64,000 bases of DNA from Leucobacter chromiiresistens (GTDB taxonomy: Bacteria > Actinomycetota > Actinomycetes > Actinomycetales > Microbacteriaceae): NCBI RefSeq assembly GCF_001477055.1, contig NZ_LDRK01000018.1:1-64000 (forward strand). Reading direction: 5' to 3'. Numbering within the stretch: position 1 is the stretch's first letter; each line of letters opens with the position of its first letter. Of the stretch, positions 1 through 64,000 are shown in pieces. Both the position numbers and the translations under genes were made by a program. The notes below the pieces were generated by a model. It had not been told where the DNA came from. It made no database searches and saw nothing but the letters and a program-made list of their open reading frames with translations.

Positions 1-295
1 AGGAGTATAGGGGAGAGCGTCGGGCCGGGTCGGAGCGGGCGGCGGCGCGCGGCGGGGCCGGTCAGACAGTCGCGCAGGCTCCGGGTCAAGGGGCGGCATC
101 AACGACTCTGTGCGCCCGTCCATCAGCACGCCCGGGAACAGCCTCGGGCTGCTGGCGGCGCCAGCGCGCCTGACCACAGCCCGTCAGGGGCCCTGGCGGC
201 GCCACCGCACCCATTCACCCATTCACCCATGCACCCATGCACCGGGCTAGCAGGCGCCCGACGACAGCCCGCCGCGCTCCTGGAGCGCGAGCGGC
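1..295. other. left-edge stretch without a recognisable gene
   Basis: No open frame here resembles a known protein. The stretch holds two copies of the 12-mer CTGGCGGCGCCA (152-163 and 193-204) and a short tandem repeat (208-243). It lies downstream of the ctaA stop codon, so it may contain the 3' end of that transcript. Confidence 0.5.
208..243. repeat. 8-bp tandem repeat, 4 copies plus a partial fifth
   Basis: Units CACCCATT, CACCCATT, CACCCATG and CACCCATG run head to tail, followed by a partial CACC. This is a microsatellite-like array about 50 bp downstream of the ctaA stop. No function can be assigned. Confidence 0.85.
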
Positions 296-1246
296 CTAAC
301 CTACCGCGACGGGGGCCGCAGACGCGGTCGCCGGGCGCTTGAGGCGCAGTACCACAACGGTCATGGCGGCCGCGGTCAGCGCCGCGAGCACCATGTGCAC
401 GCCCACCGCGAGCGGGGGCAGGCCGGTGCGCGCCTGATAGATGCCGATCGCGATCTGGACGACGAGCGCACCCATGAGCGCCGCGATCCACCGGAGCGGC
501 CGCAGGCGTCGCGCCGCCGCCCAGACGAGCAGCGCGAGCGTCAGGGCGAACGCGATGTAGCCCGGCCAGGCGTGGATGTGGCTCATCAGCACGGCGTCGA
601 TGCCGTCGCGCTGAATCGTCGCGTCGCCCGAGTGCGGGCCGCTCCCGGTGGTCAGCACGCCGAAGAGCACGGTGACGGCCATGGCGAGGGTCGTGATGTG
701 GGCGAGGATCGCGAACCCCTTCGGCACGGCTCGCTCGCGCGGCCCGCCCGCCTCGTACATCCGGGTCAGGTACGCGGCGGTGATGCAGACGAGGGTGAGG
801 GAGATGACGTAGTGGATCCCGACGAGGTTCGCGTTGAGGTGCAGCCACACGATCACGCCGCCGATGAGCGCCTGCAGCACCACGAGGCCGAGCACGACGG
901 CCGAGATGGCGAAGAGGTCGCGCCGGGCGGCGCGGATGCGCCAGGTGAGGAGGAGGACGAGGATCGCGCTGACCAGCAGCGGGCCCGAGATCGTGCGATT
1001 GCCGAACTCGATGAGCGAGTGGTAGGTGAGCTCCTCGGTCGGCACGAGCGAGCCGGGGGCGCACAGCGGCCAGTTCGGGCACCCGAGACCGGAGCCCGTG
1101 AGGCGCACGGCGCCGCCGGTTCCGATGATCACTGTGTTCAGCACGAACGACACCCATGCGACGACTCGGAGGAATCGGGAGGGGAGTGCGGCGGCGGGCG
1201 CGGTCGGCCCCGGCGCGGTGGTGCTTGCAGTGGGCGCGCTGGACAA
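296..1246 (-). CDS. ctaA: haem A synthase, COX15/CtaA family
   Basis: Converts haem O to haem A in the cytoplasmic membrane for the aa3-type cytochrome oxidase whose subunits are encoded at 34.8-43.8 kb. The 316-residue product shows eight hydrophobic helices. The first extracytoplasmic loop carries the family Cys pair in [10 protein letters not shown], followed by IEFGNRT, where many homologues have a histidine of an ExxHR motif; Asn may be normal for this lineage. Later histidines in [13 protein letters not shown] and GVHMV are candidate haem ligands. The start is taken as TTG at 1246 because GAGAGGAG lies just upstream and the helices begin soon after; the frame stays open further 5', but that extension is not protein-like. 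Divergent from sufB. Confidence 0.9.
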
Positions 1247-1321
1247 CGGGTCTCCTCTCGGCTGCTTCCCAGAGTCATGCGACGCCCAGAGCGGACATCT
1301 CCCGAAACCATCGGAAACCTG

Positions 1322-1327
1322 TAGAAT
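1322..1327 (+). promoter_or_regulatory. candidate -10 box for the suf operon
   Basis: TAGAAT lies in the 283-bp ctaA/sufB intergenic region, about 200 nt before the sufB start. If used, the suf mRNA has a long 5' leader. No clear -35 box or SufR/IscR-type operator is visible. Confidence 0.4.
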
Positions 1328-1529
1328 GGGAAGCTGTGGTTGCGAACGTCGAGCCGCCTGTTCGATGCCCGGCATCGGATCGTCCCGGTCGCGTTCGAAG
1401 CCCAGAATACTGCACCGCTGCAGGGAACCCGATGTGCGCGTCGATCTCACGCTTTCGCGCACGCCGCCGGCCGGATCCCTCCGGCTCGGCCGGGGTTCTC
1501 CGGGCGAGACGAAGAATGAGGGAGGGATC

Positions 1530-2948
1530 ATGCCAGAGGTACTGATCGACCGACCCGAGCTCGAAGGCTTGGGCCAGTACGAATTCGGCTGGCACGACAG
1601 CGACGAAGCCGGCGCGATTGCGAAGCGCGGGCTCAGCGAGCAGGTCGTGCGCGAGATTTCGGCACTGAAGAACGAGCCCGAATGGATGCTCAAGCGTCGC
1701 CTGAAGGCGCTGCAGATCTTCGACCGGAAGCCGATGCCCGCGTGGGGCGCGGACCTGTCGGACATCGACTTCGACAACATCAAGTACTTCGTCCGCTCCA
1801 CGGAGCAGCAGGCGACCACGTGGGAGGACCTCCCCGAGGAGATCAAGGAGACGTACGAGCGCCTCGGCATTCCCGAGGCCGAGCGCCAGCGCCTCGTCGC
1901 CGGCGTCGCCGCGCAGTACGAGTCGGAGGTCGTCTACCACCAGATCCGCGAGGATCTGGAGGAGCAGGGCGTGCTCTTCCTCGACACCGATACGGCGCTC
2001 AAGGAGCATCCGGAGATCTTCGAGGAGTACTTCGGCACCGTCATCCCCTCGGGCGACAACAAGTTCGCCGCGCTCAACACGGCCGTCTGGTCGGGCGGAT
2101 CCTTCGTCTACGTGCCGAAGGGCGTCCACGTCGAGATCCCGCTGCAGGCCTACTTCCGCATCAACACGGAGAACATGGGCCAGTTCGAGCGCACGCTCAT
2201 CATCGCCGACGAGGGCAGCTACGTGCACTACATCGAGGGCTGCACCGCGCCGATCTACAAGTCGGACTCGCTGCACTCGGCCGTCGTCGAGATCATCGTG
2301 AAGAAGAACGCCCGCGTGCGCTACACGACGATCCAGAACTGGTCGACCAACGTGTACAACCTCGTGACGAAGCGCGCGATCGCCGAAGAGGGCGCCACCA
2401 TGGAGTGGGTCGACGGCAACATCGGCTCGAAGGTCACCATGAAGTACCCGTCGATCTATCTCACGGGCGAGCACGCGAAGGGCGAGACCCTGTCGGTCGC
2501 GTTCGCGGGCCCCGGCCAGCATCAGGACACGGGCGCGAAGATGATCCATCTCGCCCCGAACACCAAGTCGTCGATCCTCGCGAAGTCGATCGCCCGCGGC
2601 GGCGGCCGCACCGGCTACCGCGGCGAGGTGCGCATCGAGGCCAACGCGCGGCACTCCGCGAACTCGGTGGTCTGCGATGCGCTGCTCGTGGACACGATCT
2701 CGCGCAGCGACACGTACCCCGCCATTGACATCCGCACCGACGACGCGGAGCTCGGGCACGAGGCGACGGTCTCCCGCGTGAGCGAGGAGCAGCTGTTCTA
2801 CCTCATGAGCCGCGGGCTCGCCGAGGAGGAGGGCATGGCGATGATCGTGCGCGGCTTCATCGAGCCGATCGCCCGTGAGCTGCCCATGGAGTACGCGCTC
2901 GAACTGAACAAGCTCATCGAGATGGGCATGGAAGGATCCGTCGGATAA
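1530..2948 (+). CDS. sufB: Fe-S cluster assembly scaffold SufB
   Basis: Core scaffold subunit of the cytosolic SufBCD complex that builds Fe-S clusters. The 472-residue product matches the usual length and has the SufB/D beta-helix core, with conserved EGCTAPIY in the middle and [10 protein letters not shown] near the C-terminus. The frame is open well upstream, but ATG 1530 has GGAGGG four bases before it and gives the normal SufB N-terminus ([20 protein letters not shown]). Its TAA overlaps the sufD ATG by one base. First gene of sufB-sufD-Rieske-sufC-DUF59. Actinobacterial suf operons often start with the repressor sufR, but none is present here. Confidence 0.96.
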
Positions 2949-4135
2949 TGACGCAAGCTGTTGCACCGCAGGAAACGGCTCAGCACGGTTTGACCGCGCA
3001 CTCCGACGGGGACTGGGCGAACCGCGTGCCCGTGCAGACCCGCTCGGAGCGCCCGAAGTCGACCGATGTCGCCGATTTCGCCGAGGTCACCGGCCGCGAG
3101 GCCGTCTGGAAGTACACGCCGGTCGCGAAGCTCGACGCGCTGCTCAACGGGCGGCTCGACGGGGGTCGTCTGCCCGTCTCCGTCTCCGAGATCGCCGGCG
3201 TCACCGCCGAGTGGGTCTCGCGTGACGACGCGCGGATCGGGCGCGCCGGCACGCCGGAGGAGCGCGGCGCCGCGGCGGCGTGGTCCGCATTCGGCGAGGC
3301 GCACGTTGTGACGGTCTCCTCGGAGGAGCCCGTCACCGCCGTCGTCACCCGCGACGCGCTCGACGCGGCGCCCCGCGCCGCGCACACGGTCATCGAGGCC
3401 GCGGCTCACGCGCAGGGCCTCGTGATCCTCGAGAACGCGGGCTCCGCCCAGCTCTCGGAGAACGTGGAGATCGTCGTCGGAGACGGCGCGAAGCTCACGG
3501 TCGTCAGCGTGCAGCAGTGGAACGACGACGCGATCCACCTCGCGAGCCACTACGCGACGGTGGGCCGCGACGCATCGCTCACCCACATCGTCGTCTCGCT
3601 GGGCGGCGGAGTCGTGCGTCTCAACCCGTCGATCCACCTCGATCACGAGGGCGCGAACGGCGAAGCGCTCGGCGCGTACTTCGCCGACGCCGGCCAGCAC
3701 CTCGAGCACCAGGTCTACATGGACCACGACGCCCCCCACACCCGGAGCCGCGTGACCTACAAGGGCGCGCTGCAGGGCGAGGGCGCGCACACGGTGTGGA
3801 TCGGCGACGTGCTGATCCGCAACAACGCGACCGGCACCGACAGCTACGAGCAGAACCGCAACCTCGTGCTCACGGAGGGGACGCGCGCCGACTCGATCCC
3901 GAACCTGGAGATCGAGACGGGCGACATCGAGGGCGCCGGCCACGCGAGCGCGACCGGCCGCTTCGACGACGAGCACATCTTCTACCTCCAGAGCCGCGGC
4001 ATCTCGGCGGAGGAGGCGCGTCGGCTCGTGGTCCGCGGGTTCCTGTTCGAGGTCATCGCGCGCATCGGCGACGCCGCGACGGAGGAGCGTCTGCACGCCG
4101 CCGTCGAGGCCGAACTCGCAGACTCCGCCCGCTGA
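2948..4135 (+). CDS. sufD: Fe-S cluster assembly protein SufD
   Basis: SufD pairs with SufB and SufC in the SufBC2D assembly complex and is linked to iron acquisition. The 395-residue product has the typical SufD layout: a variable N-terminal third, a beta-helical core (NPSIHLDHEGANGEALGAYF) and the C-terminal GHASATGRFDDEHIFYLQSRG block shared with SufB. It overlaps the sufB stop by one base (TAATG), and its own TGA overlaps the next ATG by one base (TGATG), indicating tight translational coupling. Confidence 0.95.
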   Translation: MTQAVAPQETAQHGLTAHSDGDWANRVPVQTRSERPKSTDVADFAEVTGREAVWKYTPVAKLDALLNGRLDGGRLPVSVSEIAGVTAEWVSRDDARIGRAGTPEERGAAAAWSAFGEAHVVTVSSEEPVTAVVTRDALDAAPRAAHTVIEAAAHAQGLVILENAGSAQLSENVEIVVGDGAKLTVVSVQQWNDDAIHLASHYATVGRDASLTHIVVSLGGGVVRLNPSIHLDHEGANGEALGAYFADAGQHLEHQVYMDHDAPHTRSRVTYKGALQGEGAHTVWIGDVLIRNNATGTDSYEQNRNLVLTEGTRADSIPNLEIETGDIEGAGHASATGRFDDEHIFYLQSRGISAEEARRLVVRGFLFEVIARIGDAATEERLHAAVEAELADSAR

Positions 4136-4461
4136 TGCCGCGCCAGAAGGTGCTCGCCGTCAGCGACCTCGTGCAGGATCAGGCGACCCGGGTGGTCGTC
4201 GACGACGTGCCGATCGCGATCGTGCTCGACGCGTCCGGCGACGTCCACGCGATCGGCGACACGTGCAGCCACGGCCAGGTCAGCCTCGCGGAGGGCTTCG
4301 TGGACGGCGACACCCTCGAGTGCTGGGCGCACGGATCGGCGTTCTCGCTGATCACCGGCGTGCCCCAGAATTTTCCGGCCTACGAGCCGGTTCCCGTTTT
4401 CGTCGTCGAGATCGAGGACGGCGACGTGTACATCGACCCCAACGTTACGAAAGAGATTTAA
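4135..4461 (+). CDS. Rieske-type [2Fe-2S] ferredoxin (non-haem iron oxygenase ferredoxin subunit-like)
   Basis: A 108-residue single-domain Rieske protein. The ligands are CSH (GDTCSHG, about residue 44) and CWAH (LECWAHGSAF), the C-x-H ... C-x-x-H pattern of bacterial Rieske ferredoxins. Such a ferredoxin recurs between sufD and sufC in actinobacterial suf operons. By position it may deliver electrons to Fe-S assembly rather than to an oxygenase; that role is inference. ATG 4135 overlaps the sufD stop, and sufC follows after 3 nt. Confidence 0.9.
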   Translation: MPRQKVLAVSDLVQDQATRVVVDDVPIAIVLDASGDVHAIGDTCSHGQVSLAEGFVDGDTLECWAHGSAFSLITGVPQNFPAYEPVPVFVVEIEDGDVYIDPNVTKEI

Positions 4462-4464
4462 CAC

Positions 4465-5223
<759 letters not shown>

Positions 5224-5227
5224 GGCG

Positions 5228-5233
5228 TAGGCT
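5228..5233 (+). promoter_or_regulatory. candidate leaderless promoter (-10) for the DUF59 gene
   Basis: TAGGCT, then 7 nt, then ATG 5241, with no Shine-Dalgarno between them. It lies in the 17-nt gap after sufC, so it would be an internal operon promoter. Confidence 0.5.
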
Positions 5234-5240
5234 GGTCTTC

Positions 5241-5591
5241 ATGAGCGAGGAAACCACGACGGCGCCCCAGTCGATCGACCCCGAGTTCCGCGAGCAGGCG
5301 TACGAGGCGCTGAAGAACGTCTCCGACCCCGAGCTGGGCGTGAACATCGTCGACCTCGGGCTGATCTACGATCTCGCCTTCGACGAGGAGCACGACGCGC
5401 TCGTCATCAGCATGACGCTCACGAGTGCCGGCTGCCCGTTGACCGACGTGATCGAGAACGACATCGCCGAAGCGCTCGACGGGCTCGTGACGGCGTTCCG
5501 CATCAACTGGGTGTGGATGCCGCCGTGGACCCCGGAGCGCATCACCGACGACGGCCGCGACATGATGCGGGCGCTCGGATTTGCGATCTGA
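5241..5591 (+). CDS. metal-sulfur cluster assembly factor, DUF59/MIP18 family (SufT/PaaD-like)
   Basis: A 116-residue DUF59 protein. The family takes part in maturation of Fe-S proteins, and in actinobacteria it typically closes the suf operon. The sequence shows the family hallmarks VSDPELGVNIVDLGLIYDL, then MTLTSAGCPLTDVI containing the conserved reactive Cys, and WMPPWTPERIT near the end. It follows sufC by 17 nt and may also have its own leaderless promoter. sufT would be a reasonable name, but orthology is not proven here. Confidence 0.9.
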   Translation: MSEETTTAPQSIDPEFREQAYEALKNVSDPELGVNIVDLGLIYDLAFDEEHDALVISMTLTSAGCPLTDVIENDIAEALDGLVTAFRINWVWMPPWTPERITDDGRDMMRALGFAI

Positions 5592-5602
5592 CCGGACCCG
5601 CT

Positions 5603-5705
5603 GCGCTGATGCGGATCAGCGCGTCCTGTCGCAGGCAGTTCGGATTCGCGATCTGAGGTCGGCGCACGTGCGCTCGGGTGGTGCGGGCCCTCGGCTCGCA
5701 CCACC
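5603..5705. terminator. two GC-rich hairpins between suf and zwf
   Basis: An 8-bp stem (GCGCTGAT 5603-5610 with ATCAGCGC 5615-5622, 4-nt loop) and a 9-bp stem (GGTGGTGCG 5677-5685 with CGCACCACC 5697-5705). Neither has a U-tract, as is common for actinobacterial terminators. Between them is a degenerate copy (near 5639-5656) of the sequence around the upstream stop codon (near 5574-5591). Confidence 0.5.
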
Positions 5706-5755
5706 GCGGCGCGTCGTGACCGCCCCCGGGTTCGCGTCGTTCTAGAAAGGCTGGG

Positions 5756-7291
5756 ATGCAGCTTCCTTCCAACCCCCTCCGCTCGGCCGACGACCCGCGG
5801 CTGAGCCGCATCGCGGGCCCGAGCTCGTTGGTGATCTTCGGCGTGACGGGCGATCTCTCGCGCAAGAAGCTCATGCCCGCGGTGTACGACCTCGCGAACC
5901 GCGGCCTGCTCCCTCCCGGTTTCGCGCTCGTGGGGTTCGCGCGGCGCGACTGGAAGGATCGCGATTTCGCCGAGATCGTGCACGACGCCGTCCGCAAGTA
6001 CGCGCGCACGCCGTTCCGCGAGGAGACGTGGCAGCAGCTCGCCGAGGGGATCCGTTTCGTGCAGGGCCAGTTCGGCGATCCCGAGGCGTACGACCGGCTG
6101 CGCGACACGGTGGAGGCGCTGGACCGCGAGCGCGGCACCATGGGCAACCACGCGTTCTACCTCTCGATCCCTCCGACGGCCTTCCCGGAGGTCGCGAAGC
6201 ATCTGTCGAGCTCGGGTCTCGTGGATCGGTCGGGAGACGATCAGCGCTGGCGGCGGGTGATCATCGAGAAGCCCTTCGGCCACGATCTGAAGTCGGCCCG
6301 GGAGCTGAACGACGTGCTCGAGTCGGCGTTCCCCGCCGACTCGATCTTCCGCATCGATCACTACCTCGGCAAGGAGACGGTGCAGAACATTCTGGCCCTC
6401 CGCTTCGCGAATGCGATGTACGAGCCGATCTGGAACCGCAACTACGTCGACCACGTGCAGATCACGATGGCCGAGGACATCGGCGTCGGCGGTCGCGCCG
6501 GCTACTACGACGGCGTCGGAGCGGCGCGCGATGTGATCCAGAACCATCTGCTGCAGCTGCTCGCGCTCACGGCGATGGAGCAGCCCATCAGCCTCGGGGC
6601 CCAGCACCTGCGCGCCGAGAAGGAGAAGGTGCTGGAGGCGGTGTCGCTGCCCGACGACCTCGAGGCCTCGACGGCGCGCGGCCAGTACGCATCGGGATGG
6701 CAGGGCGGCGAGTTCGTCAACGGGTTCCTCGACGAGGAGGGCATGGACCCGCAGTCGCGCACCGAGACGTTCGCGGCGATGAAGCTCAACGTGAATACGC
6801 GGCGCTGGACGGGCGTGCCGTTCTACCTGCGCACGGGCAAGCGTCTCGGACGCCGCGTCACGGAGATCGCCGTGGTCTTCCGCAAGGAGCCGGGCAATCT
6901 GTTCGCGCAGGCCCAGCGCTCCGAGCAGGGGTCGAACGCGCTCGTGATCCGCGTGCAGCCCGACGAGGGGATCACGATCCGCTTCGGCGCGAAGGTGCCC
7001 GGGAGCGGTACGCGCGTGCGCGATGTGACGATGGACTTCGGGTACGGCCACGCCTTCACCGAGGCGAGCCCCGAGGCCTACGAGCGACTCATCCTCGACG
7101 TGCTGCTCGGCGACGCCCCGCTGTTCCCGCGACAGGCCGAGGTGGAGCTCTCGTGGCGCATCCTCGATCCGGTGGAGCAGCACTGGGCGGCGCACGACGG
7201 CCCCGTCGAGCAGTACGTTCCCGGTTCGTGGGGCCCGGCATCCGCCGATGAGATGCTCGCCCGAGACGGTCGCACGTGGAGGCGCCCATGA
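5756..7291 (+). CDS. zwf: glucose-6-phosphate 1-dehydrogenase
   Basis: Oxidises glucose-6-phosphate to 6-phosphogluconolactone with NADP+, the entry to the oxidative pentose phosphate pathway. The 511-residue product has the N-terminal nucleotide-binding motif GVTGDLSRKKLMPA (about residues 26-39), EKPFGHDL, and the active-site signature RIDHYLGKETVQN with its catalytic His and Lys. ATG 5756 has GAAAGG five bases upstream. First gene of zwf-opcA-gnd-pgl; its TGA overlaps the opcA ATG (ATGA). Confidence 0.97.
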   Translation: MQLPSNPLRSADDPRLSRIAGPSSLVIFGVTGDLSRKKLMPAVYDLANRGLLPPGFALVGFARRDWKDRDFAEIVHDAVRKYARTPFREETWQQLAEGIRFVQGQFGDPEAYDRLRDTVEALDRERGTMGNHAFYLSIPPTAFPEVAKHLSSSGLVDRSGDDQRWRRVIIEKPFGHDLKSARELNDVLESAFPADSIFRIDHYLGKETVQNILALRFANAMYEPIWNRNYVDHVQITMAEDIGVGGRAGYYDGVGAARDVIQNHLLQLLALTAMEQPISLGAQHLRAEKEKVLEAVSLPDDLEASTARGQYASGWQGGEFVNGFLDEEGMDPQSRTETFAAMKLNVNTRRWTGVPFYLRTGKRLGRRVTEIAVVFRKEPGNLFAQAQRSEQGSNALVIRVQPDEGITIRFGAKVPGSGTRVRDVTMDFGYGHAFTEASPEAYERLILDVLLGDAPLFPRQAEVELSWRILDPVEQHWAAHDGPVEQYVPGSWGPASADEMLARDGRTWRRP

Positions 7292-8226
7292 TCGAGAGTC
7301 TGCCCGATACGACCGTCAGCGCGGTGACGCGCCGACTCGTCTCCATGCGGCAGGAGAGCGGGGTGTCGGCGCTCGGCCACGTGCTGACGCTGGTGATCTC
7401 CGCATCCGGCGACCTGGACGAGCAAGCGATCGCCGCCGCGAATCACGCGTCGAGCGAGCACCCGATGCGCGTCATCGTGCTGCTCAGCCGCCCGGAGGCG
7501 GAGGCGCGGCTCGACGCCGAGATCCGGGTCGGGGCCGACGCCGGCGCGAGCGACGTCATCGTGCTGCGGGCGTCGGGGGAGGTCGCGAGCGGCGTCGAGG
7601 CGCTCGTCACGGGCCTGCTGCTGCCCGACGCCCCGGTCGCGGTCTGGTGGCCCGAGGAGGCTCCGGATCGCCCGGGCGCCGACCCGCTCGGCCGCATCGG
7701 CCAGCGCCGGATCACCGACGCTGCGGCACCCGGCGGTTCGGGGTGGGAGGTGCGCGTCGCGGGGTACTCGGCGGGCGACACCGATCTCGCGTGGACTCGG
7801 TTGACGCGCTGGCGGGAGTACTTGGCCGCCGTGCTCGATCAGCCGCCCTTCGAGCCCGTCACCTCCGTCGAGGTCGTCGGCTCCGAGGCGTCGCCCTCGA
7901 CGGAGCTGCTGGCGGCATGGCTCGAGCTCTCGCTCGGCGTGCCGACCACCTGCACGCTGCTCGCGCGTGAGCTGCACGCGGAGGGGCTGCACTCGGTGAC
8001 CCTGCGCCGCAGCACCGGCGACGCCGTGCTCCAGCGCCTGTCGCCTGTACACGCCGCACTCAGCCAGCCGGGCCAGCCCACGCACCAGATCGTGCTGCCG
8101 CGCCGCACCCTCAGCGAGTGCCTCGCGGAGGAGCTGCGCGGCCTGGGCGAAGACGTGATGTACGGCCGAGTACTCGAACAGCTCGCGCGCAGCCGCGCCG
8201 CGCGCACCCCACACACTGACGCATGA
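7288..8226 (+). CDS. opcA: glucose-6-phosphate dehydrogenase assembly/regulatory protein OpcA
   Basis: OpcA family proteins accompany and allosterically support Zwf in actinobacteria and cyanobacteria. The 312-residue product has no catalytic motif; recognisable parts are HVLTLVISA, SSEHPMRVIVLLSRP and AVWWPEEAPDRPGADPLG. ATG 7288 is chosen because it overlaps the zwf stop and has GGAGG at 7278-7282; a GTG at 7276 is in frame but lacks a ribosome site. The close linkage to zwf supports the family call. Confidence 0.93.
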   Translation: MIESLPDTTVSAVTRRLVSMRQESGVSALGHVLTLVISASGDLDEQAIAAANHASSEHPMRVIVLLSRPEAEARLDAEIRVGADAGASDVIVLRASGEVASGVEALVTGLLLPDAPVAVWWPEEAPDRPGADPLGRIGQRRITDAAAPGGSGWEVRVAGYSAGDTDLAWTRLTRWREYLAAVLDQPPFEPVTSVEVVGSEASPSTELLAAWLELSLGVPTTCTLLARELHAEGLHSVTLRRSTGDAVLQRLSPVHAALSQPGQPTHQIVLPRRTLSECLAEELRGLGEDVMYGRVLEQLARSRAARTPHTDA

Positions 8227-8240
8227 ACGAAGGAGCGAGC

Positions 8241-9677
8241 GTGACTGAAGCCGCAGCGAACATCGGAGTCGTCGGCCTCGCCGTGATGGGCGCGAACCTC
8301 TCGCGCAATCTGGCGAGCCGCGAGGGCAACACCGTGGCGGTGTTCAACCGCAGCCCGCAGCGCACCGAGGCCCTCGTCGCCGCCCACCCCGAGGCCGGGT
8401 TCGTGCCCGCGTTCAGCTACGCGGAGTTCGCAGCGTCGCTGCAGAAGCCGCGCACCGCGATCATCATGGTGCAGGCGGGCGCGGCCACCGACGCGACGAT
8501 CGACGCCCTCGTCGAGGTGTTCGAGCCCGGCGACATCATCGTCGACGGCGGCAACGCCTACTTCCCCGATACGATCCGCCGCGAGCGCGCCGTGCGCGCG
8601 ACGGGCATCAACTTCGTAGGCGCCGGCATCTCGGGCGGCGAGGAGGGCGCGCTGAACGGGCCGAGCATCATGCCCGGCGGCTCCGACGAGGCGTGGCGCA
8701 CGCTCGGCCCGATCCTGCGCTCCATCGCCGCGGTGGCGGAGGGGGAGCCGTGCGTGACGCACGTCGGCCATGACGGCGCGGGGCACTTCGTCAAGATGGT
8801 GCACAACGGCATCGAGTACGCCGACATGCAGCTCATCGCTGAGGCCTACGACCTGATTCGCCGGGGCACGGGCAAGTCGCCCGCCGAGATCGCCGACATC
8901 TTCGCCGAGTGGAACCGTGGCGAGCTGGAGTCGTACCTGATCGAGATCACCGCAGAGGTGCTGCGCCAGAACGACGCCGCAACGGGTGAGCCCCTCGTCG
9001 ACGTGATCCTCGACCAGGCGGGTGCGAAGGGCACGGGCGCGTGGACGGTGCAGACGGCGCTCGCGCTCGGCGTTCCCGTCTCGGGGATCGCGGAGGCGAC
9101 CTTCGCGCGATCGCTCTCGTCGCACCCCGAGCAGCGCGCCGCAGCCGCTGAGCTCCCGGGGCCGGCGCGGGCGATCGCCGTCGACGACGAGGCCGCGTTC
9201 ATCGAGGACGTGCGGCAGGCGCTCTACGCCTCGAAGATCGTGGCGTACTCGCAGGGCTTCGACGAGATCCGAGCCGGGGCCGCCGAGTACGGGTGGACGA
9301 TCGACCTCGGCGCGATCGCGCGCATCTGGCGCGCGGGCTGCATCATCCGCGCGCAGTTCCTGAACCGCATCGCCGACGCCTACGCGGCCGACGCCGACCT
9401 GGCGCTCCTCATGGGAGCACCGTACTTCGCCGACGCGCTCGCGCGCGGGCAGGAGGCCTGGCGCCGCGTCGTGGTGCACGCCACGGCTGCCGGCATCCCC
9501 GCGCCCGCGTTCTCGTCGTCGCTCGCGTACTACGACGGATTGCGCGCCGAGCGGCTCCCCGCCGCGCTCGTGCAGGGGCAGCGGGACTTCTTCGGAGCGC
9601 ACACCTACCGTCGCATCGACCGGGAGGGCGCGTTCCACACACTCTGGTCGGGCGACCGCAGCGAGATCCCGGCATAG
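8241..9677 (+). CDS. gnd: 6-phosphogluconate dehydrogenase, decarboxylating
   Basis: Oxidatively decarboxylates 6-phosphogluconate to ribulose-5-phosphate, producing NADPH. The 478-residue product has the N-terminal fold GVVGLAVMGANLSRN, the substrate motif GAGISGGEEGALNGPSIMPGG, the catalytic KMVHNGIEYADMQ, and DQAGAKGTGAWT. GTG 8241 is preferred because AGGAG lies about 5 nt upstream. The alternative ATG 8223 overlaps the opcA stop (ATGA) but has no Shine-Dalgarno; it would add six residues. The usual actinobacterial order is zwf-opcA-pgl; here gnd sits between opcA and pgl, so the whole oxidative branch is in one operon. Confidence 0.96.
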   Translation: MTEAAANIGVVGLAVMGANLSRNLASREGNTVAVFNRSPQRTEALVAAHPEAGFVPAFSYAEFAASLQKPRTAIIMVQAGAATDATIDALVEVFEPGDIIVDGGNAYFPDTIRRERAVRATGINFVGAGISGGEEGALNGPSIMPGGSDEAWRTLGPILRSIAAVAEGEPCVTHVGHDGAGHFVKMVHNGIEYADMQLIAEAYDLIRRGTGKSPAEIADIFAEWNRGELESYLIEITAEVLRQNDAATGEPLVDVILDQAGAKGTGAWTVQTALALGVPVSGIAEATFARSLSSHPEQRAAAAELPGPARAIAVDDEAAFIEDVRQALYASKIVAYSQGFDEIRAGAAEYGWTIDLGAIARIWRAGCIIRAQFLNRIADAYAADADLALLMGAPYFADALARGQEAWRRVVVHATAAGIPAPAFSSSLAYYDGLRAERLPAALVQGQRDFFGAHTYRRIDREGAFHTLWSGDRSEIPA

Positions 9678-9690
9678 CCCGGAGGCGACG

Positions 9691-10410
9691 ATGCGCATCG
9701 AAGAGCACGGCTCGCTCGACGAGCTCGCGCGAGCCGCCGCGAGCGAGATCATCTCGGTCTGCCGCTCGCGGCAGACCGACGGGGGAGTGCCCTGCATCGT
9801 ACTCACCGGCGGCACCGGGGGCGAGCGGGTGCTCTCCGCGCTCGCGTCGCACGACGAGCTCGCGCAGGTCGACTGGGCCCGCGTGCGCTTCCTCTGGGGC
9901 GATGAGCGCTGGGCCCCGGCGGGTCACGAGGATCGCAACGATCTGCTCGCCGACCGCACGCTGTTCGCGGCGACCACCGTCGACCAGGCGCTCGTGCACC
10001 GGGTCGCGGCCTCCGACTCCGGGGTCGGCCTCGACGAGGCCGCGGCGGCGTACGCCGAGGTGGTCGACGGCATCGGCCGGATCGACTTGGCGCTGAACGG
10101 GGTGGGGCCCGACGGCCACATCGCGTCGCTCTTCCCCGGCCGGGAGGAGCTCGAGGCGGTCGGTGCTGCCGCGCCTGCGGCCCTCGCGATCCGCCACTCG
10201 CCGAAGCCGCCGCCGGAGCGCGTCACCCTGACGCTCGCCGCGCTGCGCCGCGCGGATCGCGTCTGGCTCATCGCAGCGGGCGCGGGCAAGGCGGAGGCGG
10301 TCGAGCGCGTGCTCGGCGCTCGCGAACCGCTGCTCCCGGCCGCCCGGGTCTCGGGCACGCGCGAGACCGTACTGTGGGCCGACGGGGAGGCGCTGAGCGC
10401 GCGAAGTTGA
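9691..10410 (+). CDS. pgl: 6-phosphogluconolactonase
   Basis: Hydrolyses 6-phosphogluconolactone, the product of Zwf, to 6-phosphogluconate, the substrate of Gnd. The 239-residue product is DevB/Pgl type of the sugar-phosphate-isomerase fold: LTGGTGGERV near residue 35, FLWGDERW near 70, and NGVGPDGHIASLFPG near 135, which holds the catalytic Asp/His region. ATG 9691 is preceded by GGAGGCGACG. Last gene of the operon, 13 nt after gnd. Confidence 0.95.
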   Translation: MRIEEHGSLDELARAAASEIISVCRSRQTDGGVPCIVLTGGTGGERVLSALASHDELAQVDWARVRFLWGDERWAPAGHEDRNDLLADRTLFAATTVDQALVHRVAASDSGVGLDEAAAAYAEVVDGIGRIDLALNGVGPDGHIASLFPGREELEAVGAAAPAALAIRHSPKPPPERVTLTLAALRRADRVWLIAAGAGKAEAVERVLGAREPLLPAARVSGTRETVLWADGEALSARS

Positions 10411-10429
10411 GGGAGGGGAGCGCTTCCCT

Positions 10430-10435
10430 TATGCT
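10430..10435 (+). promoter_or_regulatory. candidate -10 box for the tandem membrane-protein pair
   Basis: TATGCT lies 33 nt before ATG 10469, with GAAAGG as ribosome site. No clear -35 box. Confidence 0.35.
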
Positions 10436-10468
10436 CGACCGGGGGTGGTTATCGAAAGGTAAGCCACA

Positions 10469-11368
10469 ATGCACACTCCGTTGGAACCGCCCGATACTGG
10501 GGGTATCGCACGAGAGTCCTGCATCGCCAGAACGAGCACTTCGCCGAACCGGGCGACGACGCTCATATCGTTCGACGGCCTACCCGCCCGGGTCGGGCTG
10601 CAAGCCGACGCGTACCCGTCCCGACGGTCGAACGTCGTCGCCGCGATCGTCGCAGTCGCCGTCGCCGTGTACTCGGTGCGCGAAGCGACGAGTGCGCAGA
10701 GCGCCTGGGCGCTCATCACGTTCCTGATCGGCACGCTGCTGTGCTGTCTGGTGCTGATGAGTTCGCTCGCCTTCCCATCCGCGTATCGCCCGGGCGCCGT
10801 GCGCATGATCATCGATACCGCGCCGCCGCGCCTCAGCCTGCACTCTCCCAGGGCACTCGCCCTCGAATGGTCCGCCTTCGCCGCGACGATGCTGTGGGCC
10901 GGTGCAGCCGTTGCACTCGTCATCTGCGCGCTCGTGCAGTACGGAGTGATGGCTGCTCTGCAGCACGTGCCGCGTTCGATGCTGGTGGCCCTCGCGGCCG
11001 CCGTGATCGCCCTCGCGCTTATGGTTCGCAAGGTGCGTCAGGAGTCGGAGGAGCCCTCCGGCCTCCACCTGACCCCGCAGCGGATCATCACCGCCGGTGA
11101 GGGCACCCTGCGCTACGTCCGCTGGCACGACGTGGCCCATGCGACCGTTGCGGTGCACCGGCTGCTGGGCCCGCACCTGGTGCTGCTCGACGGCGACGGA
11201 CGCCGGCTCGGAGCGGTCAGCGTGCGCTATCTCGGTTCCGACCCGATGGTGACGGCAGCACTCGTCCGCTACTTCCGCGATCGCCCCGAGGAGCGGGAGC
11301 TGCTCACTGACCCGGAGCGCGCGATCGCGCAATTCCACCAGCACCTCGCGCGGCTGGAGGGCGAATGA
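10469..11368 (+). CDS. membrane protein of unknown function (tandem paralog 1)
   Basis: I do not recognise a family for this 299-residue protein. It has a conserved N-terminal strip shared with its neighbour (SFDGLPARVGLQADAYPSRRSN), two hydrophobic pairs (about residues 55-100 and 130-185), and a soluble C-terminal domain containing VRWHDVAHATV and GRRLGAVSVRYLGSDPMVTAALVRYF, ending in DPERAIAQFHQHLARLEGE. That arrangement suggests a two-hairpin membrane anchor with a cytosolic PH-like beta domain, which is inference. It overlaps the next gene by 4 nt (ATGA). A GAAAGG ribosome site precedes ATG 10469. Confidence 0.75.
   Translation: MHTPLEPPDTGGIARESCIARTSTSPNRATTLISFDGLPARVGLQADAYPSRRSNVVAAIVAVAVAVYSVREATSAQSAWALITFLIGTLLCCLVLMSSLAFPSAYRPGAVRMIIDTAPPRLSLHSPRALALEWSAFAATMLWAGAAVALVICALVQYGVMAALQHVPRSMLVALAAAVIALALMVRKVRQESEEPSGLHLTPQRIITAGEGTLRYVRWHDVAHATVAVHRLLGPHLVLLDGDGRRLGAVSVRYLGSDPMVTAALVRYFRDRPEERELLTDPERAIAQFHQHLARLEGE
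11191..11256 (+). repeat. 66-bp direct repeat, copy 1
   Basis: Identical base for base to 12099-12164 in the paralogous gene, including third codon positions, while the rest of the two genes has diverged strongly. The flanking 110 bp to each stop codon is also unusually similar. This indicates recent gene conversion or strong constraint. Confidence 0.9.
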
Positions 11369-12276
11369 AGCGCAGCACGGGCGTGCGGCGCGGAGTCGGG
11401 GCGAGGAGTGCGATCCAGCGCAGCGCACCCCGCGGCGCAGGGAAGTCGAATGCTGGTGCGCGTCGGCTCATCACCTCGTTCGAGGGCCTGCCCGCGCGGG
11501 TCGGGCTTCGATCCGACCCCTACCCGAATCGACGGTCGCTCATGCTCGCACGTCTGGGATTCGCCTTCGCCGCGATGGGAGTCCTCAGACTGGCAGGGGC
11601 CGCCGAGAACTCCTGGGCGACGGCGACTTCGCTGGTCATCGGTTTCGCGTGCTGCCTGGCCATCGTCATCACCCTGATCGACCCGCACGTCTTCACCCCG
11701 GGTGTCGTGCGAATCGAGATCGATGGCGCGCAGCGTCGAATCAGCTTCCGCTCCATCGCGGCCCTCGTCGTCGACTGGCTCGCCTTCGCGGTGATCATGC
11801 TCTGGGCCACCGCCGCCAGGGCATTCCTGATCGTGCAGGCCGAGACGGATGGAACGGATTTCTCACTCCTTCGAATGCCCCCGTCCGTCTTCGTCGTGCT
11901 CGGCCTCGGAGCCTTCGCGAGCGCCCACCTGGTGCGCAGGCACCGTCGCGCATCGCAGGTCCGTACGGGTCTGCACGTCACCTCAGACGCCATCAGCTGC
12001 GCGGGCGGCGGGCCGGCCGCCACGGTGCCGTGGCGGACGCTGCACCGCGCGTCGATCGAGAGGCCCGGTTTCGGGGCGCCGCGCCTCGTACTGCTCGGCG
12101 GCGACGGACGCCGGCTCGGAGCGGTCAGCGTGCGCTATCTCGGTTCCGACCCGATGGTGACGGCGGCGTTCCTCCACTACTTCCGCGACCGCCCCGAGGA
12201 GCGGGAGCTGCTCACCGACCCGGAGCGCGCGATCGCGCAGTTCCGCCGGCACCTCGAGCATCTGGAGGGCGAGTGA
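11365..12276 (+). CDS. membrane protein of unknown function (tandem paralog 2)
   Basis: 303 residues, clearly homologous to the upstream gene: SFEGLPARVGLRSDPYPNRRSL near residue 33, two hydrophobic pairs, VPWRTLHRASIER, and a C-terminus from GRRLGAVSVRYLGSDPMVTAAFLHYF to DPERAIAQFRRHLEHLEGE that is almost the same as in paralog 1. ATG 11365 overlaps the paralog 1 stop, so the pair is co-translated. The N-terminal 30 residues are unrelated to those of paralog 1 and rich in Arg and Ala. Function unknown; the proteins may form a heteromer (inference). Confidence 0.75.
   Translation: MKRSTGVRRGVGARSAIQRSAPRGAGKSNAGARRLITSFEGLPARVGLRSDPYPNRRSLMLARLGFAFAAMGVLRLAGAAENSWATATSLVIGFACCLAIVITLIDPHVFTPGVVRIEIDGAQRRISFRSIAALVVDWLAFAVIMLWATAARAFLIVQAETDGTDFSLLRMPPSVFVVLGLGAFASAHLVRRHRRASQVRTGLHVTSDAISCAGGGPAATVPWRTLHRASIERPGFGAPRLVLLGGDGRRLGAVSVRYLGSDPMVTAAFLHYFRDRPEERELLTDPERAIAQFRRHLEHLEGE
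12099..12164 (+). repeat. 66-bp direct repeat, copy 2
   Basis: Exact copy of 11191-11256, in the same reading frame of the second paralog. Confidence 0.9.
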
Positions 12277-12337
12277 CGCGCGGTGCGGGCGCGCGGTGCG
12301 GGCAGCGGGCCTGCGAGCGCCCGAACGCGCGAGCGGC

Positions 12338-12343
12338 TAGAAT
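12338..12343 (+). promoter_or_regulatory. candidate -10 box for the ABC-F gene
   Basis: TAGAAT. Transcription would begin near 12350, giving a leader of about 80 nt before ATG 12429. A TTG codon lies exactly 7 nt after the box and opens a short frame (12351-12401). Confidence 0.5.
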
Positions 12344-12350
12344 GGCGAGG

Positions 12351-12401
12351 TTGCCCTTTCGCTCAGCCCTGGTGCGAGAACGTCTCCCCAAGATGCGCTG
12401 A
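12351..12401 (+). CDS. possible 16-residue leader peptide upstream of ABC-F
   Basis: Seven nt after the TAGAAT box, a TTG opens a 16-codon frame (MPFRSALVRERLPKMR) closed by TGA, 27 nt before ATG 12429. The spacing fits a leaderless start. Leader peptides that sense ribosome stalling are known upstream of some antibiotic-resistance ABC-F genes; whether this frame is translated or regulatory is inference. Basic and Arg-rich. An ATG at 12342 in the same frame overlaps the -10 box, so it would lie outside the transcript. Confidence 0.3.
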   Translation: MPFRSALVRERLPKMR

Positions 12402-12428
12402 GTCGGCACGACCTAGGAGCCCTACACC

Positions 12429-14027
12429 ATGATTTCCGTCGAAGACCTCGCCATCGACGTCGGCGCCCGCCGTCTCATGTCGGGGGTCACGTTCCGCGTG
12501 AACCCCGGCGACAAGATCGGCCTCGTCGGCCGCAACGGCGCCGGCAAGACGACGCTCACGCGCACACTGTCGGGGGAGCTGCAGCCGGCGGAGGGCGCGA
12601 TCAAGGTCACCGGCGAACTCGGCTTCCTCCCGCAGGATCCCCGCACGGGCGACCCCGAGCAGATCGCGCGGCACCGCATTCTCGACGCGCGCGGGCTCGG
12701 CACGCTGCAGCAGAACATCGCGAAGGCGACGGAGGAGATGGGGTCGAGTGATCCGGCCGTCGCCGAGAAGGCCATGAAGCGCTTCGGCAACCTCACCGAC
12801 CGGTTCCAGGCGCTCGGCGGCTACGCGGCCGAATCGGAGGCGGCCTCGATCTCGAACAATCTCGGTCTGCCCGACCGCATTCTCGATCAGCCGCTCAAGA
12901 CGCTCTCGGGCGGCCAGCGGCGCCGCATCGAGCTCGCGCGCATCCTGTTCTCCGACGCCGACACCATGATCCTCGACGAGCCGACGAACCACCTCGACGC
13001 CGACTCGATCGTCTGGCTGCGCGAGTTCCTGAAGCACTCGAAGGCCGGCGTCATCGTGATCAGCCACGACATCGACCTCGTGGGCGAGACGGTGAACCGC
13101 GTCTTCTACCTCGACGCCAACCGTCAGGTCATCGACATCTACAACATGAACTGGAAGCTGTATCTGCGCCAGCGCGCCGCCGATGAGGAGCGGCGCCGCA
13201 AGGAGCGGAGCAACATCGAGAAGAAGGCCTCGGTGCTGAAGGATCAGGCCGCGCGCTTCGGCGCGAAGGCCTCGAAGGCCGCGGCGGCGCACCAGATGGT
13301 CGCCCGCGCCGAGAAGATGCTCGCCGGGCTCGAGGACGAGCGCCAGGTGGAGCGCGTCGCCAAGCTGCGCTTCCCCGACCCGTCGCCGTGCGGCAAGACG
13401 CCGCTCATGGCCGAGGGGCTCTCGAAGTCGTACGGCTCGCTCGAGATCTTCGCCGGAGTCGACCTCGCCATCGACCGCGGGTCGAAGGTCGTGGTGCTGG
13501 GGCTCAACGGTGCGGGCAAGACGACGCTGCTGCGCCTGCTCGCGGGCGTCGACGAGCCCGACACGGGCGAGCTCATCGCGGGCCACGGCTTGAAGGTCGG
13601 CTATTACGCGCAGGAGCACGAGACGCTCGACGTGCAGGCGAGCGTGCTGCAGAACATGGTCTCCGTGTCGCAGCACCTCACCGAGACGGAGGCGCGTCGT
13701 GTGCTCGGCTCCTTCCTGTTCACCGGCGACGACGTGCACAAGCCCGCGGGGGTGCTCTCCGGCGGGGAGAAGACGCGCCTCGCCCTCGCCATGCTCGTCG
13801 TCTCGAGCGCCAACGTGCTGCTGCTCGACGAGCCCACGAACAACCTCGACCCGGCCAGCCGTGAGGAGGTGCTCGACGCGCTCGCCCACTTCACGGGCGC
13901 CGTCGTGCTCGTCTCGCACGATCCCGGCGCCGTGGAGGCGCTGAACCCCGAGCGCGTGCTGATCATGCCCGATGCGACCGAGGATCACTGGTCGAAGGAG
14001 TACCTCGAGCTCATCGAGCTCGCCTAG
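12429..14027 (+). CDS. ABC-F family ATP-binding protein
   Basis: Soluble tandem-ATPase protein of 532 residues with no membrane segment; ABC-F proteins act on the ribosome (translation factor or target protection). The first ATPase domain has Walker A GRNGAGKTT (about residue 36), signature LSGGQRRR and Walker B MILDEPTNHLD. An interdomain linker of about 80 residues, rich in Arg, Lys and Ala, follows. The second domain has GLNGAGKTT, LSGGEKTR and LLLDEPTNNLD. Both catalytic Glu residues are present. TAGGAG lies about 10 nt before ATG 12429. It could be a housekeeping throttle factor or a resistance protein; the sequence alone does not decide. Confidence 0.9.
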   Translation: MISVEDLAIDVGARRLMSGVTFRVNPGDKIGLVGRNGAGKTTLTRTLSGELQPAEGAIKVTGELGFLPQDPRTGDPEQIARHRILDARGLGTLQQNIAKATEEMGSSDPAVAEKAMKRFGNLTDRFQALGGYAAESEAASISNNLGLPDRILDQPLKTLSGGQRRRIELARILFSDADTMILDEPTNHLDADSIVWLREFLKHSKAGVIVISHDIDLVGETVNRVFYLDANRQVIDIYNMNWKLYLRQRAADEERRRKERSNIEKKASVLKDQAARFGAKASKAAAAHQMVARAEKMLAGLEDERQVERVAKLRFPDPSPCGKTPLMAEGLSKSYGSLEIFAGVDLAIDRGSKVVVLGLNGAGKTTLLRLLAGVDEPDTGELIAGHGLKVGYYAQEHETLDVQASVLQNMVSVSQHLTETEARRVLGSFLFTGDDVHKPAGVLSGGEKTRLALAMLVVSSANVLLLDEPTNNLDPASREEVLDALAHFTGAVVLVSHDPGAVEALNPERVLIMPDATEDHWSKEYLELIELA

Positions 14028-14096
14028 GCGGCGCGCCGCAGTTCCGCGCCCGGATCATCGGGGAGGTGCGGCGTCAGCGTCCGCGCGACGACGATC

Positions 14097-15029
14097 TCAG
14101 CGAGGCGACGGTGTCGGCGTGGACGTCGGCGACGGCGTCTCACGCTCGTCCGCATCGCCCGGCTCGGCGTCGGCCTCCCGCCCGAGGTCCGCGCCCACCC
14201 GGTCGAGACGCGTGATCACGAAGGCGGCGCCGTCGCCCTGCATGCCGTTCGAGTAGTACTCGACGTGCGGCTCCTCGTCGAAGTCGAGGCTGCTCTGACA
14301 GATGAAGTCGCCGGCGACGCAGTAGTCGCGCACGCGCTCGCCCACCGCGTCGAGTGCGCCGTCGGGGCGGGGGAGCAGCCCGTCGGTCTCCACGTCGTAG
14401 CTGCCGACGTTGTACTCTTCGTCACCGACGAATCGCGGATCGCCGTAGAGCACGACGGCGAGCACCCGATCGAGCGTCTCCGCGTCGACCGAGCCCACGG
14501 TCGGGCCGACCATGCGGTCCTCGGGCGCCGCGAGCGCGTCGCCGACGACGAGGGCGCCCTGCGAGTAGCCGAGCAGTACGAAGCGCTGGGCGGGGCACGT
14601 CTCGGCCTGCACCCGCAGCACGTCGACGAGGGTGCGCACGCCGATCGTGCCGCCCTCCTTGATATCGGTGTCCGCGGGGTAGTCGAGATCGAGCACCTCC
14701 ACGTCGCCGGGACGCGCCTGCGACACCGTGCGGGCGACGGGGGAGAGCAGCTGCCCCTGGCTCGGCTCGCCCGTGCCGCGGGCGGTGACCACGAGGTACG
14801 GGTCGCAGTCGACGGGGTCTACGATGGGTTCGGGGTGCAGCTCGGCGTCGTAGAGCTCGTCGGCCTTCGGCGGGGCCGGATTCTCGGTGACCTCCGAAAG
14901 CGACTCGCGGGTCTCCGACGGGTCGACGGGCGCCGCGCAGCCGCTCAGTGCGATCGCGGCCGCTCCGAGAAGAAGCGCGCACGGCAGCAGCAGGCGCCGC
15001 GAGCGGGGGCGCATCACGAGATCACCCAT
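14097..15029 (-). CDS. cutinase-family alpha/beta hydrolase, lipoprotein
   Basis: A secreted lipid-anchored serine esterase (310 residues). The N-terminus has a lipoprotein signal: Arg-rich start, hydrophobic LLLPCALLLGAAAIALSGC with lipobox LSGC. The body begins DCDPYLVVTARGTGEPSQG, has the nucleophile elbow GYSQG in LLGYSQGALVVGD, and a late YGDPRF followed by YCVAGDFIC, as in cutinase-like esterases. The Asp/His of the triad lie in the C-terminal third. A Pro/Thr/Ser-rich tail follows. Start ATG 15029 overlaps the SURF1 stop and has GGAGG 12 nt upstream; ATG 15014 is an equally good start that gives a shorter n-region. Substrate unknown. Confidence 0.8.
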   Translation of the reverse strand: MGDLVMRPRSRRLLLPCALLLGAAAIALSGCAAPVDPSETRESLSEVTENPAPPKADELYDAELHPEPIVDPVDCDPYLVVTARGTGEPSQGQLLSPVARTVSQARPGDVEVLDLDYPADTDIKEGGTIGVRTLVDVLRVQAETCPAQRFVLLGYSQGALVVGDALAAPEDRMVGPTVGSVDAETLDRVLAVVLYGDPRFVGDEEYNVGSYDVETDGLLPRPDGALDAVGERVRDYCVAGDFICQSSLDFDEEPHVEYYSNGMQGDGAAFVITRLDRVGADLGREADAEPGDADERETPSPTSTPTPSPR

Positions 15030-15954
15030 CGAGCAGCGCGTCCTCCACGTCGGCGTCGCTCGGCCCCCGGCGACGCTTCCGCTCGGCCGTCCTCCGGTCG
15101 AGCTCGCGCACCTCGTCACTGCCGACGTTGAGCGTGCGGTACTCGCGGCGCGCGGCGTAGACGACGCCGATCACGGCGATCGCGATGAAGATGTACCACT
15201 GCACCGCGTACGACAGGTGCGGGCCCTCGTCACGCTCGGGCTTCGCGGGGAGTACGCCGTGCTCCGCCTCGGGCGTCTCGCTGACGAGCATGCCGTACGC
15301 GCCCGTGTACGCCGAGTCGGCGACGCCGGCCAGTGCGGCGAGCTCGGGCAGTTCGATGCTCGCGACCGCTCGCCCTGCGGTCGTACGGCCGGGGATCTCG
15401 GGCTCGGAGGCGCGCAGACGCGCCTCGACCACCGCGGTTCCGCTCGGGGGGAGGGGCAGGTCGGCGGGGTCGACGTCGTCGGCCGATGCGCCGTCGATCG
15501 GCACCCACCCGCGATCGACGAAGAACGTCGCGCCCTCCGCCGTGCGCAGCGGCTGGATCAGGTCGGAGCCGACGCCGCCGGGGCCCGGGCGGTTGCGGGC
15601 GAGGAACGGTTCGCCGACGTACTCGCCCTCGATGCGCACCGTGCGCCACTTCTGGCGATCCTCGTCGAACTGCGACAGCTCCGGCAGCTCCTGGGTGAGC
15701 GCGACCGGCTCGGCGTCGTAGTTGTTGTCGATGCGGTCGATCTCGGCGCGGGCCTCGGCGCGGCGCTCGAACTGCCAGTTGCCGAGCAGCACGCACGCGA
15801 TCGAGAAGATGAGCAGCATCGCGGCGTACCCCGCCCAGCGTCCCGAGCGCAGGAACGACCACCCCACGCGCGGCGGTTCCCCGCGCTCGTACGCCGAAGC
15901 CGACCGGGCTGCCTCCGTCGCCGCGCTCCGGTCGATCGTCCCATGGTCAGTCAT
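15022..15954 (-). CDS. SURF1-family cytochrome oxidase assembly protein
   Basis: SURF1 proteins help insert haem A into the CuB/haem a3 site of subunit I. The 310-residue protein has the two expected helices: GYAAMLLIFSIACVLLGNWQFERR (about 40-63) and a C-terminal helix YAVQWYIFIAIAVIGVVYAARRE (about 250-273). The loop between holds VRIEGEY, FLARNRPGPGGVGSDLIQPL and FVDRGWVP, all SURF1 signatures. It overlaps the upstream zinc-ligand gene by 8 nt and the downstream lipoprotein gene by 8 nt. Fits with ctaA and the oxidase genes elsewhere in the window. Confidence 0.92.
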   Translation of the reverse strand: MTDHGTIDRSAATEAARSASAYERGEPPRVGWSFLRSGRWAGYAAMLLIFSIACVLLGNWQFERRAEARAEIDRIDNNYDAEPVALTQELPELSQFDEDRQKWRTVRIEGEYVGEPFLARNRPGPGGVGSDLIQPLRTAEGATFFVDRGWVPIDGASADDVDPADLPLPPSGTAVVEARLRASEPEIPGRTTAGRAVASIELPELAALAGVADSAYTGAYGMLVSETPEAEHGVLPAKPERDEGPHLSYAVQWYIFIAIAVIGVVYAARREYRTLNVGSDEVRELDRRTAERKRRRGPSDADVEDALLDG

Positions 15955-16192
15955 CCAGCTCTCCCACCGCGCGCACCTCGAGCGGGAAGCTCCGGGCCTC
16001 CAGAAAAGCGTACAGCGTCTCCCGATGCTCGTCGCAGGCCAGCCACGTCTTGCGCCGTTCGGGGCCGTGGATCTTCGGGTTGCGCCAGAGGATCGCCCAC
16101 GGCGCCTCCTCCCGGCACCCCGCCCGCGAGCACTCGAAGCGCCGCTCCGGTGCGCCGCCGAGCGTCAGCGACGGCGTCGCGATGCCGCTCAC
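15947..16192 (-). CDS. small conserved protein with Cys/His metal-ligand pattern
   Basis: 81 residues. Four possible zinc ligands stand out: C21-x4-C26 (FECSRAGCRE) and C53-x2-H56 (WLACDEHRETL), a treble-clef-like spacing. I cannot assign a function; similar short proteins next to SURF1 in actinobacteria carry uninformative names. Start GTG 16192 overlaps the DUF3099 stop (GTGA), and its own end overlaps SURF1, so it belongs to that co-translated set and may be a small assembly or RNA-binding factor (inference). Confidence 0.75.
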   Translation of the reverse strand: MSGIATPSLTLGGAPERRFECSRAGCREEAPWAILWRNPKIHGPERRKTWLACDEHRETLYAFLEARSFPLEVRAVGELDD

Positions 16193-16563
16193 TGCGCCGC
16201 TCCGGGCTCTCGGGAATCCCCGCCGCCTCCGCGGCGCTCGGGGTCGACGTCGATCACGATCACCTCGTGAGCGGCATCGCTCGCGTCGAGAGGCTCGGGT
16301 TCGGCGGCCTCGAGCCGCAGCGGCTCCGGCTGGTCGGGCACCTGCTCACCGCCGTGCGCGACCGCGTTGCCGACGAGCACCGCGAACCAGGGGAGGATGA
16401 TGGCCCCCGCCGCCGACAGCAGCACCCACCAGTCGCGCACCCAGAAGAGCGACACCACGCAGGCGACGCGGAGCGACATCGCGATGAAGTACATGCGCAT
16501 CCGGTGCGCGCGATCCTCGGCCGGGTTCACCCCCGCCGACGTCACGTCGTAACTCTTGGCCAT
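16189..16563 (-). CDS. DUF3099 membrane protein
   Basis: 124 residues with the DUF3099 pattern: YDVTSAGVNPAEDRAHRMRMYFIAMSLRVACV, then a second helix DWWVLLSAAGAIILPWFAVLVGN, giving a small two-helix membrane protein with an acidic, Pro/Glu/Asp-rich C-terminal tail. Function unknown. It is the first gene of a minus-strand run DUF3099 - zinc-ligand protein - SURF1 - cutinase-like, all overlapping by 4 to 8 nt. GGAGAAGGGG precedes ATG 16563, and a TAGTCT box lies about 25 nt upstream. Confidence 0.88.
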   Translation of the reverse strand: MAKSYDVTSAGVNPAEDRAHRMRMYFIAMSLRVACVVSLFWVRDWWVLLSAAGAIILPWFAVLVGNAVAHGGEQVPDQPEPLRLEAAEPEPLDASDAAHEVIVIDVDPERRGGGGDSREPGAAQ

Positions 16564-16657
16564 GCGCCCCTTCTCCGTCGTGCCCAGACTACGCCGTTCA
16601 GCTGAATCCCCGCCCCGGGAACGCCGCGCGCCACCCGGCCCGCGCGCCGCGCATCGG

Positions 16658-16663
16658 TAGGCT
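16658..16663 (+). promoter_or_regulatory. candidate -10 box for the fabG-like gene
   Basis: TAGGCT. The start codon is 31 nt downstream and has a GAAGGAA ribosome site, so this is a leadered promoter, in contrast to several neighbours. Confidence 0.45.
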
Positions 16664-16694
16664 GGACGCCACTCGTTCAGACGGAAGGAACTCC

Positions 16695-17405
16695 ATGCCC
16701 ACCTCGCGCACCGTACTCGTCACCGGCGGCAACCGCGGCATCGGCTACGCGATCGCCGAACGCATGCTCGCCGACGGCCACCGCGTCGCCGTGACCTCCC
16801 GATCGGGTTCGGGGCCGGAGGGGACGCTGACCGTGCGCGCCGAGATGACGGACGCGGCTTCGATCGACGCCGCCTTCACGGAGATCGAGGCGCAGCTCGG
16901 CCCGGTCGAGGTGGTCGTGGCGAACGCCGGGATCACGAAGGACACCCTGCTGCTCCGCATGACGGAGGAGGAGTTCACCAGCGTCATCGACACGAACCTC
17001 ACCGGCACCTTCCGCGTGGTGAAGCGCGCGGCGAAGGGGCTGCTCAAGGGGCGGTTCGGCCGGGTGATCCTGATCTCGAGCGTGGTCGGCCTGTACGGCG
17101 GACCGGGGCAGATCAACTACTCCTCGTCGAAGGCCGGCCTCGTCGGGTTCGCGCGCTCCCTCACCCGCGAGCTCGGCTCGCGCGGCATCACCGCGAACGT
17201 CATCGCGCCGGGGTTCATCGAGACCGACATGACGGCTGCGCTCCCCGAAGCGCAGCAGCAGCAGTACCTCGGGTCGATCCCCGCGGGCCGCTTCGGTCAG
17301 GTCGCCGAGATCGCGGGTGCCGCGTCCTTCCTCGCGGGCGACGACGCCGCCTACATCTCGGGCGCCGTGATTCCGGTCGACGGCGGCCTGGGCATGGGGC
17401 ACTGA
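16695..17405 (+). CDS. fabG: 3-oxoacyl-ACP reductase-like short-chain dehydrogenase
   Basis: NAD(P)H-dependent reductase of the SDR family, most like FabG of type II fatty acid synthesis. The 236-residue protein has the cofactor motif TGGNRGIGYA (residues 10-19), NAG (VVANAGIT), the catalytic Ser in ILISSVVG, the Tyr-x3-Lys pair in INYSSSKAG, and the C-terminal SGAVIPVDGGLGMGH typical of FabG. GAAGGAA precedes ATG 16695. It stands alone rather than in a fab cluster, as FabG1-type genes of actinobacteria often do, so the exact substrate is not certain. Confidence 0.87.
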   Translation: MPTSRTVLVTGGNRGIGYAIAERMLADGHRVAVTSRSGSGPEGTLTVRAEMTDAASIDAAFTEIEAQLGPVEVVVANAGITKDTLLLRMTEEEFTSVIDTNLTGTFRVVKRAAKGLLKGRFGRVILISSVVGLYGGPGQINYSSSKAGLVGFARSLTRELGSRGITANVIAPGFIETDMTAALPEAQQQQYLGSIPAGRFGQVAEIAGAASFLAGDDAAYISGAVIPVDGGLGMGH

Positions 17406-17409
17406 CGCC

Positions 17410-17452
17410 GGTCGGGGCGGCGGCGCACCCTTCCGTCCGCGCCGCCCCGACC
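17410..17452 (+). terminator. terminator hairpin after fabG
   Basis: Perfect 13-bp stem (17410-17422 with 17440-17452) around a 17-nt loop, immediately after the fabG stop and immediately before the TAGCCT box of the next gene. There is no U-tract. Confidence 0.6.
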
Positions 17453-17454
17453 AG

Positions 17455-17460
17455 TAGCCT
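17455..17460 (+). promoter_or_regulatory. candidate leaderless promoter (-10)
   Basis: TAGCCT, then 6 nt (GAGCGC), then ATG 17467. The -35 region would fall inside the fabG terminator stem. Confidence 0.55.
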
Positions 17461-17466
17461 GAGCGC

Positions 17467-18276
17467 ATGAGCACACCACAGCAGACCCGTTCACTGGCCC
17501 GCGTCGCCGTCGACGCGCAGACCCTCGCCGATCTGTACGCGGCGCCCGAGGCCCTCCGCGTCGTCAACGTCTGGGATGCGGTGAGCGCCCGCGTCGTGGC
17601 GCAGCTGCCGGGCACCCGAGCGATCGCCACGGCGGGGCACAGCATCGCGGCCAGCCACGGGTACGCCGACGGGGAGCAGATTCCGCTCGACCTGATGATC
17701 GACGCCATCGCGCGCATCGCGTCGGCCACCGATCTCCCCGTGACCGCCGACCTCGACGGCGGGTTCGCGGACGCCGGGGAGACGGTGCGGCGCGCCATCG
17801 GCGCGGGAGCGTCGGGGGCGAACATCGAGGATCGCCTGCGCCCGCTCGACGAGTCGGTCGCGATCATGCGCGCGGCGGTCGAGGCGGGGGAGCGGGAGGG
17901 CGTGCGCTTCGCCCTGAACGCCCGCACCGACGCGCTGGTCCGGGGCGGCGACCGACCGCGCGACGCGTCGATCGCCGACGCCGTCGAGCGCGGGCGCGCC
18001 TACCTCGACGCGGGCGCGACCTGCGTCTTCGTGCCCGGCGTGCTCGACGCCGACGACACGCGCGCGCTCGTCGCGGGCATCGGCGAGCGCAAGATCAGCG
18101 TCATCGGGCTCCCCGGCGCCCTCACCGCGGCGGAGTACGAGTCGCTCGGCGTCGCACGCGTCTCGTACGGCCCGATGCCGCAGAACGTGGCGCTGACGGC
18201 CCTCAAGCGTCTCGGCGAATCGCTGCTCGCCGACGGTGTCATCCCCGAAGGCACCGAGGCGCTCAACAACTTCTGA
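17467..18276 (+). CDS. isocitrate lyase/PEP mutase superfamily protein
   Basis: 269 residues with the PEP mutase-like barrel: NVWDAVSARVV near the start, the Mg-binding DLDGGFADAGETV (about residue 96), GANIEDR (about 118) and FALNARTDAL. The KKCGH motif of true isocitrate lyase is missing, so a C-C bond lyase or phosphonomutase-like activity is likelier; the substrate cannot be told. Apparently leaderless. It converges with serB, the two stop codons being only 15 nt apart. Confidence 0.87.
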   Translation: MSTPQQTRSLARVAVDAQTLADLYAAPEALRVVNVWDAVSARVVAQLPGTRAIATAGHSIAASHGYADGEQIPLDLMIDAIARIASATDLPVTADLDGGFADAGETVRRAIGAGASGANIEDRLRPLDESVAIMRAAVEAGEREGVRFALNARTDALVRGGDRPRDASIADAVERGRAYLDAGATCVFVPGVLDADDTRALVAGIGERKISVIGLPGALTAAEYESLGVARVSYGPMPQNVALTALKRLGESLLADGVIPEGTEALNNF

Positions 18277-18291
18277 GCCCGGGCCGCAGGG

Positions 18292-18942
18292 TCAGGAGAG
18301 CCGGTCGAGCAGCGGGATCGCGAGCGCCAGATCGTCCGCGATGGACACATCTGCGCGCTCGCGCACGACCGGCTTTCCGTTGAACGCCACCCCGATCGCG
18401 GCGATCGCCATCATCTCCAGGTCGTTGGCCCCGTCGCCGATGGCGATCGTCGCCGACAGCGGGATCCCCGTCTCCGCCGCCCACTCCCGCAGCGCTGCGG
18501 CCTTCGCCACTGCGTCGACGATGGGGCCCACCGTGCGGCCCGACAGCGCGCCGTCGACCACTTCGAGCCGATTGGCCCGCCACAGGTCGATGCCGAGGTC
18601 GGCTGCGAGCGGATCCAGCACCTCGTGGAACCCGCCCGAGACGACGCCGACGCTGCCGCCGCGCGCGTGCACCGCGGCGACGAGTTCGCGGATGCCCCGC
18701 GTGGGCCTGACGCGCGCGTAGGCCTCGGCGAACACCGTCTCCGGAGTGCCCGCGAGCGTCGCGACGCGCTCGCGCAGGCTCTCGGCGAAGTCGAGCTCGC
18801 CCCGCATCGCGCGCTCGGTCACCGCCGCCACCTCGGCGCGGCTCCCCGCGGCGTCCGCGAGCAGCTCGATCACCTCGTCCTGAATCGTGGTGGAGTCGCA
18901 GTCGAGCACGACGAGGGGGCGTGTGATGCCGGGAGAAGTCAT
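18292..18942 (-). CDS. serB: phosphoserine phosphatase
   Basis: Removes phosphate from L-3-phosphoserine in serine synthesis. The 216-residue HAD-family protein has motif I DCDSTTI (about residue 14), motif II SGG in GVVSGGFHEVL, and motif IV GDGANDLEMM (about 175). It lacks the N-terminal ACT domain of many SerB proteins. ATG 18942 has no ribosome site; instead TATCCT lies exactly 7 nt upstream. It is divergent from the ABC ATPase gene with just 24 bp between the two start codons. Confidence 0.92.
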   Translation of the reverse strand: MTSPGITRPLVVLDCDSTTIQDEVIELLADAAGSRAEVAAVTERAMRGELDFAESLRERVATLAGTPETVFAEAYARVRPTRGIRELVAAVHARGGSVGVVSGGFHEVLDPLAADLGIDLWRANRLEVVDGALSGRTVGPIVDAVAKAAALREWAAETGIPLSATIAIGDGANDLEMMAIAAIGVAFNGKPVVRERADVSIADDLALAIPLLDRLS

Positions 18943-18949
18943 GATTCCC

Positions 18950-18955
18950 AGGATA
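18950..18955 (-). promoter_or_regulatory. candidate leaderless promoter (-10) of serB
   Basis: On the minus strand, TATCCT, 7 nt, ATG 18942. Its last two upstream bases overlap the plus-strand -10 box of the ABC gene (18954-18959). Confidence 0.6.
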
Positions 18956-18959
18956 GGCT
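18954..18959 (+). promoter_or_regulatory. candidate leaderless promoter (-10) of the ABC ATPase gene
   Basis: TAGGCT, 7 nt, ATG 18967, without a Shine-Dalgarno. Overlaps the divergent serB -10 box by two bases. Confidence 0.6.
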
Positions 18960-18966
18960 GAGGCGC

Positions 18967-19758
18967 ATGGTCACTGTGCTCCGCCTCACCGATGTCTCCT
19001 ACGTGCGCAACGGCAGGCCGATCCTCGACGGGATCGACTGGTCGGTCGACGATGCGGAGCGGTGGGTGATCCTCGGGCCGAACGGCGCCGGCAAGACGAC
19101 GCTCATGAAGCTCGCGACCGCGGGGGAGTACCCGACGCGGGGGAGCGTGGACGTGCTCGGCGAGCGCCTCGGTCGCGTCGACGTGTTCGAGCTGCGCAAC
19201 CGCATCGGCTTCGTCTCCTCGACCGCGGCGCGGCGCATTCCCGCGAGCGAGCTCGTGCGCGACGTGGTGCTGACCGCCGCGTACTCGGTCGAGGGGCGCT
19301 GGAACGAGGAGTACGACAGCATCGACGTGCGCCAGGCCGAGCGCATCCTCGCCGAATGGGATCTCGGCGCGTACGCGGATCGGGCGTTCGGCACGCTGAG
19401 CGATGGTGAGCGCAAGCGCGCGCTCATCGCGCGCGCCGTGATGACCGATCCCGAGCTGCTGCTGCTCGACGAGCCGAGCGCGAATCTCGACCTGGGCGCG
19501 CGCGAGCGCCTGCTGCAGATGCTCTCGGGCTTCGCCGCGTCCCCGTCCTCGCCGGCCATGGTGATGGTGACGCATCACGTCGAGGAGATCCCCCCGGGGT
19601 TCACGCATGTGCTGCTGATGCGGGAGGGCAGGATCGAGGCGGCGGGGCCGATCGCCGAGACCCTCACGGCGGCCGCTCTGGAGTCGACGTTCGGCATGCC
19701 CTTCGACCTGTCGGAGGCCGATGGGCGCTACGCGGCGGTGGCGCGCCCGACGGCCTGA
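18967..19758 (+). CDS. ABC transporter-type ATP-binding protein (YlmA/ModF-like)
   Basis: Single ATPase domain of 263 residues. Walker A GPNGAGKTT (about 37), signature LSDGERKRA, Walker B ELLLLDEPSANLD, and switch His in MVTHHVEEIP. No permease or binding protein is encoded nearby. The spacing and the LSDGE signature resemble the stand-alone YlmA-type ATPases, whose partners are unknown. The frame is open 5' of ATG 18967, but homology begins there and the -10 box is 7 nt upstream. Confidence 0.85.
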   Translation: MVTVLRLTDVSYVRNGRPILDGIDWSVDDAERWVILGPNGAGKTTLMKLATAGEYPTRGSVDVLGERLGRVDVFELRNRIGFVSSTAARRIPASELVRDVVLTAAYSVEGRWNEEYDSIDVRQAERILAEWDLGAYADRAFGTLSDGERKRALIARAVMTDPELLLLDEPSANLDLGARERLLQMLSGFAASPSSPAMVMVTHHVEEIPPGFTHVLLMREGRIEAAGPIAETLTAAALESTFGMPFDLSEADGRYAAVARPTA

Positions 19759-19801
19759 GCGAGCCCGTTCTCCCCGGGGTCTGGTAGAGTAGCGCTTTGG
19801 T

Positions 19802-19815
19802 GCGATTGCAATCGC
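19802..19815. promoter_or_regulatory. 14-bp perfect palindrome in the rpmE2 leader
   Basis: GCGATTGCAATCGC lies 12 nt after a TAGAGT -10-like box (19785-19790) and 64 nt before ATG 19880, so at or just after the likely transcription start. Position and symmetry suggest an operator. It does not look like the AT-rich Zur box reported upstream of some L31 type B genes. Confidence 0.5.
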
Positions 19816-19879
19816 CGATCCCAAGACCTCCGAGCGTGCTGCTACACGCTCACTCCCAGGCAAACACGAAGGAACTCTC

Positions 19880-20128
19880 ATGAAGACCGATACCCACCCC
19901 GAGTACAACGCAATCGTCTTCCGCGACCTCGCGTCGGGGGAGACGTTCCTCACCCGTTCGACGCTCACCAGCGAGAAGACGATCGAGCTCGACGGCGAGA
20001 CCTACCCGGTGATCGATGTCGAGATCTCGAGCGCCTCGCACCCGTTCTACACGGGCAAGCAGCGCATCATGGACTCGGCCGGCCGCGTCGAGAAGTTCAA
20101 CAAGCGCTTCAAGGGCTTCGGCGCCTGA
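19880..20128 (+). CDS. rpmE2: 50S ribosomal protein L31, type B (zinc-free form)
   Basis: 82 residues: [20 protein letters not shown] at the start, then SRT-type strand, [27 protein letters not shown] at the end. It has no cysteines, so it is the C-minus type B form that replaces zinc-binding L31 under zinc limitation in many bacteria. AAGGAA precedes ATG 19880. Transcribed as a single gene between a palindromic leader and a strong terminator. Confidence 0.97.
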
Positions 20129-20144
20129 TCCGAAGCAGCAGTAC

Positions 20145-20191
20145 CGGAAGAGGGCCGGGCGATCCGATGAGGATCGCCCGGCCCTCTTCCG
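20145..20191. terminator. bidirectional terminator between rpmE2 and the exonuclease gene
   Basis: Perfect 21-bp inverted repeat (20145-20165 with 20171-20191) with a 5-nt loop GATGA. The arms start CGGAAGAGGG, giving A-rich and U-rich ends on both strands. It lies between two convergent genes. Confidence 0.9.
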
Positions 20192-20204
20192 TGCGCGGCC
20201 AGGG

Positions 20205-20903
20205 TCAGCGGATCGGCCACCGTCCATCCGCGACGAACGACGGATTCCGGGCACGGCGCATGTACTCCTGGAAGCTCGCCGCCTGCGCCGCCGCCCACTC
20301 GACCTGCAGCCGGTGGATCTCGTCGAGCTCCTCGGGCACGACGTCCGCGTACTTCGCGGCGATGCGCTGGAGCACGCGACCGGCGGCGATCGCATCGTCG
20401 CCGGCGTCGTGCGCGTTGCCGATCTCGACGCCGTGATGCGCGGCCACCGCCTCGAGCGTGCGCTTGCCCTTGCGGTAGCGGTCGAGCTGCTTGTCGAGGA
20501 TCAGCGGATCGAGCACGGGGGAGATGTCAGCCGGCCAGGGCACCCCGTGCCGTGCCGCCTCGGCCGCCAGCAGCGTCAGGTCGAAGGGCGCGTTGTAGGC
20601 GACGACCGGGAAGCCGCGTTCGATCATCTCCATCAGCTGATCGACGATCTGCCGCACGCCGACCGACGCCGCGATGCCGCTCGTGCGGGCGATCTCGTTG
20701 CTGATGCCGTGCACCTGCACCGCGGCGGCGGGTATCTCGACCCCGGGGTCGAGCAGCCAGTCGTAGCGTTCGGACACCTCGCCGCCCGCGCCGAGCAGGG
20801 CGATCGATGCGCTCACGATGCGGGCGTGCGCGGTGTCGACTCCCGTCGTCTCGGTGTCGAATACGGCGAGGTCGGTGGCCCACAGCGGAAGCGTTTCGGT
20901 CAC
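20205..20903 (-). CDS. DEDDh 3'-5' exonuclease (DnaQ-like)
   Basis: 232 residues with the proofreading-exonuclease fold: ExoI VFDTETTGVD (about residue 14), ExoII AYNAPFDLTLL (about 100), and the DEDDh-type end with His and Asp in NAHDAGDDAIAAGRVL (about 168). No polymerase or GIY-YIG domain follows. It could act on DNA or on RNA ends; the substrate is not decided by the sequence. Start GTG 20903 has AAAGGAA upstream. Confidence 0.88.
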   Translation of the reverse strand: MTETLPLWATDLAVFDTETTGVDTAHARIVSASIALLGAGGEVSERYDWLLDPGVEIPAAAVQVHGISNEIARTSGIAASVGVRQIVDQLMEMIERGFPVVAYNAPFDLTLLAAEAARHGVPWPADISPVLDPLILDKQLDRYRKGKRTLEAVAAHHGVEIGNAHDAGDDAIAAGRVLQRIAAKYADVVPEELDEIHRLQVEWAAAQAASFQEYMRRARNPSFVADGRWPIR

Positions 20904-20990
20904 GGAGTTCCTTTCGTCCCTGTCGATCGTAGCGATTGACGGGAGGCGCCGGCGCCCCGGCGGCGGCAGGAGCCTGTCAGGGGCGCTCAG

Positions 20991-20996
20991 TAGAAT
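20991..20996 (+). promoter_or_regulatory. candidate leaderless promoter (-10) of the hydrolase operon
   Basis: TAGAAT, 7 nt, GTG 21004, no ribosome site between. Confidence 0.6.
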
Positions 20997-21003
20997 CGTC
21001 TCC

Positions 21004-21993
21004 GTGACTCACGCCCCCCGCGCCCTCCGCATCTCCGCACTCGGTGCAGACACCCGAGCCTGGGAGTACGGGGCGGAGGCGGGGGAGACCCTGGTCCTCG
21101 TCCACGGGTTCCGCGGCGATCACCACGGGCTCGAGGGCATCGCGATGCGGATCGCCGAGCTCAGGCCCGAGCTGCGGATCGTCGTGCCCGATCTGCCGGG
21201 GTTCGGCGAGAGCGCGGCGATCCTCGGGCGCACCCACGATCTCGATCTCTACGGCGAGTGGCTGCGCGCGTTCGCCTCGGCCGTCGCGCCCGACGGCTTC
21301 GACGTGCTCGGCCACTCGTTCGGATCGCTCGTGGTCGCCTGCGCCATCGCCGGCGGGTTGACGCCGAGACGACTCCTCCTCGTCAACCCGATCTCGTCCC
21401 CGGCGCTCTCCGGGCCGCAGGCTGCGCTGACCCAGCTCGCGATCGGCTACTATCGAGCCGCCGATCTGCTGCCCGAGCGCGCCGCGCGGGCGCTGCTCGG
21501 CAGCGCGGCGATCGTGCGCGTCATGAGCGAGGTCATGGCGAAGACCGAGGATCGCGCTCTCCGGGCCTGGATCCACGACCAGCACGCCCGGTACTTCAGC
21601 ACGTTCGCGCACCCGACGACCCTGCTGGAGGCGTTCCGGGCATCGGTGTCGCACACCGTCTCCGAGTTCTCCGACGCCTTCACGATGCCGACGCTCATCA
21701 TCGCGGGGGAGCGCGACGACATCACGCCGCTCGTCGAGCAGCTCGACCTGCATCGGCGCGTGCCGGGCTCCGAGCTCCGCATCGTGCCCGGCTCCGGCCA
21801 CCTCGTGCACTACGAGGCGGTGAACGACGCCGCCGCATACGCCGTTGATTTCATCGCGCCGCTCACGGTCGCGTCGCCGCGTGCGCGCATCGTCGGCGTC
21901 GCGGCCCCCGCGCCGGCGTCCGCATCCGCGGATGCGACGACGACCGCCTCCACGTCGATCTCGGCGTCGGCCTCGGGGGAGGAGCGCCCGTGA
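21004..21993 (+). CDS. alpha/beta-fold hydrolase
   Basis: 329 residues. LVHGFRGDHHGLEGIA carries the oxyanion-hole HG, DLPGFGES follows, and the nucleophile elbow is GHSFGSLVVA (Ser about residue 104); the acid is in AGERDD and the His in GSGHLVHYEA. The last 33 residues are a low-complexity Ala/Ser/Thr tail that looks disordered. Substrate unknown. Apparently leaderless from GTG 21004; an upstream open extension in this frame lies before the -10 box and is dismissed. The TGA overlaps the next GTG (GTGA). Confidence 0.85.
   Translation: MTHAPRALRISALGADTRAWEYGAEAGETLVLVHGFRGDHHGLEGIAMRIAELRPELRIVVPDLPGFGESAAILGRTHDLDLYGEWLRAFASAVAPDGFDVLGHSFGSLVVACAIAGGLTPRRLLLVNPISSPALSGPQAALTQLAIGYYRAADLLPERAARALLGSAAIVRVMSEVMAKTEDRALRAWIHDQHARYFSTFAHPTTLLEAFRASVSHTVSEFSDAFTMPTLIIAGERDDITPLVEQLDLHRRVPGSELRIVPGSGHLVHYEAVNDAAAYAVDFIAPLTVASPRARIVGVAAPAPASASADATTTASTSISASASGEERP
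21921..21936. repeat. 16-bp perfect palindrome inside the hydrolase gene
   Basis: CGCATCCGCGGATGCG within the region encoding the Ala/Ser-rich tail. May be chance in GC-rich DNA or a protein-binding site. Confidence 0.6.
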
Positions 21994-22844
21994 GGGTGAC
22001 GCGCATCGACGACCTCTCCGATCCTCGGCTCACGGACTACACGCAGCTCACCGACGTCGCGCTGCGCCGGGTGCGGGAGCCCGAGGAGGGGCTGTACCTC
22101 GCCGAGTCGCCGAAGGTGATCGAGCGAGCGCTGGGCGCCGGTCATCGACCGCGTTCCGTGCTGCTGCTCGAGGAGTGGATCGCCCGGGTGGAGCCGCTGC
22201 TCGCGGCGTTCCCCGACGTCGACGTGTTCGTGGGGGAGACCGACCAGCTCGCAGAGCTCACCGGGTTCCACCTGCACCGCGGCGCGCTCGCGTCCATGCA
22301 TCGACCGGCGCCCCGCGATCCCGAAGCGCTCCTGCGGCAGTCGCAGCGCGTGGTGGTGCTCGAAGACCTGGCGGATCACACCAACGTGGGCGCGATCTTC
22401 CGATCCGTCGCGGCGCTGGGCGCCGACGCGGTGCTGCTCACGCCTGCGTGCGCCGACCCCCTCTACCGCCGGGCCGTGCGCGTGAGCATGGGCGCGGTGC
22501 TGCAGGTTCCGTGGGCCCGCCTGCCGGACTGGCGCGAAGCCGGGCCCATGATCCGCGGAGCGGGCTACGAGCTCACCGCCTTCGCGCTGCGCGACGATGC
22601 GGAGGATCTTGCGACGTACGTCGACGTGCTGCCGGATCGCCTCGCGCTGATGTTCGGCACCGAGGGTGCGGGCCTCACGCACCGTGCGCTCGCTGCGGCG
22701 ACGCGTTCGGTCGTCATTCCGATGGAGCACGGCGTGGACTCGCTGAACGTGTCGACTGCTGCGGCGCTCGCGCTGTGGGCCGTGCGCACTGCGGATGCAC
22801 GGGATCGCGCCGATGCGGGAGCGCGGCGGGGAGACGGCGCGTGA
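21990..22844 (+). CDS. TrmH-family (SpoU) RNA methyltransferase
   Basis: SAM-dependent 2'-O-ribose methylase of the SPOUT knot fold, 284 residues. N-terminal substrate domain with LYLAESPKVIERAL, then motif 1 LEDLADHTNVGAIFRSVAALG (about residue 121), motif 2 LMFGTEGAGLTH and motif 3 IPMEHGVDSLNVSTAAAL. The target could be rRNA or tRNA and is not told by the sequence. Both ends overlap neighbours in GTGA junctions, so it is co-translated with the hydrolase and PAP2 genes. Confidence 0.92.
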   Translation: MRVTRIDDLSDPRLTDYTQLTDVALRRVREPEEGLYLAESPKVIERALGAGHRPRSVLLLEEWIARVEPLLAAFPDVDVFVGETDQLAELTGFHLHRGALASMHRPAPRDPEALLRQSQRVVVLEDLADHTNVGAIFRSVAALGADAVLLTPACADPLYRRAVRVSMGAVLQVPWARLPDWREAGPMIRGAGYELTAFALRDDAEDLATYVDVLPDRLALMFGTEGAGLTHRALAAATRSVVIPMEHGVDSLNVSTAAALALWAVRTADARDRADAGARRGDGA

Positions 22845-23635
22845 GCGGAGCGGGGGCCGGCCGGCGGCGAGCGGTCTGGTTCCTGGCCTTCTGGGCAGTC
22901 GTCGGCGTCGCATCGTACGTGCTCGGCGTGCGGAACGTGCTCGGCCAGCGCGCGGAGGAGAGCGTGCTCGACGCCGCTGAGTTCACCTTCACCCCGCCGG
23001 CGCCGCTCAACCTCGTCTCCGTTCCCACCATCGCGATCGCCCTCGCCGTCGTCGGCATCATCGCCTGGGCGTCTCACGGCTTCAGGCGGGCGCTCGTCGT
23101 CACGGCGATTCCCGCGGCGGCGATCGTGGCGGCGCAGTTGCTGAAACTGCGCCTGCTGACCCGCCCCGAGCTCTTCGAACTCGATGCTGCGAACACGTTC
23201 CCGAGCGGCCATATGACGGTGTTCGCCGCGATCAGCTGCGCGCTGATCTGGGCCGTGCCGAGCCGGGTGCGAGCCGTCATCGCCCTCGGCGGCGCCGCCC
23301 TCATCGCGGCGGTCGGATGGCAGCTGCTCGCCTACGGGTGGCATCGGCCGAGCGACGTGTACGGCGGGATCGCGCTGGCCGTCGCGGCGTTCGCGCTCGC
23401 GGCACTGATGCTGCCGCCGACCTCGCGCGGAACCGCCGTGCTCGGGCGCAGCACCGCTGTGGGACTCGCGATCGTCGGATGGGTCTGCGTCGGAGCCGCC
23501 GTGGTGCTCGTGGGCATCGCCGTGGCGAATGAGAACTCGGCTCTGATGCTCAGCGCCGGCGAGTTCGGCGGGGTCGGCGCCGGCGCGCTGGCGGCGCGCA
23601 CCATGCTGATGCTCGCCGGTTCGCGCGCGGGCTGA
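22841..23635 (+). CDS. PAP2-family membrane phosphatase
   Basis: 264 residues with about six hydrophobic helices. The three catalytic motifs of the PAP2 superfamily are present: KLRLLTRP (C1), PSGHMTVFA (C2) and GWHRPSDVYGG (C3). Such enzymes dephosphorylate lipid phosphates such as phosphatidate or undecaprenyl pyrophosphate at the outer face of the membrane. GTG 22841 overlaps the methylase stop. Third and last gene of this operon. Confidence 0.9.
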   Translation: MSGAGAGRRRAVWFLAFWAVVGVASYVLGVRNVLGQRAEESVLDAAEFTFTPPAPLNLVSVPTIAIALAVVGIIAWASHGFRRALVVTAIPAAAIVAAQLLKLRLLTRPELFELDAANTFPSGHMTVFAAISCALIWAVPSRVRAVIALGGAALIAAVGWQLLAYGWHRPSDVYGGIALAVAAFALAALMLPPTSRGTAVLGRSTAVGLAIVGWVCVGAAVVLVGIAVANENSALMLSAGEFGGVGAGALAARTMLMLAGSRAG

Positions 23636-24005
23636 GTCGTGCGCGACGCTCCATCGCACCACTCACCACCTGCACGATAATCTATATTATGTCAGTTCGA
23701 ACGCGCGGCGGCGTTCGCCGACTCCCCACCTGCGCGTGGTGCACGAAACTCCAGCTGCAGCAGCGCCACCGCCGCCGCGGGCGCCCGGCGCTCCCCGGTG
23801 CGCGCCGGCCCACGATGGAGCCTCGCATCATGCGACGGATGAGTTCACCCGGCGCGCGGCGCCATTCGCCGGTCAGTTCGCGAATCCCGGGGCCGCACTC
23901 GCACTGGTCGGCGCAGCGATCCAAGCCTCCCCTGGTATGATTATGCATGAATAACATGCATTCGTCCAGCGAGCGCGTCTCTCGCCCCTGAGCGCGTCCC
24001 TCCGT
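23636..24005. other. 370-bp convergent gap with two AT-rich islets
   Basis: No convincing gene. At the left is an AT-rich islet with ATAATCTATATTAT (near 23677-23690), unusual in this high-GC window. At the right is TATGAT (23936-23941) next to a perfect 7-bp inverted repeat, ATGCATG 23943-23949 with CATGCAT 23955-23961, around AATAA. The GC-rich piece between them has short open frames on both strands with no homologue I recognise. The layout suggests a promoter/operator at each end, perhaps of a small RNA or peptide. Confidence 0.5.
23943..23961. promoter_or_regulatory. inverted repeat, possible operator
   Basis: ATGCATG-AATAA-CATGCAT directly after a TATGAT hexamer, in an otherwise GC-rich region. 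Confidence 0.4.
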
Positions 24006-25229
24006 TCAGACCACCGCGGCCACGCCGCCGCACAGCGCTCCAGCGACCACCACGATCCACGGGGGCACGCGGCAGAGGAGCGCCACGAGCGACAGCAGTG
24101 CGAGCCCGAGCGTCGCCCACCCCGTCACCCCGTGCACGAGTACCGGGTCGACGAAAGCCGCCGCGAGCACTCCGACGACGGCCGCGCTGACCCCGCGCAC
24201 CGCCCCCGAGATCGTCGGCCGGCGCTGCAGACGCGTCCAGAACGGCAGCACGCCGAGCAGCATCAGGAATCCGGGCGCGAAGATCGCGATGAGCGAGAGA
24301 AGCGCGAACGCCACGCGCTCGATGCCTCCTCCGGCGCCGTCCCACACAGCGCCGACGTACGCGGCGAAGCTGAAGAGCGGGCCCGGCACAGCCTGAGCCG
24401 CTCCGTAGCCGAAGAGCAGCTGCTCCTGTGAGATCGCTCGAGCGATCGCCGGCTCCGCCTCCAGTGTGGCGAGCACCACGTGCCCACCGCCGAACACCGT
24501 CGAGCCGGCCCGGAAGGCCGCGTCGGCGAGAGCGACCGCGCCGTTCCGGGTGAGAGCGGCGAGCAGGGGAAGCACCGCGAGCAGCGCGGCGCACAGCGCG
24601 AGCGAGGTGAGCGCCGCGCCGCGCGACCACGATGCCGCTCCCCCTGCGCGGCGGTCGTCGGTCTCGGCGCCATCCGATGTCGGCCGGAGCACGACGGCGC
24701 CGACGAGCGCTCCCCCGCACAGCACCGCGAGCTGTCCCCAGACTCCTCCGATCAGGAGGACCGTGAGCGCGGCGACGACCGCGATGCTCCCGCGCATCGC
24801 ATCGGGTGCGAGCGAACGCCGCATGCCGTGCACCGCGTGCGCGACGACGGCGACGGCCACGGCGAGCACGCCGCGCAGCACGCCGTCGGCCACCGGCCCC
24901 GTCAGTGCGGCCGCACCGAACGCGAACGCGAGCATGATGAGCGCCGAGGGCAGCGTGAACGCGATCCACGCGCCCACGGCGCCCGCGAGGCCCGCCCTCC
25001 GCAGCCCGAGGCCGAACCCGACCTGGCTCGACGCCGGGCCGGGCAGGAACTGGCAGAGCGCGACCAGGTCGGCGTACTGCGCATCGTTCACCCAGCGCCG
25101 ACGAACAACGAACTCCTCGCGAAAGTAGGCGAGATGCGCGACGGGACCGCCGAATGACGTGCACCCCAGGCGGAGGAACACTCCGAATACCTCGAGCATC
25201 CGAGCTCGGGTGTGCGAATCCGTCGCCAT
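24006..25229 (-). CDS. chrA: chromate efflux transporter, CHR family
   Basis: A 407-residue two-domain (long-chain) CHR protein. Each half has the family motif: first FGVFLRLGCTSFGGPVAHLAYFREEFV, then FLPGPASSQVGFGLG; the second half repeats it as AGSTVFGGGHVVLATLE and GYGAAQAVPGPLFSFAAYVG. Ten or more hydrophobic helices. Exports chromate or a related oxyanion, probably by anion/proton antiport in this family. ATG 25229 is 6 nt after TACGAT and has no ribosome site. Confidence 0.92.
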   Translation of the reverse strand: MATDSHTRARMLEVFGVFLRLGCTSFGGPVAHLAYFREEFVVRRRWVNDAQYADLVALCQFLPGPASSQVGFGLGLRRAGLAGAVGAWIAFTLPSALIMLAFAFGAAALTGPVADGVLRGVLAVAVAVVAHAVHGMRRSLAPDAMRGSIAVVAALTVLLIGGVWGQLAVLCGGALVGAVVLRPTSDGAETDDRRAGGAASWSRGAALTSLALCAALLAVLPLLAALTRNGAVALADAAFRAGSTVFGGGHVVLATLEAEPAIARAISQEQLLFGYGAAQAVPGPLFSFAAYVGAVWDGAGGGIERVAFALLSLIAIFAPGFLMLLGVLPFWTRLQRRPTISGAVRGVSAAVVGVLAAAFVDPVLVHGVTGWATLGLALLSLVALLCRVPPWIVVVAGALCGGVAAVV

Positions 25230-25235
25230 TCCATG

Positions 25236-25241
25236 ATCGTA
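25236..25241 (-). promoter_or_regulatory. candidate leaderless promoter (-10) of chrA
   Basis: On the minus strand, TACGAT, 6 nt (CATGGA), ATG 25229. Confidence 0.55.
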
Positions 25242-25376
25242 GCGAGTGCGTCGGCCTGCTCCCGCGCACGCGAGCACTGTTCACCGGGCCGACAGGTGAA
25301 CTGCGCGCGGAGCCGGGCGGATTCGCCTCGCACCCTTCGTTCGGTACGCTGGAGCGTCGGAAACGGAAGGATGAGC

Positions 25377-26033
25377 ATGTACGTCAAGATCTGCGGGTTG
25401 CGCGATCCCGCGCACGCGGCGCTCGCTGCCGACCTCGGCGCGAACGCCGTGGGCGTGGTGATGAGCCTCCGGAGCTCCCGTCATGCGACGGCGGACGAGG
25501 CGCGTGCGGTGATCTCGGCGGCTCGCGCAGTGCGCCCCGACGTGGACGCCGTGCTCGTGGTGAACACGATCGGCGCTGAGGAGGCCGCGGCGCTGGCGCA
25601 CGAGCTCGGCTTCGACGTGCTGCAGCTGCACGGGAACTATGCGGCGGAGGATGTCGCGGCTGCGCGAGCCTCACTCCCCCGGGTCTGGCGGGCGACGTCG
25701 CTCGCGCACTTCCCCGAGCTGCGCGCGGGCGAGCTCGGCGAGGAGCGGCTGCTCCTCGACGGCGCCGTCCCGGGTTCGGGGGCGACGTGGGATCTGACGC
25801 CGCTCGGCGCGGATGCCGAGCTCAGAGCTCGGATCGGGAACGAGTGGCTGCTGGCCGGAGGCCTCGATCCCGAGAACGTCGCGCAGGCGATCACTCTCGC
25901 CCGCCCCGGCGGCGTCGACGTGTCGAGCGGCGTCGAGCGCTCCCCCGGGCAGAAGGACCCGGACCTGATCAGCAAGTTCATCGGGGCCGCGCGCGCAGCG
26001 TCGGCGCCCGTGGAAGAGGGCGGACGCGAATGA
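25377..26033 (+). CDS. trpF: phosphoribosylanthranilate isomerase
   Basis: Catalyses the Amadori rearrangement of phosphoribosylanthranilate in tryptophan synthesis. The 218-residue barrel has KICGLRDPAHA with the catalytic Cys at the start, LQLHGNYAAEDV, the late catalytic Asp in LLLDGAVPGSGATWDL, LLAGGLDPENV, and GVDVSSGVERSPGQKD at the end. ATG 25377 is preferred because GGAAGG is 6 nt upstream; ATG 25371 touches that site. Its stop overlaps the BCCT gene (ATGA), an unusual partner; trpD is 8 kb away, so trp genes are dispersed. Confidence 0.93.
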   Translation: MYVKICGLRDPAHAALAADLGANAVGVVMSLRSSRHATADEARAVISAARAVRPDVDAVLVVNTIGAEEAAALAHELGFDVLQLHGNYAAEDVAAARASLPRVWRATSLAHFPELRAGELGEERLLLDGAVPGSGATWDLTPLGADAELRARIGNEWLLAGGLDPENVAQAITLARPGGVDVSSGVERSPGQKDPDLISKFIGAARAASAPVEEGGRE

Positions 26034-27997
26034 ACGAGACGCACGAGCCGGCGAAGCGCACGCGGAAGATCACGCTGCCGACGCCGCCACCCGTTCCGCA
26101 CCCCGGGCTGATCCCGGGCATCGGCGTCGAGCAGACGGGCGTCAGGTTCGCGACGAACTGGGTCGTGCTCGGCGTGGCCGTTGCGAGCACGCTGGCGGTC
26201 ATCGTCTGGGCGTTCGTCGCGCCGGATTCCATCGCGGTCGTCGGCGGTGCATCACTCACCTGGGTCACCGAGAACTTCAGCTGGCTCTTCGGCTCGCTCG
26301 CGATCGCCGTGGTGTGCTTCATGCTCGTCGTCGGGTACGGCCGCACCGGAGGAATCCGCCTCGGCTCGGACGACGAGGAGCCCGAATTCTCGACGCTGTC
26401 ATGGATCTCGATGCTCTTCGCGGCGGGGCTCGGAATCGGCCTGCTCTTCTACGGCCCGCTCGAGCCGCTGACCTACTTCCTGAGCCCTGCCCCGGGTCTC
26501 GACGTCGAGCCCGCGAGCGCGGAAGCCGCGCTTCCCGCCCTGGCGCAGACCATCCTCCACTGGGGGCCGATCGCCTGGTCCTTCTACGCGCTCGTCGGCG
26601 GCGCCATCGCGTACAGCGCGTACCGGCGCGGCCGCGCTCCGCTCATCTCGGCGCTCTTCGAACCGGTCTTCCCGGGGAGCAGCAATCGGGTTCTCGGGCG
26701 CGTCATCGACATCTTCGCGATCATCGTGACGCTCTTCGGCACCGCCGTGTCGCTCGGCATCGGCGCGCTGCAGATCGAGAGCGGGTTCAGCATCGTGACC
26801 GGCCTCGGCCCGATGGGCAACGCGTTCATCGTGGGCGCCATCGCGATCCTCACCGCCTGCTTCATCGCATCGGCCGTGGCCGGGGTGAAGAAGGGCATCC
26901 GTCGACTCTCGAACTTCAACATGCTCCTGACGGGCGTGCTCGCCCTGTTCGTCTTCATCGTGGGCCCGACGGTCTACGTGCTCAACTTCCTGCCCGCATC
27001 GATCATCGAGTTCTTCCAGCAGGCGATGATCATGCTCGCGCGCAACCCCAATCAGGGCGAGGATGCGACCCAGTTCCTCTCGCAGTGGACGACGTACTAC
27101 TGGGCGTGGTGGGTCTCCTGGACCCCGTTCGTGGGTATGTTCATCGCGAAGATCTCCCGCGGCCGCACGATTCGCGAGTTCGTGACGACGGTGGTGCTCG
27201 TGCCCTCGGCGATCGTGATCACGTGGTTCGTCATCTACGGCGGAACCGCCATCTTCCAGACCCTTCAGGGCGCTCGACTCGACGCCGGCGGCTCGGGCGA
27301 ATCCGTGCTCTTCGACATGCTGGGGGCGCTCCCGTTCGGCACGGTGACCTCGGTGATCGCGATGCTCGCCGTGCTCGTGTTCTTCGTGACCGCCGCCGAT
27401 TCCGCATCGATCGTGATGGCGTCGATGTCGCAGACCGGACGCCCCGAGCCGTCGAAGTGGGTGACGATCGTGTGGGGCCTGCTGCTCAGCCTCATCGCGA
27501 TCGCGCTGCTGCTCGCAGGCGGGCGCGACACGCTCGCGGGCCTGCAGTCCCTGATGGTCGTCTCCGCGCTGCCGTTCGCCTTCGTGGTGATCGGGATCAT
27601 GATCGCCTGGGCGAAGGATCTGCGCACCGACCCGTACATCATCCGTCGCGCGTACGCGCGCGCCGCGATCGCGCAGGGCGTGCGACGCGGCATCGACGAG
27701 CACGGAGATGACTTCGTGTTCGGCACGAGCAGCGTCCCCGCGAACGAGGGCGCCGGAGCCGGGTTCGACAGCGAGGATCCCGCGCTCACCGAGTGGTACG
27801 TCGATGCGACCACCGGCCCCATTCAGCAGGTGACCGGCGCGGACGTGCGTACGGCGCTGGAGCCAGGTCGGATCACGCCGCCCGGTCCGGAGCGCGACGA
27901 CCGCACGGCGTCGGGCGATGCGGCGATGACCACGGCTCCCGACGACGAGAGCGGCGAGAATCGCGCCCCCGAGGATCGCTCCCCCGGCGAGCGCTGA
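26030..27997 (+). CDS. BCCT-family carrier (betaine/carnitine/choline type)
   Basis: 655 residues, about twelve membrane helices. Family signatures: WISMLFAAGLGIGLLFYGPLEP, and TTYYWAWWVSWTPFVGMFIAKISRGRTIREF, the Trp-rich TM8 segment that binds trimethylammonium groups. Probably Na+- or H+-coupled uptake of an osmoprotectant such as glycine betaine. After the last helix there is a cytosolic tail of about 100 residues rich in Asp, Glu, Pro and Gly; tails in this family can act in osmosensing. ATG 26030 overlaps the trpF stop. Confidence 0.93.
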   Translation: MNETHEPAKRTRKITLPTPPPVPHPGLIPGIGVEQTGVRFATNWVVLGVAVASTLAVIVWAFVAPDSIAVVGGASLTWVTENFSWLFGSLAIAVVCFMLVVGYGRTGGIRLGSDDEEPEFSTLSWISMLFAAGLGIGLLFYGPLEPLTYFLSPAPGLDVEPASAEAALPALAQTILHWGPIAWSFYALVGGAIAYSAYRRGRAPLISALFEPVFPGSSNRVLGRVIDIFAIIVTLFGTAVSLGIGALQIESGFSIVTGLGPMGNAFIVGAIAILTACFIASAVAGVKKGIRRLSNFNMLLTGVLALFVFIVGPTVYVLNFLPASIIEFFQQAMIMLARNPNQGEDATQFLSQWTTYYWAWWVSWTPFVGMFIAKISRGRTIREFVTTVVLVPSAIVITWFVIYGGTAIFQTLQGARLDAGGSGESVLFDMLGALPFGTVTSVIAMLAVLVFFVTAADSASIVMASMSQTGRPEPSKWVTIVWGLLLSLIAIALLLAGGRDTLAGLQSLMVVSALPFAFVVIGIMIAWAKDLRTDPYIIRRAYARAAIAQGVRRGIDEHGDDFVFGTSSVPANEGAGAGFDSEDPALTEWYVDATTGPIQQVTGADVRTALEPGRITPPGPERDDRTASGDAAMTTAPDDESGENRAPEDRSPGER

Positions 27998-28091
27998 CGC
28001 GCAATCGGACCGAAACCGACTCGACTCGCGGCTGACTGATTCGAGCACCGCAGCCCCCGGCGATAGCACGTCGCGTGACGCTCCGGCAACG

Positions 28092-28121
28092 TTGACTTTG
28101 CGCTGGCGCGCTCAGTAGGCT
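28092..28121 (+). promoter_or_regulatory. candidate promoter of the glycosidase operon
   Basis: TTGACT (-35, 28092-28097), 18-nt spacer, TAGGCT (-10, 28116-28121). Transcription would start near 28128, just before the LacI-type operator. Confidence 0.55.
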
Positions 28122-28135
28122 TTTCGTGCACGGTT

Positions 28136-28149
28136 TTGAAACGATTCAA
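28136..28149. promoter_or_regulatory. LacI-family-type operator
   Basis: TTGAAACGATTCAA, a 14-bp near-palindrome with a central CG, 12 of 14 positions symmetric. This is the usual form of LacI/GalR-family sugar operators. It starts about 8 nt after the predicted transcription start, so binding would block transcription. No LacI-type regulator is encoded in the window. Confidence 0.6.
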
Positions 28150-28204
28150 CTCAACGGCGAGTGCGCGAGACCACGGCGCCGTTGTCGCAAGGGAGCGCAA
28201 TCGC

Positions 28205-31200
28205 ATGCCACACGACGTCGACCGCCGTCCATCCGGACTGACACGCCGACAACTCATCCGCTACTCCGCCGTCACGGCCGCAGGCGTCGCAGCCCTCTCG
28301 GCCTCGCCGGCATCGGCGGTCCCACTCGCCAGAGCTGAGGCGACGGCCGCCGCCGGCACTGCGCTCGACGGCTTCACCCGGCCCGCCGTCGCCACCGCCC
28401 CGCGGTTCCGCTGGTGGTGGCCGAACGGGCAGGTCGACCTCGAGCAGATCGCCGCCGAGGTGCGCACCGCGGCTCGCTCCGGGTTCGGCGGGCTGGAGAT
28501 CTCCGACGTGCACCACAGCGTCAAGAGCGGCCTCGACATCGAAGAGTTCGGCTGGGGCGGCGCGCACTGGGTCGCAGCGGTCGAAACCGCTCTGGCGACC
28601 GCCGAGGCCGAGGGCATCGAGATCGACATCACCCTCGGCCCCTCCTGGCCCGCCGCGACGCCGAACATCACGCCGCAGTCGCCGGCCGCGATCAAGGAGA
28701 TCGCGCACGGCTCCGTCACCCTCGCCCCGGGCGCCGCGTTCTCCGGAGCCCTGCCCGAGCCGATCACTCCCCCGGAGCCCGGCGTCACCGAGCGCACGCT
28801 CATCGGCGTGCATGCGCTCGAGATCGTCAGCGTGGCGAAGACGACGGTGCTCCGTCGCGCCAGCATCGTCGACCTCACCGGCGACGTCACCGGGGAACGG
28901 CTCGAATGGACCGCGCCCGCGACGGGCGGCTCCTGGGTGCTCCTCGCCTACTGGGAGCGGGGCAGCGGCCAGCGCCCCGAGGGCGGCGAGCACACCGATC
29001 CGACATCGTACGTCGTGGACCACTTCAGCGCCGCGGGCGCCCAGACGCTCATCGACTACTGGGAGGCGAATCTCCTCACCGACCGCATCAAGAGCCTGCT
29101 CGGGTCGGTGGGCGGCAGCTTCTTCGAGGACTCGCTGGAGATCGAGACCCACGCGACGATCTGGACGCCGAAGGCGCGCGAAGAGTTCCAGCAGCGCATG
29201 GACTACGACATCTTCCCCTTCCTCCCGGTCCTCGTCGAGACCAAGGAGAAGTACCTCTACGACTACGACGACATCGTCACCACGCGCGTGCGCGACGACT
29301 TCAACCAGGTGATGAGCGACCTCTACACGGAGCACCACCTCATCCCGCTCCGCGACTGGGCGCACGCGTACGGTCTCGAGTACCGCGTGCAGGCTTACGG
29401 GCTGGAGCAGGATTCCATCGCCCAGGCCGGCATCGTCGACATTCCCGAGACGGAGTCGCTCGGAGCGAAGAACGTCGATGACTACCGCGTGCTCGCGAGC
29501 GGCCGCGACATCGCCGGCCGCACGCTGCTCAGCTGCGAATCGTCGGCGTACCTCAACAAGGCCTACCTCACCACCTGGCGCAACGAGGTGCTCTTCACGC
29601 TCGCGGAGACTTTCTGCGGCGGCGTGAACCAGACCGTGCTGCACGGCTTCGCATACGCCGCGGCACCCGGCGCGGCGTGGCCCGGGTTCGCCGCCTTCTC
29701 CCCTTACAACGGCGGGGTCGGGTACTCCGAGGCGTGGGGGCCGCGGATGCCGGTCTGGGCGCACCTCGATCGCGTTGCAGCGGCGATCTCGCGCACCCAG
29801 TGGGTGCTCCAGCAGGGCCGACCGCAGTACGACATCGCGTTCTTCCGGCAGAAGGGCTGGGCGCAGACCGGGATCGGCGCGCCGTGGGCGACGGCGGCGG
29901 GCATTCCGATCGGCTGGTCGCACGGCTTCCTCAACGAATCGGGTCTCTTCCAGGAGAGCTCGGTGCTGCAGGGAGGGCGCTTCGCGCCGCAGGGCGGGAA
30001 CTACCGCGCGATCATTCTCGACATCGACCGCTTCCGCGGCAGCGAGGCGACCATGTCGGTGCGGGCGGGAGAGGCGCTGCTGGCGCTCGCGGAGAAGGGC
30101 CTCCCCCTCGTCTTCTTCGGCGACTGGAGCGCGCCGGCGTCGACCGGATACCGCGATGATGCGACGAACCGCAGGGTGGCCGAGCTCATCGCGCAGATGC
30201 GGGCGCTGCCGAACGTCGCCGACGCCGCGGGCAACGACGACATCCCGGTCGCGCTCGACGCGCTCGGGGTCGGACGCACGGTGAGTCACGCGAGCTCGAC
30301 GCTGAAGCACATCCATCGAGTCGACGACGGCAACGACTACTTCTACTTCGTCAACGCCAAGCACAACCCCGCGAAGGATCGGCTCGCGCTGATCGAGCAG
30401 GAGGTGACCGTGATCGGTGCATCGGACGCGCACGTGCCGTACGCGCTCGACGCATGGACGGGCGCGATCCGCCCCATCGCGAACTACCGGAGGAACGGGG
30501 CCGCGATCACGCTCGCGCTGCGGCTCCAGCCGGCGCAGTCGACCGTCATCGTGCTCGCCCCCGCCGGCTGGGCCGGAACGACGGCGCCGCGCGCCGTGGT
30601 CGTCGAGTCGAGCGGAGACGACGTCTCGGTGGCGCCGGACGGCGCGGTATACCTGCATGCGACCCGGTCCGGCCCGCATTCGGTGCGGTTCGCGAGCGGA
30701 CGCGAGAAGCAGACGCTCGTGCCCGCGCTCCCCGAGCCGCTCAGCCTCACGGAGTGGTCGCTCAGTCTCGATGACTGGCAACCCGCAGCCGACGGCGTCG
30801 CGACGCAGCACGTGACCCACCGGGTGGAGCGCGATGCCCTCGGCGCGTGGTCGCAGATCGGCTTCGCCGAGGTCGCCGGGATCGGCGACTACCGCACCTC
30901 CTTCGCGCTCGACGCCTCGTGGCGTCCGGGCACGGGAGGTGTGCGGCTCTCTCTCGGGCAGGTGCTCGACACCTTCCGCGTGTGGGTGAACAGCGTGCCC
31001 GTCGATCAGGTCGACCTCACCGACACCGACATCGACATCTCCGCTTACGTGCGCCTCGGCCGCAACACGCTGCGCGTCGAAGTCGCCTCTCCCCTCATCA
31101 ACCGGCTGCGCGTCGTCACCCCCGCCGTCTACGGCGTCGTGGCACCCCAGGCCTACGGCCTCAGCGGACCGGTGTCGATCGCCCCCTTCGGAAAGGCGCG

Positions 31201-31210
31201 GGTGGCTTGA
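28205..31210 (+). CDS. Tat-exported glycosyl hydrolase, GH106 (alpha-L-rhamnosidase)-like
   Basis: 1001 residues. A twin-arginine signal, TRRQLIRYSAVTAAGVAALSASPASA (given in parts: TRRQLIRYS, then a hydrophobic stretch ending ASA), directs export folded. The catalytic part begins APRFRWWWPNGQVDLEQIA and GFGGLEISDVHHS, the N-terminal pattern of GH106-type enzymes, and continues with LGPSWPAATPNITP and SFFEDSLEIE with candidate acidic residues. C-terminal jelly-roll domains follow (DYRTSFALDASWRPG, FRVWVNSVPVDQ). ATG 28205 has AAGGGAG upstream; an earlier in-frame TTG is inside the operator. Likely removes rhamnose from plant or bacterial polysaccharide; the substrate is inference. Confidence 0.82.
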   Translation: MPHDVDRRPSGLTRRQLIRYSAVTAAGVAALSASPASAVPLARAEATAAAGTALDGFTRPAVATAPRFRWWWPNGQVDLEQIAAEVRTAARSGFGGLEISDVHHSVKSGLDIEEFGWGGAHWVAAVETALATAEAEGIEIDITLGPSWPAATPNITPQSPAAIKEIAHGSVTLAPGAAFSGALPEPITPPEPGVTERTLIGVHALEIVSVAKTTVLRRASIVDLTGDVTGERLEWTAPATGGSWVLLAYWERGSGQRPEGGEHTDPTSYVVDHFSAAGAQTLIDYWEANLLTDRIKSLLGSVGGSFFEDSLEIETHATIWTPKAREEFQQRMDYDIFPFLPVLVETKEKYLYDYDDIVTTRVRDDFNQVMSDLYTEHHLIPLRDWAHAYGLEYRVQAYGLEQDSIAQAGIVDIPETESLGAKNVDDYRVLASGRDIAGRTLLSCESSAYLNKAYLTTWRNEVLFTLAETFCGGVNQTVLHGFAYAAAPGAAWPGFAAFSPYNGGVGYSEAWGPRMPVWAHLDRVAAAISRTQWVLQQGRPQYDIAFFRQKGWAQTGIGAPWATAAGIPIGWSHGFLNESGLFQESSVLQGGRFAPQGGNYRAIILDIDRFRGSEATMSVRAGEALLALAEKGLPLVFFGDWSAPASTGYRDDATNRRVAELIAQMRALPNVADAAGNDDIPVALDALGVGRTVSHASSTLKHIHRVDDGNDYFYFVNAKHNPAKDRLALIEQEVTVIGASDAHVPYALDAWTGAIRPIANYRRNGAAITLALRLQPAQSTVIVLAPAGWAGTTAPRAVVVESSGDDVSVAPDGAVYLHATRSGPHSVRFASGREKQTLVPALPEPLSLTEWSLSLDDWQPAADGVATQHVTHRVERDALGAWSQIGFAEVAGIGDYRTSFALDASWRPGTGGVRLSLGQVLDTFRVWVNSVPVDQVDLTDTDIDISAYVRLGRNTLRVEVASPLINRLRVVTPAVYGVVAPQAYGLSGPVSIAPFGKARVA

Positions 31211-31212
31211 CC

Positions 31213-32574
31213 ATGAGCTCCGTGCACATCAACACGAGAAAGTTCCTCATGACCCGTCGCTCCCCCCACCGCCGCGGACTGCCCGGAGTCGCGGTCGCGG
31301 CCGTCGTCGCGCTGCTCCTCGGACCCCTGGGGTCGACCTCCGCCCAGGCCGCCAATGCGACCATCGAGGGGAGCGTGACGGAGGCCGATGCTCCCGTCGC
31401 ACGAGTCACGGTCTCCGCCTACCGCTGGGACGACGAGCGCGGCTCGTGGGACTTCGAGCAGGAGTCGGAGACGGCGCCGGACGGCACGTGGGCGCTCGAC
31501 TTCCTGCCCGACGGCGCGTACACCCTGCAGTTCGACACCTCCGTATCGACCGCGCGGTTCGCACTGGGTGAGTCGCTCGGCCGCAACGCGACCTACGCGG
31601 ACGACGAGCCGACGTTCGAGATCGCCGACGGAACGACCCGAGCGGCGCCGTTCGCCGAGCACGAGCTCGAGCGCTGGGGCGGCGAGGTCACCCTCTCGGT
31701 CACCGATGGCGGCGAGACGCTCATCGATCTCGACGACGCGGTGGCGCAGCTGCGGGGCATCGATATGAACGGAGACGCCTCGGAATCGCAGCGCGAGTAC
31801 GCCGACGAGTCAGGCGTCGTCACGATCTCCCGAGTGCCCGCCGGCGGGTATGTGCCCTGGGTCGCCGCCCGGGGCGAAGCCGCGGCACCCGCGCCGACCG
31901 ACGCGCTCGTCCTGCCCGGCGCCGCGGTCGATCTCGGAGCCGCCGCGCTCGGACCGGCGCCGGAGGGAACGCTCGTCGGAGGCGAGCCCGCACTCACCGG
32001 CGAATCGCGCGCCGGAGAGACGCTGACGATCGTCGATCCCGAGTTCGACCCGGATCCCGAACGCGTCTCCCACCGCTGGAGCGCCGCCGGCAGCGCTCTG
32101 TCCGAGACCAGCGCATCGCTCGAACTCACGGAGCCGCTCATCGGCGAGTCGGTGACGGCGTGGGTGTTCGCGCACCGGGCGGGCGCTGCGCCGTTCATCG
32201 GCCTGGTCGCCTCCGACCCCGTCGCACCCGCTGCGGCCGGCGCCGGGGCCGATGCCGCGGCGTCCGGAACGGGAGCCGCAGCCGACGCGTCCGGGTCGAG
32301 CACCGCGGGCGGCGCGGCCGCGGGCGACTCGGACTCCGCTGGTGCCGACGCCTCGGCCGCAGCCGGCGGCGGATCCGATGCGGGATCGGACGGGGCGGGC
32401 GCCGGTGCCGGTGGGTCCGGCGGGGGCGACGGGTCGGAGGACGGCCCGCTGCCGGTCACCGGAGCCGAGCTGACGGGTATCGTCGCGCTCGCGCTCGCAC
32501 TGCTCGCGGGCGGGGCGATCCTCGTCCTCCGCCGTCGCAACCGACTCGATCCCGCCGCTCCCGGGTCTGAGTGA
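31213..32574 (+). CDS. LPXTG-anchored cell-wall surface protein
   Basis: 453 residues, starting 2 nt after the glycosidase stop. N-terminal Sec signal (GVAVAAVVALLLGPLGSTSAQA), then carboxypeptidase-regulatory-like beta domains (ATIEGSVTEADAPVARVTVSAY, DGTWALDFLPDGAYTLQF), a long Ala/Gly/Asp/Ser linker, and the sorting signal LPVTG, a hydrophobic helix and RRRNR. A class of sortase substrates. Start ATG 31213 has GGGTGG about 7 nt upstream; ATG 31249 is a possible alternative. No sortase gene is in the window. Probably a wall-bound carbohydrate-binding or scaffold partner of the glycosidase (inference). Confidence 0.83.
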   Translation: MSSVHINTRKFLMTRRSPHRRGLPGVAVAAVVALLLGPLGSTSAQAANATIEGSVTEADAPVARVTVSAYRWDDERGSWDFEQESETAPDGTWALDFLPDGAYTLQFDTSVSTARFALGESLGRNATYADDEPTFEIADGTTRAAPFAEHELERWGGEVTLSVTDGGETLIDLDDAVAQLRGIDMNGDASESQREYADESGVVTISRVPAGGYVPWVAARGEAAAPAPTDALVLPGAAVDLGAAALGPAPEGTLVGGEPALTGESRAGETLTIVDPEFDPDPERVSHRWSAAGSALSETSASLELTEPLIGESVTAWVFAHRAGAAPFIGLVASDPVAPAAAGAGADAAASGTGAAADASGSSTAGGAAAGDSDSAGADASAAAGGGSDAGSDGAGAGAGGSGGGDGSEDGPLPVTGAELTGIVALALALLAGGAILVLRRRNRLDPAAPGSE

Positions 32575-32580
32575 CGCAGG

Positions 32581-32610
32581 GATGGGCGTCGCCGTCCGGT
32601 GGCGCCCATC
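32581..32610 (+). terminator. terminator-like hairpin after the LPXTG gene
   Basis: GATGGGCG (32581-32588) pairs with CGCCCATC (32603-32610); the interior can pair further (GCC with GGT). Lies 13 nt before the next -10 box, with no U-tract. Confidence 0.5.
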
Positions 32611-32622
32611 AGCCGCACCGAG

Positions 32623-32628
32623 TACTCT
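32623..32628 (+). promoter_or_regulatory. candidate leaderless promoter (-10) of the M23 gene
   Basis: TACTCT, 7 nt, ATG 32636, no ribosome site. Confidence 0.5.
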
Positions 32629-32635
32629 GGCCCCT

Positions 32636-33541
32636 ATGCCCGAGCGGGTCGATCCGCTGCCCTCGACGAAAGACCGCATGACTCACTCCGCACCTCTGCT
32701 CGACGCCCGGAGCGGCGACGAGCGCACGGATCGCGCAGCGCTCGGCCCGTCCGTGGCGAGCCCTCGCATCGCGCACATCCCCGATGCCGCATCGCCCGCC
32801 GCCGCATCGCCCCGAGCGACGCGCACCGCGGTCACTCGCGTCTGCGCGTCGGTCAGCGTGTGCGGACTCGTCGCGACCCTCGCCCTGCCCCTGGTGCAGC
32901 AGCCGGATTCGGCGGATTCCGCCGCAGCCAGCCAGCGTCTCTTCTCCGAGGTGTCGGTCGACGACCTGCCGTCCTCGCTCGCAGACATCGACGTGGTCGA
33001 CACCGACGCCCCCTCCCCCGTCGGCTACTCGTTCCGCGCAAGGTCCGTCGTCAACTACCCGTTCGCCGCGCCCGTCGCGCTCACCGACCCGTTCGGCTAC
33101 CGCACCGCGCCCGTCGAGCAGTTCCATGACGCGCAGGACTTCGGGGCCGCCGCGGGCACCGAGGTCCTCGCGATCGCCGACGGCGTCGTCTCCGAAGCCG
33201 GCGAGGCGACGGACGGCTGCGGCTTCGCGCTCACGATCGACCACGAGATCGACGGCAAGCAGGTGACGAGCCGGTACTGCCACATGCAGACCGACTCGCA
33301 CTCGTGGGAGGTCGGTGATGCCATTCGGATGGGCGAGACCGCGGGCCGAGTCGGCTCGACGGGAATCTCGTTCGGAGCGCACCTGCATCTCGCGCTGCGC
33401 GTCGAGGACAAGCCGATCGACCCCATGCCCTTCCTCGCGAAGTACTACCGCACCGACCGCAGCGAATCGACGACACCGTCACCCGCACCGCGAGACGCGG
33501 AGTCGCCGCGTCAGGATTCCGGGGTCGAGTCGACGGGCTGA
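32636..33541 (+). CDS. M23-family (LytM-like) metallopeptidase, membrane-anchored
   Basis: 301 residues. A hydrophobic segment (about residues 67-90, VCASVSVCGLVATLALPLVQ) anchors or exports the protein. The C-terminal M23 domain has ALTDPFGYRTAP, the H-x3-D zinc pair in QFHDAQDFG, DGVVSEAG, SRYCHMQ and the HxH in FGAHLHLAL. All zinc ligands are therefore present. M23 enzymes cut peptide bridges in peptidoglycan. ATG 32636 is chosen from the -10 box 7 nt upstream; ATG 32678 is also possible. A Ser/Pro-rich tail follows the domain. Confidence 0.85.
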   Translation: MPERVDPLPSTKDRMTHSAPLLDARSGDERTDRAALGPSVASPRIAHIPDAASPAAASPRATRTAVTRVCASVSVCGLVATLALPLVQQPDSADSAAASQRLFSEVSVDDLPSSLADIDVVDTDAPSPVGYSFRARSVVNYPFAAPVALTDPFGYRTAPVEQFHDAQDFGAAAGTEVLAIADGVVSEAGEATDGCGFALTIDHEIDGKQVTSRYCHMQTDSHSWEVGDAIRMGETAGRVGSTGISFGAHLHLALRVEDKPIDPMPFLAKYYRTDRSESTTPSPAPRDAESPRQDSGVESTG

Positions 33542-33549
33542 GAGATCGA

Positions 33550-33569
33550 GCTGCGGCCCGCGCCGCAGC
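33550..33569. terminator. bidirectional hairpin between convergent genes
   Basis: Perfect 8-bp stem GCTGCGGC-CCGC-GCCGCAGC in the 52-bp gap between the M23 and trpD stops. Confidence 0.65.
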
Positions 33570-33593
33570 CGTCCCGCTCCGCCCGGACGCGGC

Positions 33594-34664
33594 TCACACC
33601 GGTGCGGACGAGGAGACCGACGTGGCGCGCGCCCAATCGGTCAGCTTCGCCGACGCCCTTCCCGAATCGATGGCCTCCGCCGCGACCTCGAGCTTCTCGG
33701 CGAGGCGGTCGAGCAGCGCGCGCTCCGCGCTCTCCGGCTGCTGCGCCAGGTCGAAGGCCACGAGGCCCGCGGCGGCGTTCAGCAGCACGATGTCGCGCAC
33801 GGGGCCCCGCTCGCCCGCGAGCACGCGGTGCACGACCTGCGCGTTCTCGTCGGGCGTTCCCCCGACGAGATCGCCGATCTCCGCGCGCGGCAGGCCCAGA
33901 TCGCGCGGATCGATGTCATGCTCCGTCAGCCCGCCGCGGCTCACCTCCCAGAGGCGCGAGTGCCCGGTCGTGGTGAGCTCGTCGAGGCCGTCGTCGCCGC
34001 GGAAGACGAGCGCCGACGCACCGCGCAACCGGAAGACTCCCACGAAGATCGGCACTCGATCGATGTCGGCGACCCCGACCGCTGAGGCCTCGGGGCGCAC
34101 CGGATTGCACAACGGACCGAGGAAGTTGAACACCGTCGGGATCCCGAGATCCTTCCGAGCCTCGGCGACGTGGCGGAACCCGGGCAGGAAGCGCGCGGCG
34201 TGCACGAAGGCGATCCCGGCCTCGCCGAAGGAGCGCGCGAGCTGCGGGCCGTCGAGCGCCAGATCGATGCCGAGGGCGCTGAGCACATCCGAGGATCCCG
34301 AGAGGCTGCTCGCAGCCTTGTTCCCGTGCTTCACCACCGGCGCTCCCGCAGCAGCGGCCGTAATGGACGCCATGGTGGAGATGTTCACCGTACCGAAACG
34401 ATCGCCCCCGGTGCCGACGATGTCGAGCGACATCGCCGGCAGATCGAGCGGCAGCGCCTCCGCCAGAATGGCGTCGCGGAAACCGATGACCTCGTCGACG
34501 GTGACCCCCTTGGACCGCAGCGCGACGAGGAACGCGCCGATCTGCGCTCCGCTCGCCTCGCCCGTCATGAAGCGCGACATCGCCCACTCGGCTTGCGAGA
34601 CGCTCAGGTCGTCGCCCTCGAGCAGCGTGGTGAGTACGGTCGGCCAGGTCCGTTCGTCGATCAT
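33594..34664 (-). CDS. trpD: anthranilate phosphoribosyltransferase
   Basis: Joins anthranilate to PRPP, second step of tryptophan synthesis. 356 residues: helical N-terminal domain, then IVGTGGDRFGTVNIST (phosphate-binding GTGGD, about residue 83), VVKHGNKAASSLSGSSDVLSALG (KHGN, anthranilate site), FNFLGPLCNP, and RGDDGLDELTTT with the acidic Mg-binding DE. Alone, divergent from ctaE, an arrangement common in Microbacteriaceae. ATG 34664 is exactly 6 nt after TAGAAT, so it is apparently leaderless. Confidence 0.95.
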   Translation of the reverse strand: MIDERTWPTVLTTLLEGDDLSVSQAEWAMSRFMTGEASGAQIGAFLVALRSKGVTVDEVIGFRDAILAEALPLDLPAMSLDIVGTGGDRFGTVNISTMASITAAAAGAPVVKHGNKAASSLSGSSDVLSALGIDLALDGPQLARSFGEAGIAFVHAARFLPGFRHVAEARKDLGIPTVFNFLGPLCNPVRPEASAVGVADIDRVPIFVGVFRLRGASALVFRGDDGLDELTTTGHSRLWEVSRGGLTEHDIDPRDLGLPRAEIGDLVGGTPDENAQVVHRVLAGERGPVRDIVLLNAAAGLVAFDLAQQPESAERALLDRLAEKLEVAAEAIDSGRASAKLTDWARATSVSSSAPV

Positions 34665-34670
34665 GGGTCG

Positions 34671-34676
34671 ATTCTA
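34671..34676 (-). promoter_or_regulatory. candidate leaderless promoter (-10) of trpD
   Basis: On the minus strand, TAGAAT, 6 nt (CGACCC), ATG 34664. Confidence 0.65.
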
Positions 34677-34832
34677 TCTACGCCGGAAAACCGCGTGATC
34701 GCGCCACTTCATCGGATGAATGCGGGCGTCCGGGTGCGCAGCGGAGAGGCTCGGAGACGGTAGGCTACCGGGGAAGGCTGCAGAAAGTTCGGCTCGCCGT
34801 GTCCGGGTGAAAATGCACACCTGACTTTCAGC

Positions 34833-34838
34833 CATAAT
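34833..34838 (+). promoter_or_regulatory. candidate -10 box of ctaE-qcrCAB
   Basis: CATAAT, 6 nt (GGAAGG), GTG 34845. The six bases look like a Shine-Dalgarno, so either a leaderless start or an upstream promoter with a ribosome site is possible. Confidence 0.4.
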
Positions 34839-34844
34839 GGAAGG

Positions 34845-35474
34845 GTGACAACGACCACTATGAATACCAAGTCAGCCGTGCCCGCGGTGAAGCGACCGAA
34901 TCTCGTCGCCGTGGGTACGATCGTGTGGCTCGGCAGCGAGGTCATGTTCTTCGCGGGCCTCTTCGCGATTTACTTCACGCTGCGCGCCATGAACCCCGAG
35001 CTGTGGGCTGAGCAGACCGAGAAGCACAACTTCACGTTCGCGCTGATCAACACGCTCATTCTGGTCGCGTCGTCATTCACCGCGCAGGCGGGCGTCTTCG
35101 CCGCCGAGCGCATGCAGCCGCGCGCCACCGGCGCGAGCCCGAAGAAGTGGGGAACCGTCGAGTGGTTCTACCTGACCTTCTTCATGGGTGCCATCTTCGT
35201 CGCGGGTCAGGCGTACGAGTACGCCACCTTCGTCTCCGAGGGCATCACGCTCGCCTCGGATCCGTACGGCTCGGCGTTCTACATGACCACCGGCTTCCAC
35301 GGCATCCACGTGTCGCTGGGTCTCGTCGCCTTCCTGCTGGTCATCGGGCGCATCTACGCCGTCAAGAACTTCACGCACAAGGAAGAGACGACCGCTGTCG
35401 TCGTGTCGTACTACTGGCACTTCGTCGACGTCGTGTGGATCATCCTCTTCATCGTCATCTACGTCCTCAAGTAG
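34845..35474 (+). CDS. ctaE: cytochrome c oxidase subunit III
   Basis: 209 residues, five hydrophobic helices: [21 protein letters not shown] at the start, [43 protein letters not shown] and [21 protein letters not shown] at the end; the HG-x-H and WHFVDVVW blocks are subunit III signatures. Part of the aa3-type terminal oxidase. It heads the ctaE-qcrC-qcrA-qcrB cluster typical of actinobacteria, where bcc and aa3 form a supercomplex. Confidence 0.96.
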
Positions 35475-35494
35475 GGTCAGGAGCAATCGACATC

Positions 35495-36304
35495 ATGGCT
35501 CGCGCCAAGAAGAATCTTCGCAAGTCCGGCCGCCGGCACCCGCTCGCAACGGCCGCGCTCGTCGCCGTGGGACTGCTCGTGACCGGTGCAGCGTACGCCG
35601 GCTTCAGCCAGACCTCGGCGACCGCAGAGGTCGACCTCACCTCCCCCGCGACCATCGAGGCCGGCGAGAAGCTGTTCGGCGCCAACTGCGCCACGTGCCA
35701 CGGCGCCGCCGCAGAGGGGACGCCCGACGGCCCGACGCTCATCGGCGTCGGTGCGGCCTCCGTCAACTTCCAGGTCGGTACCGGCCGTATGCCGCTCGCC
35801 TTCCAGGGGCCGCAGGGCATGGTCAAGCCGCAGCAGTTCACCGAGGAGCAGACGCTGCAGATGGCTGCGTACGTCGCCTCGCTCGCCCCGGGACCCGGCC
35901 TCCCCGAGACCCAGTACCTGCAGGCGGACAGCGATGACGAGGGCATCGCGAGTGGCGCCGAGCTCTTCCGGATCAACTGCGCGATGTGCCACAACGTCGC
36001 AGCTGCGGGCGGTGCGCTCACCGAGGGCAAGTTCGCCCCGAAGCTCACCGGAGTCGCTCCGACGCACATCTATGAAGCGATGATCACCGGCCCGCAGAAC
36101 ATGCCCGTCTTCAACGATGCGAACATCACGCCGCAGCAGAAGGCCGACATCATCTCGTACCTCAAGTACATCGAGAACCAGCCCGCGGTCGGCGGCATCA
36201 CGCTCGGATCCATCGGCCCCGTCGCCGAGGGTCTGTTCATCTGGGTGATCGGACTGGGCGCCATCATCGGCCTCACCGTCTGGGTCACCGCGAAGTCGAA
36301 CTAG
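35495..36304 (+). CDS. qcrC: cytochrome bc1 complex di-haem cytochrome c subunit
   Basis: Transfers electrons from QcrA to the CuA centre of subunit II, replacing soluble cytochrome c. 269 residues: N-terminal hydrophobic segment (ATAALVAVGLLVTGAAYAGF), first haem site CATCH (about residue 66), second CAMCH (about 164), with axial Met in GRMPL and in NMPVF, and a C-terminal helix IGPVAEGLFIWVIGLGAIIGLTVWV. Two CxxCH sites define the actinobacterial type. AGGAG precedes ATG 35495; it starts 20 nt after ctaE. Confidence 0.96.
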   Translation: MARAKKNLRKSGRRHPLATAALVAVGLLVTGAAYAGFSQTSATAEVDLTSPATIEAGEKLFGANCATCHGAAAEGTPDGPTLIGVGAASVNFQVGTGRMPLAFQGPQGMVKPQQFTEEQTLQMAAYVASLAPGPGLPETQYLQADSDDEGIASGAELFRINCAMCHNVAAAGGALTEGKFAPKLTGVAPTHIYEAMITGPQNMPVFNDANITPQQKADIISYLKYIENQPAVGGITLGSIGPVAEGLFIWVIGLGAIIGLTVWVTAKSN

Positions 36305-36350
36305 TCGACGACGCGTCACAGTTTTCATGAGTCAGGAGTCAAGGAGCAAC

Positions 36351-37466
36351 ATGGCAGAGGAAGCGAAGAACAACGGCGGCGATCACGCCGCCGTCGTTGC
36401 CGCCGGCCACGGCTCGGTCGGAGCGGGCGCAGGCACTGCGGTCATTCCGTCCGACGCCGTGCAGAATCCGGGCCTTCCCCCGCACCGCAAGCGCGTGACG
36501 GATCTCGATCCGAAGAAGGAGAAGAGCGCCGAGCGCACGGTGTACACCCTCTTCTACCTCTCGATCGCCGGCAGCCTCGGCGCGGTGCTCGCCTACATGT
36601 TCTTCCCGATCGAAACGGGTGAACTGCTGGCGATCCGCCTGCACACGATGTTCGTCGGCCTGGGCATGGCACTCGCCCTGCTCGCGGTCGGCATCGGCGC
36701 CGTGCACTGGGGCAAGGCCATCATGGCCGACCACGAATCCGTGGACTACCGCCATCCGGTCGCGAGCGACACCCCGACGCGCGAAGCGTCCGCCGAGGTG
36801 TTCAAGCTCGCCGACGAGGAGTCGGGCTTCTCCCGCCGCTCGCTGGTGCGCAACAGCCTCATCGGCGCGCTGATCGCATTCCCCCTCCCCGGTATCACGC
36901 TGCTGCGCGGGCTCGGGCCGCAGGATCGCGATCCCGTCGAGCTGGCGCACCACACGATGTGGGCCGAGGGCGTGCGCCTTGCACGCGACCCCTCCGGCGT
37001 TCCGATCAAGGCCAGCGAGGTCACGATCGGCTCTGCCTTCCACGTCATCCCCGAAACGCTCAACCACGAGGACTTCGAGAAGATGACCCTCGACGAGCGA
37101 GGCGGCAGCGTCCACCTGCTCGACGCGAAGGCGAAGGCCATCGTGCTGCTCATGCGCCTCAACCAGGAGGATCTCCGCGAGCTCCCCGAGCGCAAGGACT
37201 GGTCGTACGACGGCATCGTCGCGTACTCCAAGGTCTGCACGCACGTCGGCTGCCCCGTCGCGCTCTACGAGCAGCACACGCACCACCTCCTGTGCCCCTG
37301 CCATCAGTCGCAGTTCGACGTCTCCGAGCACGCGAAGGTGATCTTCGGCCCGGCGAAGCGCCCGCTTCCCCAGCTGCCCATCACCGTCGACGACGAGGGC
37401 TACCTCGTCGCGCAGAGCGATTTCCATGAACCCGTCGGCCCGAGCTTTTGGGAGCGCCTCAAGTGA
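36351..37466 (+). CDS. qcrA: cytochrome bc1 complex Rieske iron-sulfur subunit
   Basis: 371 residues with three N-terminal helices (about 60-175), as in actinobacterial QcrA, and a C-terminal Rieske domain with ligands CTHVGC and CPCHQSQFD (both Cys-His pairs and the disulfide Cys present). Transfers electrons from menaquinol to QcrC. ATG 36351 is preferred because AAGGAG lies 4 nt upstream; ATG 36327 adds eight residues. The TGA overlaps the qcrB GTG (GTGA). Family members are exported in part by Tat, and tatC is at 61.3 kb. Confidence 0.95.
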   Translation: MAEEAKNNGGDHAAVVAAGHGSVGAGAGTAVIPSDAVQNPGLPPHRKRVTDLDPKKEKSAERTVYTLFYLSIAGSLGAVLAYMFFPIETGELLAIRLHTMFVGLGMALALLAVGIGAVHWGKAIMADHESVDYRHPVASDTPTREASAEVFKLADEESGFSRRSLVRNSLIGALIAFPLPGITLLRGLGPQDRDPVELAHHTMWAEGVRLARDPSGVPIKASEVTIGSAFHVIPETLNHEDFEKMTLDERGGSVHLLDAKAKAIVLLMRLNQEDLRELPERKDWSYDGIVAYSKVCTHVGCPVALYEQHTHHLLCPCHQSQFDVSEHAKVIFGPAKRPLPQLPITVDDEGYLVAQSDFHEPVGPSFWERLK

Positions 37467-39091
37467 GCAGCACTGTCACCGAATCCCCCGCGTCGAGCCA
37501 GCAGGCTCAGAACGGCTCGAGCCGCTTCACGGCCGCAGCCGCGAACTACCTCGACGAGCGCACGAAGATCGGCGTCGCGGTCAAGGAGTTCGGCCGCAAG
37601 GTCTTCCCCGACCACTGGTCGTTCCTCCTCGGCGAAGTGGCACTGTACAGCTTCGTCGTCATCCTGCTCTCGGGCACCTTCCTGACGCTCTTCTTCCAGG
37701 CCTCGATGGTCGAGACGCACTACACGGGCCCGTACGTGCCCATGAAGGGCGTCGAGATGTCCGTGGCCATGGCCTCGACGCTCGACATCTCGTTCTCCGT
37801 GCGCGGCGGCCTGCTCATGCGTCACGTGCATCACTGGGCCGCGCTGCTCTTCGTCGCGTCCATCGGTCTGCACATGCTCCGCATCTTCTTCACGGGCGCG
37901 TTCCGCAAGCCGCGTGAGCTGAACTGGGTGATCGGCTTCGTGCTCTTCATCCTCGCGATGGCGGAGGGCTTCACCGGCTACTCGCTCCCCGACGACGTGC
38001 TCTCGGGCAACGGCCTCCGCATCATCGACGGCATCATCAAGGCGATCCCGGTCATCGGAACCTACCTGTCGTTCTTCTTCTTCGGCGGCGAGTTCCCGGG
38101 CACCGCGATCGTCGGCCGCCTGTACATGCTCCACATCATGGTGCTGCCGGCGCTGGTGATCCTCTTCATCGCACTGCACCTCGCCTTCGTGGTCATCCAC
38201 AAGCACACCCAGTACCCCGGCCCGGGCAAGACGCAGCAGAACGTCGTCGGCTTCCCGGTGCTGCCGGTGTACGCGGCGAAGGCCGGCGGGTTCTTCTTCA
38301 TCGTGTTCGGCGTGATCGTGCTCATCGCCTCCTTCGTCGGCATCAACCCGATCTGGAACTACGGCCCGTACGACCCGTCCCCGGTCTCCGCCGGTACCCA
38401 GCCCGACTGGTACATCGGCTTCGCCGACGGCATGCTCCGCCTCATCCCGCCGGGGCTCGAGACGGAGTGGTTCGGCTACACCTGGTCGTGGAACATGCTG
38501 ATCCCGCTCGGCATCATCGGCATCTTCATCGTGCTCGTCATGATCTACCCCTTCATCGAGGCGTGGGTCACCGGTGACAAGCGCGAGCACCACATCCTGG
38601 ATCGTCCCCGCAACGCCCCGACCCGCACCGCGATCGGCGCCGCCGGCGTCACGTTCTACGCCGTGATGTGGGCGGGAGCGAGCTCGGACCTCATGGCGAC
38701 GCACTTCCAGCTGTCGATGGAGGGCGTGATCCACGGTCTCCAGGCGCTGCTGATCCTCGGCCCGATCTTCGCCTACCAGGTCACGAAGCGCATCTGCCTC
38801 GCCCTGCAGAAGAAGGACCGTTCGATCGCGCTTCACGGCTACGAGTCGGGTCGCATCGTGCGGATGCCCGGTGGCGAGTTCATCGAGGTGCACAAGCCGC
38901 TCGACGAGTACGAGTCGTGGCAGCTGGTGAGCTACCACGATTACGCTCCCCTGATGCTCCGCCCGAACGACGACGGCCGCATCCCGTTCGGCAAGCGCCT
39001 GCGCGCCGGGTTCAGCCGCTGGTTCTTCGAGGATCGCATCGTTCCGCCCACGCAGGGCGAGATCGAGCAGGGGCGTCACGAGGGTCACTGA
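37463..39091 (+). CDS. qcrB: cytochrome bc1 complex cytochrome b subunit
   Basis: 542 residues. Menaquinol-oxidising membrane subunit. Haem ligands lie in LLMRHVHHWAALLFVASIGLHMLRIFFTGAFRKPREL and in LHIMVLPALVILFIALHLAFVVIHKHTQ; the Q-site PEWY variant here reads PDWY in GTQPDWYIGFADGML. A long C-terminal extension after the last helices is normal for the actinobacterial form, which is the target of bcc inhibitors in mycobacteria. GTG 37463 overlaps the qcrA stop; GGGAG is 8 nt upstream. Last gene, followed by a strong terminator. Confidence 0.96.
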   Translation: MSSTVTESPASSQQAQNGSSRFTAAAANYLDERTKIGVAVKEFGRKVFPDHWSFLLGEVALYSFVVILLSGTFLTLFFQASMVETHYTGPYVPMKGVEMSVAMASTLDISFSVRGGLLMRHVHHWAALLFVASIGLHMLRIFFTGAFRKPRELNWVIGFVLFILAMAEGFTGYSLPDDVLSGNGLRIIDGIIKAIPVIGTYLSFFFFGGEFPGTAIVGRLYMLHIMVLPALVILFIALHLAFVVIHKHTQYPGPGKTQQNVVGFPVLPVYAAKAGGFFFIVFGVIVLIASFVGINPIWNYGPYDPSPVSAGTQPDWYIGFADGMLRLIPPGLETEWFGYTWSWNMLIPLGIIGIFIVLVMIYPFIEAWVTGDKREHHILDRPRNAPTRTAIGAAGVTFYAVMWAGASSDLMATHFQLSMEGVIHGLQALLILGPIFAYQVTKRICLALQKKDRSIALHGYESGRIVRMPGGEFIEVHKPLDEYESWQLVSYHDYAPLMLRPNDDGRIPFGKRLRAGFSRWFFEDRIVPPTQGEIEQGRHEGH

Positions 39092-39129
39092 CCCGCGGAA
39101 CGCACCGCTGAGGCAGAGCCTCTGAGCAC

Positions 39130-39170
39130 ACCCCGGGTGTCGCACTGATTCGCAGTGCGACACCCGGGGT
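39130..39170 (+). terminator. rho-independent terminator after qcrB
   Basis: Perfect 18-bp stem (39130-39147 with 39153-39170), loop ATTCG, followed by TTCTCGTT. It starts 38 nt after the qcrB stop. Confidence 0.93.
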
Positions 39171-39907
39171 TTCTCGTTGTCGGCACATCCGTTGCATGGT
39201 GGCGGTGGCGGGCAGCTGCGCACCACTGTCGGTGCCGCGCGACCCGCGACACCTGCGCCGAACAGCCGAGCACGGGCGCACTCCGCGTCAGCGTGCAAAC
39301 GCGTCAGCGTGCGAGCGTGTAGGCGTGCAATGCGCGTGGGCCTACGCAGCGTGTGGCCCCCGCCCCGGCCGCCCGACACCCCCGCCTGCGATCGACAGTG
39401 TCGCACCGTACGCTTGCCCGAGCGCCTGCATGCCGCTCCCCCGCCTGCACTTCATGACGCGGTGTCTGCGCGGCCCCACGCCCTGGGATGAGCGAACTTC
39501 TGCGGCCACCGGTCGCCCGTCTTCGGCACGGCGCACGTCGAGCGCGAACCCGCGCGGGTCAGCAGCCTTCGTTCGCTCGGCATCGTCTGCGTGCGCCCAC
39601 GAGGCTCCGCGCTGGCAGAACCGGACATCCGCGACCGGGCCCGCGCGAGGTGTGCTCGTCACGTCGCGGAACGGGGCTCCCTCATACGAGATCTCCCCCT
39701 CCGCAGCGAGCGCGCGGCTGCGCGCAGAACGGATCAGGGGCGGGGACCTCATATGAACTCGAAGTCGACAGAGCGCAGGAATTCCTCAGGCGATGCACCC
39801 AGAGACGACGATAGACCGTGTCGGCCGTGAAGCAGTCGTTCCCTTCTTCACGCAGAAGCACGACAGCACCCGGTGCCGCACCGGTACGCGTCACGAACGT
39901 GAAGCAG
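39171..39907. other. 737-bp stretch without a convincing gene
   Basis: Lies between the terminator of the qcr operon and the tetR stop codon. Open frames exist on both strands, but none has a protein-like composition or a family I recognise. A possible gene remnant: on the minus strand, a short frame ends LGASPEEFLRSVDFEFI and stops at 39749, with coding-like codon use but no upstream continuation. A 16-bp repeat array lies at 39284-39331. May be a decayed gene. Confidence 0.5.
39284..39331. repeat. 16-bp imperfect tandem repeat, three units
   Basis: CGCGTCAGCGTGCAAA, CGCGTCAGCGTGCGAG, CGTGTAGGCGTGCAAT, head to tail. The first 13 bases of units one and two are identical; the third is diverged. 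Confidence 0.8.
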
Positions 39908-40381
39908 CTACTCGCGCTCGAGCGCGTGATCGAGCATCGCGACTCCGGCGGAGCCGTACACCTGCTCGAAGTCGGCATCTCCGTACGCCTCGCGGAAGCC
40001 GCTGAGAAGCGTGATCAGGTCAGCAGCGAGCTGCGGGGCACTGACGGCGGTGAGCGCCTGCAGAATGGTGCGCTCCGCGTCCGCCAGAAGCGCGGGTGCG
40101 GCCCGCTGCGGGTGCCCCCCGGTACCGTCGCTCGCGTGCGTACGCAACCCACGGCGCTCGTGCGCGAGCACCATGCGAGTCGCGGCAGCGCAGGTCTCGA
40201 GGAAGAGCGCTTGCTTGTTGATGAAGTTGGAGTAGACGTGCGGTTGCGGCACCCCTGCTCGTGCCGCGATCGCGGCGGTCGAAGCGCCGTGAAAGCCGAA
40301 GAGGCCGAACTCGATGAGTCCGGCCTCGATCAGGCGTTCACGATTCTCGCCGGGCCGCCTCCGGGCGCGACGCTCGCTCAT
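39908..40381 (-). CDS. TetR/AcrR-family transcriptional regulator
   Basis: 157 residues. N-terminal TetR helix-turn-helix: ENRERLIEAGLIEFGLFGFHGASTAAIAARAGVPQPHVYSNFINKQALFLETC (quoted in part: GASTAAIAARAGVPQPHVYS). The C-terminal ligand domain is short for the family, which is usually 185-200 residues, so the protein may be truncated by decay of the region beyond it. It follows the GNAT gene by 2 nt and ends the ctaC-ctaD-ctaF-GNAT-tetR run. Target and ligand unknown. Confidence 0.85.
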   Translation of the reverse strand: MSERRARRRPGENRERLIEAGLIEFGLFGFHGASTAAIAARAGVPQPHVYSNFINKQALFLETCAAATRMVLAHERRGLRTHASDGTGGHPQRAAPALLADAERTILQALTAVSAPQLAADLITLLSGFREAYGDADFEQVYGSAGVAMLDHALERE

Positions 40382-40383
40382 CT

Positions 40384-40827
40384 CTATCCGAGCTCGAGAA
40401 TCTTACGGTAATGCTCGCCGACAGCTTCAAAGCCGCGGTGATTGTAGAAGGAGCCGAATCGTGCGGTGGATGCCGAGAGCTGACGCACTCCGCGCCCCAT
40501 GCAGTAATGCTCGTTGGCCTGCATGAGGCGATCGCCGACGCCCTTGCCACGGGCGCCCTCGTCGACGACGATCTCCTGCAGGTGAGCGGTGAGGCCGGGG
40601 GCATGGAGCAGGCGCGAGACCGTCATCAGCGAGTAGCCGACCACCGTGTCATCGAGCTCAGCGATGAAGAGCACGTTGGTCTCCTGATCGCGATGCCGCA
40701 GCACGTTGTCGTAGGCGACGGAGAATTCGTCTCGGCCGATCGGCTCGCGACCGGTCGTGAACTGACGCGCCAGCCCGAACACTGCTGCGTCGTCGTCTCC
40801 GCGGCCCCTCCGAATGATGATGCTCAC
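40384..40827 (-). CDS. GNAT-family N-acetyltransferase
   Basis: 147 residues. IIIRRGRGDDDAAVFGLARQF at the start, strand VLFIAELDDTVVGYSLMTV, the acetyl-CoA pyrophosphate loop in LQEIVVDEGARGKGVGDRLMQ (R-G-K-G-V-G), and FGSFYNHRGFEAVGEHYRKIL at the end, where the Tyr is the usual general acid. Substrate unknown. It starts 12 nt after the ctaF stop, so it is probably co-transcribed with the oxidase genes, an unexpected partner. Confidence 0.87.
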   Translation of the reverse strand: MSIIIRRGRGDDDAAVFGLARQFTTGREPIGRDEFSVAYDNVLRHRDQETNVLFIAELDDTVVGYSLMTVSRLLHAPGLTAHLQEIVVDEGARGKGVGDRLMQANEHYCMGRGVRQLSASTARFGSFYNHRGFEAVGEHYRKILELG

Positions 40828-40839
40828 TCCGTGCCTTCC

Positions 40840-41262
40840 TTAGCGGGCGAAGTTGCCGCGGTAGTACTCGTACACCCAGCCGACGACCGCGACGATCACG
40901 ACGGGCAGCGACAGGAACGACAGCCAGAAGTTGAACCCGATGCACAGGCCCAGGACGACGAGCGAGGCGCCGAATGCCAGAACGATCGGCCACCAGCTCC
41001 ACGGGCTGAACTCGCCGAGCTCGGGGTCGCCGTCGTCGATGTCGGAGTCGTCGCGGTCCTCGACGAGCACCCCTCCCTGCTTGCGCTGCACGAGCATCAG
41101 GTAGGAGGCGATGAATCCGGTGAGGCCACCCGAGAGGAGGATCGCGGTGGATCCGGCCCACTCGGGGTATCCGTGCGACAGCATGTTCCACACGGTGTAG
41201 ACCGCGGCCAGCACGACGAGGTAGACCGTCAGAATCCAGAAGATGACGATGTTGGATTTCAT
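40840..41262 (-). CDS. ctaF: cytochrome c oxidase subunit IV, actinobacterial type
   Basis: 140 residues, four hydrophobic helices: VIFWILTVYLVVLAAVYTVW, WAGSTAILLSGGLTGFIASYLML, WWPIVLAFGASLVVLGLCIGFNFWLSF and VVIVAVVGWVYEYYRGNFAR. The end motif GWVYEYYRG and the acidic loop with PELGEFSPWSWWP are typical for CtaF, a supernumerary subunit of the bcc-aa3 supercomplex. It starts 18 nt after the ctaD stop. Confidence 0.93.
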   Translation of the reverse strand: MKSNIVIFWILTVYLVVLAAVYTVWNMLSHGYPEWAGSTAILLSGGLTGFIASYLMLVQRKQGGVLVEDRDDSDIDDGDPELGEFSPWSWWPIVLAFGASLVVLGLCIGFNFWLSFLSLPVVIVAVVGWVYEYYRGNFAR

Positions 41263-41280
41263 TGCTCGTTACTCCTCAGC

Positions 41281-42924
41281 TCACTGCTTCTCAGCGAGCT
41301 CGCGCTCGGTCTGCCGCACCGGTTGTTCGACACCGCTGATCTCGGGATGATTGAGATCGAACGCGGGCGACTCGGAACGAATCCGCGGAATCGATGTGAA
41401 ATTGTGGCGCGGCGGCGGGCAGGAGGTCGCCCACTCGAGCGAGCGGCCGTAGCCCCACGGGTCGTCCACGGTCACCTTCGGCGCACGACGCGCGGTGAGG
41501 TACACGTTCAGCAGGAACGGGATCATCGACGCGCCGAGGATCATGGCACCGACCGTGGAGAGCTGATTGCCCCAGGTCACGCCGTCCGACGGCAGGTAGG
41601 TGTAGTAGCGGCGCGGCATAGCCATGACGCCCAGCCAGTGCTGCACGAGGAACGTGGTGTGGAAGCCGATGAAGAGCACCCAGAAGTGGATCTTGCCGAG
41701 GCGCTCGTCGAGGAGCTTGCCCGTCCACTTCGGCCACCAGAAGTAGAAGCCGGCGAACATCGCGAAGACGACGGTGCCGAAGACGACGTAGTGGAAGTGC
41801 GCGACGACGAAGTACGTGTCGGAGAGGTGGAAGTCGAGCGCCGGCGATGCCAGGATGACGCCCGTCAGACCGCCGAACACGAAGGTCACCAGGAAGCCGA
41901 TCGACCAGAGCATCGGCGTCTCGAAGGTGATGGAGCCGCGCCACATGGTGCCGAGCCAGTTGAAGATCTTCACGCCGGTCGGCACTGCGATGAGCATGGT
42001 CATCAGCGCGAAGAACGGCAGCAGCACCGATCCCGTCACGTACATGTGGTGCGCCCACACCGTCATCGACAGGGCGGCGATCGCGATGGTCGCGTAGATC
42101 AGCGTCTTGTAGCCGAAGATCGGCTTGCGGCTGAACACCGGGAAGATCTCGGAGACGATGCCGAAGAACGGCAGCGCGATGATGTACACCTCGGGATGAC
42201 CGAAGAACCAGAAGAGGTGCTGCCAGAGGATGGCTCCGCCCTCGCCGTTGTAGATCTTCGCACCGAAGATGCGATCCGCCGCCAGGCCGAACATCGCTGC
42301 TGCGAGCACCGGGAAGACGAGCAGCACCAGGATCGACGTGATGAGCGTGTTCCAGGTGAACACGGACATGCGCCACATGGTCATGCCGGGAGCGCGCATC
42401 GTGATGATCGTCGTGATGAAGTTCACGCCGCCCATGATGGTGCCGAAGCCGGAGACGCCGAGGCCGAGCACCCAGAGGTTGCCGCCGACGCCCGGCGAGT
42501 AGGTCATGTCGGAGAGCGGAGCGTAGGCGAACCAGCCGAACGAGGCCGCGCCCTGGGGGGTGAGGAAGCCGCCGACCGCGATGAGCGAACCGAACGTGTA
42601 CAGCCAGAAGGCGAACGCGTTGAGGCGCGGGAACGCGACGTCGGGGGCGCCGATCTGCAACGGCATGATGACGTTCGCGAACCCTGCGAACAGGGGCGTG
42701 GCGAACATCAGCAGCATGATGGTGCCGTGCATCGTGAACAGCTGGTTGTACTGCTCCTTGGTGGCGACGACCTCGAGACCGGGAGCGAACAGCTGCGCGC
42801 GGATTACGAGGGCCATCAGGCCGCCGACCAGGAACCACACGAAGGAGCTGATCAGGTACATGTACCCGATCACCTTGTGGTCCGTGGACGTCAGCCACGA
42901 GACAATGACATTGCCCTTCTTCAT
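41281..42924 (-). CDS. ctaD: cytochrome c oxidase subunit I
   Basis: Catalytic haem-copper subunit, 547 residues, twelve helices. Low-spin haem ligand His in [19 protein letters not shown]; CuB and the His-Tyr crosslink region in [30 protein letters not shown]; haem a3/a ligands in [20 protein letters not shown]. It also has [23 protein letters not shown]. Starts with [23 protein letters not shown], a normal N-terminus. 17 nt after the ctaC stop. Confidence 0.97.
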
Positions 42925-42941
42925 CTTCTTGCTATCCCTCG

Positions 42942-43808
42942 TTACTCGTTCTGAGCCTTCGCCTGGTCACCCTCGAAGTGATCCTGGTTCGGGTTGTATT
43001 CCTCGGGCACCTGACCGGTGTTGCCGGCCTCGCGCAGCGTCTCGATGTACGCGTCGTACTCGTCCTGCTCGACGACCTTGACCTCGAACAGCATCATGGA
43101 GTGGTACTCGCCGCAGAGCTCGGCGCACTTGCCCATGAACGTCCCGGTCTTGGTCGGGGTGAAGCTCATGTAGTTGGTCTGACCGGGGATCATGTCCTTC
43201 TTGTAGAGGAACTCGACCACCCAGAAGGAGTGGATGACGTCGCGCGTCTCGAGGCGGATCTCGGTCGTCTTGTCGACGGGCAGGTAGAGCACCGGCATCG
43301 TCTCGGGCTGGGCCTCGCCATCCTCGTCGGTCTGCACCTGGACGCCCTGGAAGTACACATCCTCGTCGACGTAGTTGAAGTCCCACGACCAGCGCTTGCC
43401 GACGACCTCGACGACGTTCTCGGGGTTGTCGTAGCGCGCCTCGATCTTGCTCTGCTCCTGCGCGGTGAACGCGAAGAAGCCGATGACGAGGATCACGGGG
43501 ACGACGGTGAAGAACGTCTCGATCGGCATGTTGTAGCGCAGCTGGACCGGCAGGCCGGTCTGGCCCTTGCGCCGGCGGTAGGCGATGGTGGCCCAGATGA
43601 TGAGCCCCCACGTGATGATGCCGACCGCGAGCAGTACGATCCAGGAGGTGACCCACAGGCCGGTCACTCCGTCCGTGTGGTTCGTGGCACCTTCCGAGCC
43701 GGCGGGGAGGAAGCCCCGCTGCTGCTCGGGGGTGCAGCCCGCCAGGATCAGCGCTGCGGAGAGCGCCACCGGGGCTGCGACCCATTTCATTCGACGATTG
43801 GAACGCAC
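42942..43808 (-). CDS. ctaC: cytochrome c oxidase subunit II
   Basis: 288 residues. Lipoprotein signal with lipobox LILAGC, two helices ([25 protein letters not shown] and the [16 protein letters not shown] segment), then the CuA cupredoxin domain with VIHSFWV and the binuclear copper site [12 protein letters not shown] (two Cys, His, Met). Accepts electrons from QcrC. GTG 43808 is chosen because GAAAGG lies 6 nt upstream; the frame can be extended by eleven residues. First gene of the oxidase run. Confidence 0.96.
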
Positions 43809-43871
43809 CGCATACCTTTCGAAAACGTTGTTTCGCCGCACGCATGCGGGCGAAGCTGATGACTCCCTGAC

Positions 43872-43895
43872 AGCTTAGCGCGAACGGGACCGTTC
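43872..43895 (-). promoter_or_regulatory. candidate ctaC promoter with a 14-bp inverted repeat
   Basis: On the minus strand a TAAGCT -10-like box (43872-43877) is preceded by GAACGG-TC-CCGTTC (43882-43895), a perfect 6-bp inverted repeat lying in the promoter spacer. It could be an operator for a respiratory regulator. Confidence 0.4.
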
Positions 43896-43951
43896 CCCGA
43901 ACCACCGGGGGGTGTCGCGGACATCGTTCGCGCGGGCGCGTCGCGCCGACG

Positions 43952-44326
43952 TCAGCTGAAGCTGTCGCCGCACGCGCAGCTGCCCTGGGCGTTCGGGTTG
44001 TCGATGGTGAAGCCCTGCTTCTGGATCGTGTCCTCGAAGTCGATGGTCGCTCCGTTGAGGTACGGGATGCTCATCATGTCGACGACCACGCCGACGCCGT
44101 CGAACTCGACGACCGCATCGTTCTCGAGCTCGCGCTCGTCGAAGAAGAGCTGATAGATCAGCCCCGAGCAGCCGCCCGGCTGCACGGCGATGCGGAGGCG
44201 GAGGTCGTCGCGCCCCTCCTGGGCGAGGAGGCTCGCCACTTTGTCGCGGGCCGCAGCGCTCAGCTGCACGCCGTGCGCCTGCTCGGTGGCGGGGGCGCCC
44301 TCCGGTGCGATCGTGTCGGTGCTCAT
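43952..44326 (-). CDS. erpA: iron-sulfur cluster insertion protein ErpA (A-type carrier)
   Basis: 124 residues. Three conserved Cys of A-type carriers: GGCSGLIYQLFF (about residue 53) and GSCACGDSFS at the C-terminus. Hands Fe-S clusters from the Suf scaffold to apoproteins. ATG 44326 has GGAG 7 nt upstream; an ATG six codons further 5' is less likely. Position next to ctaC is typical in actinobacteria. Confidence 0.94.
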   Translation of the reverse strand: MSTDTIAPEGAPATEQAHGVQLSAAARDKVASLLAQEGRDDLRLRIAVQPGGCSGLIYQLFFDERELENDAVVEFDGVGVVVDMMSIPYLNGATIDFEDTIQKQGFTIDNPNAQGSCACGDSFS

Positions 44327-44474
44327 GCGTAACTCCTTGCTCACGTCGTGATCGTTCGCCCCCAGTCTACCGCTCGGCCGCGGCGGGCATCGGAGGCAAG
44401 TCGCGGTACGCTAGAGGTCTTCGGCGAACGCCGGGTGAGGTGGCGCGCACAGCGCTCGGAACGGGAGGATCTGC

Positions 44475-45044
44475 GTGGCTCAGAAGGGCGCTGCGAACGA
44501 GCAGGGTGCAACGGACGGCAGCGAGGCCGTCGTCGGCAAGGGGCGCCCCACGCCCTCGCGCAAGCAGGCGGAGGCCGCGAACGCACGCCCGATCGTCGGC
44601 TCCCGCGACAAGGCGGCGATCAAGGAGCAGCGGCGGCAGCAGGCGGAGCTGCGCGAGCGCGCTCGCATCGGCATGATGCAGGGCGACGAGCGTTTCCTCG
44701 GCCCGCGCGATCGCGGCCCGCAGCGTCGCTTCGTGCGCGACTACGTCGACGCGCGTTGGAACGTCGGCGAGATGCTCATCCCGATGATGCTCGTCGTGCT
44801 GGTGATGACGTTCATCCCCGGACCGGTGCAGGTCGTCAGCCTGTTCGTCATCTGGGCCTTCGTCGGCCTCGCCGTGCTCGATGCGGTGTTCCTGGGCATG
44901 AGGCTCAAGCGGAAGCTCGGCGAGAAGTTCGGCGAGGATCGCGTGCAGCCGGGCTACCGCTGGTACGCGGCGATGCGCGCGTTCCAGTTCCGCCCGCTGC
45001 GCGCCCCGAAGGCCGTGATCAAGCGCGGCGCCTTCCCGAGCTAG
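44475..45044 (+). CDS. DUF3043 membrane protein
   Basis: 189 residues. A charged N-terminus (GKGRPTPSRKQAEAANARP), DFLGPRDRGPQRRFVRDYVDARWN-like DUF3043 core (here ERFLGPRDRGPQRRFVRDYV), two helices (MLIPMMLVVLVMTFIP and VVSLFVIWAFVGLAVLDAVFL), and a basic C-terminus. Function unknown; widespread in actinobacteria next to erpA/ctaC. GTG 44475 has GGAGG upstream and a TACGCT box about 60 nt before. Its stop overlaps the convergent pyrD stop: both stop codons share CTAG at 45041-45044. Confidence 0.93.
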   Translation: MAQKGAANEQGATDGSEAVVGKGRPTPSRKQAEAANARPIVGSRDKAAIKEQRRQQAELRERARIGMMQGDERFLGPRDRGPQRRFVRDYVDARWNVGEMLIPMMLVVLVMTFIPGPVQVVSLFVIWAFVGLAVLDAVFLGMRLKRKLGEKFGEDRVQPGYRWYAAMRAFQFRPLRAPKAVIKRGAFPS

Positions 45045-46102
45045 TACCGCGCGCCCGGCGCGCCGCTCCCCCGGTATCCGGCTCTCAGAAGCCCCCGGTT
45101 GATGCTGCGCGCCCAGAGCGGCCCCGCGTAGATGAAGGCCGTGTAGCCCTGCACCAGCGTCGCGCCAGCGCGCAGCCGCTCGAGTACGTCGAACGCGCTC
45201 TCCACGCCGCCGACCGAGATCACGCAGAAGTCGGGGTCGGGCTCGGCGGCCCGGATGCGTCGCAGCACGTCCAGCGATCGGTCCTTGAGCGGTTCGCCCG
45301 AGAGCCCGCCGGCGCCGATGCGCGCGATCTCCTCGTCCGATGCGCTGAGGCGCTCCCGCGACACGGTGGTGTTGGTGGCGATGATGCCGTCGAGTCCGAG
45401 CCGCTTCGCAAGGGCGACGATCCCGTCGATCTGGTCGTCCTCCATATCGGGAGCGATCTTCACCAGCAGCGGCGTCGTGCCCGCCGCTTCGCGGACGGCC
45501 GCGAGCAGCGGCTCGAGCAGTTCCAGTTCTTGCAGACCGCGCAGGCCCGGCGTGTTGGGCGAGCTGACGTTGACGGCCAGGTAGTCCGCGATCGGGGCGA
45601 GTCGCTCAGTGCTCCAGACGTAGTCCGCGACCGCGTTCTCGACCTCGGTGACGCGGCTCTTGCCGATGTTCACGCCGATGACGGGTCGTCGCCGGCGCAG
45701 CCGGGCGCGCTCGATGCGGGGCACGGCCGCCGCCGAACCGCCGTTGTTGAACCCCATGCGGTTGATCAGCCCGCGGTCGGCGACGAGCCGGAACATGCGC
45801 GGCTTCGGGTTTCCGGGCTGCGCGTGCCGCGTCAGGGTGCCCACCTCGATGTGCCCGAAGCCGATGGCGCCGAGCCCCGCGATGGCGGTCGCGTTCTTGT
45901 CGAAACCCGCGGCGAGTCCGAAGGGGCTCGGGAACGTCTGCCCGAGCGCTCGAACGCGCAGCGCGGGATCGGGGCCGCAGATCCCGCTCACCACGCGCCC
46001 CGCGAGCGGAGCTGCCTGAATGACGCGGAACGCCCAGTGGTGGGCCGTCTCGGGGTCCATGCGTCGCAGGACGGTCTTGAAGAGAATCGGGTACCAGCGC
46101 AT
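45041..46102 (-). CDS. pyrD: dihydroorotate dehydrogenase (quinone), class 2
   Basis: Oxidises dihydroorotate to orotate in pyrimidine synthesis, passing electrons to the quinone pool. 353 residues with the class 2 N-terminal helix pair (WYPILFKTVLRRMDPETAHHWAFR), FMN barrel motifs GLAAGFDKNATAI, GHIEVGTLTRHAQPGNPKPR, NRMGFNNGG, the catalytic Ser in NVSSPNTPGLRG, VKIAPDM and ISVGGVES. ATG 46102 has GGGGGAG 8 nt upstream; GTG 46111 overlaps the nrdR stop but is too close to that site. Confidence 0.96.
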   Translation of the reverse strand: MRWYPILFKTVLRRMDPETAHHWAFRVIQAAPLAGRVVSGICGPDPALRVRALGQTFPSPFGLAAGFDKNATAIAGLGAIGFGHIEVGTLTRHAQPGNPKPRMFRLVADRGLINRMGFNNGGSAAAVPRIERARLRRRRPVIGVNIGKSRVTEVENAVADYVWSTERLAPIADYLAVNVSSPNTPGLRGLQELELLEPLLAAVREAAGTTPLLVKIAPDMEDDQIDGIVALAKRLGLDGIIATNTTVSRERLSASDEEIARIGAGGLSGEPLKDRSLDVLRRIRAAEPDPDFCVISVGGVESAFDVLERLRAGATLVQGYTAFIYAGPLWARSINRGLLRAGYRGSGAPGARY

Positions 46103-46107
46103 TGCGG

Positions 46108-46602
46108 TCACTCCCCCTGCTCGGTGTCTCGGCGCGCGCCTCGGGCGGCGGGCTCGTTCGGGTGCGCGCGGAGCTCCTCGATCGCGGAGTCGAAGTCGGC
46201 GAGGGATTCGAAAGCCTGGTAGACGCTCGCGAAGCGCAGGTACGCGACCTCGTCGAGCTTGCGGAGGTGGGGCAGGATCGCCAGCCCGATCTCGTTCGCG
46301 TCGAACTGGGCGATGCCGCTGGACCGCACGGACTCCTCGACCTGCTGGGCGAGCACCGCGAGGTCGGCTTCGGTGACCGGCCGCCCCTGGCACGCCTTGC
46401 GCACGCCGCTCATGACCTTCTCGCGGCTGAACGGCTCGACGACGCCGGAGCGCTTGATCACGGTGAGGCTGGCCGTCTCAGTGGTCGTGAATCTGCGTCC
46501 GCACTCGGGGCACTGGCGGCGGCGGCGGATGGACAGGCCGTCATCGGCCGTTCGCGAGTCGATGACGCGCGAGTCGGGGTGCCTGCAGAACGGGCAGTGC
46601 AT
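46108..46602 (-). CDS. nrdR: transcriptional repressor NrdR
   Basis: Represses ribonucleotide reductase genes, sensing ATP/dATP. 164 residues: N-terminal zinc ribbon with [11 protein letters not shown] and [12 protein letters not shown], then an ATP-cone ([24 protein letters not shown]), the standard two-domain order. No nrd gene or clear NrdR box is in the window. Starts at ATG 46602, one base overlapping the hisD stop (TGATG). Confidence 0.97.
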
Positions 46603-47924
46603 CAGAGGCCCTCCTTCCCGGCTTCGAAGCGCGCGGTCACGGCATCGGCGTGCGCGGGCAGGCCCTCGGCTTCGGCGAGGGCTCGGAGCGGTCGCTCCAG
46701 CTCGCGCAGCGCGTCGCGCTCGTATCGGATGATCTGCTGGGGCCTGAGGAAGGTGTGGGCGCCGAGTCCGGAGGCGAAGCGCGCCGTGCCGCCCGTGGGC
46801 AGCACGTGGTTGGAGCCCGCGAGATAGTCGCCGAGGCTCACCGGCGTGTAGCCCCCGAGGAAGATCGCACCGGCATCGGTGATGTCGCGGAGCACCCCCT
46901 CGTCATCGCGCGTCTGGATCTCGAGATGCTCGGGGCCGTAGGCGTTGCTCACGAGCGCGGCAGTGCGCAGATCGTCGACCAGCACGATCGCGGACTGCGG
47001 ACCGGAGAGCGCCTCAGCCACGCGCTCGGCGTGCCGGGTCGACGCGGCGCGGGACGCCACCTCCTGCTCCACGCGCAGCGCGAACTCCTCCGAATCGGTC
47101 ACGAGCACCGATGCCGCCGCCTCGTCGTGCTCGGCCTGGCTGATGAGGTCGGCGGCGACGAACGCCGGGTGCGCCGATCCGTCGGCGATGACGAGGATCT
47201 CGGTCGTGCCGGCCTCCGAGTCGATGCCCACGAGCCCCGACACCACGCGCTTCGCGGCCGCGACGAAGACGTTCCCGGGGCCGGTCACCACGTCGACGGC
47301 CTCCAGCCCGATCTCGGGCACTCCATGGGCGAAGGCGGCGATCGCACCCGCGCCGCCGATGGCGTACACCTCGGTGATGCCGCAGAGCGCCGCGGCCCAG
47401 AGCACGGCTGGATGCGGCAGGCCTGCGTTGTCTGCCTGCGCCGGTGAGGCGAGTGCCAGGGCCGGCACACCAGCGGTCTGAGCGGCGACCGCGTTCATCA
47501 CCACGGACGACGGGTAGGCGGCCTTGCCTCCCGGGGCGTACAGGCCGACCCGGCCCACCGGCTGCCAGCGCTGGCGGATCACCGCGCCGTCGGTGAGGTG
47601 CGTGACCCGTTCCTCGGGCACCTGCGCGGCGGAGCCCTGCCGCAGCCGTGCGATGAGCGCGCGGAGCGCGGCCTCGACCTCGGGAGGGCAGGTCTCCAGC
47701 GCCGCGGCGATGCTCTCGGCGGGCACGCGCAGCCGGTGTCCCGTGACTCCGTCGAAGTCGCGGGCCTGGTCGCGGAGGGCCGCTTCGCCGCGCTCCGCCA
47801 CGTCGGCGACGAGCGGGCGCACCCGCTCGACGGCGACTTCGGCGCTCACAGCGGCGCGCGGAACCAGTTTGAGCAGTGCATCCCGGGAGAGCGCACGGCC
47901 CCGGAGATCGATCGTTCGCATCAC
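46602..47924 (-). CDS. hisD: histidinol dehydrogenase
   Basis: Zinc enzyme for the last two steps of histidine synthesis. 440 residues: [64 protein letters not shown], the catalytic [24 protein letters not shown] and [13 protein letters not shown]. It stands apart from other his genes. Start taken as GTG 47924, exactly 6 nt after TAGACT; ATG 47921 is the next codon and equally in frame. No proper ribosome site is present, which fits a leaderless mRNA. Confidence 0.95.
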
Positions 47925-47930
47925 CTCACC

Positions 47931-47936
47931 AGTCTA
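47931..47936 (-). promoter_or_regulatory. candidate leaderless promoter (-10) of hisD
   Basis: On the minus strand, TAGACT, 6 nt (GGTGAG), GTG 47924. Confidence 0.6.
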
Positions 47937-47997
47937 CTGAGGCGTCCCCGGACCTCGTGACCGACGGCGGCAAGGGCTGCGGCGCGCCCGGCCGCGA

Positions 47998-49545
47998 TCA
48001 GGACGCGGGCGCGAGCATGCCGAACCACACGAGTTCGCGCACGCTCGTCACCAGCGCCTCCCGGGCGGCGGCTGCATCGACCTCCAGCAGCGTCGCGAGG
48101 GCGTCGGCGATCTGCGCGAGCGCGAGCTCCCCGTCGCAGGCTCCGAGCGCGCCGGCGAGCAGCGTGTCCGCCGCGACCCGCCGTGCGATGGGACGCGCGG
48201 TCTCCAGGCCGATGCGGCGGGGTGCCTCCTCACCCGGGCGGTGCTCGCGCAGCTCCACCACCGCGGAGTCGAGCACCCAGCGCACCCCGAGCACCTCGTC
48301 GGCGGTCATGCGCGCGGTGTCGCAGCCGACCGCGAACGCGCGCTGCAGCGCGTCGCCCAACCCGGCCTCCGCGGAGAACGCTCCCGAGGCCGGGTCGAGG
48401 TGGACGACGGACTCGGCGCCCCGACCCGCCGTCGTGCGCTGGATCCGCACCGATCCGAGTCCGACCGCGATGATCCGCCGGCGCGCGAAGTCCTCGATCC
48501 AGGTCGACAGGAGCCGCTCGAACTCGGCGTCTCCCGGCCGCGCGCCGCCGTCGCGCACCCACGTCTCGGCGTAACTCGCCGGGTCGACGCGGTCGCGCTC
48601 GACGACCCAGGCGCGCAGCGGCCCCGTGGCGCTCTCGGCCGAGCGGATCCACTCGGCGACGCGGGCGAGCCCGTTCGCGCCCCACGGCGACTCCCAGTTC
48701 GCGAGGCAGAGCAGCGTGCCGCCCGGCGCGAGGCGCTCGGGGCCGGCCTCGATGACGCTCTGCGCCAGCGCGTCGCCCGTGCGCCCGCCATCCCGGTACT
48801 CGTAGACGGGACCGTCGCCCGTGCGCGGGGTGATGACGAACGGCGGGTTCGACAGGATGAGGTCGAAGCGATCCTCGGCGACGGGCGCGAACAGATCGCC
48901 GATCCGGAAATCGATCCGGTCGTCGACGCCGTTCAGGCGTGCGTTCATGCCGGCGATTTCGAGGGCGCGCTCGGAGATGTCGGTGGCGACGACGCGTTCT
49001 GCGACGCGCGTGAGGTGCATGGCCACGATGCCGCAGCCGGTGCCGAGGTCGAGCGCCGATGCGACCGGAGCCGTCGGCGCCTGGGCGAGGAGGGAGCGCG
49101 TCGCTCCGCCGACGCCCATGACGTGGCGCTCGAGTGCCGGCCCGCGTCGCAGCTGGTCGTCGAGATCGGAGAGCACCAGCCAGTGCTCGTCCGCGGAGAT
49201 GCGCACCGGATTGAGCGACAGGGCGGCGCCGAGCATCGCCTCCACCCCGGAGTGCGGTGACGGGACGGTGCGCGCGATGCCGAGCTCCGTCGCCCCGCCC
49301 GCCGTCAGCTCGGGGAGCGCGCGGTCGAGCTCGCTCGCCGCGACGCGCTCCCCGAGCAGGAAGCAGCGGACGAGGATCGCGAGCGGTTCGCTCTCCCCTC
49401 CCGCGAGGGCCCGAAGCGCCGGTGCGAAGACGCCGCGCTGCCGGGCGGCGTCCGCAGGCGCGCCGAGCAGCGCCTCAACCGATTCGACCGAGTAGGCGGC
49501 TGCTGCGAGATCGGCCCGCAGCCGATCCACGAGTTCTGCATGCAT
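47998..49545 (-). CDS. class I SAM-dependent methyltransferase (HemK/RsmC-like)
   Basis: 515 residues. An N-terminal helical domain of about 180 residues, then the methylase core with SAM loop ALDLGTGCGIVAMHL (about residue 165), VVATDISERALEIAGMNARLN and the N-methylase motif ILSNPPFVI (about 230). A third domain of about 180 residues follows. NPPF suggests methylation of an amide or an exocyclic base nitrogen in protein, rRNA or DNA; the target is not known. ATG 49545 lies 6 nt after TACGCT and lacks a ribosome site. Confidence 0.88.
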   Translation of the reverse strand: MHAELVDRLRADLAAAAYSVESVEALLGAPADAARQRGVFAPALRALAGGESEPLAILVRCFLLGERVAASELDRALPELTAGGATELGIARTVPSPHSGVEAMLGAALSLNPVRISADEHWLVLSDLDDQLRRGPALERHVMGVGGATRSLLAQAPTAPVASALDLGTGCGIVAMHLTRVAERVVATDISERALEIAGMNARLNGVDDRIDFRIGDLFAPVAEDRFDLILSNPPFVITPRTGDGPVYEYRDGGRTGDALAQSVIEAGPERLAPGGTLLCLANWESPWGANGLARVAEWIRSAESATGPLRAWVVERDRVDPASYAETWVRDGGARPGDAEFERLLSTWIEDFARRRIIAVGLGSVRIQRTTAGRGAESVVHLDPASGAFSAEAGLGDALQRAFAVGCDTARMTADEVLGVRWVLDSAVVELREHRPGEEAPRRIGLETARPIARRVAADTLLAGALGACDGELALAQIADALATLLEVDAAAAREALVTSVRELVWFGMLAPAS

Positions 49546-49551
49546 CCGCCC

Positions 49552-49557
49552 AGCGTA
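49552..49557 (-). promoter_or_regulatory. candidate leaderless promoter (-10) of the methyltransferase gene
   Basis: On the minus strand, TACGCT, 6 nt (GGGCGG), ATG 49545. Confidence 0.5.
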
Positions 49558-49598
49558 TCCCCCGCCGCGGGCCGCCCGCTCACCCCGCTGGCGGGTGG

Positions 49599-51042
49599 CT
49601 ACGCGAAGGCACGATCATGGGCGGTGACCGGGCTCGGCAGCACGGTGCCCCCGGTCAGATATCGGTCGACCGACGCGGCGACCGCCCGCCCCTCGGCGAT
49701 GGCCCAGACGATCAGCGACTGCCCGCGACCGGCATCGCCCGCGACGAAGACGCCGGGGAGACCGGTCGCGTAGTCGCGATCCCGTTCGAAGGCCCCTCGC
49801 GGAGAGCGCTCGATGCGATGCGCGGGATCCTCGATCTCCTCGGGGCCCGTGAAGCCCATGGCGATCAGCACGAGGTCGGCGGCGAGCAACTGCTCCGTAC
49901 CGGCCTTCGGAACCCGCCCGGCGTCCGTGTACTCGGTCTCGGCGACGCGGAGCCCGGTCACCTCGCCCCGATCATTCCCCACGAACTCGACGGTCGACGC
50001 CAGGAAGCGGCGCTCGCCGCCCTCCTCGTGCGAGCTCGACACCTCGAACAGGGTCGGGTGCACGGGCCAGGGCTGGCCCGCGGTGCGGAACTCCGACGGC
50101 TTCTTGCCGATCGCCAGGTTCGTCACGGAGGCCGCGCCTTGACGGTGGGCGGTGCCGATGCAGTCTGCGCCCGTGTCGCCGCCGCCGATGACGATGACGT
50201 GCTTGCCCGCGGCGTCGAACGGGGTCGCGGAGAGCGCGCCCGACTGCACCCGGTTCGATGCGCCGAGGTAGGTCATGGCGGGGAGGATCCCCGCGAACTC
50301 GCGGCCGGGGAGGGTCAGCTCGCGCGCAACCGTCGCGCCTGTCGCGACGACTACCGCGTCGTAGCGACGGCGCAGCTCGCTCCACGTCATGTCGCGCCCG
50401 ATCTCGACCCCGCATCGGAACCGAGTGCCCTCCGCTTTGAGCTGCTCGATGCGCCGGGCGACGAGGCTCTTCTCGAGCTTGAAATCGGGGATGCCGAACC
50501 GGAGCAGCCCTCCGGGCTCCTCGTCCCGCTCGTAGACGGCGACGGTGTGGCCGGCGCGGGTGAGCTGCTGCGCGGCGGCGAGGCCGGCAGGGCCGGATCC
50601 GACGACGGCGACCGTCTTACCGGTGAGCCGCGACGGCGGCATCGGCACCACCCACCCGTTCGCGAACGCCTGATCGATGATGCTGTTCTCGATCTGCTTG
50701 ATGGTGACCGCGGGCTGGTTAATGCCGAGCACGCACGCCGACTCGCACGGCGCGGGGCAGGCTCGGCCCGTGAACTCGGGGAAGTTGTTCGTCGCATGCA
50801 GGCGCTCGATCGCCTCGCGCTCCCGCCCCCGGAACATGAGGTCGTTCCACTCCGGGATGAGGTTGCCGAGGGGGCAGCCCTGGTGGCAGAAGGCGACCCC
50901 GCAGTCCATGCAGCGCGAGGCCTGCTTGGCGACGAGCTTCGGATCGGCCGGATCGACGACCTCGCGCCAATCCTTGAGCCGCAGGGCGACCGGACGCTTC
51001 GGCGCGAGCTCGCGCTCGCGCACCTTCAGGAATCCGCGCGGA

Positions 51043-51050
<8 letters not shown>
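49599..51050 (-). CDS. gltD: glutamate synthase small subunit
   Basis: Passes electrons from NADPH to the large subunit. 483 residues: N-terminal [4Fe-4S] Cys in CMDCGVAFCHQGCPLGN and CPAPCESACVLG, FAD motif VAVVGSGPAGLAAAQQL (about residue 148), NADPH motif VIVIGGGDTGADCIG (about 287), and the FAD C-terminal motif GVFVAGDAGRGQSLIVWAIAEGR. ATG 51050 overlaps the gltB end by 8 nt and has GGAGG upstream; the frame extends further 5' but homology starts here. Confidence 0.96.
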
Positions 51051-55695
<4,645 letters not shown>

Positions 55696-56046
55696 CGACG
55701 TCCTCTCGATCTGGGGACGACGTCGGTCCCGGTGCGGATCCGCCCTGCGCGTCGCGGATCCCGGGGGTCGCGCCGGCGAGCGGTGACTGAGCTCCGAATG
55801 TAGCACTCCGTTTCTTCGGTGAAACGCGGAGGTGAACGCACGTTGTGATCGGGATTCGGAATCGTGCCGCCAAAAGCCGAATATTCGTCGGATTTCCTTG
55901 ACTTCTTCCGCACACGACTTCGGCAGGAAACACTCTCGAAACAATCGGATGCCGCATACGCCCCCGGGGGCGGCGCACGCGGTGTTCGATATTCGAAAAA
56001 CGACCCTGGGGCCGTTCAGATATCGAACACCGCGCGAGCGGAAGAA
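55696..56046. other. 351-bp gltB upstream region
   Basis: No gene. Left of an AT-richer zone (55800-55960) lies the gltB leader; at 55978-56034 is a nested inverted repeat that probably ends the SDR transcript. The AT-richer zone is the likely gltB promoter area, but I cannot assign a single box with confidence. Confidence 0.5.
55978..56034. terminator. nested inverted repeats: terminator inside a 15-bp palindromic frame
   Basis: Outer arms 55978-55992 and 56020-56034 are perfect inverted repeats (core GCGGTGTTCGATAT). Inside, on the minus strand, AACGGCCC and GGGTCGTT (55999-56016) form an 8-bp stem with one G-U pair, followed by a short T-run (TTT). The inner stem fits a rho-independent terminator of the SDR gene that ends 13 nt upstream on the minus strand. 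Confidence 0.65.
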
Positions 56047-56814
56047 TCACCCCTCGGGAGCGAAACCGCTCGTGTCTCCCACCAGTCGCGTGTGGTCCTC
56101 CGGCACCGGATCCACGGCGGCGCGCGCCACCTCGGCCGCGAACTCCGCGACGTTGTACAGTCGGCCCGCCTCCTCACGGCGCGCCTCGATCGCGCCCGGA
56201 TTCAGCCGGTTGAGCAGGGTCGCCGTCACCGTGCCCTCAATCATGTCGCCCGACACCACGGTGAACCCGATCCCCCGCGCCTCGAGATCGGGCACGAGCT
56301 CGCGCAGCGCATCCTCACCGGCCCGCTTCGACTGCGCCACGGGCACGTACTCCGGCATCGTCGGGGTCGTACGGATGAAGTGCGCCTGATGACTCGTCAC
56401 GAACACCACGCGCGACCCCTCGCCCATGAGCGGCAGCGCCGCCTGCAGCACCGACAACTGCGCATCGCGGTTGAGACGCAGTGCGTAATCCTCGCCCATG
56501 TCGCTCTCCATGCCGCCCGAAGCGTTCAGCACGAGAATGTCAAGCCCCCCGAACTCCTCGCGCACCGAGTCCATCATCCGCTGCACGGATTCGGGGTCCG
56601 TCAGGTCGGCGCCCTGCACGAGCGCGCGCACGCCGAGATCGCGGAACTCCGCGGCGAGCTTCTCGGCACGCGGCGCCTTGTTGCGGAAGTTGACGACCAC
56701 GTCCGCGCCCGCCTGCGCGAAATAGCGCGCCGTATCCGCGCCGACCCCGCGGGACGATCCCGTGACGAGCGCGCGGCGGCCGGCGAGGCTGCCGGGTTCG
56801 AGAATCTGGGTCAC
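56047..56814 (-). CDS. SDR-family NAD(P)-dependent oxidoreductase
   Basis: 255 residues. Cofactor motif VTGSSRGVGADTARYF (about residue 18), NAS (VLNASGG, the usual NAG), Ser in FVTSHQAHF and the Tyr-x3-Lys place reads YVPVAQSKRAGEDAL, in which the Tyr and Lys are separated by more than the usual three residues, so the catalytic pair needs checking. Substrate unknown. GTG 56814 has GAGGAG 5 nt upstream. Divergent from rbpA. Confidence 0.85.
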   Translation of the reverse strand: MTQILEPGSLAGRRALVTGSSRGVGADTARYFAQAGADVVVNFRNKAPRAEKLAAEFRDLGVRALVQGADLTDPESVQRMMDSVREEFGGLDILVLNASGGMESDMGEDYALRLNRDAQLSVLQAALPLMGEGSRVVFVTSHQAHFIRTTPTMPEYVPVAQSKRAGEDALRELVPDLEARGIGFTVVSGDMIEGTVTATLLNRLNPGAIEARREEAGRLYNVAEFAAEVARAAVDPVPEDHTRLVGDTSGFAPEG

Positions 56815-56973
56815 ATGTACTCCTCAATCGTGGTGATTACCGTCGCTCCAGGGTACTGGACGGCCAGCGGATGCCCAGGTCGGGGCTATCGCGCGCGCAC
56901 CACCGGCGGGTACCCTGCAGGAGGAGGCACGGCGCCCCGGCAGCGTGGGCGTCACACACGAGGGGGTTCCCGC

Positions 56974-57330
56974 ATGGCTGATCGAACACTCCGCGGAACG
57001 CGCATCGGCGCGACCAGTCTGCAGGGCGAGGAGGGCGTCGAGCTCTCCCCCCGCCGGCCGGTCGAGTACCTCACCGACCGCGGGCAGCGCTTCACCGTCA
57101 TGTTCGACGCAGACGCGGAACCGCCCGCCGAGTGGGTGGATCAGAAGAGCGGCGAGGTCGGGTTTCTCGACGACGAGGCGGGCCGCGCTGCGCGAGCCGA
57201 GTTCGAGGAGAAGGAGTCGTCGCAGCGCACGCCCTGGGACATGCTGATCGAGCGCCGCAGTCGCGAAGAGCTCGAAGAGCTGCTGGAGGAGCGGCTCCGC
57301 CTGCTGCGCTCCCGACGAGGCTCCGCCTAG
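56974..57330 (+). CDS. rbpA: RNA polymerase-binding protein RbpA
   Basis: Actinobacterial activator that binds RNA polymerase and the principal sigma factor and stabilises open promoters. 118 residues: N-terminal tail (MADRTLRGTRIGATSLQGEEGVELSPR), the RbpA core VEYLTDRGQRFTVMFDADAEPPAEW, and a C-terminal sigma-interacting helix RTPWDMLIERRSREELEELLEERL. It has no Cys, so it is a zinc-free form. AGGGGG precedes ATG 56974; a TACCCT -10-like box is at 56911-56916. The frame is open far upstream, but that extension is not RbpA. Confidence 0.96.
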   Translation: MADRTLRGTRIGATSLQGEEGVELSPRRPVEYLTDRGQRFTVMFDADAEPPAEWVDQKSGEVGFLDDEAGRAARAEFEEKESSQRTPWDMLIERRSREELEELLEERLRLLRSRRGSA

Positions 57331-57337
57331 CTGCGGA

Positions 57338-59032
57338 TCATCGGTGCACGGGGCGCCGCGTACGCACGAGTGCAGTGGCGCCGGCTGCGAGACCGAGCAC
57401 CCCGATGACCCCGATGAGCGTCGCCCCCGCAGCGCCGAACCGGAGCGCCGGGGTCGCGCCCGAGACGAGCGGCACCTCGGCCACCATCGCATCGCGCGTG
57501 AACGGCTCGAGCGCCGCGAGATCCCGCCCGTCCGGCGCGATGATCGCGCTCGTGCCGACCGTCGAGTCGTTGACCACGGCTCTCCCCATCTCCACGGCGC
57601 GCGTGCGCGCGATGGCGAGCTGCTGCGCGCTCTCGTCCGTTCTGCCGAAGTCGGCGTTGTTCGTCTGCGCGAAGATCACCTCGGCGCCGTCGCTCGCCAG
57701 CTGCACCGCCTGCGGGTCGAAGATGATGTCGAAGCAGATGGCGATGCCCGCGGACACCGCACCCGCCCGCGTCTCGACGTCGAGCGCTGCGGGCCGGGTG
57801 CCGGGCGCGTACTCGAGCTGCACGAGGTCGACGAGATCGGGAACGATCGCGTGGAAGAACGGGCGATTGGGCATGTACTCGGCGAAGGGAACGGGATACC
57901 GTTTGTCGTAGCGCGCCTCGGTCGGCCCATCCGGTCCCCACACGACCGAGCTGTTGCTGTAGGTGCCGTCGTCGTTCGCGAGGATCGTGCCGACGACGAT
58001 CGGCGCATCCGCGCGTTCGGCGAGCTTCGCCAACCGCTGATTGCGCAGCAGGTTGTCCGGTGCGCTGAACTCCGCACTGTTCTCGGGCCAGACGATGACG
58101 TCGACGGACTCCCCCTCCGCCTCCAAGCGGTCGAGCAGCTCCTCCGTCGCGGCGAAGTGGTCGCGGATCACGCCCCCGGCCTCGCGATCGTCGAAGATCC
58201 CCGACTTCGAGTTCCCCTGCACGGCGCCCACGCGCAGCGATCCGGTCTGCTCCAGCGCCGCCGCCGGCACGAGGGCGAGGGCGACGAGGATCGCGAGCGA
58301 CACGGCCGCACCCGCCAGCGACCGTCGCACCGGCCTACCACGACTCGAGATCCGGCTTCCGGCCCCGCTCGTGTCCCCGCTCCGCTCCGCGCTCTGCGGA
58401 GTCAGGGCGAGCGCGACCGGCAGCGCACCGGCGAGGGCGATCACAGCCGAGAGGCCGGCGAAGCCGAGCCAGGAGACGGCCTGCAGGATCGGCCCGTCGG
58501 CCTGCGTCGTGGCGAGCCGCCCCCACGCGAACCCGCCGTACGGCACGGCGCCCTGGAGCTGCTCCCGCAGCATCCACAGCGCAGCCACGGTCGCCGCCTG
58601 CGCCACCGCCCGCAGCACCGAGCGTCCCCCCGGCCACGCCGCCCGCGCGAGCCCGCGGGTGGCGACGGCGGCCGCGAGACCGAAGAGTCCGAACCACACG
58701 ATCATCACCGCGCACAGCGCGGCCCACGGAATCGGCCCGAGATACAGGGTGAGCCAGCTGATGTGCGGCATCCAGAATGCGGCGCCCGCAATGGCTCCGA
58801 GCGCGAACCCCCAGCGAGCACCCTGGTGCCACACTGCGGCGGCGACGAGTGCGACGGCGGGAAACGCGAGCGGCCACCAGCCCATCGACGGCGTCGCGGC
58901 ATCGAGCATGAGACCGCCGCCGACCGCCGACGCGACGGCGACGAGCCGGCGCAGACGCGGAGCCCCGGAATCGCCGACGCCGTCGAGCAGCGCGCCCGCG
59001 AACCTCCCGGACGTACGCACCGCCCCGCTCAC
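57338..59032 (-). CDS. lnt: apolipoprotein N-acyltransferase
   Basis: Adds the third acyl chain to the N-terminal Cys of lipoproteins at the outer face of the membrane. 564 residues: six to eight helices in the first half, then a nitrilase domain with catalytic Glu in WPENS, Lys in YDKRYPVPFAEYMP and Cys in AICFDIIFDP, and a C-terminal helix. GTG 59032 overlaps the helY stop (GTGA). Consistent with lipoproteins such as CtaC in the window. Confidence 0.93.
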   Translation of the reverse strand: MSGAVRTSGRFAGALLDGVGDSGAPRLRRLVAVASAVGGGLMLDAATPSMGWWPLAFPAVALVAAAVWHQGARWGFALGAIAGAAFWMPHISWLTLYLGPIPWAALCAVMIVWFGLFGLAAAVATRGLARAAWPGGRSVLRAVAQAATVAALWMLREQLQGAVPYGGFAWGRLATTQADGPILQAVSWLGFAGLSAVIALAGALPVALALTPQSAERSGDTSGAGSRISSRGRPVRRSLAGAAVSLAILVALALVPAAALEQTGSLRVGAVQGNSKSGIFDDREAGGVIRDHFAATEELLDRLEAEGESVDVIVWPENSAEFSAPDNLLRNQRLAKLAERADAPIVVGTILANDDGTYSNSSVVWGPDGPTEARYDKRYPVPFAEYMPNRPFFHAIVPDLVDLVQLEYAPGTRPAALDVETRAGAVSAGIAICFDIIFDPQAVQLASDGAEVIFAQTNNADFGRTDESAQQLAIARTRAVEMGRAVVNDSTVGTSAIIAPDGRDLAALEPFTRDAMVAEVPLVSGATPALRFGAAGATLIGVIGVLGLAAGATALVRTRRPVHR

Positions 59033-61329
59033 GAGGTGCTCGAGGCCTCGACGATGCCCCGCTTCACCCCGCGCTTCGCCTCGCGGGCGAGACGGGCGAG
59101 CTCGCCCAGGCGGTCGGGCTCGACGCCGTCGAGCGCCGAGGTCTCGCACGCCTGCGCCACCTGGTCGAGCAGGTCGATCGTCTGCTTCGCCCAGCGCACG
59201 AAGTCGCCCGCGCCGATGCCCGCCATCTCGAGCACCTGCTCGATCGGCCGGCCGGTCGCCCACGCGTACATCGTCATCGCGAGGCCGGCGTGCGGCATCT
59301 CGCCGCGGGGCAGGCGCGACCGCTCGGCGAGATCGTCGAGGCGCACCCAGATGTCGAGCACGCGGTCGTGCGCGGAGGCGAACGCCGCTCCCCCGGGCAG
59401 ACGCGGGTCGCCCTCGTCGTCGCGTCGCGGCTCGTAGCTCAGCACGCAGCACATCACGGCGAGTCCCGCGGCGTCGAGCCCCCGCCAGGCGTCCTCGCGG
59501 ATGCACTCGGCTACGAGCAGGTCGCGGTCGCCGTAGATGCGGCGGAGCAGGTTGCCCCACGAGGTCACCCTCGGATCCTGGGCACCGTCGGATTCCAGAT
59601 AGCCGAGCTCGAGCAGCTGCTCCACGACGCGGTCGAAGGTGCGCGCGATCGTGCCCGTGCGCGACGCGATCTGGCGCCGACCGCGCTCGACGCGGCGGCG
59701 CAGTTTGCGCGCGCGATCCTCCCAGCGCTTGCGATCCGAGCCCTGCGCCCGACGCGCCGCCGCGTCGTACCCCGCCAGCGACTCCTGCTCCGCGCGCAGT
59801 TCCCGCGCCTGATCCACGACTGCTCGATCCGCCTGGAACTGCGCGAACGAGAGCTCGAGCATCTCGCGCACATGGGCGCGGTCCATGCGCTGCAGCAGGT
59901 TGACCGTCATATTCGCGGTGGGGCGGAAGCTTGAGCGCACGGGGAAGGAGCGCGCGCCGGCGAGATGCGCGAGCGCCTCCAGGTCGACGTCGTCGCCCCA
60001 CACGACGACCGCGTGGCCCTCGTCGTCGATGCCCCGCCGGCCCGCCCGACCGGTGAGCTGCGTGAACTCACCCGAGGTGAGGGGCACGCGCTGCTCGCCG
60101 TTGAACTTGTCCAGCCGCTCGATAACGACGGCTCGCGCGGGCATGTTGATGCCGAGCGCCAACGTCTCCGTCGCGAAGACGAGCTTCACGAGGCGACGCT
60201 GGAACAGGCGCTCGACGACCGCCTTGAACGCGGGGAGGAGACCCGCATGGTGCGCCGCGACGCCCCGTTCGAGCCCGGCGAGCCACTCGCGCACGCCGAG
60301 CACGCGACGCTCCTCCTCGCTCATCCCGGCAACCTCGGCCCGGGCGATCCGACGAATCTCGTCGCGCTCCTCGCGGCTCGTGAGCGTGATGCCCTCCATG
60401 AGGCACTGACGCACCGCCTGGTCGCAGCCGTTGCGGCTGAAGATGAAGACGATCGCCGGCACCAGATCCGTCTCGTCGAGCGCCCGCGCGATGTCCGCGC
60501 GCGAGATGCGTCGGGTGCGCCGCACCGGCGGCCGGCCCCGGGAGCGCTCGCCCCGGCCGCGACCGCGATCCTGGCCGCGGTCGCCGTCGCGATCCCGCCA
60601 CCCGCCGCGCCGGTCGAGCGCGTACAGCTCCGGGTTCACCCGCCCGCCCGTCGCGAGCTCGCCGGCTCGATCGACGTAGAGCGGCAGCAGCGCGCGCGAG
60701 GTGAGCACGTGCTGATAGAGCGGAACGGGCCGGTGCTCCGAGAGGATCACGTCGGTGTCGCCGCGCACCGCGTGCATCCAATCGCCGAACTCCTCGGCGT
60801 TCGACACCGTCGCCGAGAGCGACACGAGACGCACGGCGGGCGGGAGATGCAGGATGATCTCCTCCCACACCGCACCCCGGAACCGGTCGCCCAGGTAGTG
60901 CACCTCGTCGAGCACCACGAACTCGAGATCGTCGAGGGCATCCGACCCCGCGTAGATCATGTTGCGGAGCACCTCGGTCGTCATCACGATGATCGGAGCG
61001 TCGGAGCGCAGGTTCACGTCCCCCGTGAGCAGCCCGACCTCATCCTCCCCGTACTCATCGCAGAGCTCGCGGAACTTCTGATTCGACAGAGCCTTGATCG
61101 GGGCCGTGTAGAAGATCCGAGCATCCCGCTCGCGGCGCGCGAGATACACCGCGAATTCGGCAACCGTCGTCTTGCCCGAACCCGTGGGCGCGGCGACGAG
61201 CACGCTGCGGCCCTCCTCGAGGCGCTCGCACGCGGTGCGCTGGAACCCGTCGAGCGGGTACTCGAGGCGCGCGGAGAACGCGTCGAGCGCGCTGCCGCCG
61301 GGCTGATCCGAGTGCGCTGCAGTGCTCAT
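59029..61329 (-). CDS. helY: Ski2-like DEVH-box RNA helicase, HelY type
   Basis: 766 residues. Motif I APTGSGKTT (about residue 49), motif II DEVH in LDEVHYLGD, motif III SLSAT, motif V TLALGINMPA, and motif VI QLTGRAGRRGID. Between motif III and the second RecA domain lies a charged Arg/Gly/Asp-rich insert (about residues 237-275, with GDRGQDRGRGRGERSRGR), likely disordered and RNA-binding. C-terminal helical (DSHCT) domain. ATG 61329 overlaps the tatC stop (ATGA). HelY next to tatC is typical in actinobacteria. Confidence 0.94.
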   Translation of the reverse strand: MSTAAHSDQPGGSALDAFSARLEYPLDGFQRTACERLEEGRSVLVAAPTGSGKTTVAEFAVYLARRERDARIFYTAPIKALSNQKFRELCDEYGEDEVGLLTGDVNLRSDAPIIVMTTEVLRNMIYAGSDALDDLEFVVLDEVHYLGDRFRGAVWEEIILHLPPAVRLVSLSATVSNAEEFGDWMHAVRGDTDVILSEHRPVPLYQHVLTSRALLPLYVDRAGELATGGRVNPELYALDRRGGWRDRDGDRGQDRGRGRGERSRGRPPVRRTRRISRADIARALDETDLVPAIVFIFSRNGCDQAVRQCLMEGITLTSREERDEIRRIARAEVAGMSEEERRVLGVREWLAGLERGVAAHHAGLLPAFKAVVERLFQRRLVKLVFATETLALGINMPARAVVIERLDKFNGEQRVPLTSGEFTQLTGRAGRRGIDDEGHAVVVWGDDVDLEALAHLAGARSFPVRSSFRPTANMTVNLLQRMDRAHVREMLELSFAQFQADRAVVDQARELRAEQESLAGYDAAARRAQGSDRKRWEDRARKLRRRVERGRRQIASRTGTIARTFDRVVEQLLELGYLESDGAQDPRVTSWGNLLRRIYGDRDLLVAECIREDAWRGLDAAGLAVMCCVLSYEPRRDDEGDPRLPGGAAFASAHDRVLDIWVRLDDLAERSRLPRGEMPHAGLAMTMYAWATGRPIEQVLEMAGIGAGDFVRWAKQTIDLLDQVAQACETSALDGVEPDRLGELARLAREAKRGVKRGIVEASSTS

Positions 61330-62177
61330 CGACGTCCTCTCGCGGGCCCGGAATCGCCCGTCCCGGATTCATGACCGGCCGTATCGTCGAGATCGTACTC
61401 GGCGAGCTCGGTCGCGCGCCGCTTGTCGACGCGGCGATCGTGGAGAATCGCGACGCCCGCCGCCGCGAAGTACAGCACGACGATGGGGGCGGCGAGCAGG
61501 AACATGCTCATCAGGTCGGCGGCCGGGGTGGCGATCGCCGCGAACAGCACGATGACGAGGATCGCGACCCGCCAGCTCCGAATGATCGACGCGCCGCGGA
61601 GCACGCCGATGAAGTTGAGCATCACCAGCAGGACGGGCAGCACGAAGCCGACTCCGACGGCGAGGAGCAGCTTGATGGCGAAGTCGAGGTAGTTGCGCGC
61701 CGTCAGGTAGAACGCGTCCTCCTCGGGCTGGAAACTCGCCATGAGGCGCACGATGTTCGGGAGGACGAGCCAGCCCGCGTACGCCCCGCCGAGGAACAGC
61801 GGCACGGCCGCGCCGATGAAGCCGATGCCGGTGAGCTTCTCCCGTCGCGTCAGACCCGGTGCGAGGAACGCCCACACCTGGTACAGCCACACCGGAGAGG
61901 CGATGAGCACCGCAATGAAGAGCGCGATCTGCACCTTCGTGTCGAAGCCGCTCGAGATGTCGCCGTACGAGATGATCGCGTCGCGTCCCTGCATCTCGAG
62001 GTCGTTGATCGGCTTGCGGAGCACCTCCCACACCCAGGTCGACAGGAACCAGCCCGCCACGAGGGCGACCACGATCGCCGCAGCCGAGATCAGGAGCCGC
62101 TTGCGGAACTCGACGAGGTGCTCTCCGAGGCTCATGCGCCCTTCGGAATTGCGCCGCTTCCGACCCCGCTCTGCCAT
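61326..62177 (-). CDS. tatC: Sec-independent protein translocase subunit TatC
   Basis: Receptor of twin-arginine signals. 283 residues, six helices: MSLGEHLVEFRKRLLISAAAIVVAL with the conserved EHL-x-E-x-R-x-R block, then VLIASPVWLYQVWAFLAPGLTRREK, which holds the cytosolic loop, and the later FxxxA helices. The acidic tail is short. ATG 62177 is 6 nt after TACACT, so apparently leaderless. The usual neighbour tatA is absent between pafC and tatC. Confidence 0.96.
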   Translation of the reverse strand: MAERGRKRRNSEGRMSLGEHLVEFRKRLLISAAAIVVALVAGWFLSTWVWEVLRKPINDLEMQGRDAIISYGDISSGFDTKVQIALFIAVLIASPVWLYQVWAFLAPGLTRREKLTGIGFIGAAVPLFLGGAYAGWLVLPNIVRLMASFQPEEDAFYLTARNYLDFAIKLLLAVGVGFVLPVLLVMLNFIGVLRGASIIRSWRVAILVIVLFAAIATPAADLMSMFLLAAPIVVLYFAAAGVAILHDRRVDKRRATELAEYDLDDTAGHESGTGDSGPARGRR

Positions 62178-62183
62178 TCGATC

Positions 62184-62189
62184 AGTGTA
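62184..62189 (-). promoter_or_regulatory. candidate leaderless promoter (-10) of tatC
   Basis: On the minus strand, TACACT, 6 nt (GATCGA), ATG 62177. Confidence 0.55.
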
Positions 62190-62212
62190 TCCCAGCGGCC
62201 TCGACGTCCGCT

Positions 62213-63202
62213 TCAGGCGCCGTACGCCGAGAGCGCTCGATCCGTCCACTCGCGGACGGCCGCTCGTGCGGATTCCGGCGACTCGATCTCGACGTCGCCC
62301 GGGAGCACCTGAACGAGCTGCACCGCGGTGCCCCGGTGCCACGCCTCGATTCGCACGCGGAGCCGCCCGTCGTCCGCCTGCTCAAGCACCTCGGGATCGA
62401 AGCCGGCGAGCTGCGCGAGGGCCGTCTCGGATACGCGGGCGATGAGGTGCGTCATGGCGGGAGGCCCCGCATCGGCGGCAGCGCCTCGGGTCGGGCGCGA
62501 CGCGGGAGCGTCGCCGAGGCGCTCGGAACCCGCCGCGGAGGCCCGGCCCACCGAGATGTCGCGCATCTGATCGACGCGGAACGTGCGGTCCGCAGCGCGA
62601 TCGAAGCAGTACGCGCGGAGATACCAGGTGCCCGATCCCTGGGTGAGCGAGCGCGGACGAACGGTGCGTCGGGAGTCCGAGCCCGAGGCATCGCGATAGA
62701 CGAACGCGACCGGGCGATCCGCCTCGATGGCCGCCACGAGCTGCGGCAGGCGCGCATCGCCCGGCCCCTCCGTCACCGACATGGGCGCCGCGGCGCCCGC
62801 GCCCAGCGCGGACCCGAGCTTCGCCGCGGTGGCCCGCGCGAGCTCGGCGTCCTCCGGTCCGAGCATCCCCGTGAGCGCCTGCAGACCCGCGATGAGCGCC
62901 GCCGTCTCCATCGGGGCGAATCGGGGTGCGTCGTCGACCGCTACCGTCCGCGTCAGACTCACCACATCCTGCTGCTCCAGCGCATCCCAGTCGATGTCGA
63001 AGAGATCCTCATGCTGATAGTTCAACGTCTCGCCGGGAACCCCCGCAGTGCCCAGGAATCGGACCAGGCTGCGCACCAGCTCGGGCGGAACCGAGAAGCG
63101 CTCGGCGAGCTCGGCGACGGTGGCCGACCCCGCATCGCGCAGGTAGGCGACGAGCGAGAGCAGGAACGTGACGCGTTCGGGGGCGAGGACCTGTTTACGC
63201 AC
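62213..63202 (-). CDS. pafC: WYL-domain transcriptional activator PafC
   Basis: With PafB forms the WYL-containing activator of LexA-independent DNA damage genes in actinobacteria. 329 residues: N-terminal helix-turn-helix (VTFLLSLVAYLRDAGSATVAELAERFSVPPELVRSLVRFL), a central WYL core with VAFVYRDASGS, GTWYLRAYCFDR and FRVDQMRDI, and a C-terminal extension (WCX-like). GTG 63202 has GGAGGAG upstream and overlaps the pafB stop by 8 nt. Confidence 0.92.
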   Translation of the reverse strand: MRKQVLAPERVTFLLSLVAYLRDAGSATVAELAERFSVPPELVRSLVRFLGTAGVPGETLNYQHEDLFDIDWDALEQQDVVSLTRTVAVDDAPRFAPMETAALIAGLQALTGMLGPEDAELARATAAKLGSALGAGAAAPMSVTEGPGDARLPQLVAAIEADRPVAFVYRDASGSDSRRTVRPRSLTQGSGTWYLRAYCFDRAADRTFRVDQMRDISVGRASAAGSERLGDAPASRPTRGAAADAGPPAMTHLIARVSETALAQLAGFDPEVLEQADDGRLRVRIEAWHRGTAVQLVQVLPGDVEIESPESARAAVREWTDRALSAYGA

Positions 63203-64000
63203 GGGCGGCTCCTCCCGGGCCGTCGCCCTCCGCCCCATCAGCGGCCGGGGCGACCGTCGGCGCGACCGCGCCCCCGCGCGTGCGGTGCACGTCGGCGATG
63301 CGGCGCAGCCCGGCCACGACCAGGTCGCGCAGCCGCTCCGGCTCGCAGACCGACACGTCGGCCCCGTATCCGATGAGCTCGGTCGCGAAGATGTGCGGAT
63401 CGAGCACGCCCACCTCGATCTCGCGGTGGTCCTCCGCACCGCAGCGCGCGGTTCCGGGCTCGTCGCTCGCGCGCGACAGGAGCCGCGCCTCCGCGATGCT
63501 CCCCCGGCGCACGCACAGGACCGCGCGCCGGTCGCTGCGGAGCCGCTCGAGATCGGCGACCGCATCGTCGATGCGCAGACGCAGCTCCGGGGCGACCTCC
63601 TCGGCGAGCTGCTGCACGCGCCCCTCGATGCGGGCGAGGAGGAAGGTGCGTGCGGCATCGCGCTCCAGATCCCACGAGATCAGATGCCAGCGGCCGTCGG
63701 CGCGATGCAGACGCAGCGGCGCCACCGTGCGCAGCAGCGGCTCGGAGCGGTCGGGCAGACGGTATGCGAAGCGCACCGTGCGCCCCGCATCGATGGCGCG
63801 CTGCAGGGGCGCCGCCGCCGCCTCAGCAGTGCCGAGCCGCGGCGCGATTCCGATCTGCTGCACATCGAGCCCCGCCCCGAGCGCTTCGAGCTTCATGGTG
63901 GCGCGCCGCGACTCCGCGCTCAGGCTCCCCTCGCTCCAGGCGAGGGCGGCCAGCCGCAGCAGCATGAGCTCCCGCTCGGAGAACCGCAGGTCGGAGGGGA
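63195..64000 (-). CDS. pafB: WYL-domain transcriptional regulator PafB, 5' part outside the window
   Basis: Partner of PafC; at least 268 residues, with the start and the helix-turn-helix beyond the right edge (the frame is open through position 64000, reading PSDLRFSEREL just inside it). WYL core RTVRFAYRLPDRSEP, GRWHLISWDLERD and FLLARIEGRV, then a C-terminal domain with HREIEVGVLDPHIFATELIGYG and an Ala/Pro-rich tail. Internal ATG codons such as 63965 are not likely starts. Confidence 0.9.
   Translation of the reverse strand, partial: PSDLRFSERELMLLRLAALAWSEGSLSAESRRATMKLEALGAGLDVQQIGIAPRLGTAEAAAAPLQRAIDAGRTVRFAYRLPDRSEPLLRTVAPLRLHRADGRWHLISWDLERDAARTFLLARIEGRVQQLAEEVAPELRLRIDDAVADLERLRSDRRAVLCVRRGSIAEARLLSRASDEPGTARCGAEDHREIEVGVLDPHIFATELIGYGADVSVCEPERLRDLVVAGLRRIADVHRTRGGAVAPTVAPAADGAEGDGPGGAARA

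Follow-up and report, generated by a model that had tools for sequence, protein, structure and literature searches.

The divergent junction between serB and an ABC-transporter-type ATPase gene raises the question of whether two promoters that share bases constitute a switch, which would express one gene or the other, or a compact bidirectional promoter that is simply tolerated. The initial annotation of this DNA had proposed the former. The window, by which we mean the whole stretch of 64,000 nucleotides that was analysed, comes from a genome of high GC content, to which Leucobacter provides the nearest named relatives, and our comparison extends from this window to the genus and to the family Microbacteriaceae.

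Anatomy of the junction and the leaderless signature

Direct reading of the letters places the serB start codon, seen as CAT at 18940-18942 with its first base at 18942 of the minus strand, and that of the ATPase gene, ATG at 18967-18969 of the plus strand, on either side of a 24-bp gap (18943-18966) that reads GATTCCCAGGATAGGCTGAGGCGC. The AGGATA at 18950-18955 is TATCCT on the minus strand, and this box overlaps the TAGGCT of the plus strand at 18954-18955, where the common TA is its own reverse complement; the distance from box to start codon is exactly 7 nt on either side. In all of this anatomy, namely the two start codons, the length of the gap, the boxes, their 2-base overlap and their spacing, the initial annotation was correct to the coordinate (Table 1).

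Table 1. Features of the serB-ATPase junction in window coordinates, with the basis of each assignment
Feature	Position	Strand	Basis
serB, phosphoserine phosphatase, 216 aa	18292..18942	-	translation; TIGR00338 218.3 bits vs cut-off 144.15
ABC-transporter-type ATPase, 263 aa	18967..19758	+	translation; PF00005 (ABC_tran) 94.1 bits
intergenic gap with both promoter cores, 24 bp	18943..18966		sequence; equal length in 11/53 genus genomes
TATCCT, putative -10 box of serB	18950..18955	-	7 nt from ATG; conserved in genus
TAGGCT, putative -10 box of ABC ATPase	18954..18959	+	7 nt from ATG; conserved in genus
TA dinucleotide common to both boxes	18954..18955		exactly 2 bases common in all 11 overlap genomes
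predicted start, leaderless serB transcript	18942	-	offset peak at 6-7 nt
predicted start, leaderless ABC-ATPase transcript	18967	+	offset peak at 6-7 nt

The ATPase matched 182 NCBIfam families, and in each of the 25 listed its score stayed below the cut-off, so that no substrate is assigned. About 120 bp (19759-19879) follow its gene and precede a small gene at 19880-20128 (82 aa), presumably that of ribosomal protein bL31 type B. Rfam and ARAGORN gave no match in the window, and a sigma70-type promoter scan of 17500-21500, which requires a -35 hexamer, gave 0 matches (0.2 in shuffles). An arrangement of the form start, 6-7 nt, ANNNTANNNT, 6-7 nt, start has a single match in the window, whereas the mean over 200 dinucleotide shuffles is 0.05 and 10 of them contain at least one; such a single-window count is weak by itself, and it is conservation in relatives that decides whether the boxes are real.

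TANNNT before the start, some 10 bp upstream, is described as the leaderless signature of Actinobacteria, in which 19% of genes on average are leaderless, the share reaching 26% of the M. tuberculosis genes with a primary start (PMC3898074, PMC3160421). We called genes with our own crude codon model, trained on the window together with G009, and counted TANNNT at each offset from candidate starts in three genome samples. In the window plus G009 (384 kb from two very close genomes) there were 49 hits at 6 nt and 14 at 7 nt, with 0-5 at each of the other offsets between 0 and 25; the corresponding numbers were 34 and 23 in G022 (0-4 elsewhere) and 14 and 8 in G014 (0-3 elsewhere), the latter being a genome in which the yield of the codon model was lower (200 genes in 400 kb, as against 317 in G022). 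Across the three samples 13-20% of called genes carry TANNNT at 6-7 nt, and with 63 of 317 called genes (67 if offsets 6-8 are counted) this is a common leaderless signature of the source genome.

Both boxes of the junction belong to this peak in nearly the whole genus. The counts refer to 53 genomes, that is, the 54 of the genus minus G046, which had no ABC match at threshold; the named loci L009-L023 and L025 stand outside these counts, and several of them are the same genomes, judging by identical junctions. TANNNT at 6-7 nt precedes the ATPase gene in 53 of 53 genomes and serB in 51 of 53, the remaining two having CAGACT, and each box holds a constant distance to its own start codon while the spacing between the boxes varies. 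Outside the genus the ATPase box recurs in all 64 named non-Leucobacter loci, being those among the best 80 of 230 loci found; the distance is 6-7 nt in 62 of these and 9 nt in the other 2, and two of the 64 boxes were counted after start-codon correction. Of 20 further loci of the family, 18 have the box, at 5-8 nt, and two lack it. The serB box is present in only 9 of 20 family loci. In one genome (G016, locus L101) the serB frame stops after 172 codons without the GDGxND motif, its promoter box being intact; the gene may be frameshifted or a pseudogene, or else misassembled, and the genome was kept in the counts and in the tree.

Shine-Dalgarno-like 4-mers precede the ATPase gene in 7 and serB in 8 of the 53 genomes, against about 8 expected by arithmetic from base composition, so that by this count no conserved Shine-Dalgarno sequence is found for either gene. 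The initial annotation had placed -35 regions inside the opposite genes; where the boxes are separated by 34 bp or more, as they are in 30 genus genomes, no -35 element stands out by information content. Together, the conservation of the boxes, the offset peak, the lack of any Shine-Dalgarno excess and the lack of a -35 element indicate that within the genus both boxes are very probably in use as promoters and both mRNAs very probably leaderless, and the proposal that each transcript starts at the first base of its ORF is the best reading of these comparisons.

A less likely view, to which we give a small share of probability, is that only one of the boxes is active, the other gene having its promoter within the opposite ORF or being expressed through a longer mRNA led by a Shine-Dalgarno sequence. 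The GAGG that stands before the ATPase ATG in the window, the CAGACT in place of TANNNT at serB in two genus genomes and the patchy occurrence of the serB box outside the genus all lend it something; against it, both boxes keep their start distance in the genus while the spacing between them changes, the Shine-Dalgarno-like 4-mers are as sparse as stated, and the genomes with separate boxes show no conservation resembling a -35 element. Translation of the ATPase gene led by GAGG was set aside, since relatives have such 4-mers no more often than their base composition would lead one to expect.

Spacing of the boxes and origin of the gene pair

In 11 of the 53 genomes the distance between the two boxes is -2 (the common TA, with the 24-bp gap); another 7 have +4, and the remaining 35 range from +13 to +200. 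None of the 53 has a spacing tighter than the shared TA. The initial annotation had made conservation of the 24-bp gap in close relatives a check of its proposal: the gap is kept in these 11 genomes, three of which stand on G000's own tree branch, and is replaced by separate boxes between the same two genes in the other 42. The overlap is thus not a conserved trait of the gene pair. All 11 overlap genomes have the 7/7 spacing, though each of the three genome samples has more boxes at 6 nt than at 7, a point that counts against the explanation we prefer below. No overlap was seen outside the genus, either in six Microbacterium loci with adjacent serB, whose boxes lie 14-77 bp apart, or in 18 family loci with adjacent serB, whose projected gaps exceed 50 bp.

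On a locus tree made from the two proteins of the 53 genomes and 3 outgroups, the overlap stands in five places and takes 5 changes, at least 4 of which are forced by starred branches. The AU test rejects a single clade for all 11 overlap genomes (p 1.8e-5) and also a clade for the nine that have TATCCT (p 2.4e-4); grouping G053 with the G000 clade is not rejected (p 0.21), and grouping G042, G031 and G040 with G047 is (p 2e-8). G006 and G022, with AGTCTAGGCT, a serB box that reads TAGACT and a SerB that is shorter at its start, are unlike the nine AGGATAGG(C/G)T genomes, so that the shared-TA state was reached by at least two routes. For G006 and G022, a deletion between the TAG repeats that stand at the gap ends of their relatives would produce the overlap in one step. 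The nine TATCCT genomes have the same box sequence and a similar SerB N-terminus and yet do not form one clade, for which one old origin followed by losses, or local gene conversion, are possible accounts.

How serB and the ATPase gene came to be neighbours can be approached through a sample of 150 Microbacteriaceae genomes, in which 144 ABC and 141 serB places were compared; G000 was left out, and for G062, G164 and G065, whose serB hits were fragments, these hits were omitted and the genomes appear as lacking serB. At the 144 ABC places serB is divergent on the same contig in 137, on the same strand in 1, on another contig in 2 and absent in 4. The divergent pairs are separated by 2.0-3.3 kb in 113 cases, by less than 300 bp in 21 (two of them belonging to this genus), by 1.3 kb in 2 and by 6.6 kb in 1, distances that run between alignment ends and so are approximate. 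In most sampled Microbacteriaceae about 2.5 kb thus lies between the two genes, and where we looked the order is serB <- glgC <- -> glgA -> ABC: at L155 the interval contains glgC, towards serB, and glgA, towards the ATPase gene, and at L156 it matches both. A glgA match stands upstream of the ATPase gene in 59 of 65 loci, and the six without it are the six with adjacent serB.

In the genus the glgC-glgA pair is absent from the locus. None of the 54 genus genomes has glgA above cut-off (35 have weaker, sub-cut-off matches), and glgC is above cut-off in three, G010, G025 and G052, on contigs other than the one with serB and the ATPase gene. The same three glgC-positive genomes have no glgA_Coryne match over cut-off. 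It was probably the loss of glgC-glgA that made serB and the ATPase gene neighbours; within the family, to which the comparison applies, loss at this locus is a simpler reading than insertion of the pair elsewhere. The presence of the serB box in only 9 of 20 loci outside the genus, set beside 18 of 20 for the ATPase box, makes a serB promoter older than the loss no more than a possibility, which counts against the explanation we prefer below. The ATPase box is found also where glgA lies upstream and is independent of the neighbour. In 19 of the 59 loci with glgA (L028, L036, L038 and 16 more, all non-Leucobacter), glgA ends in a TAG with which the TANNNT box begins, and this stop codon doubles as a promoter element; 19 is the count by glgA match, which disagrees with the longest open frame as to a stop within the box at L027, L037 and L062.

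A tolerated overlap, selection for coupling, or a switch

The explanation that we favour, with good though not complete confidence and from comparison of sequences, is that the junction forms a single bidirectional promoter for two leaderless mRNAs, with a TA common to its -10 boxes, that it arose by compaction after the loss of glgC-glgA, and that the overlap is tolerated and does not act as a switch. The main sigma factor would recognise TAGGCT in the direction of the ATPase gene and TATCCT in that of serB, no -35 element being visible in relatives, and each RNA would start at its own start codon or at most 1 base from it, the two predicted starts lying 25 bp apart from codon to codon, or 23 bp if optimal starts are calculated from the boxes. 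This geometry would be that of the 23-bp class of bidirectional promoters. Loss of glgC-glgA would have left two genes facing apart, and the gap would then have shrunk by deletions until, in some lineages, the boxes came to share the TA. Polymerases would then be unable to occupy both directions together, probably at a small cost at ordinary activity, and the overlap would be a tolerated by-product.

The state is not a common one, which speaks against this explanation to some degree. Among 122 divergent pairs called in 1.184 Mb (the window and stretches of G009, G022 and G014), leaderless boxes precede both genes in 16, and only the serB/ABC pair shares a TA, which is found in none of the other 121. 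Five other pairs with leaderless boxes on both sides have them 9-21 bp apart (L208:12292-12326, L150:8562-8601, L144:7215-7256, L191:2897-2941 and L194:1564-1611). The serB/ABC junction is the tight end of a continuum.

Recurrence on the tree could also reflect selection for the overlap, which likewise counts against a merely tolerated state, and it is conceivable, if improbable, that the promoters collapse repeatedly onto one TA under selection that couples SerB and the ATPase through polymerase competition. If so, the overlap trades promoter strength for coupling. By geometry the shared TA forces an A at -4 of each box. ATPase promoters have T at -4 in 27 of the 42 non-overlapping genus genomes, in 5 of the 64 non-Leucobacter loci and in 0 of the 11 overlaps, so that T at this position appears to be a trait of the genus; they have CG at -3,-2 in 22 of 42, 50 of 64 and 0 of 11, respectively, and this CG, which is compatible with the overlap geometry, is still absent from all 11 overlaps. 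At serB, the separate boxes have T at -4 in 25 of 42 genomes and CG in 0 of 42. Since A is forced at -4 and the overlaps have neither T nor CG, weaker promoters are predicted in the overlap form.

Less probable again, in our estimation, is that the overlap is a selected device which makes expression of the phosphatase and of the ATPase mutually exclusive per DNA copy. That the boxes share bases, and do so in several lineages, agrees with such a device; 42 of the 53 genus genomes keep the same genes with separate boxes, and SerB and this ATPase are not known to us to act against each other, both of which points count against it. Given the size of the polymerase footprint, any gap of less than about 110 bp probably also hinders double occupancy, so that exclusion is not special to the overlap. 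Within the genus the two promoters are well supported by the comparisons above, and the interpretation as a switch is not.

Work on bidirectional promoters bears on the same point. Two polymerases are sterically blocked from binding both ways at such sites according to PMC12825309, and by analogy the initial annotation was probably right that two polymerases cannot bind together, a momentary exclusion at the shared TA being likely. The same source reports that in five tested E. coli bidirectional promoters the weakening of one direction barely affects the other at basal activity, and that competition emerges once one direction is strongly activated, which can repress the other side (PMC12825309); the latter would favour a device, and the former speaks against one. 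The exclusion of binding would be momentary and not lasting, and the claim that expression of serB and the ATPase gene is mutually exclusive is unsupported. Pure chance, in which TANNNT is so loose a motif that its overlap is coincidental, could appeal to the shuffles of the window that carry such a motif, and is rejected as very improbable on the genus-wide conservation of the boxes and the offset peak at 6-7 nt.

The locus offers a natural series: across 53 genomes the two conserved boxes of a single gene pair stand at spacings from shared bases to 200 bp, and a comparison among relatives would allow polymerase competition and noise at bidirectional promoters to be tested. A way in which a bidirectional promoter can form is suggested as well, in that two leaderless genes come to stand head to head once the divergent gene pair between them is lost.

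Comparison with known divergent promoters

Nothing was found in the literature searched on Leucobacter together with transcription start sites, and no doubly leaderless promoter with a shared box was found there either, a weak negative given that subscription papers were scarcely covered. The junction resembles the leaderless genes of other Actinobacteria in having TANNNT 6-7 nt before the start and no Shine-Dalgarno excess at this locus, and it differs from ordinary examples in that two such promoters overlap. Closely juxtaposed divergent promoters are termed common in PMC3898074, where prpD/Rv1129c of M. tuberculosis is likewise divergent with both mRNAs leaderless; it differs in that both genes rise together in starvation (PMC3898074).

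The closest published case that we encountered is lysG/lysE of M. tuberculosis (PMC5648196), which is divergent, has mapped starts with overlapping -10 and -35 motifs, and yields a leaderless transcript from a second lysE promoter. It differs in its 108-bp gap, in its LysR-type regulator with the inverted repeat of that regulator, and in that only one transcript, which is inducible, is termed leaderless (PMC5648196).

In geometry the nearest counterpart is the 23-bp class of Warman et al. (PMC12825309, PMC10268837). Bidirectional promoters with a shared -10 element have divergent starts 7-25 bp apart (PMC10268837), with 23, 18 and 10 bp as common start spacings (PMC12825309); the 25 bp from one start codon of the junction to the other would fall within that range. 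The junction is like the 23-bp class in that -10 boxes on opposite strands share bases (18954-18955) and in that the predicted optimal starts would lie 23 bp apart. It differs in that both mRNAs would be leaderless, with the promoter filling the whole gap, in that no -35 element is seen in relatives, in its high-GC TANNNT boxes, and in that its starts are predicted, not mapped. The bidirectional type of promoter is thus known already, and the serB/ABC junction looks like a compact case of it.
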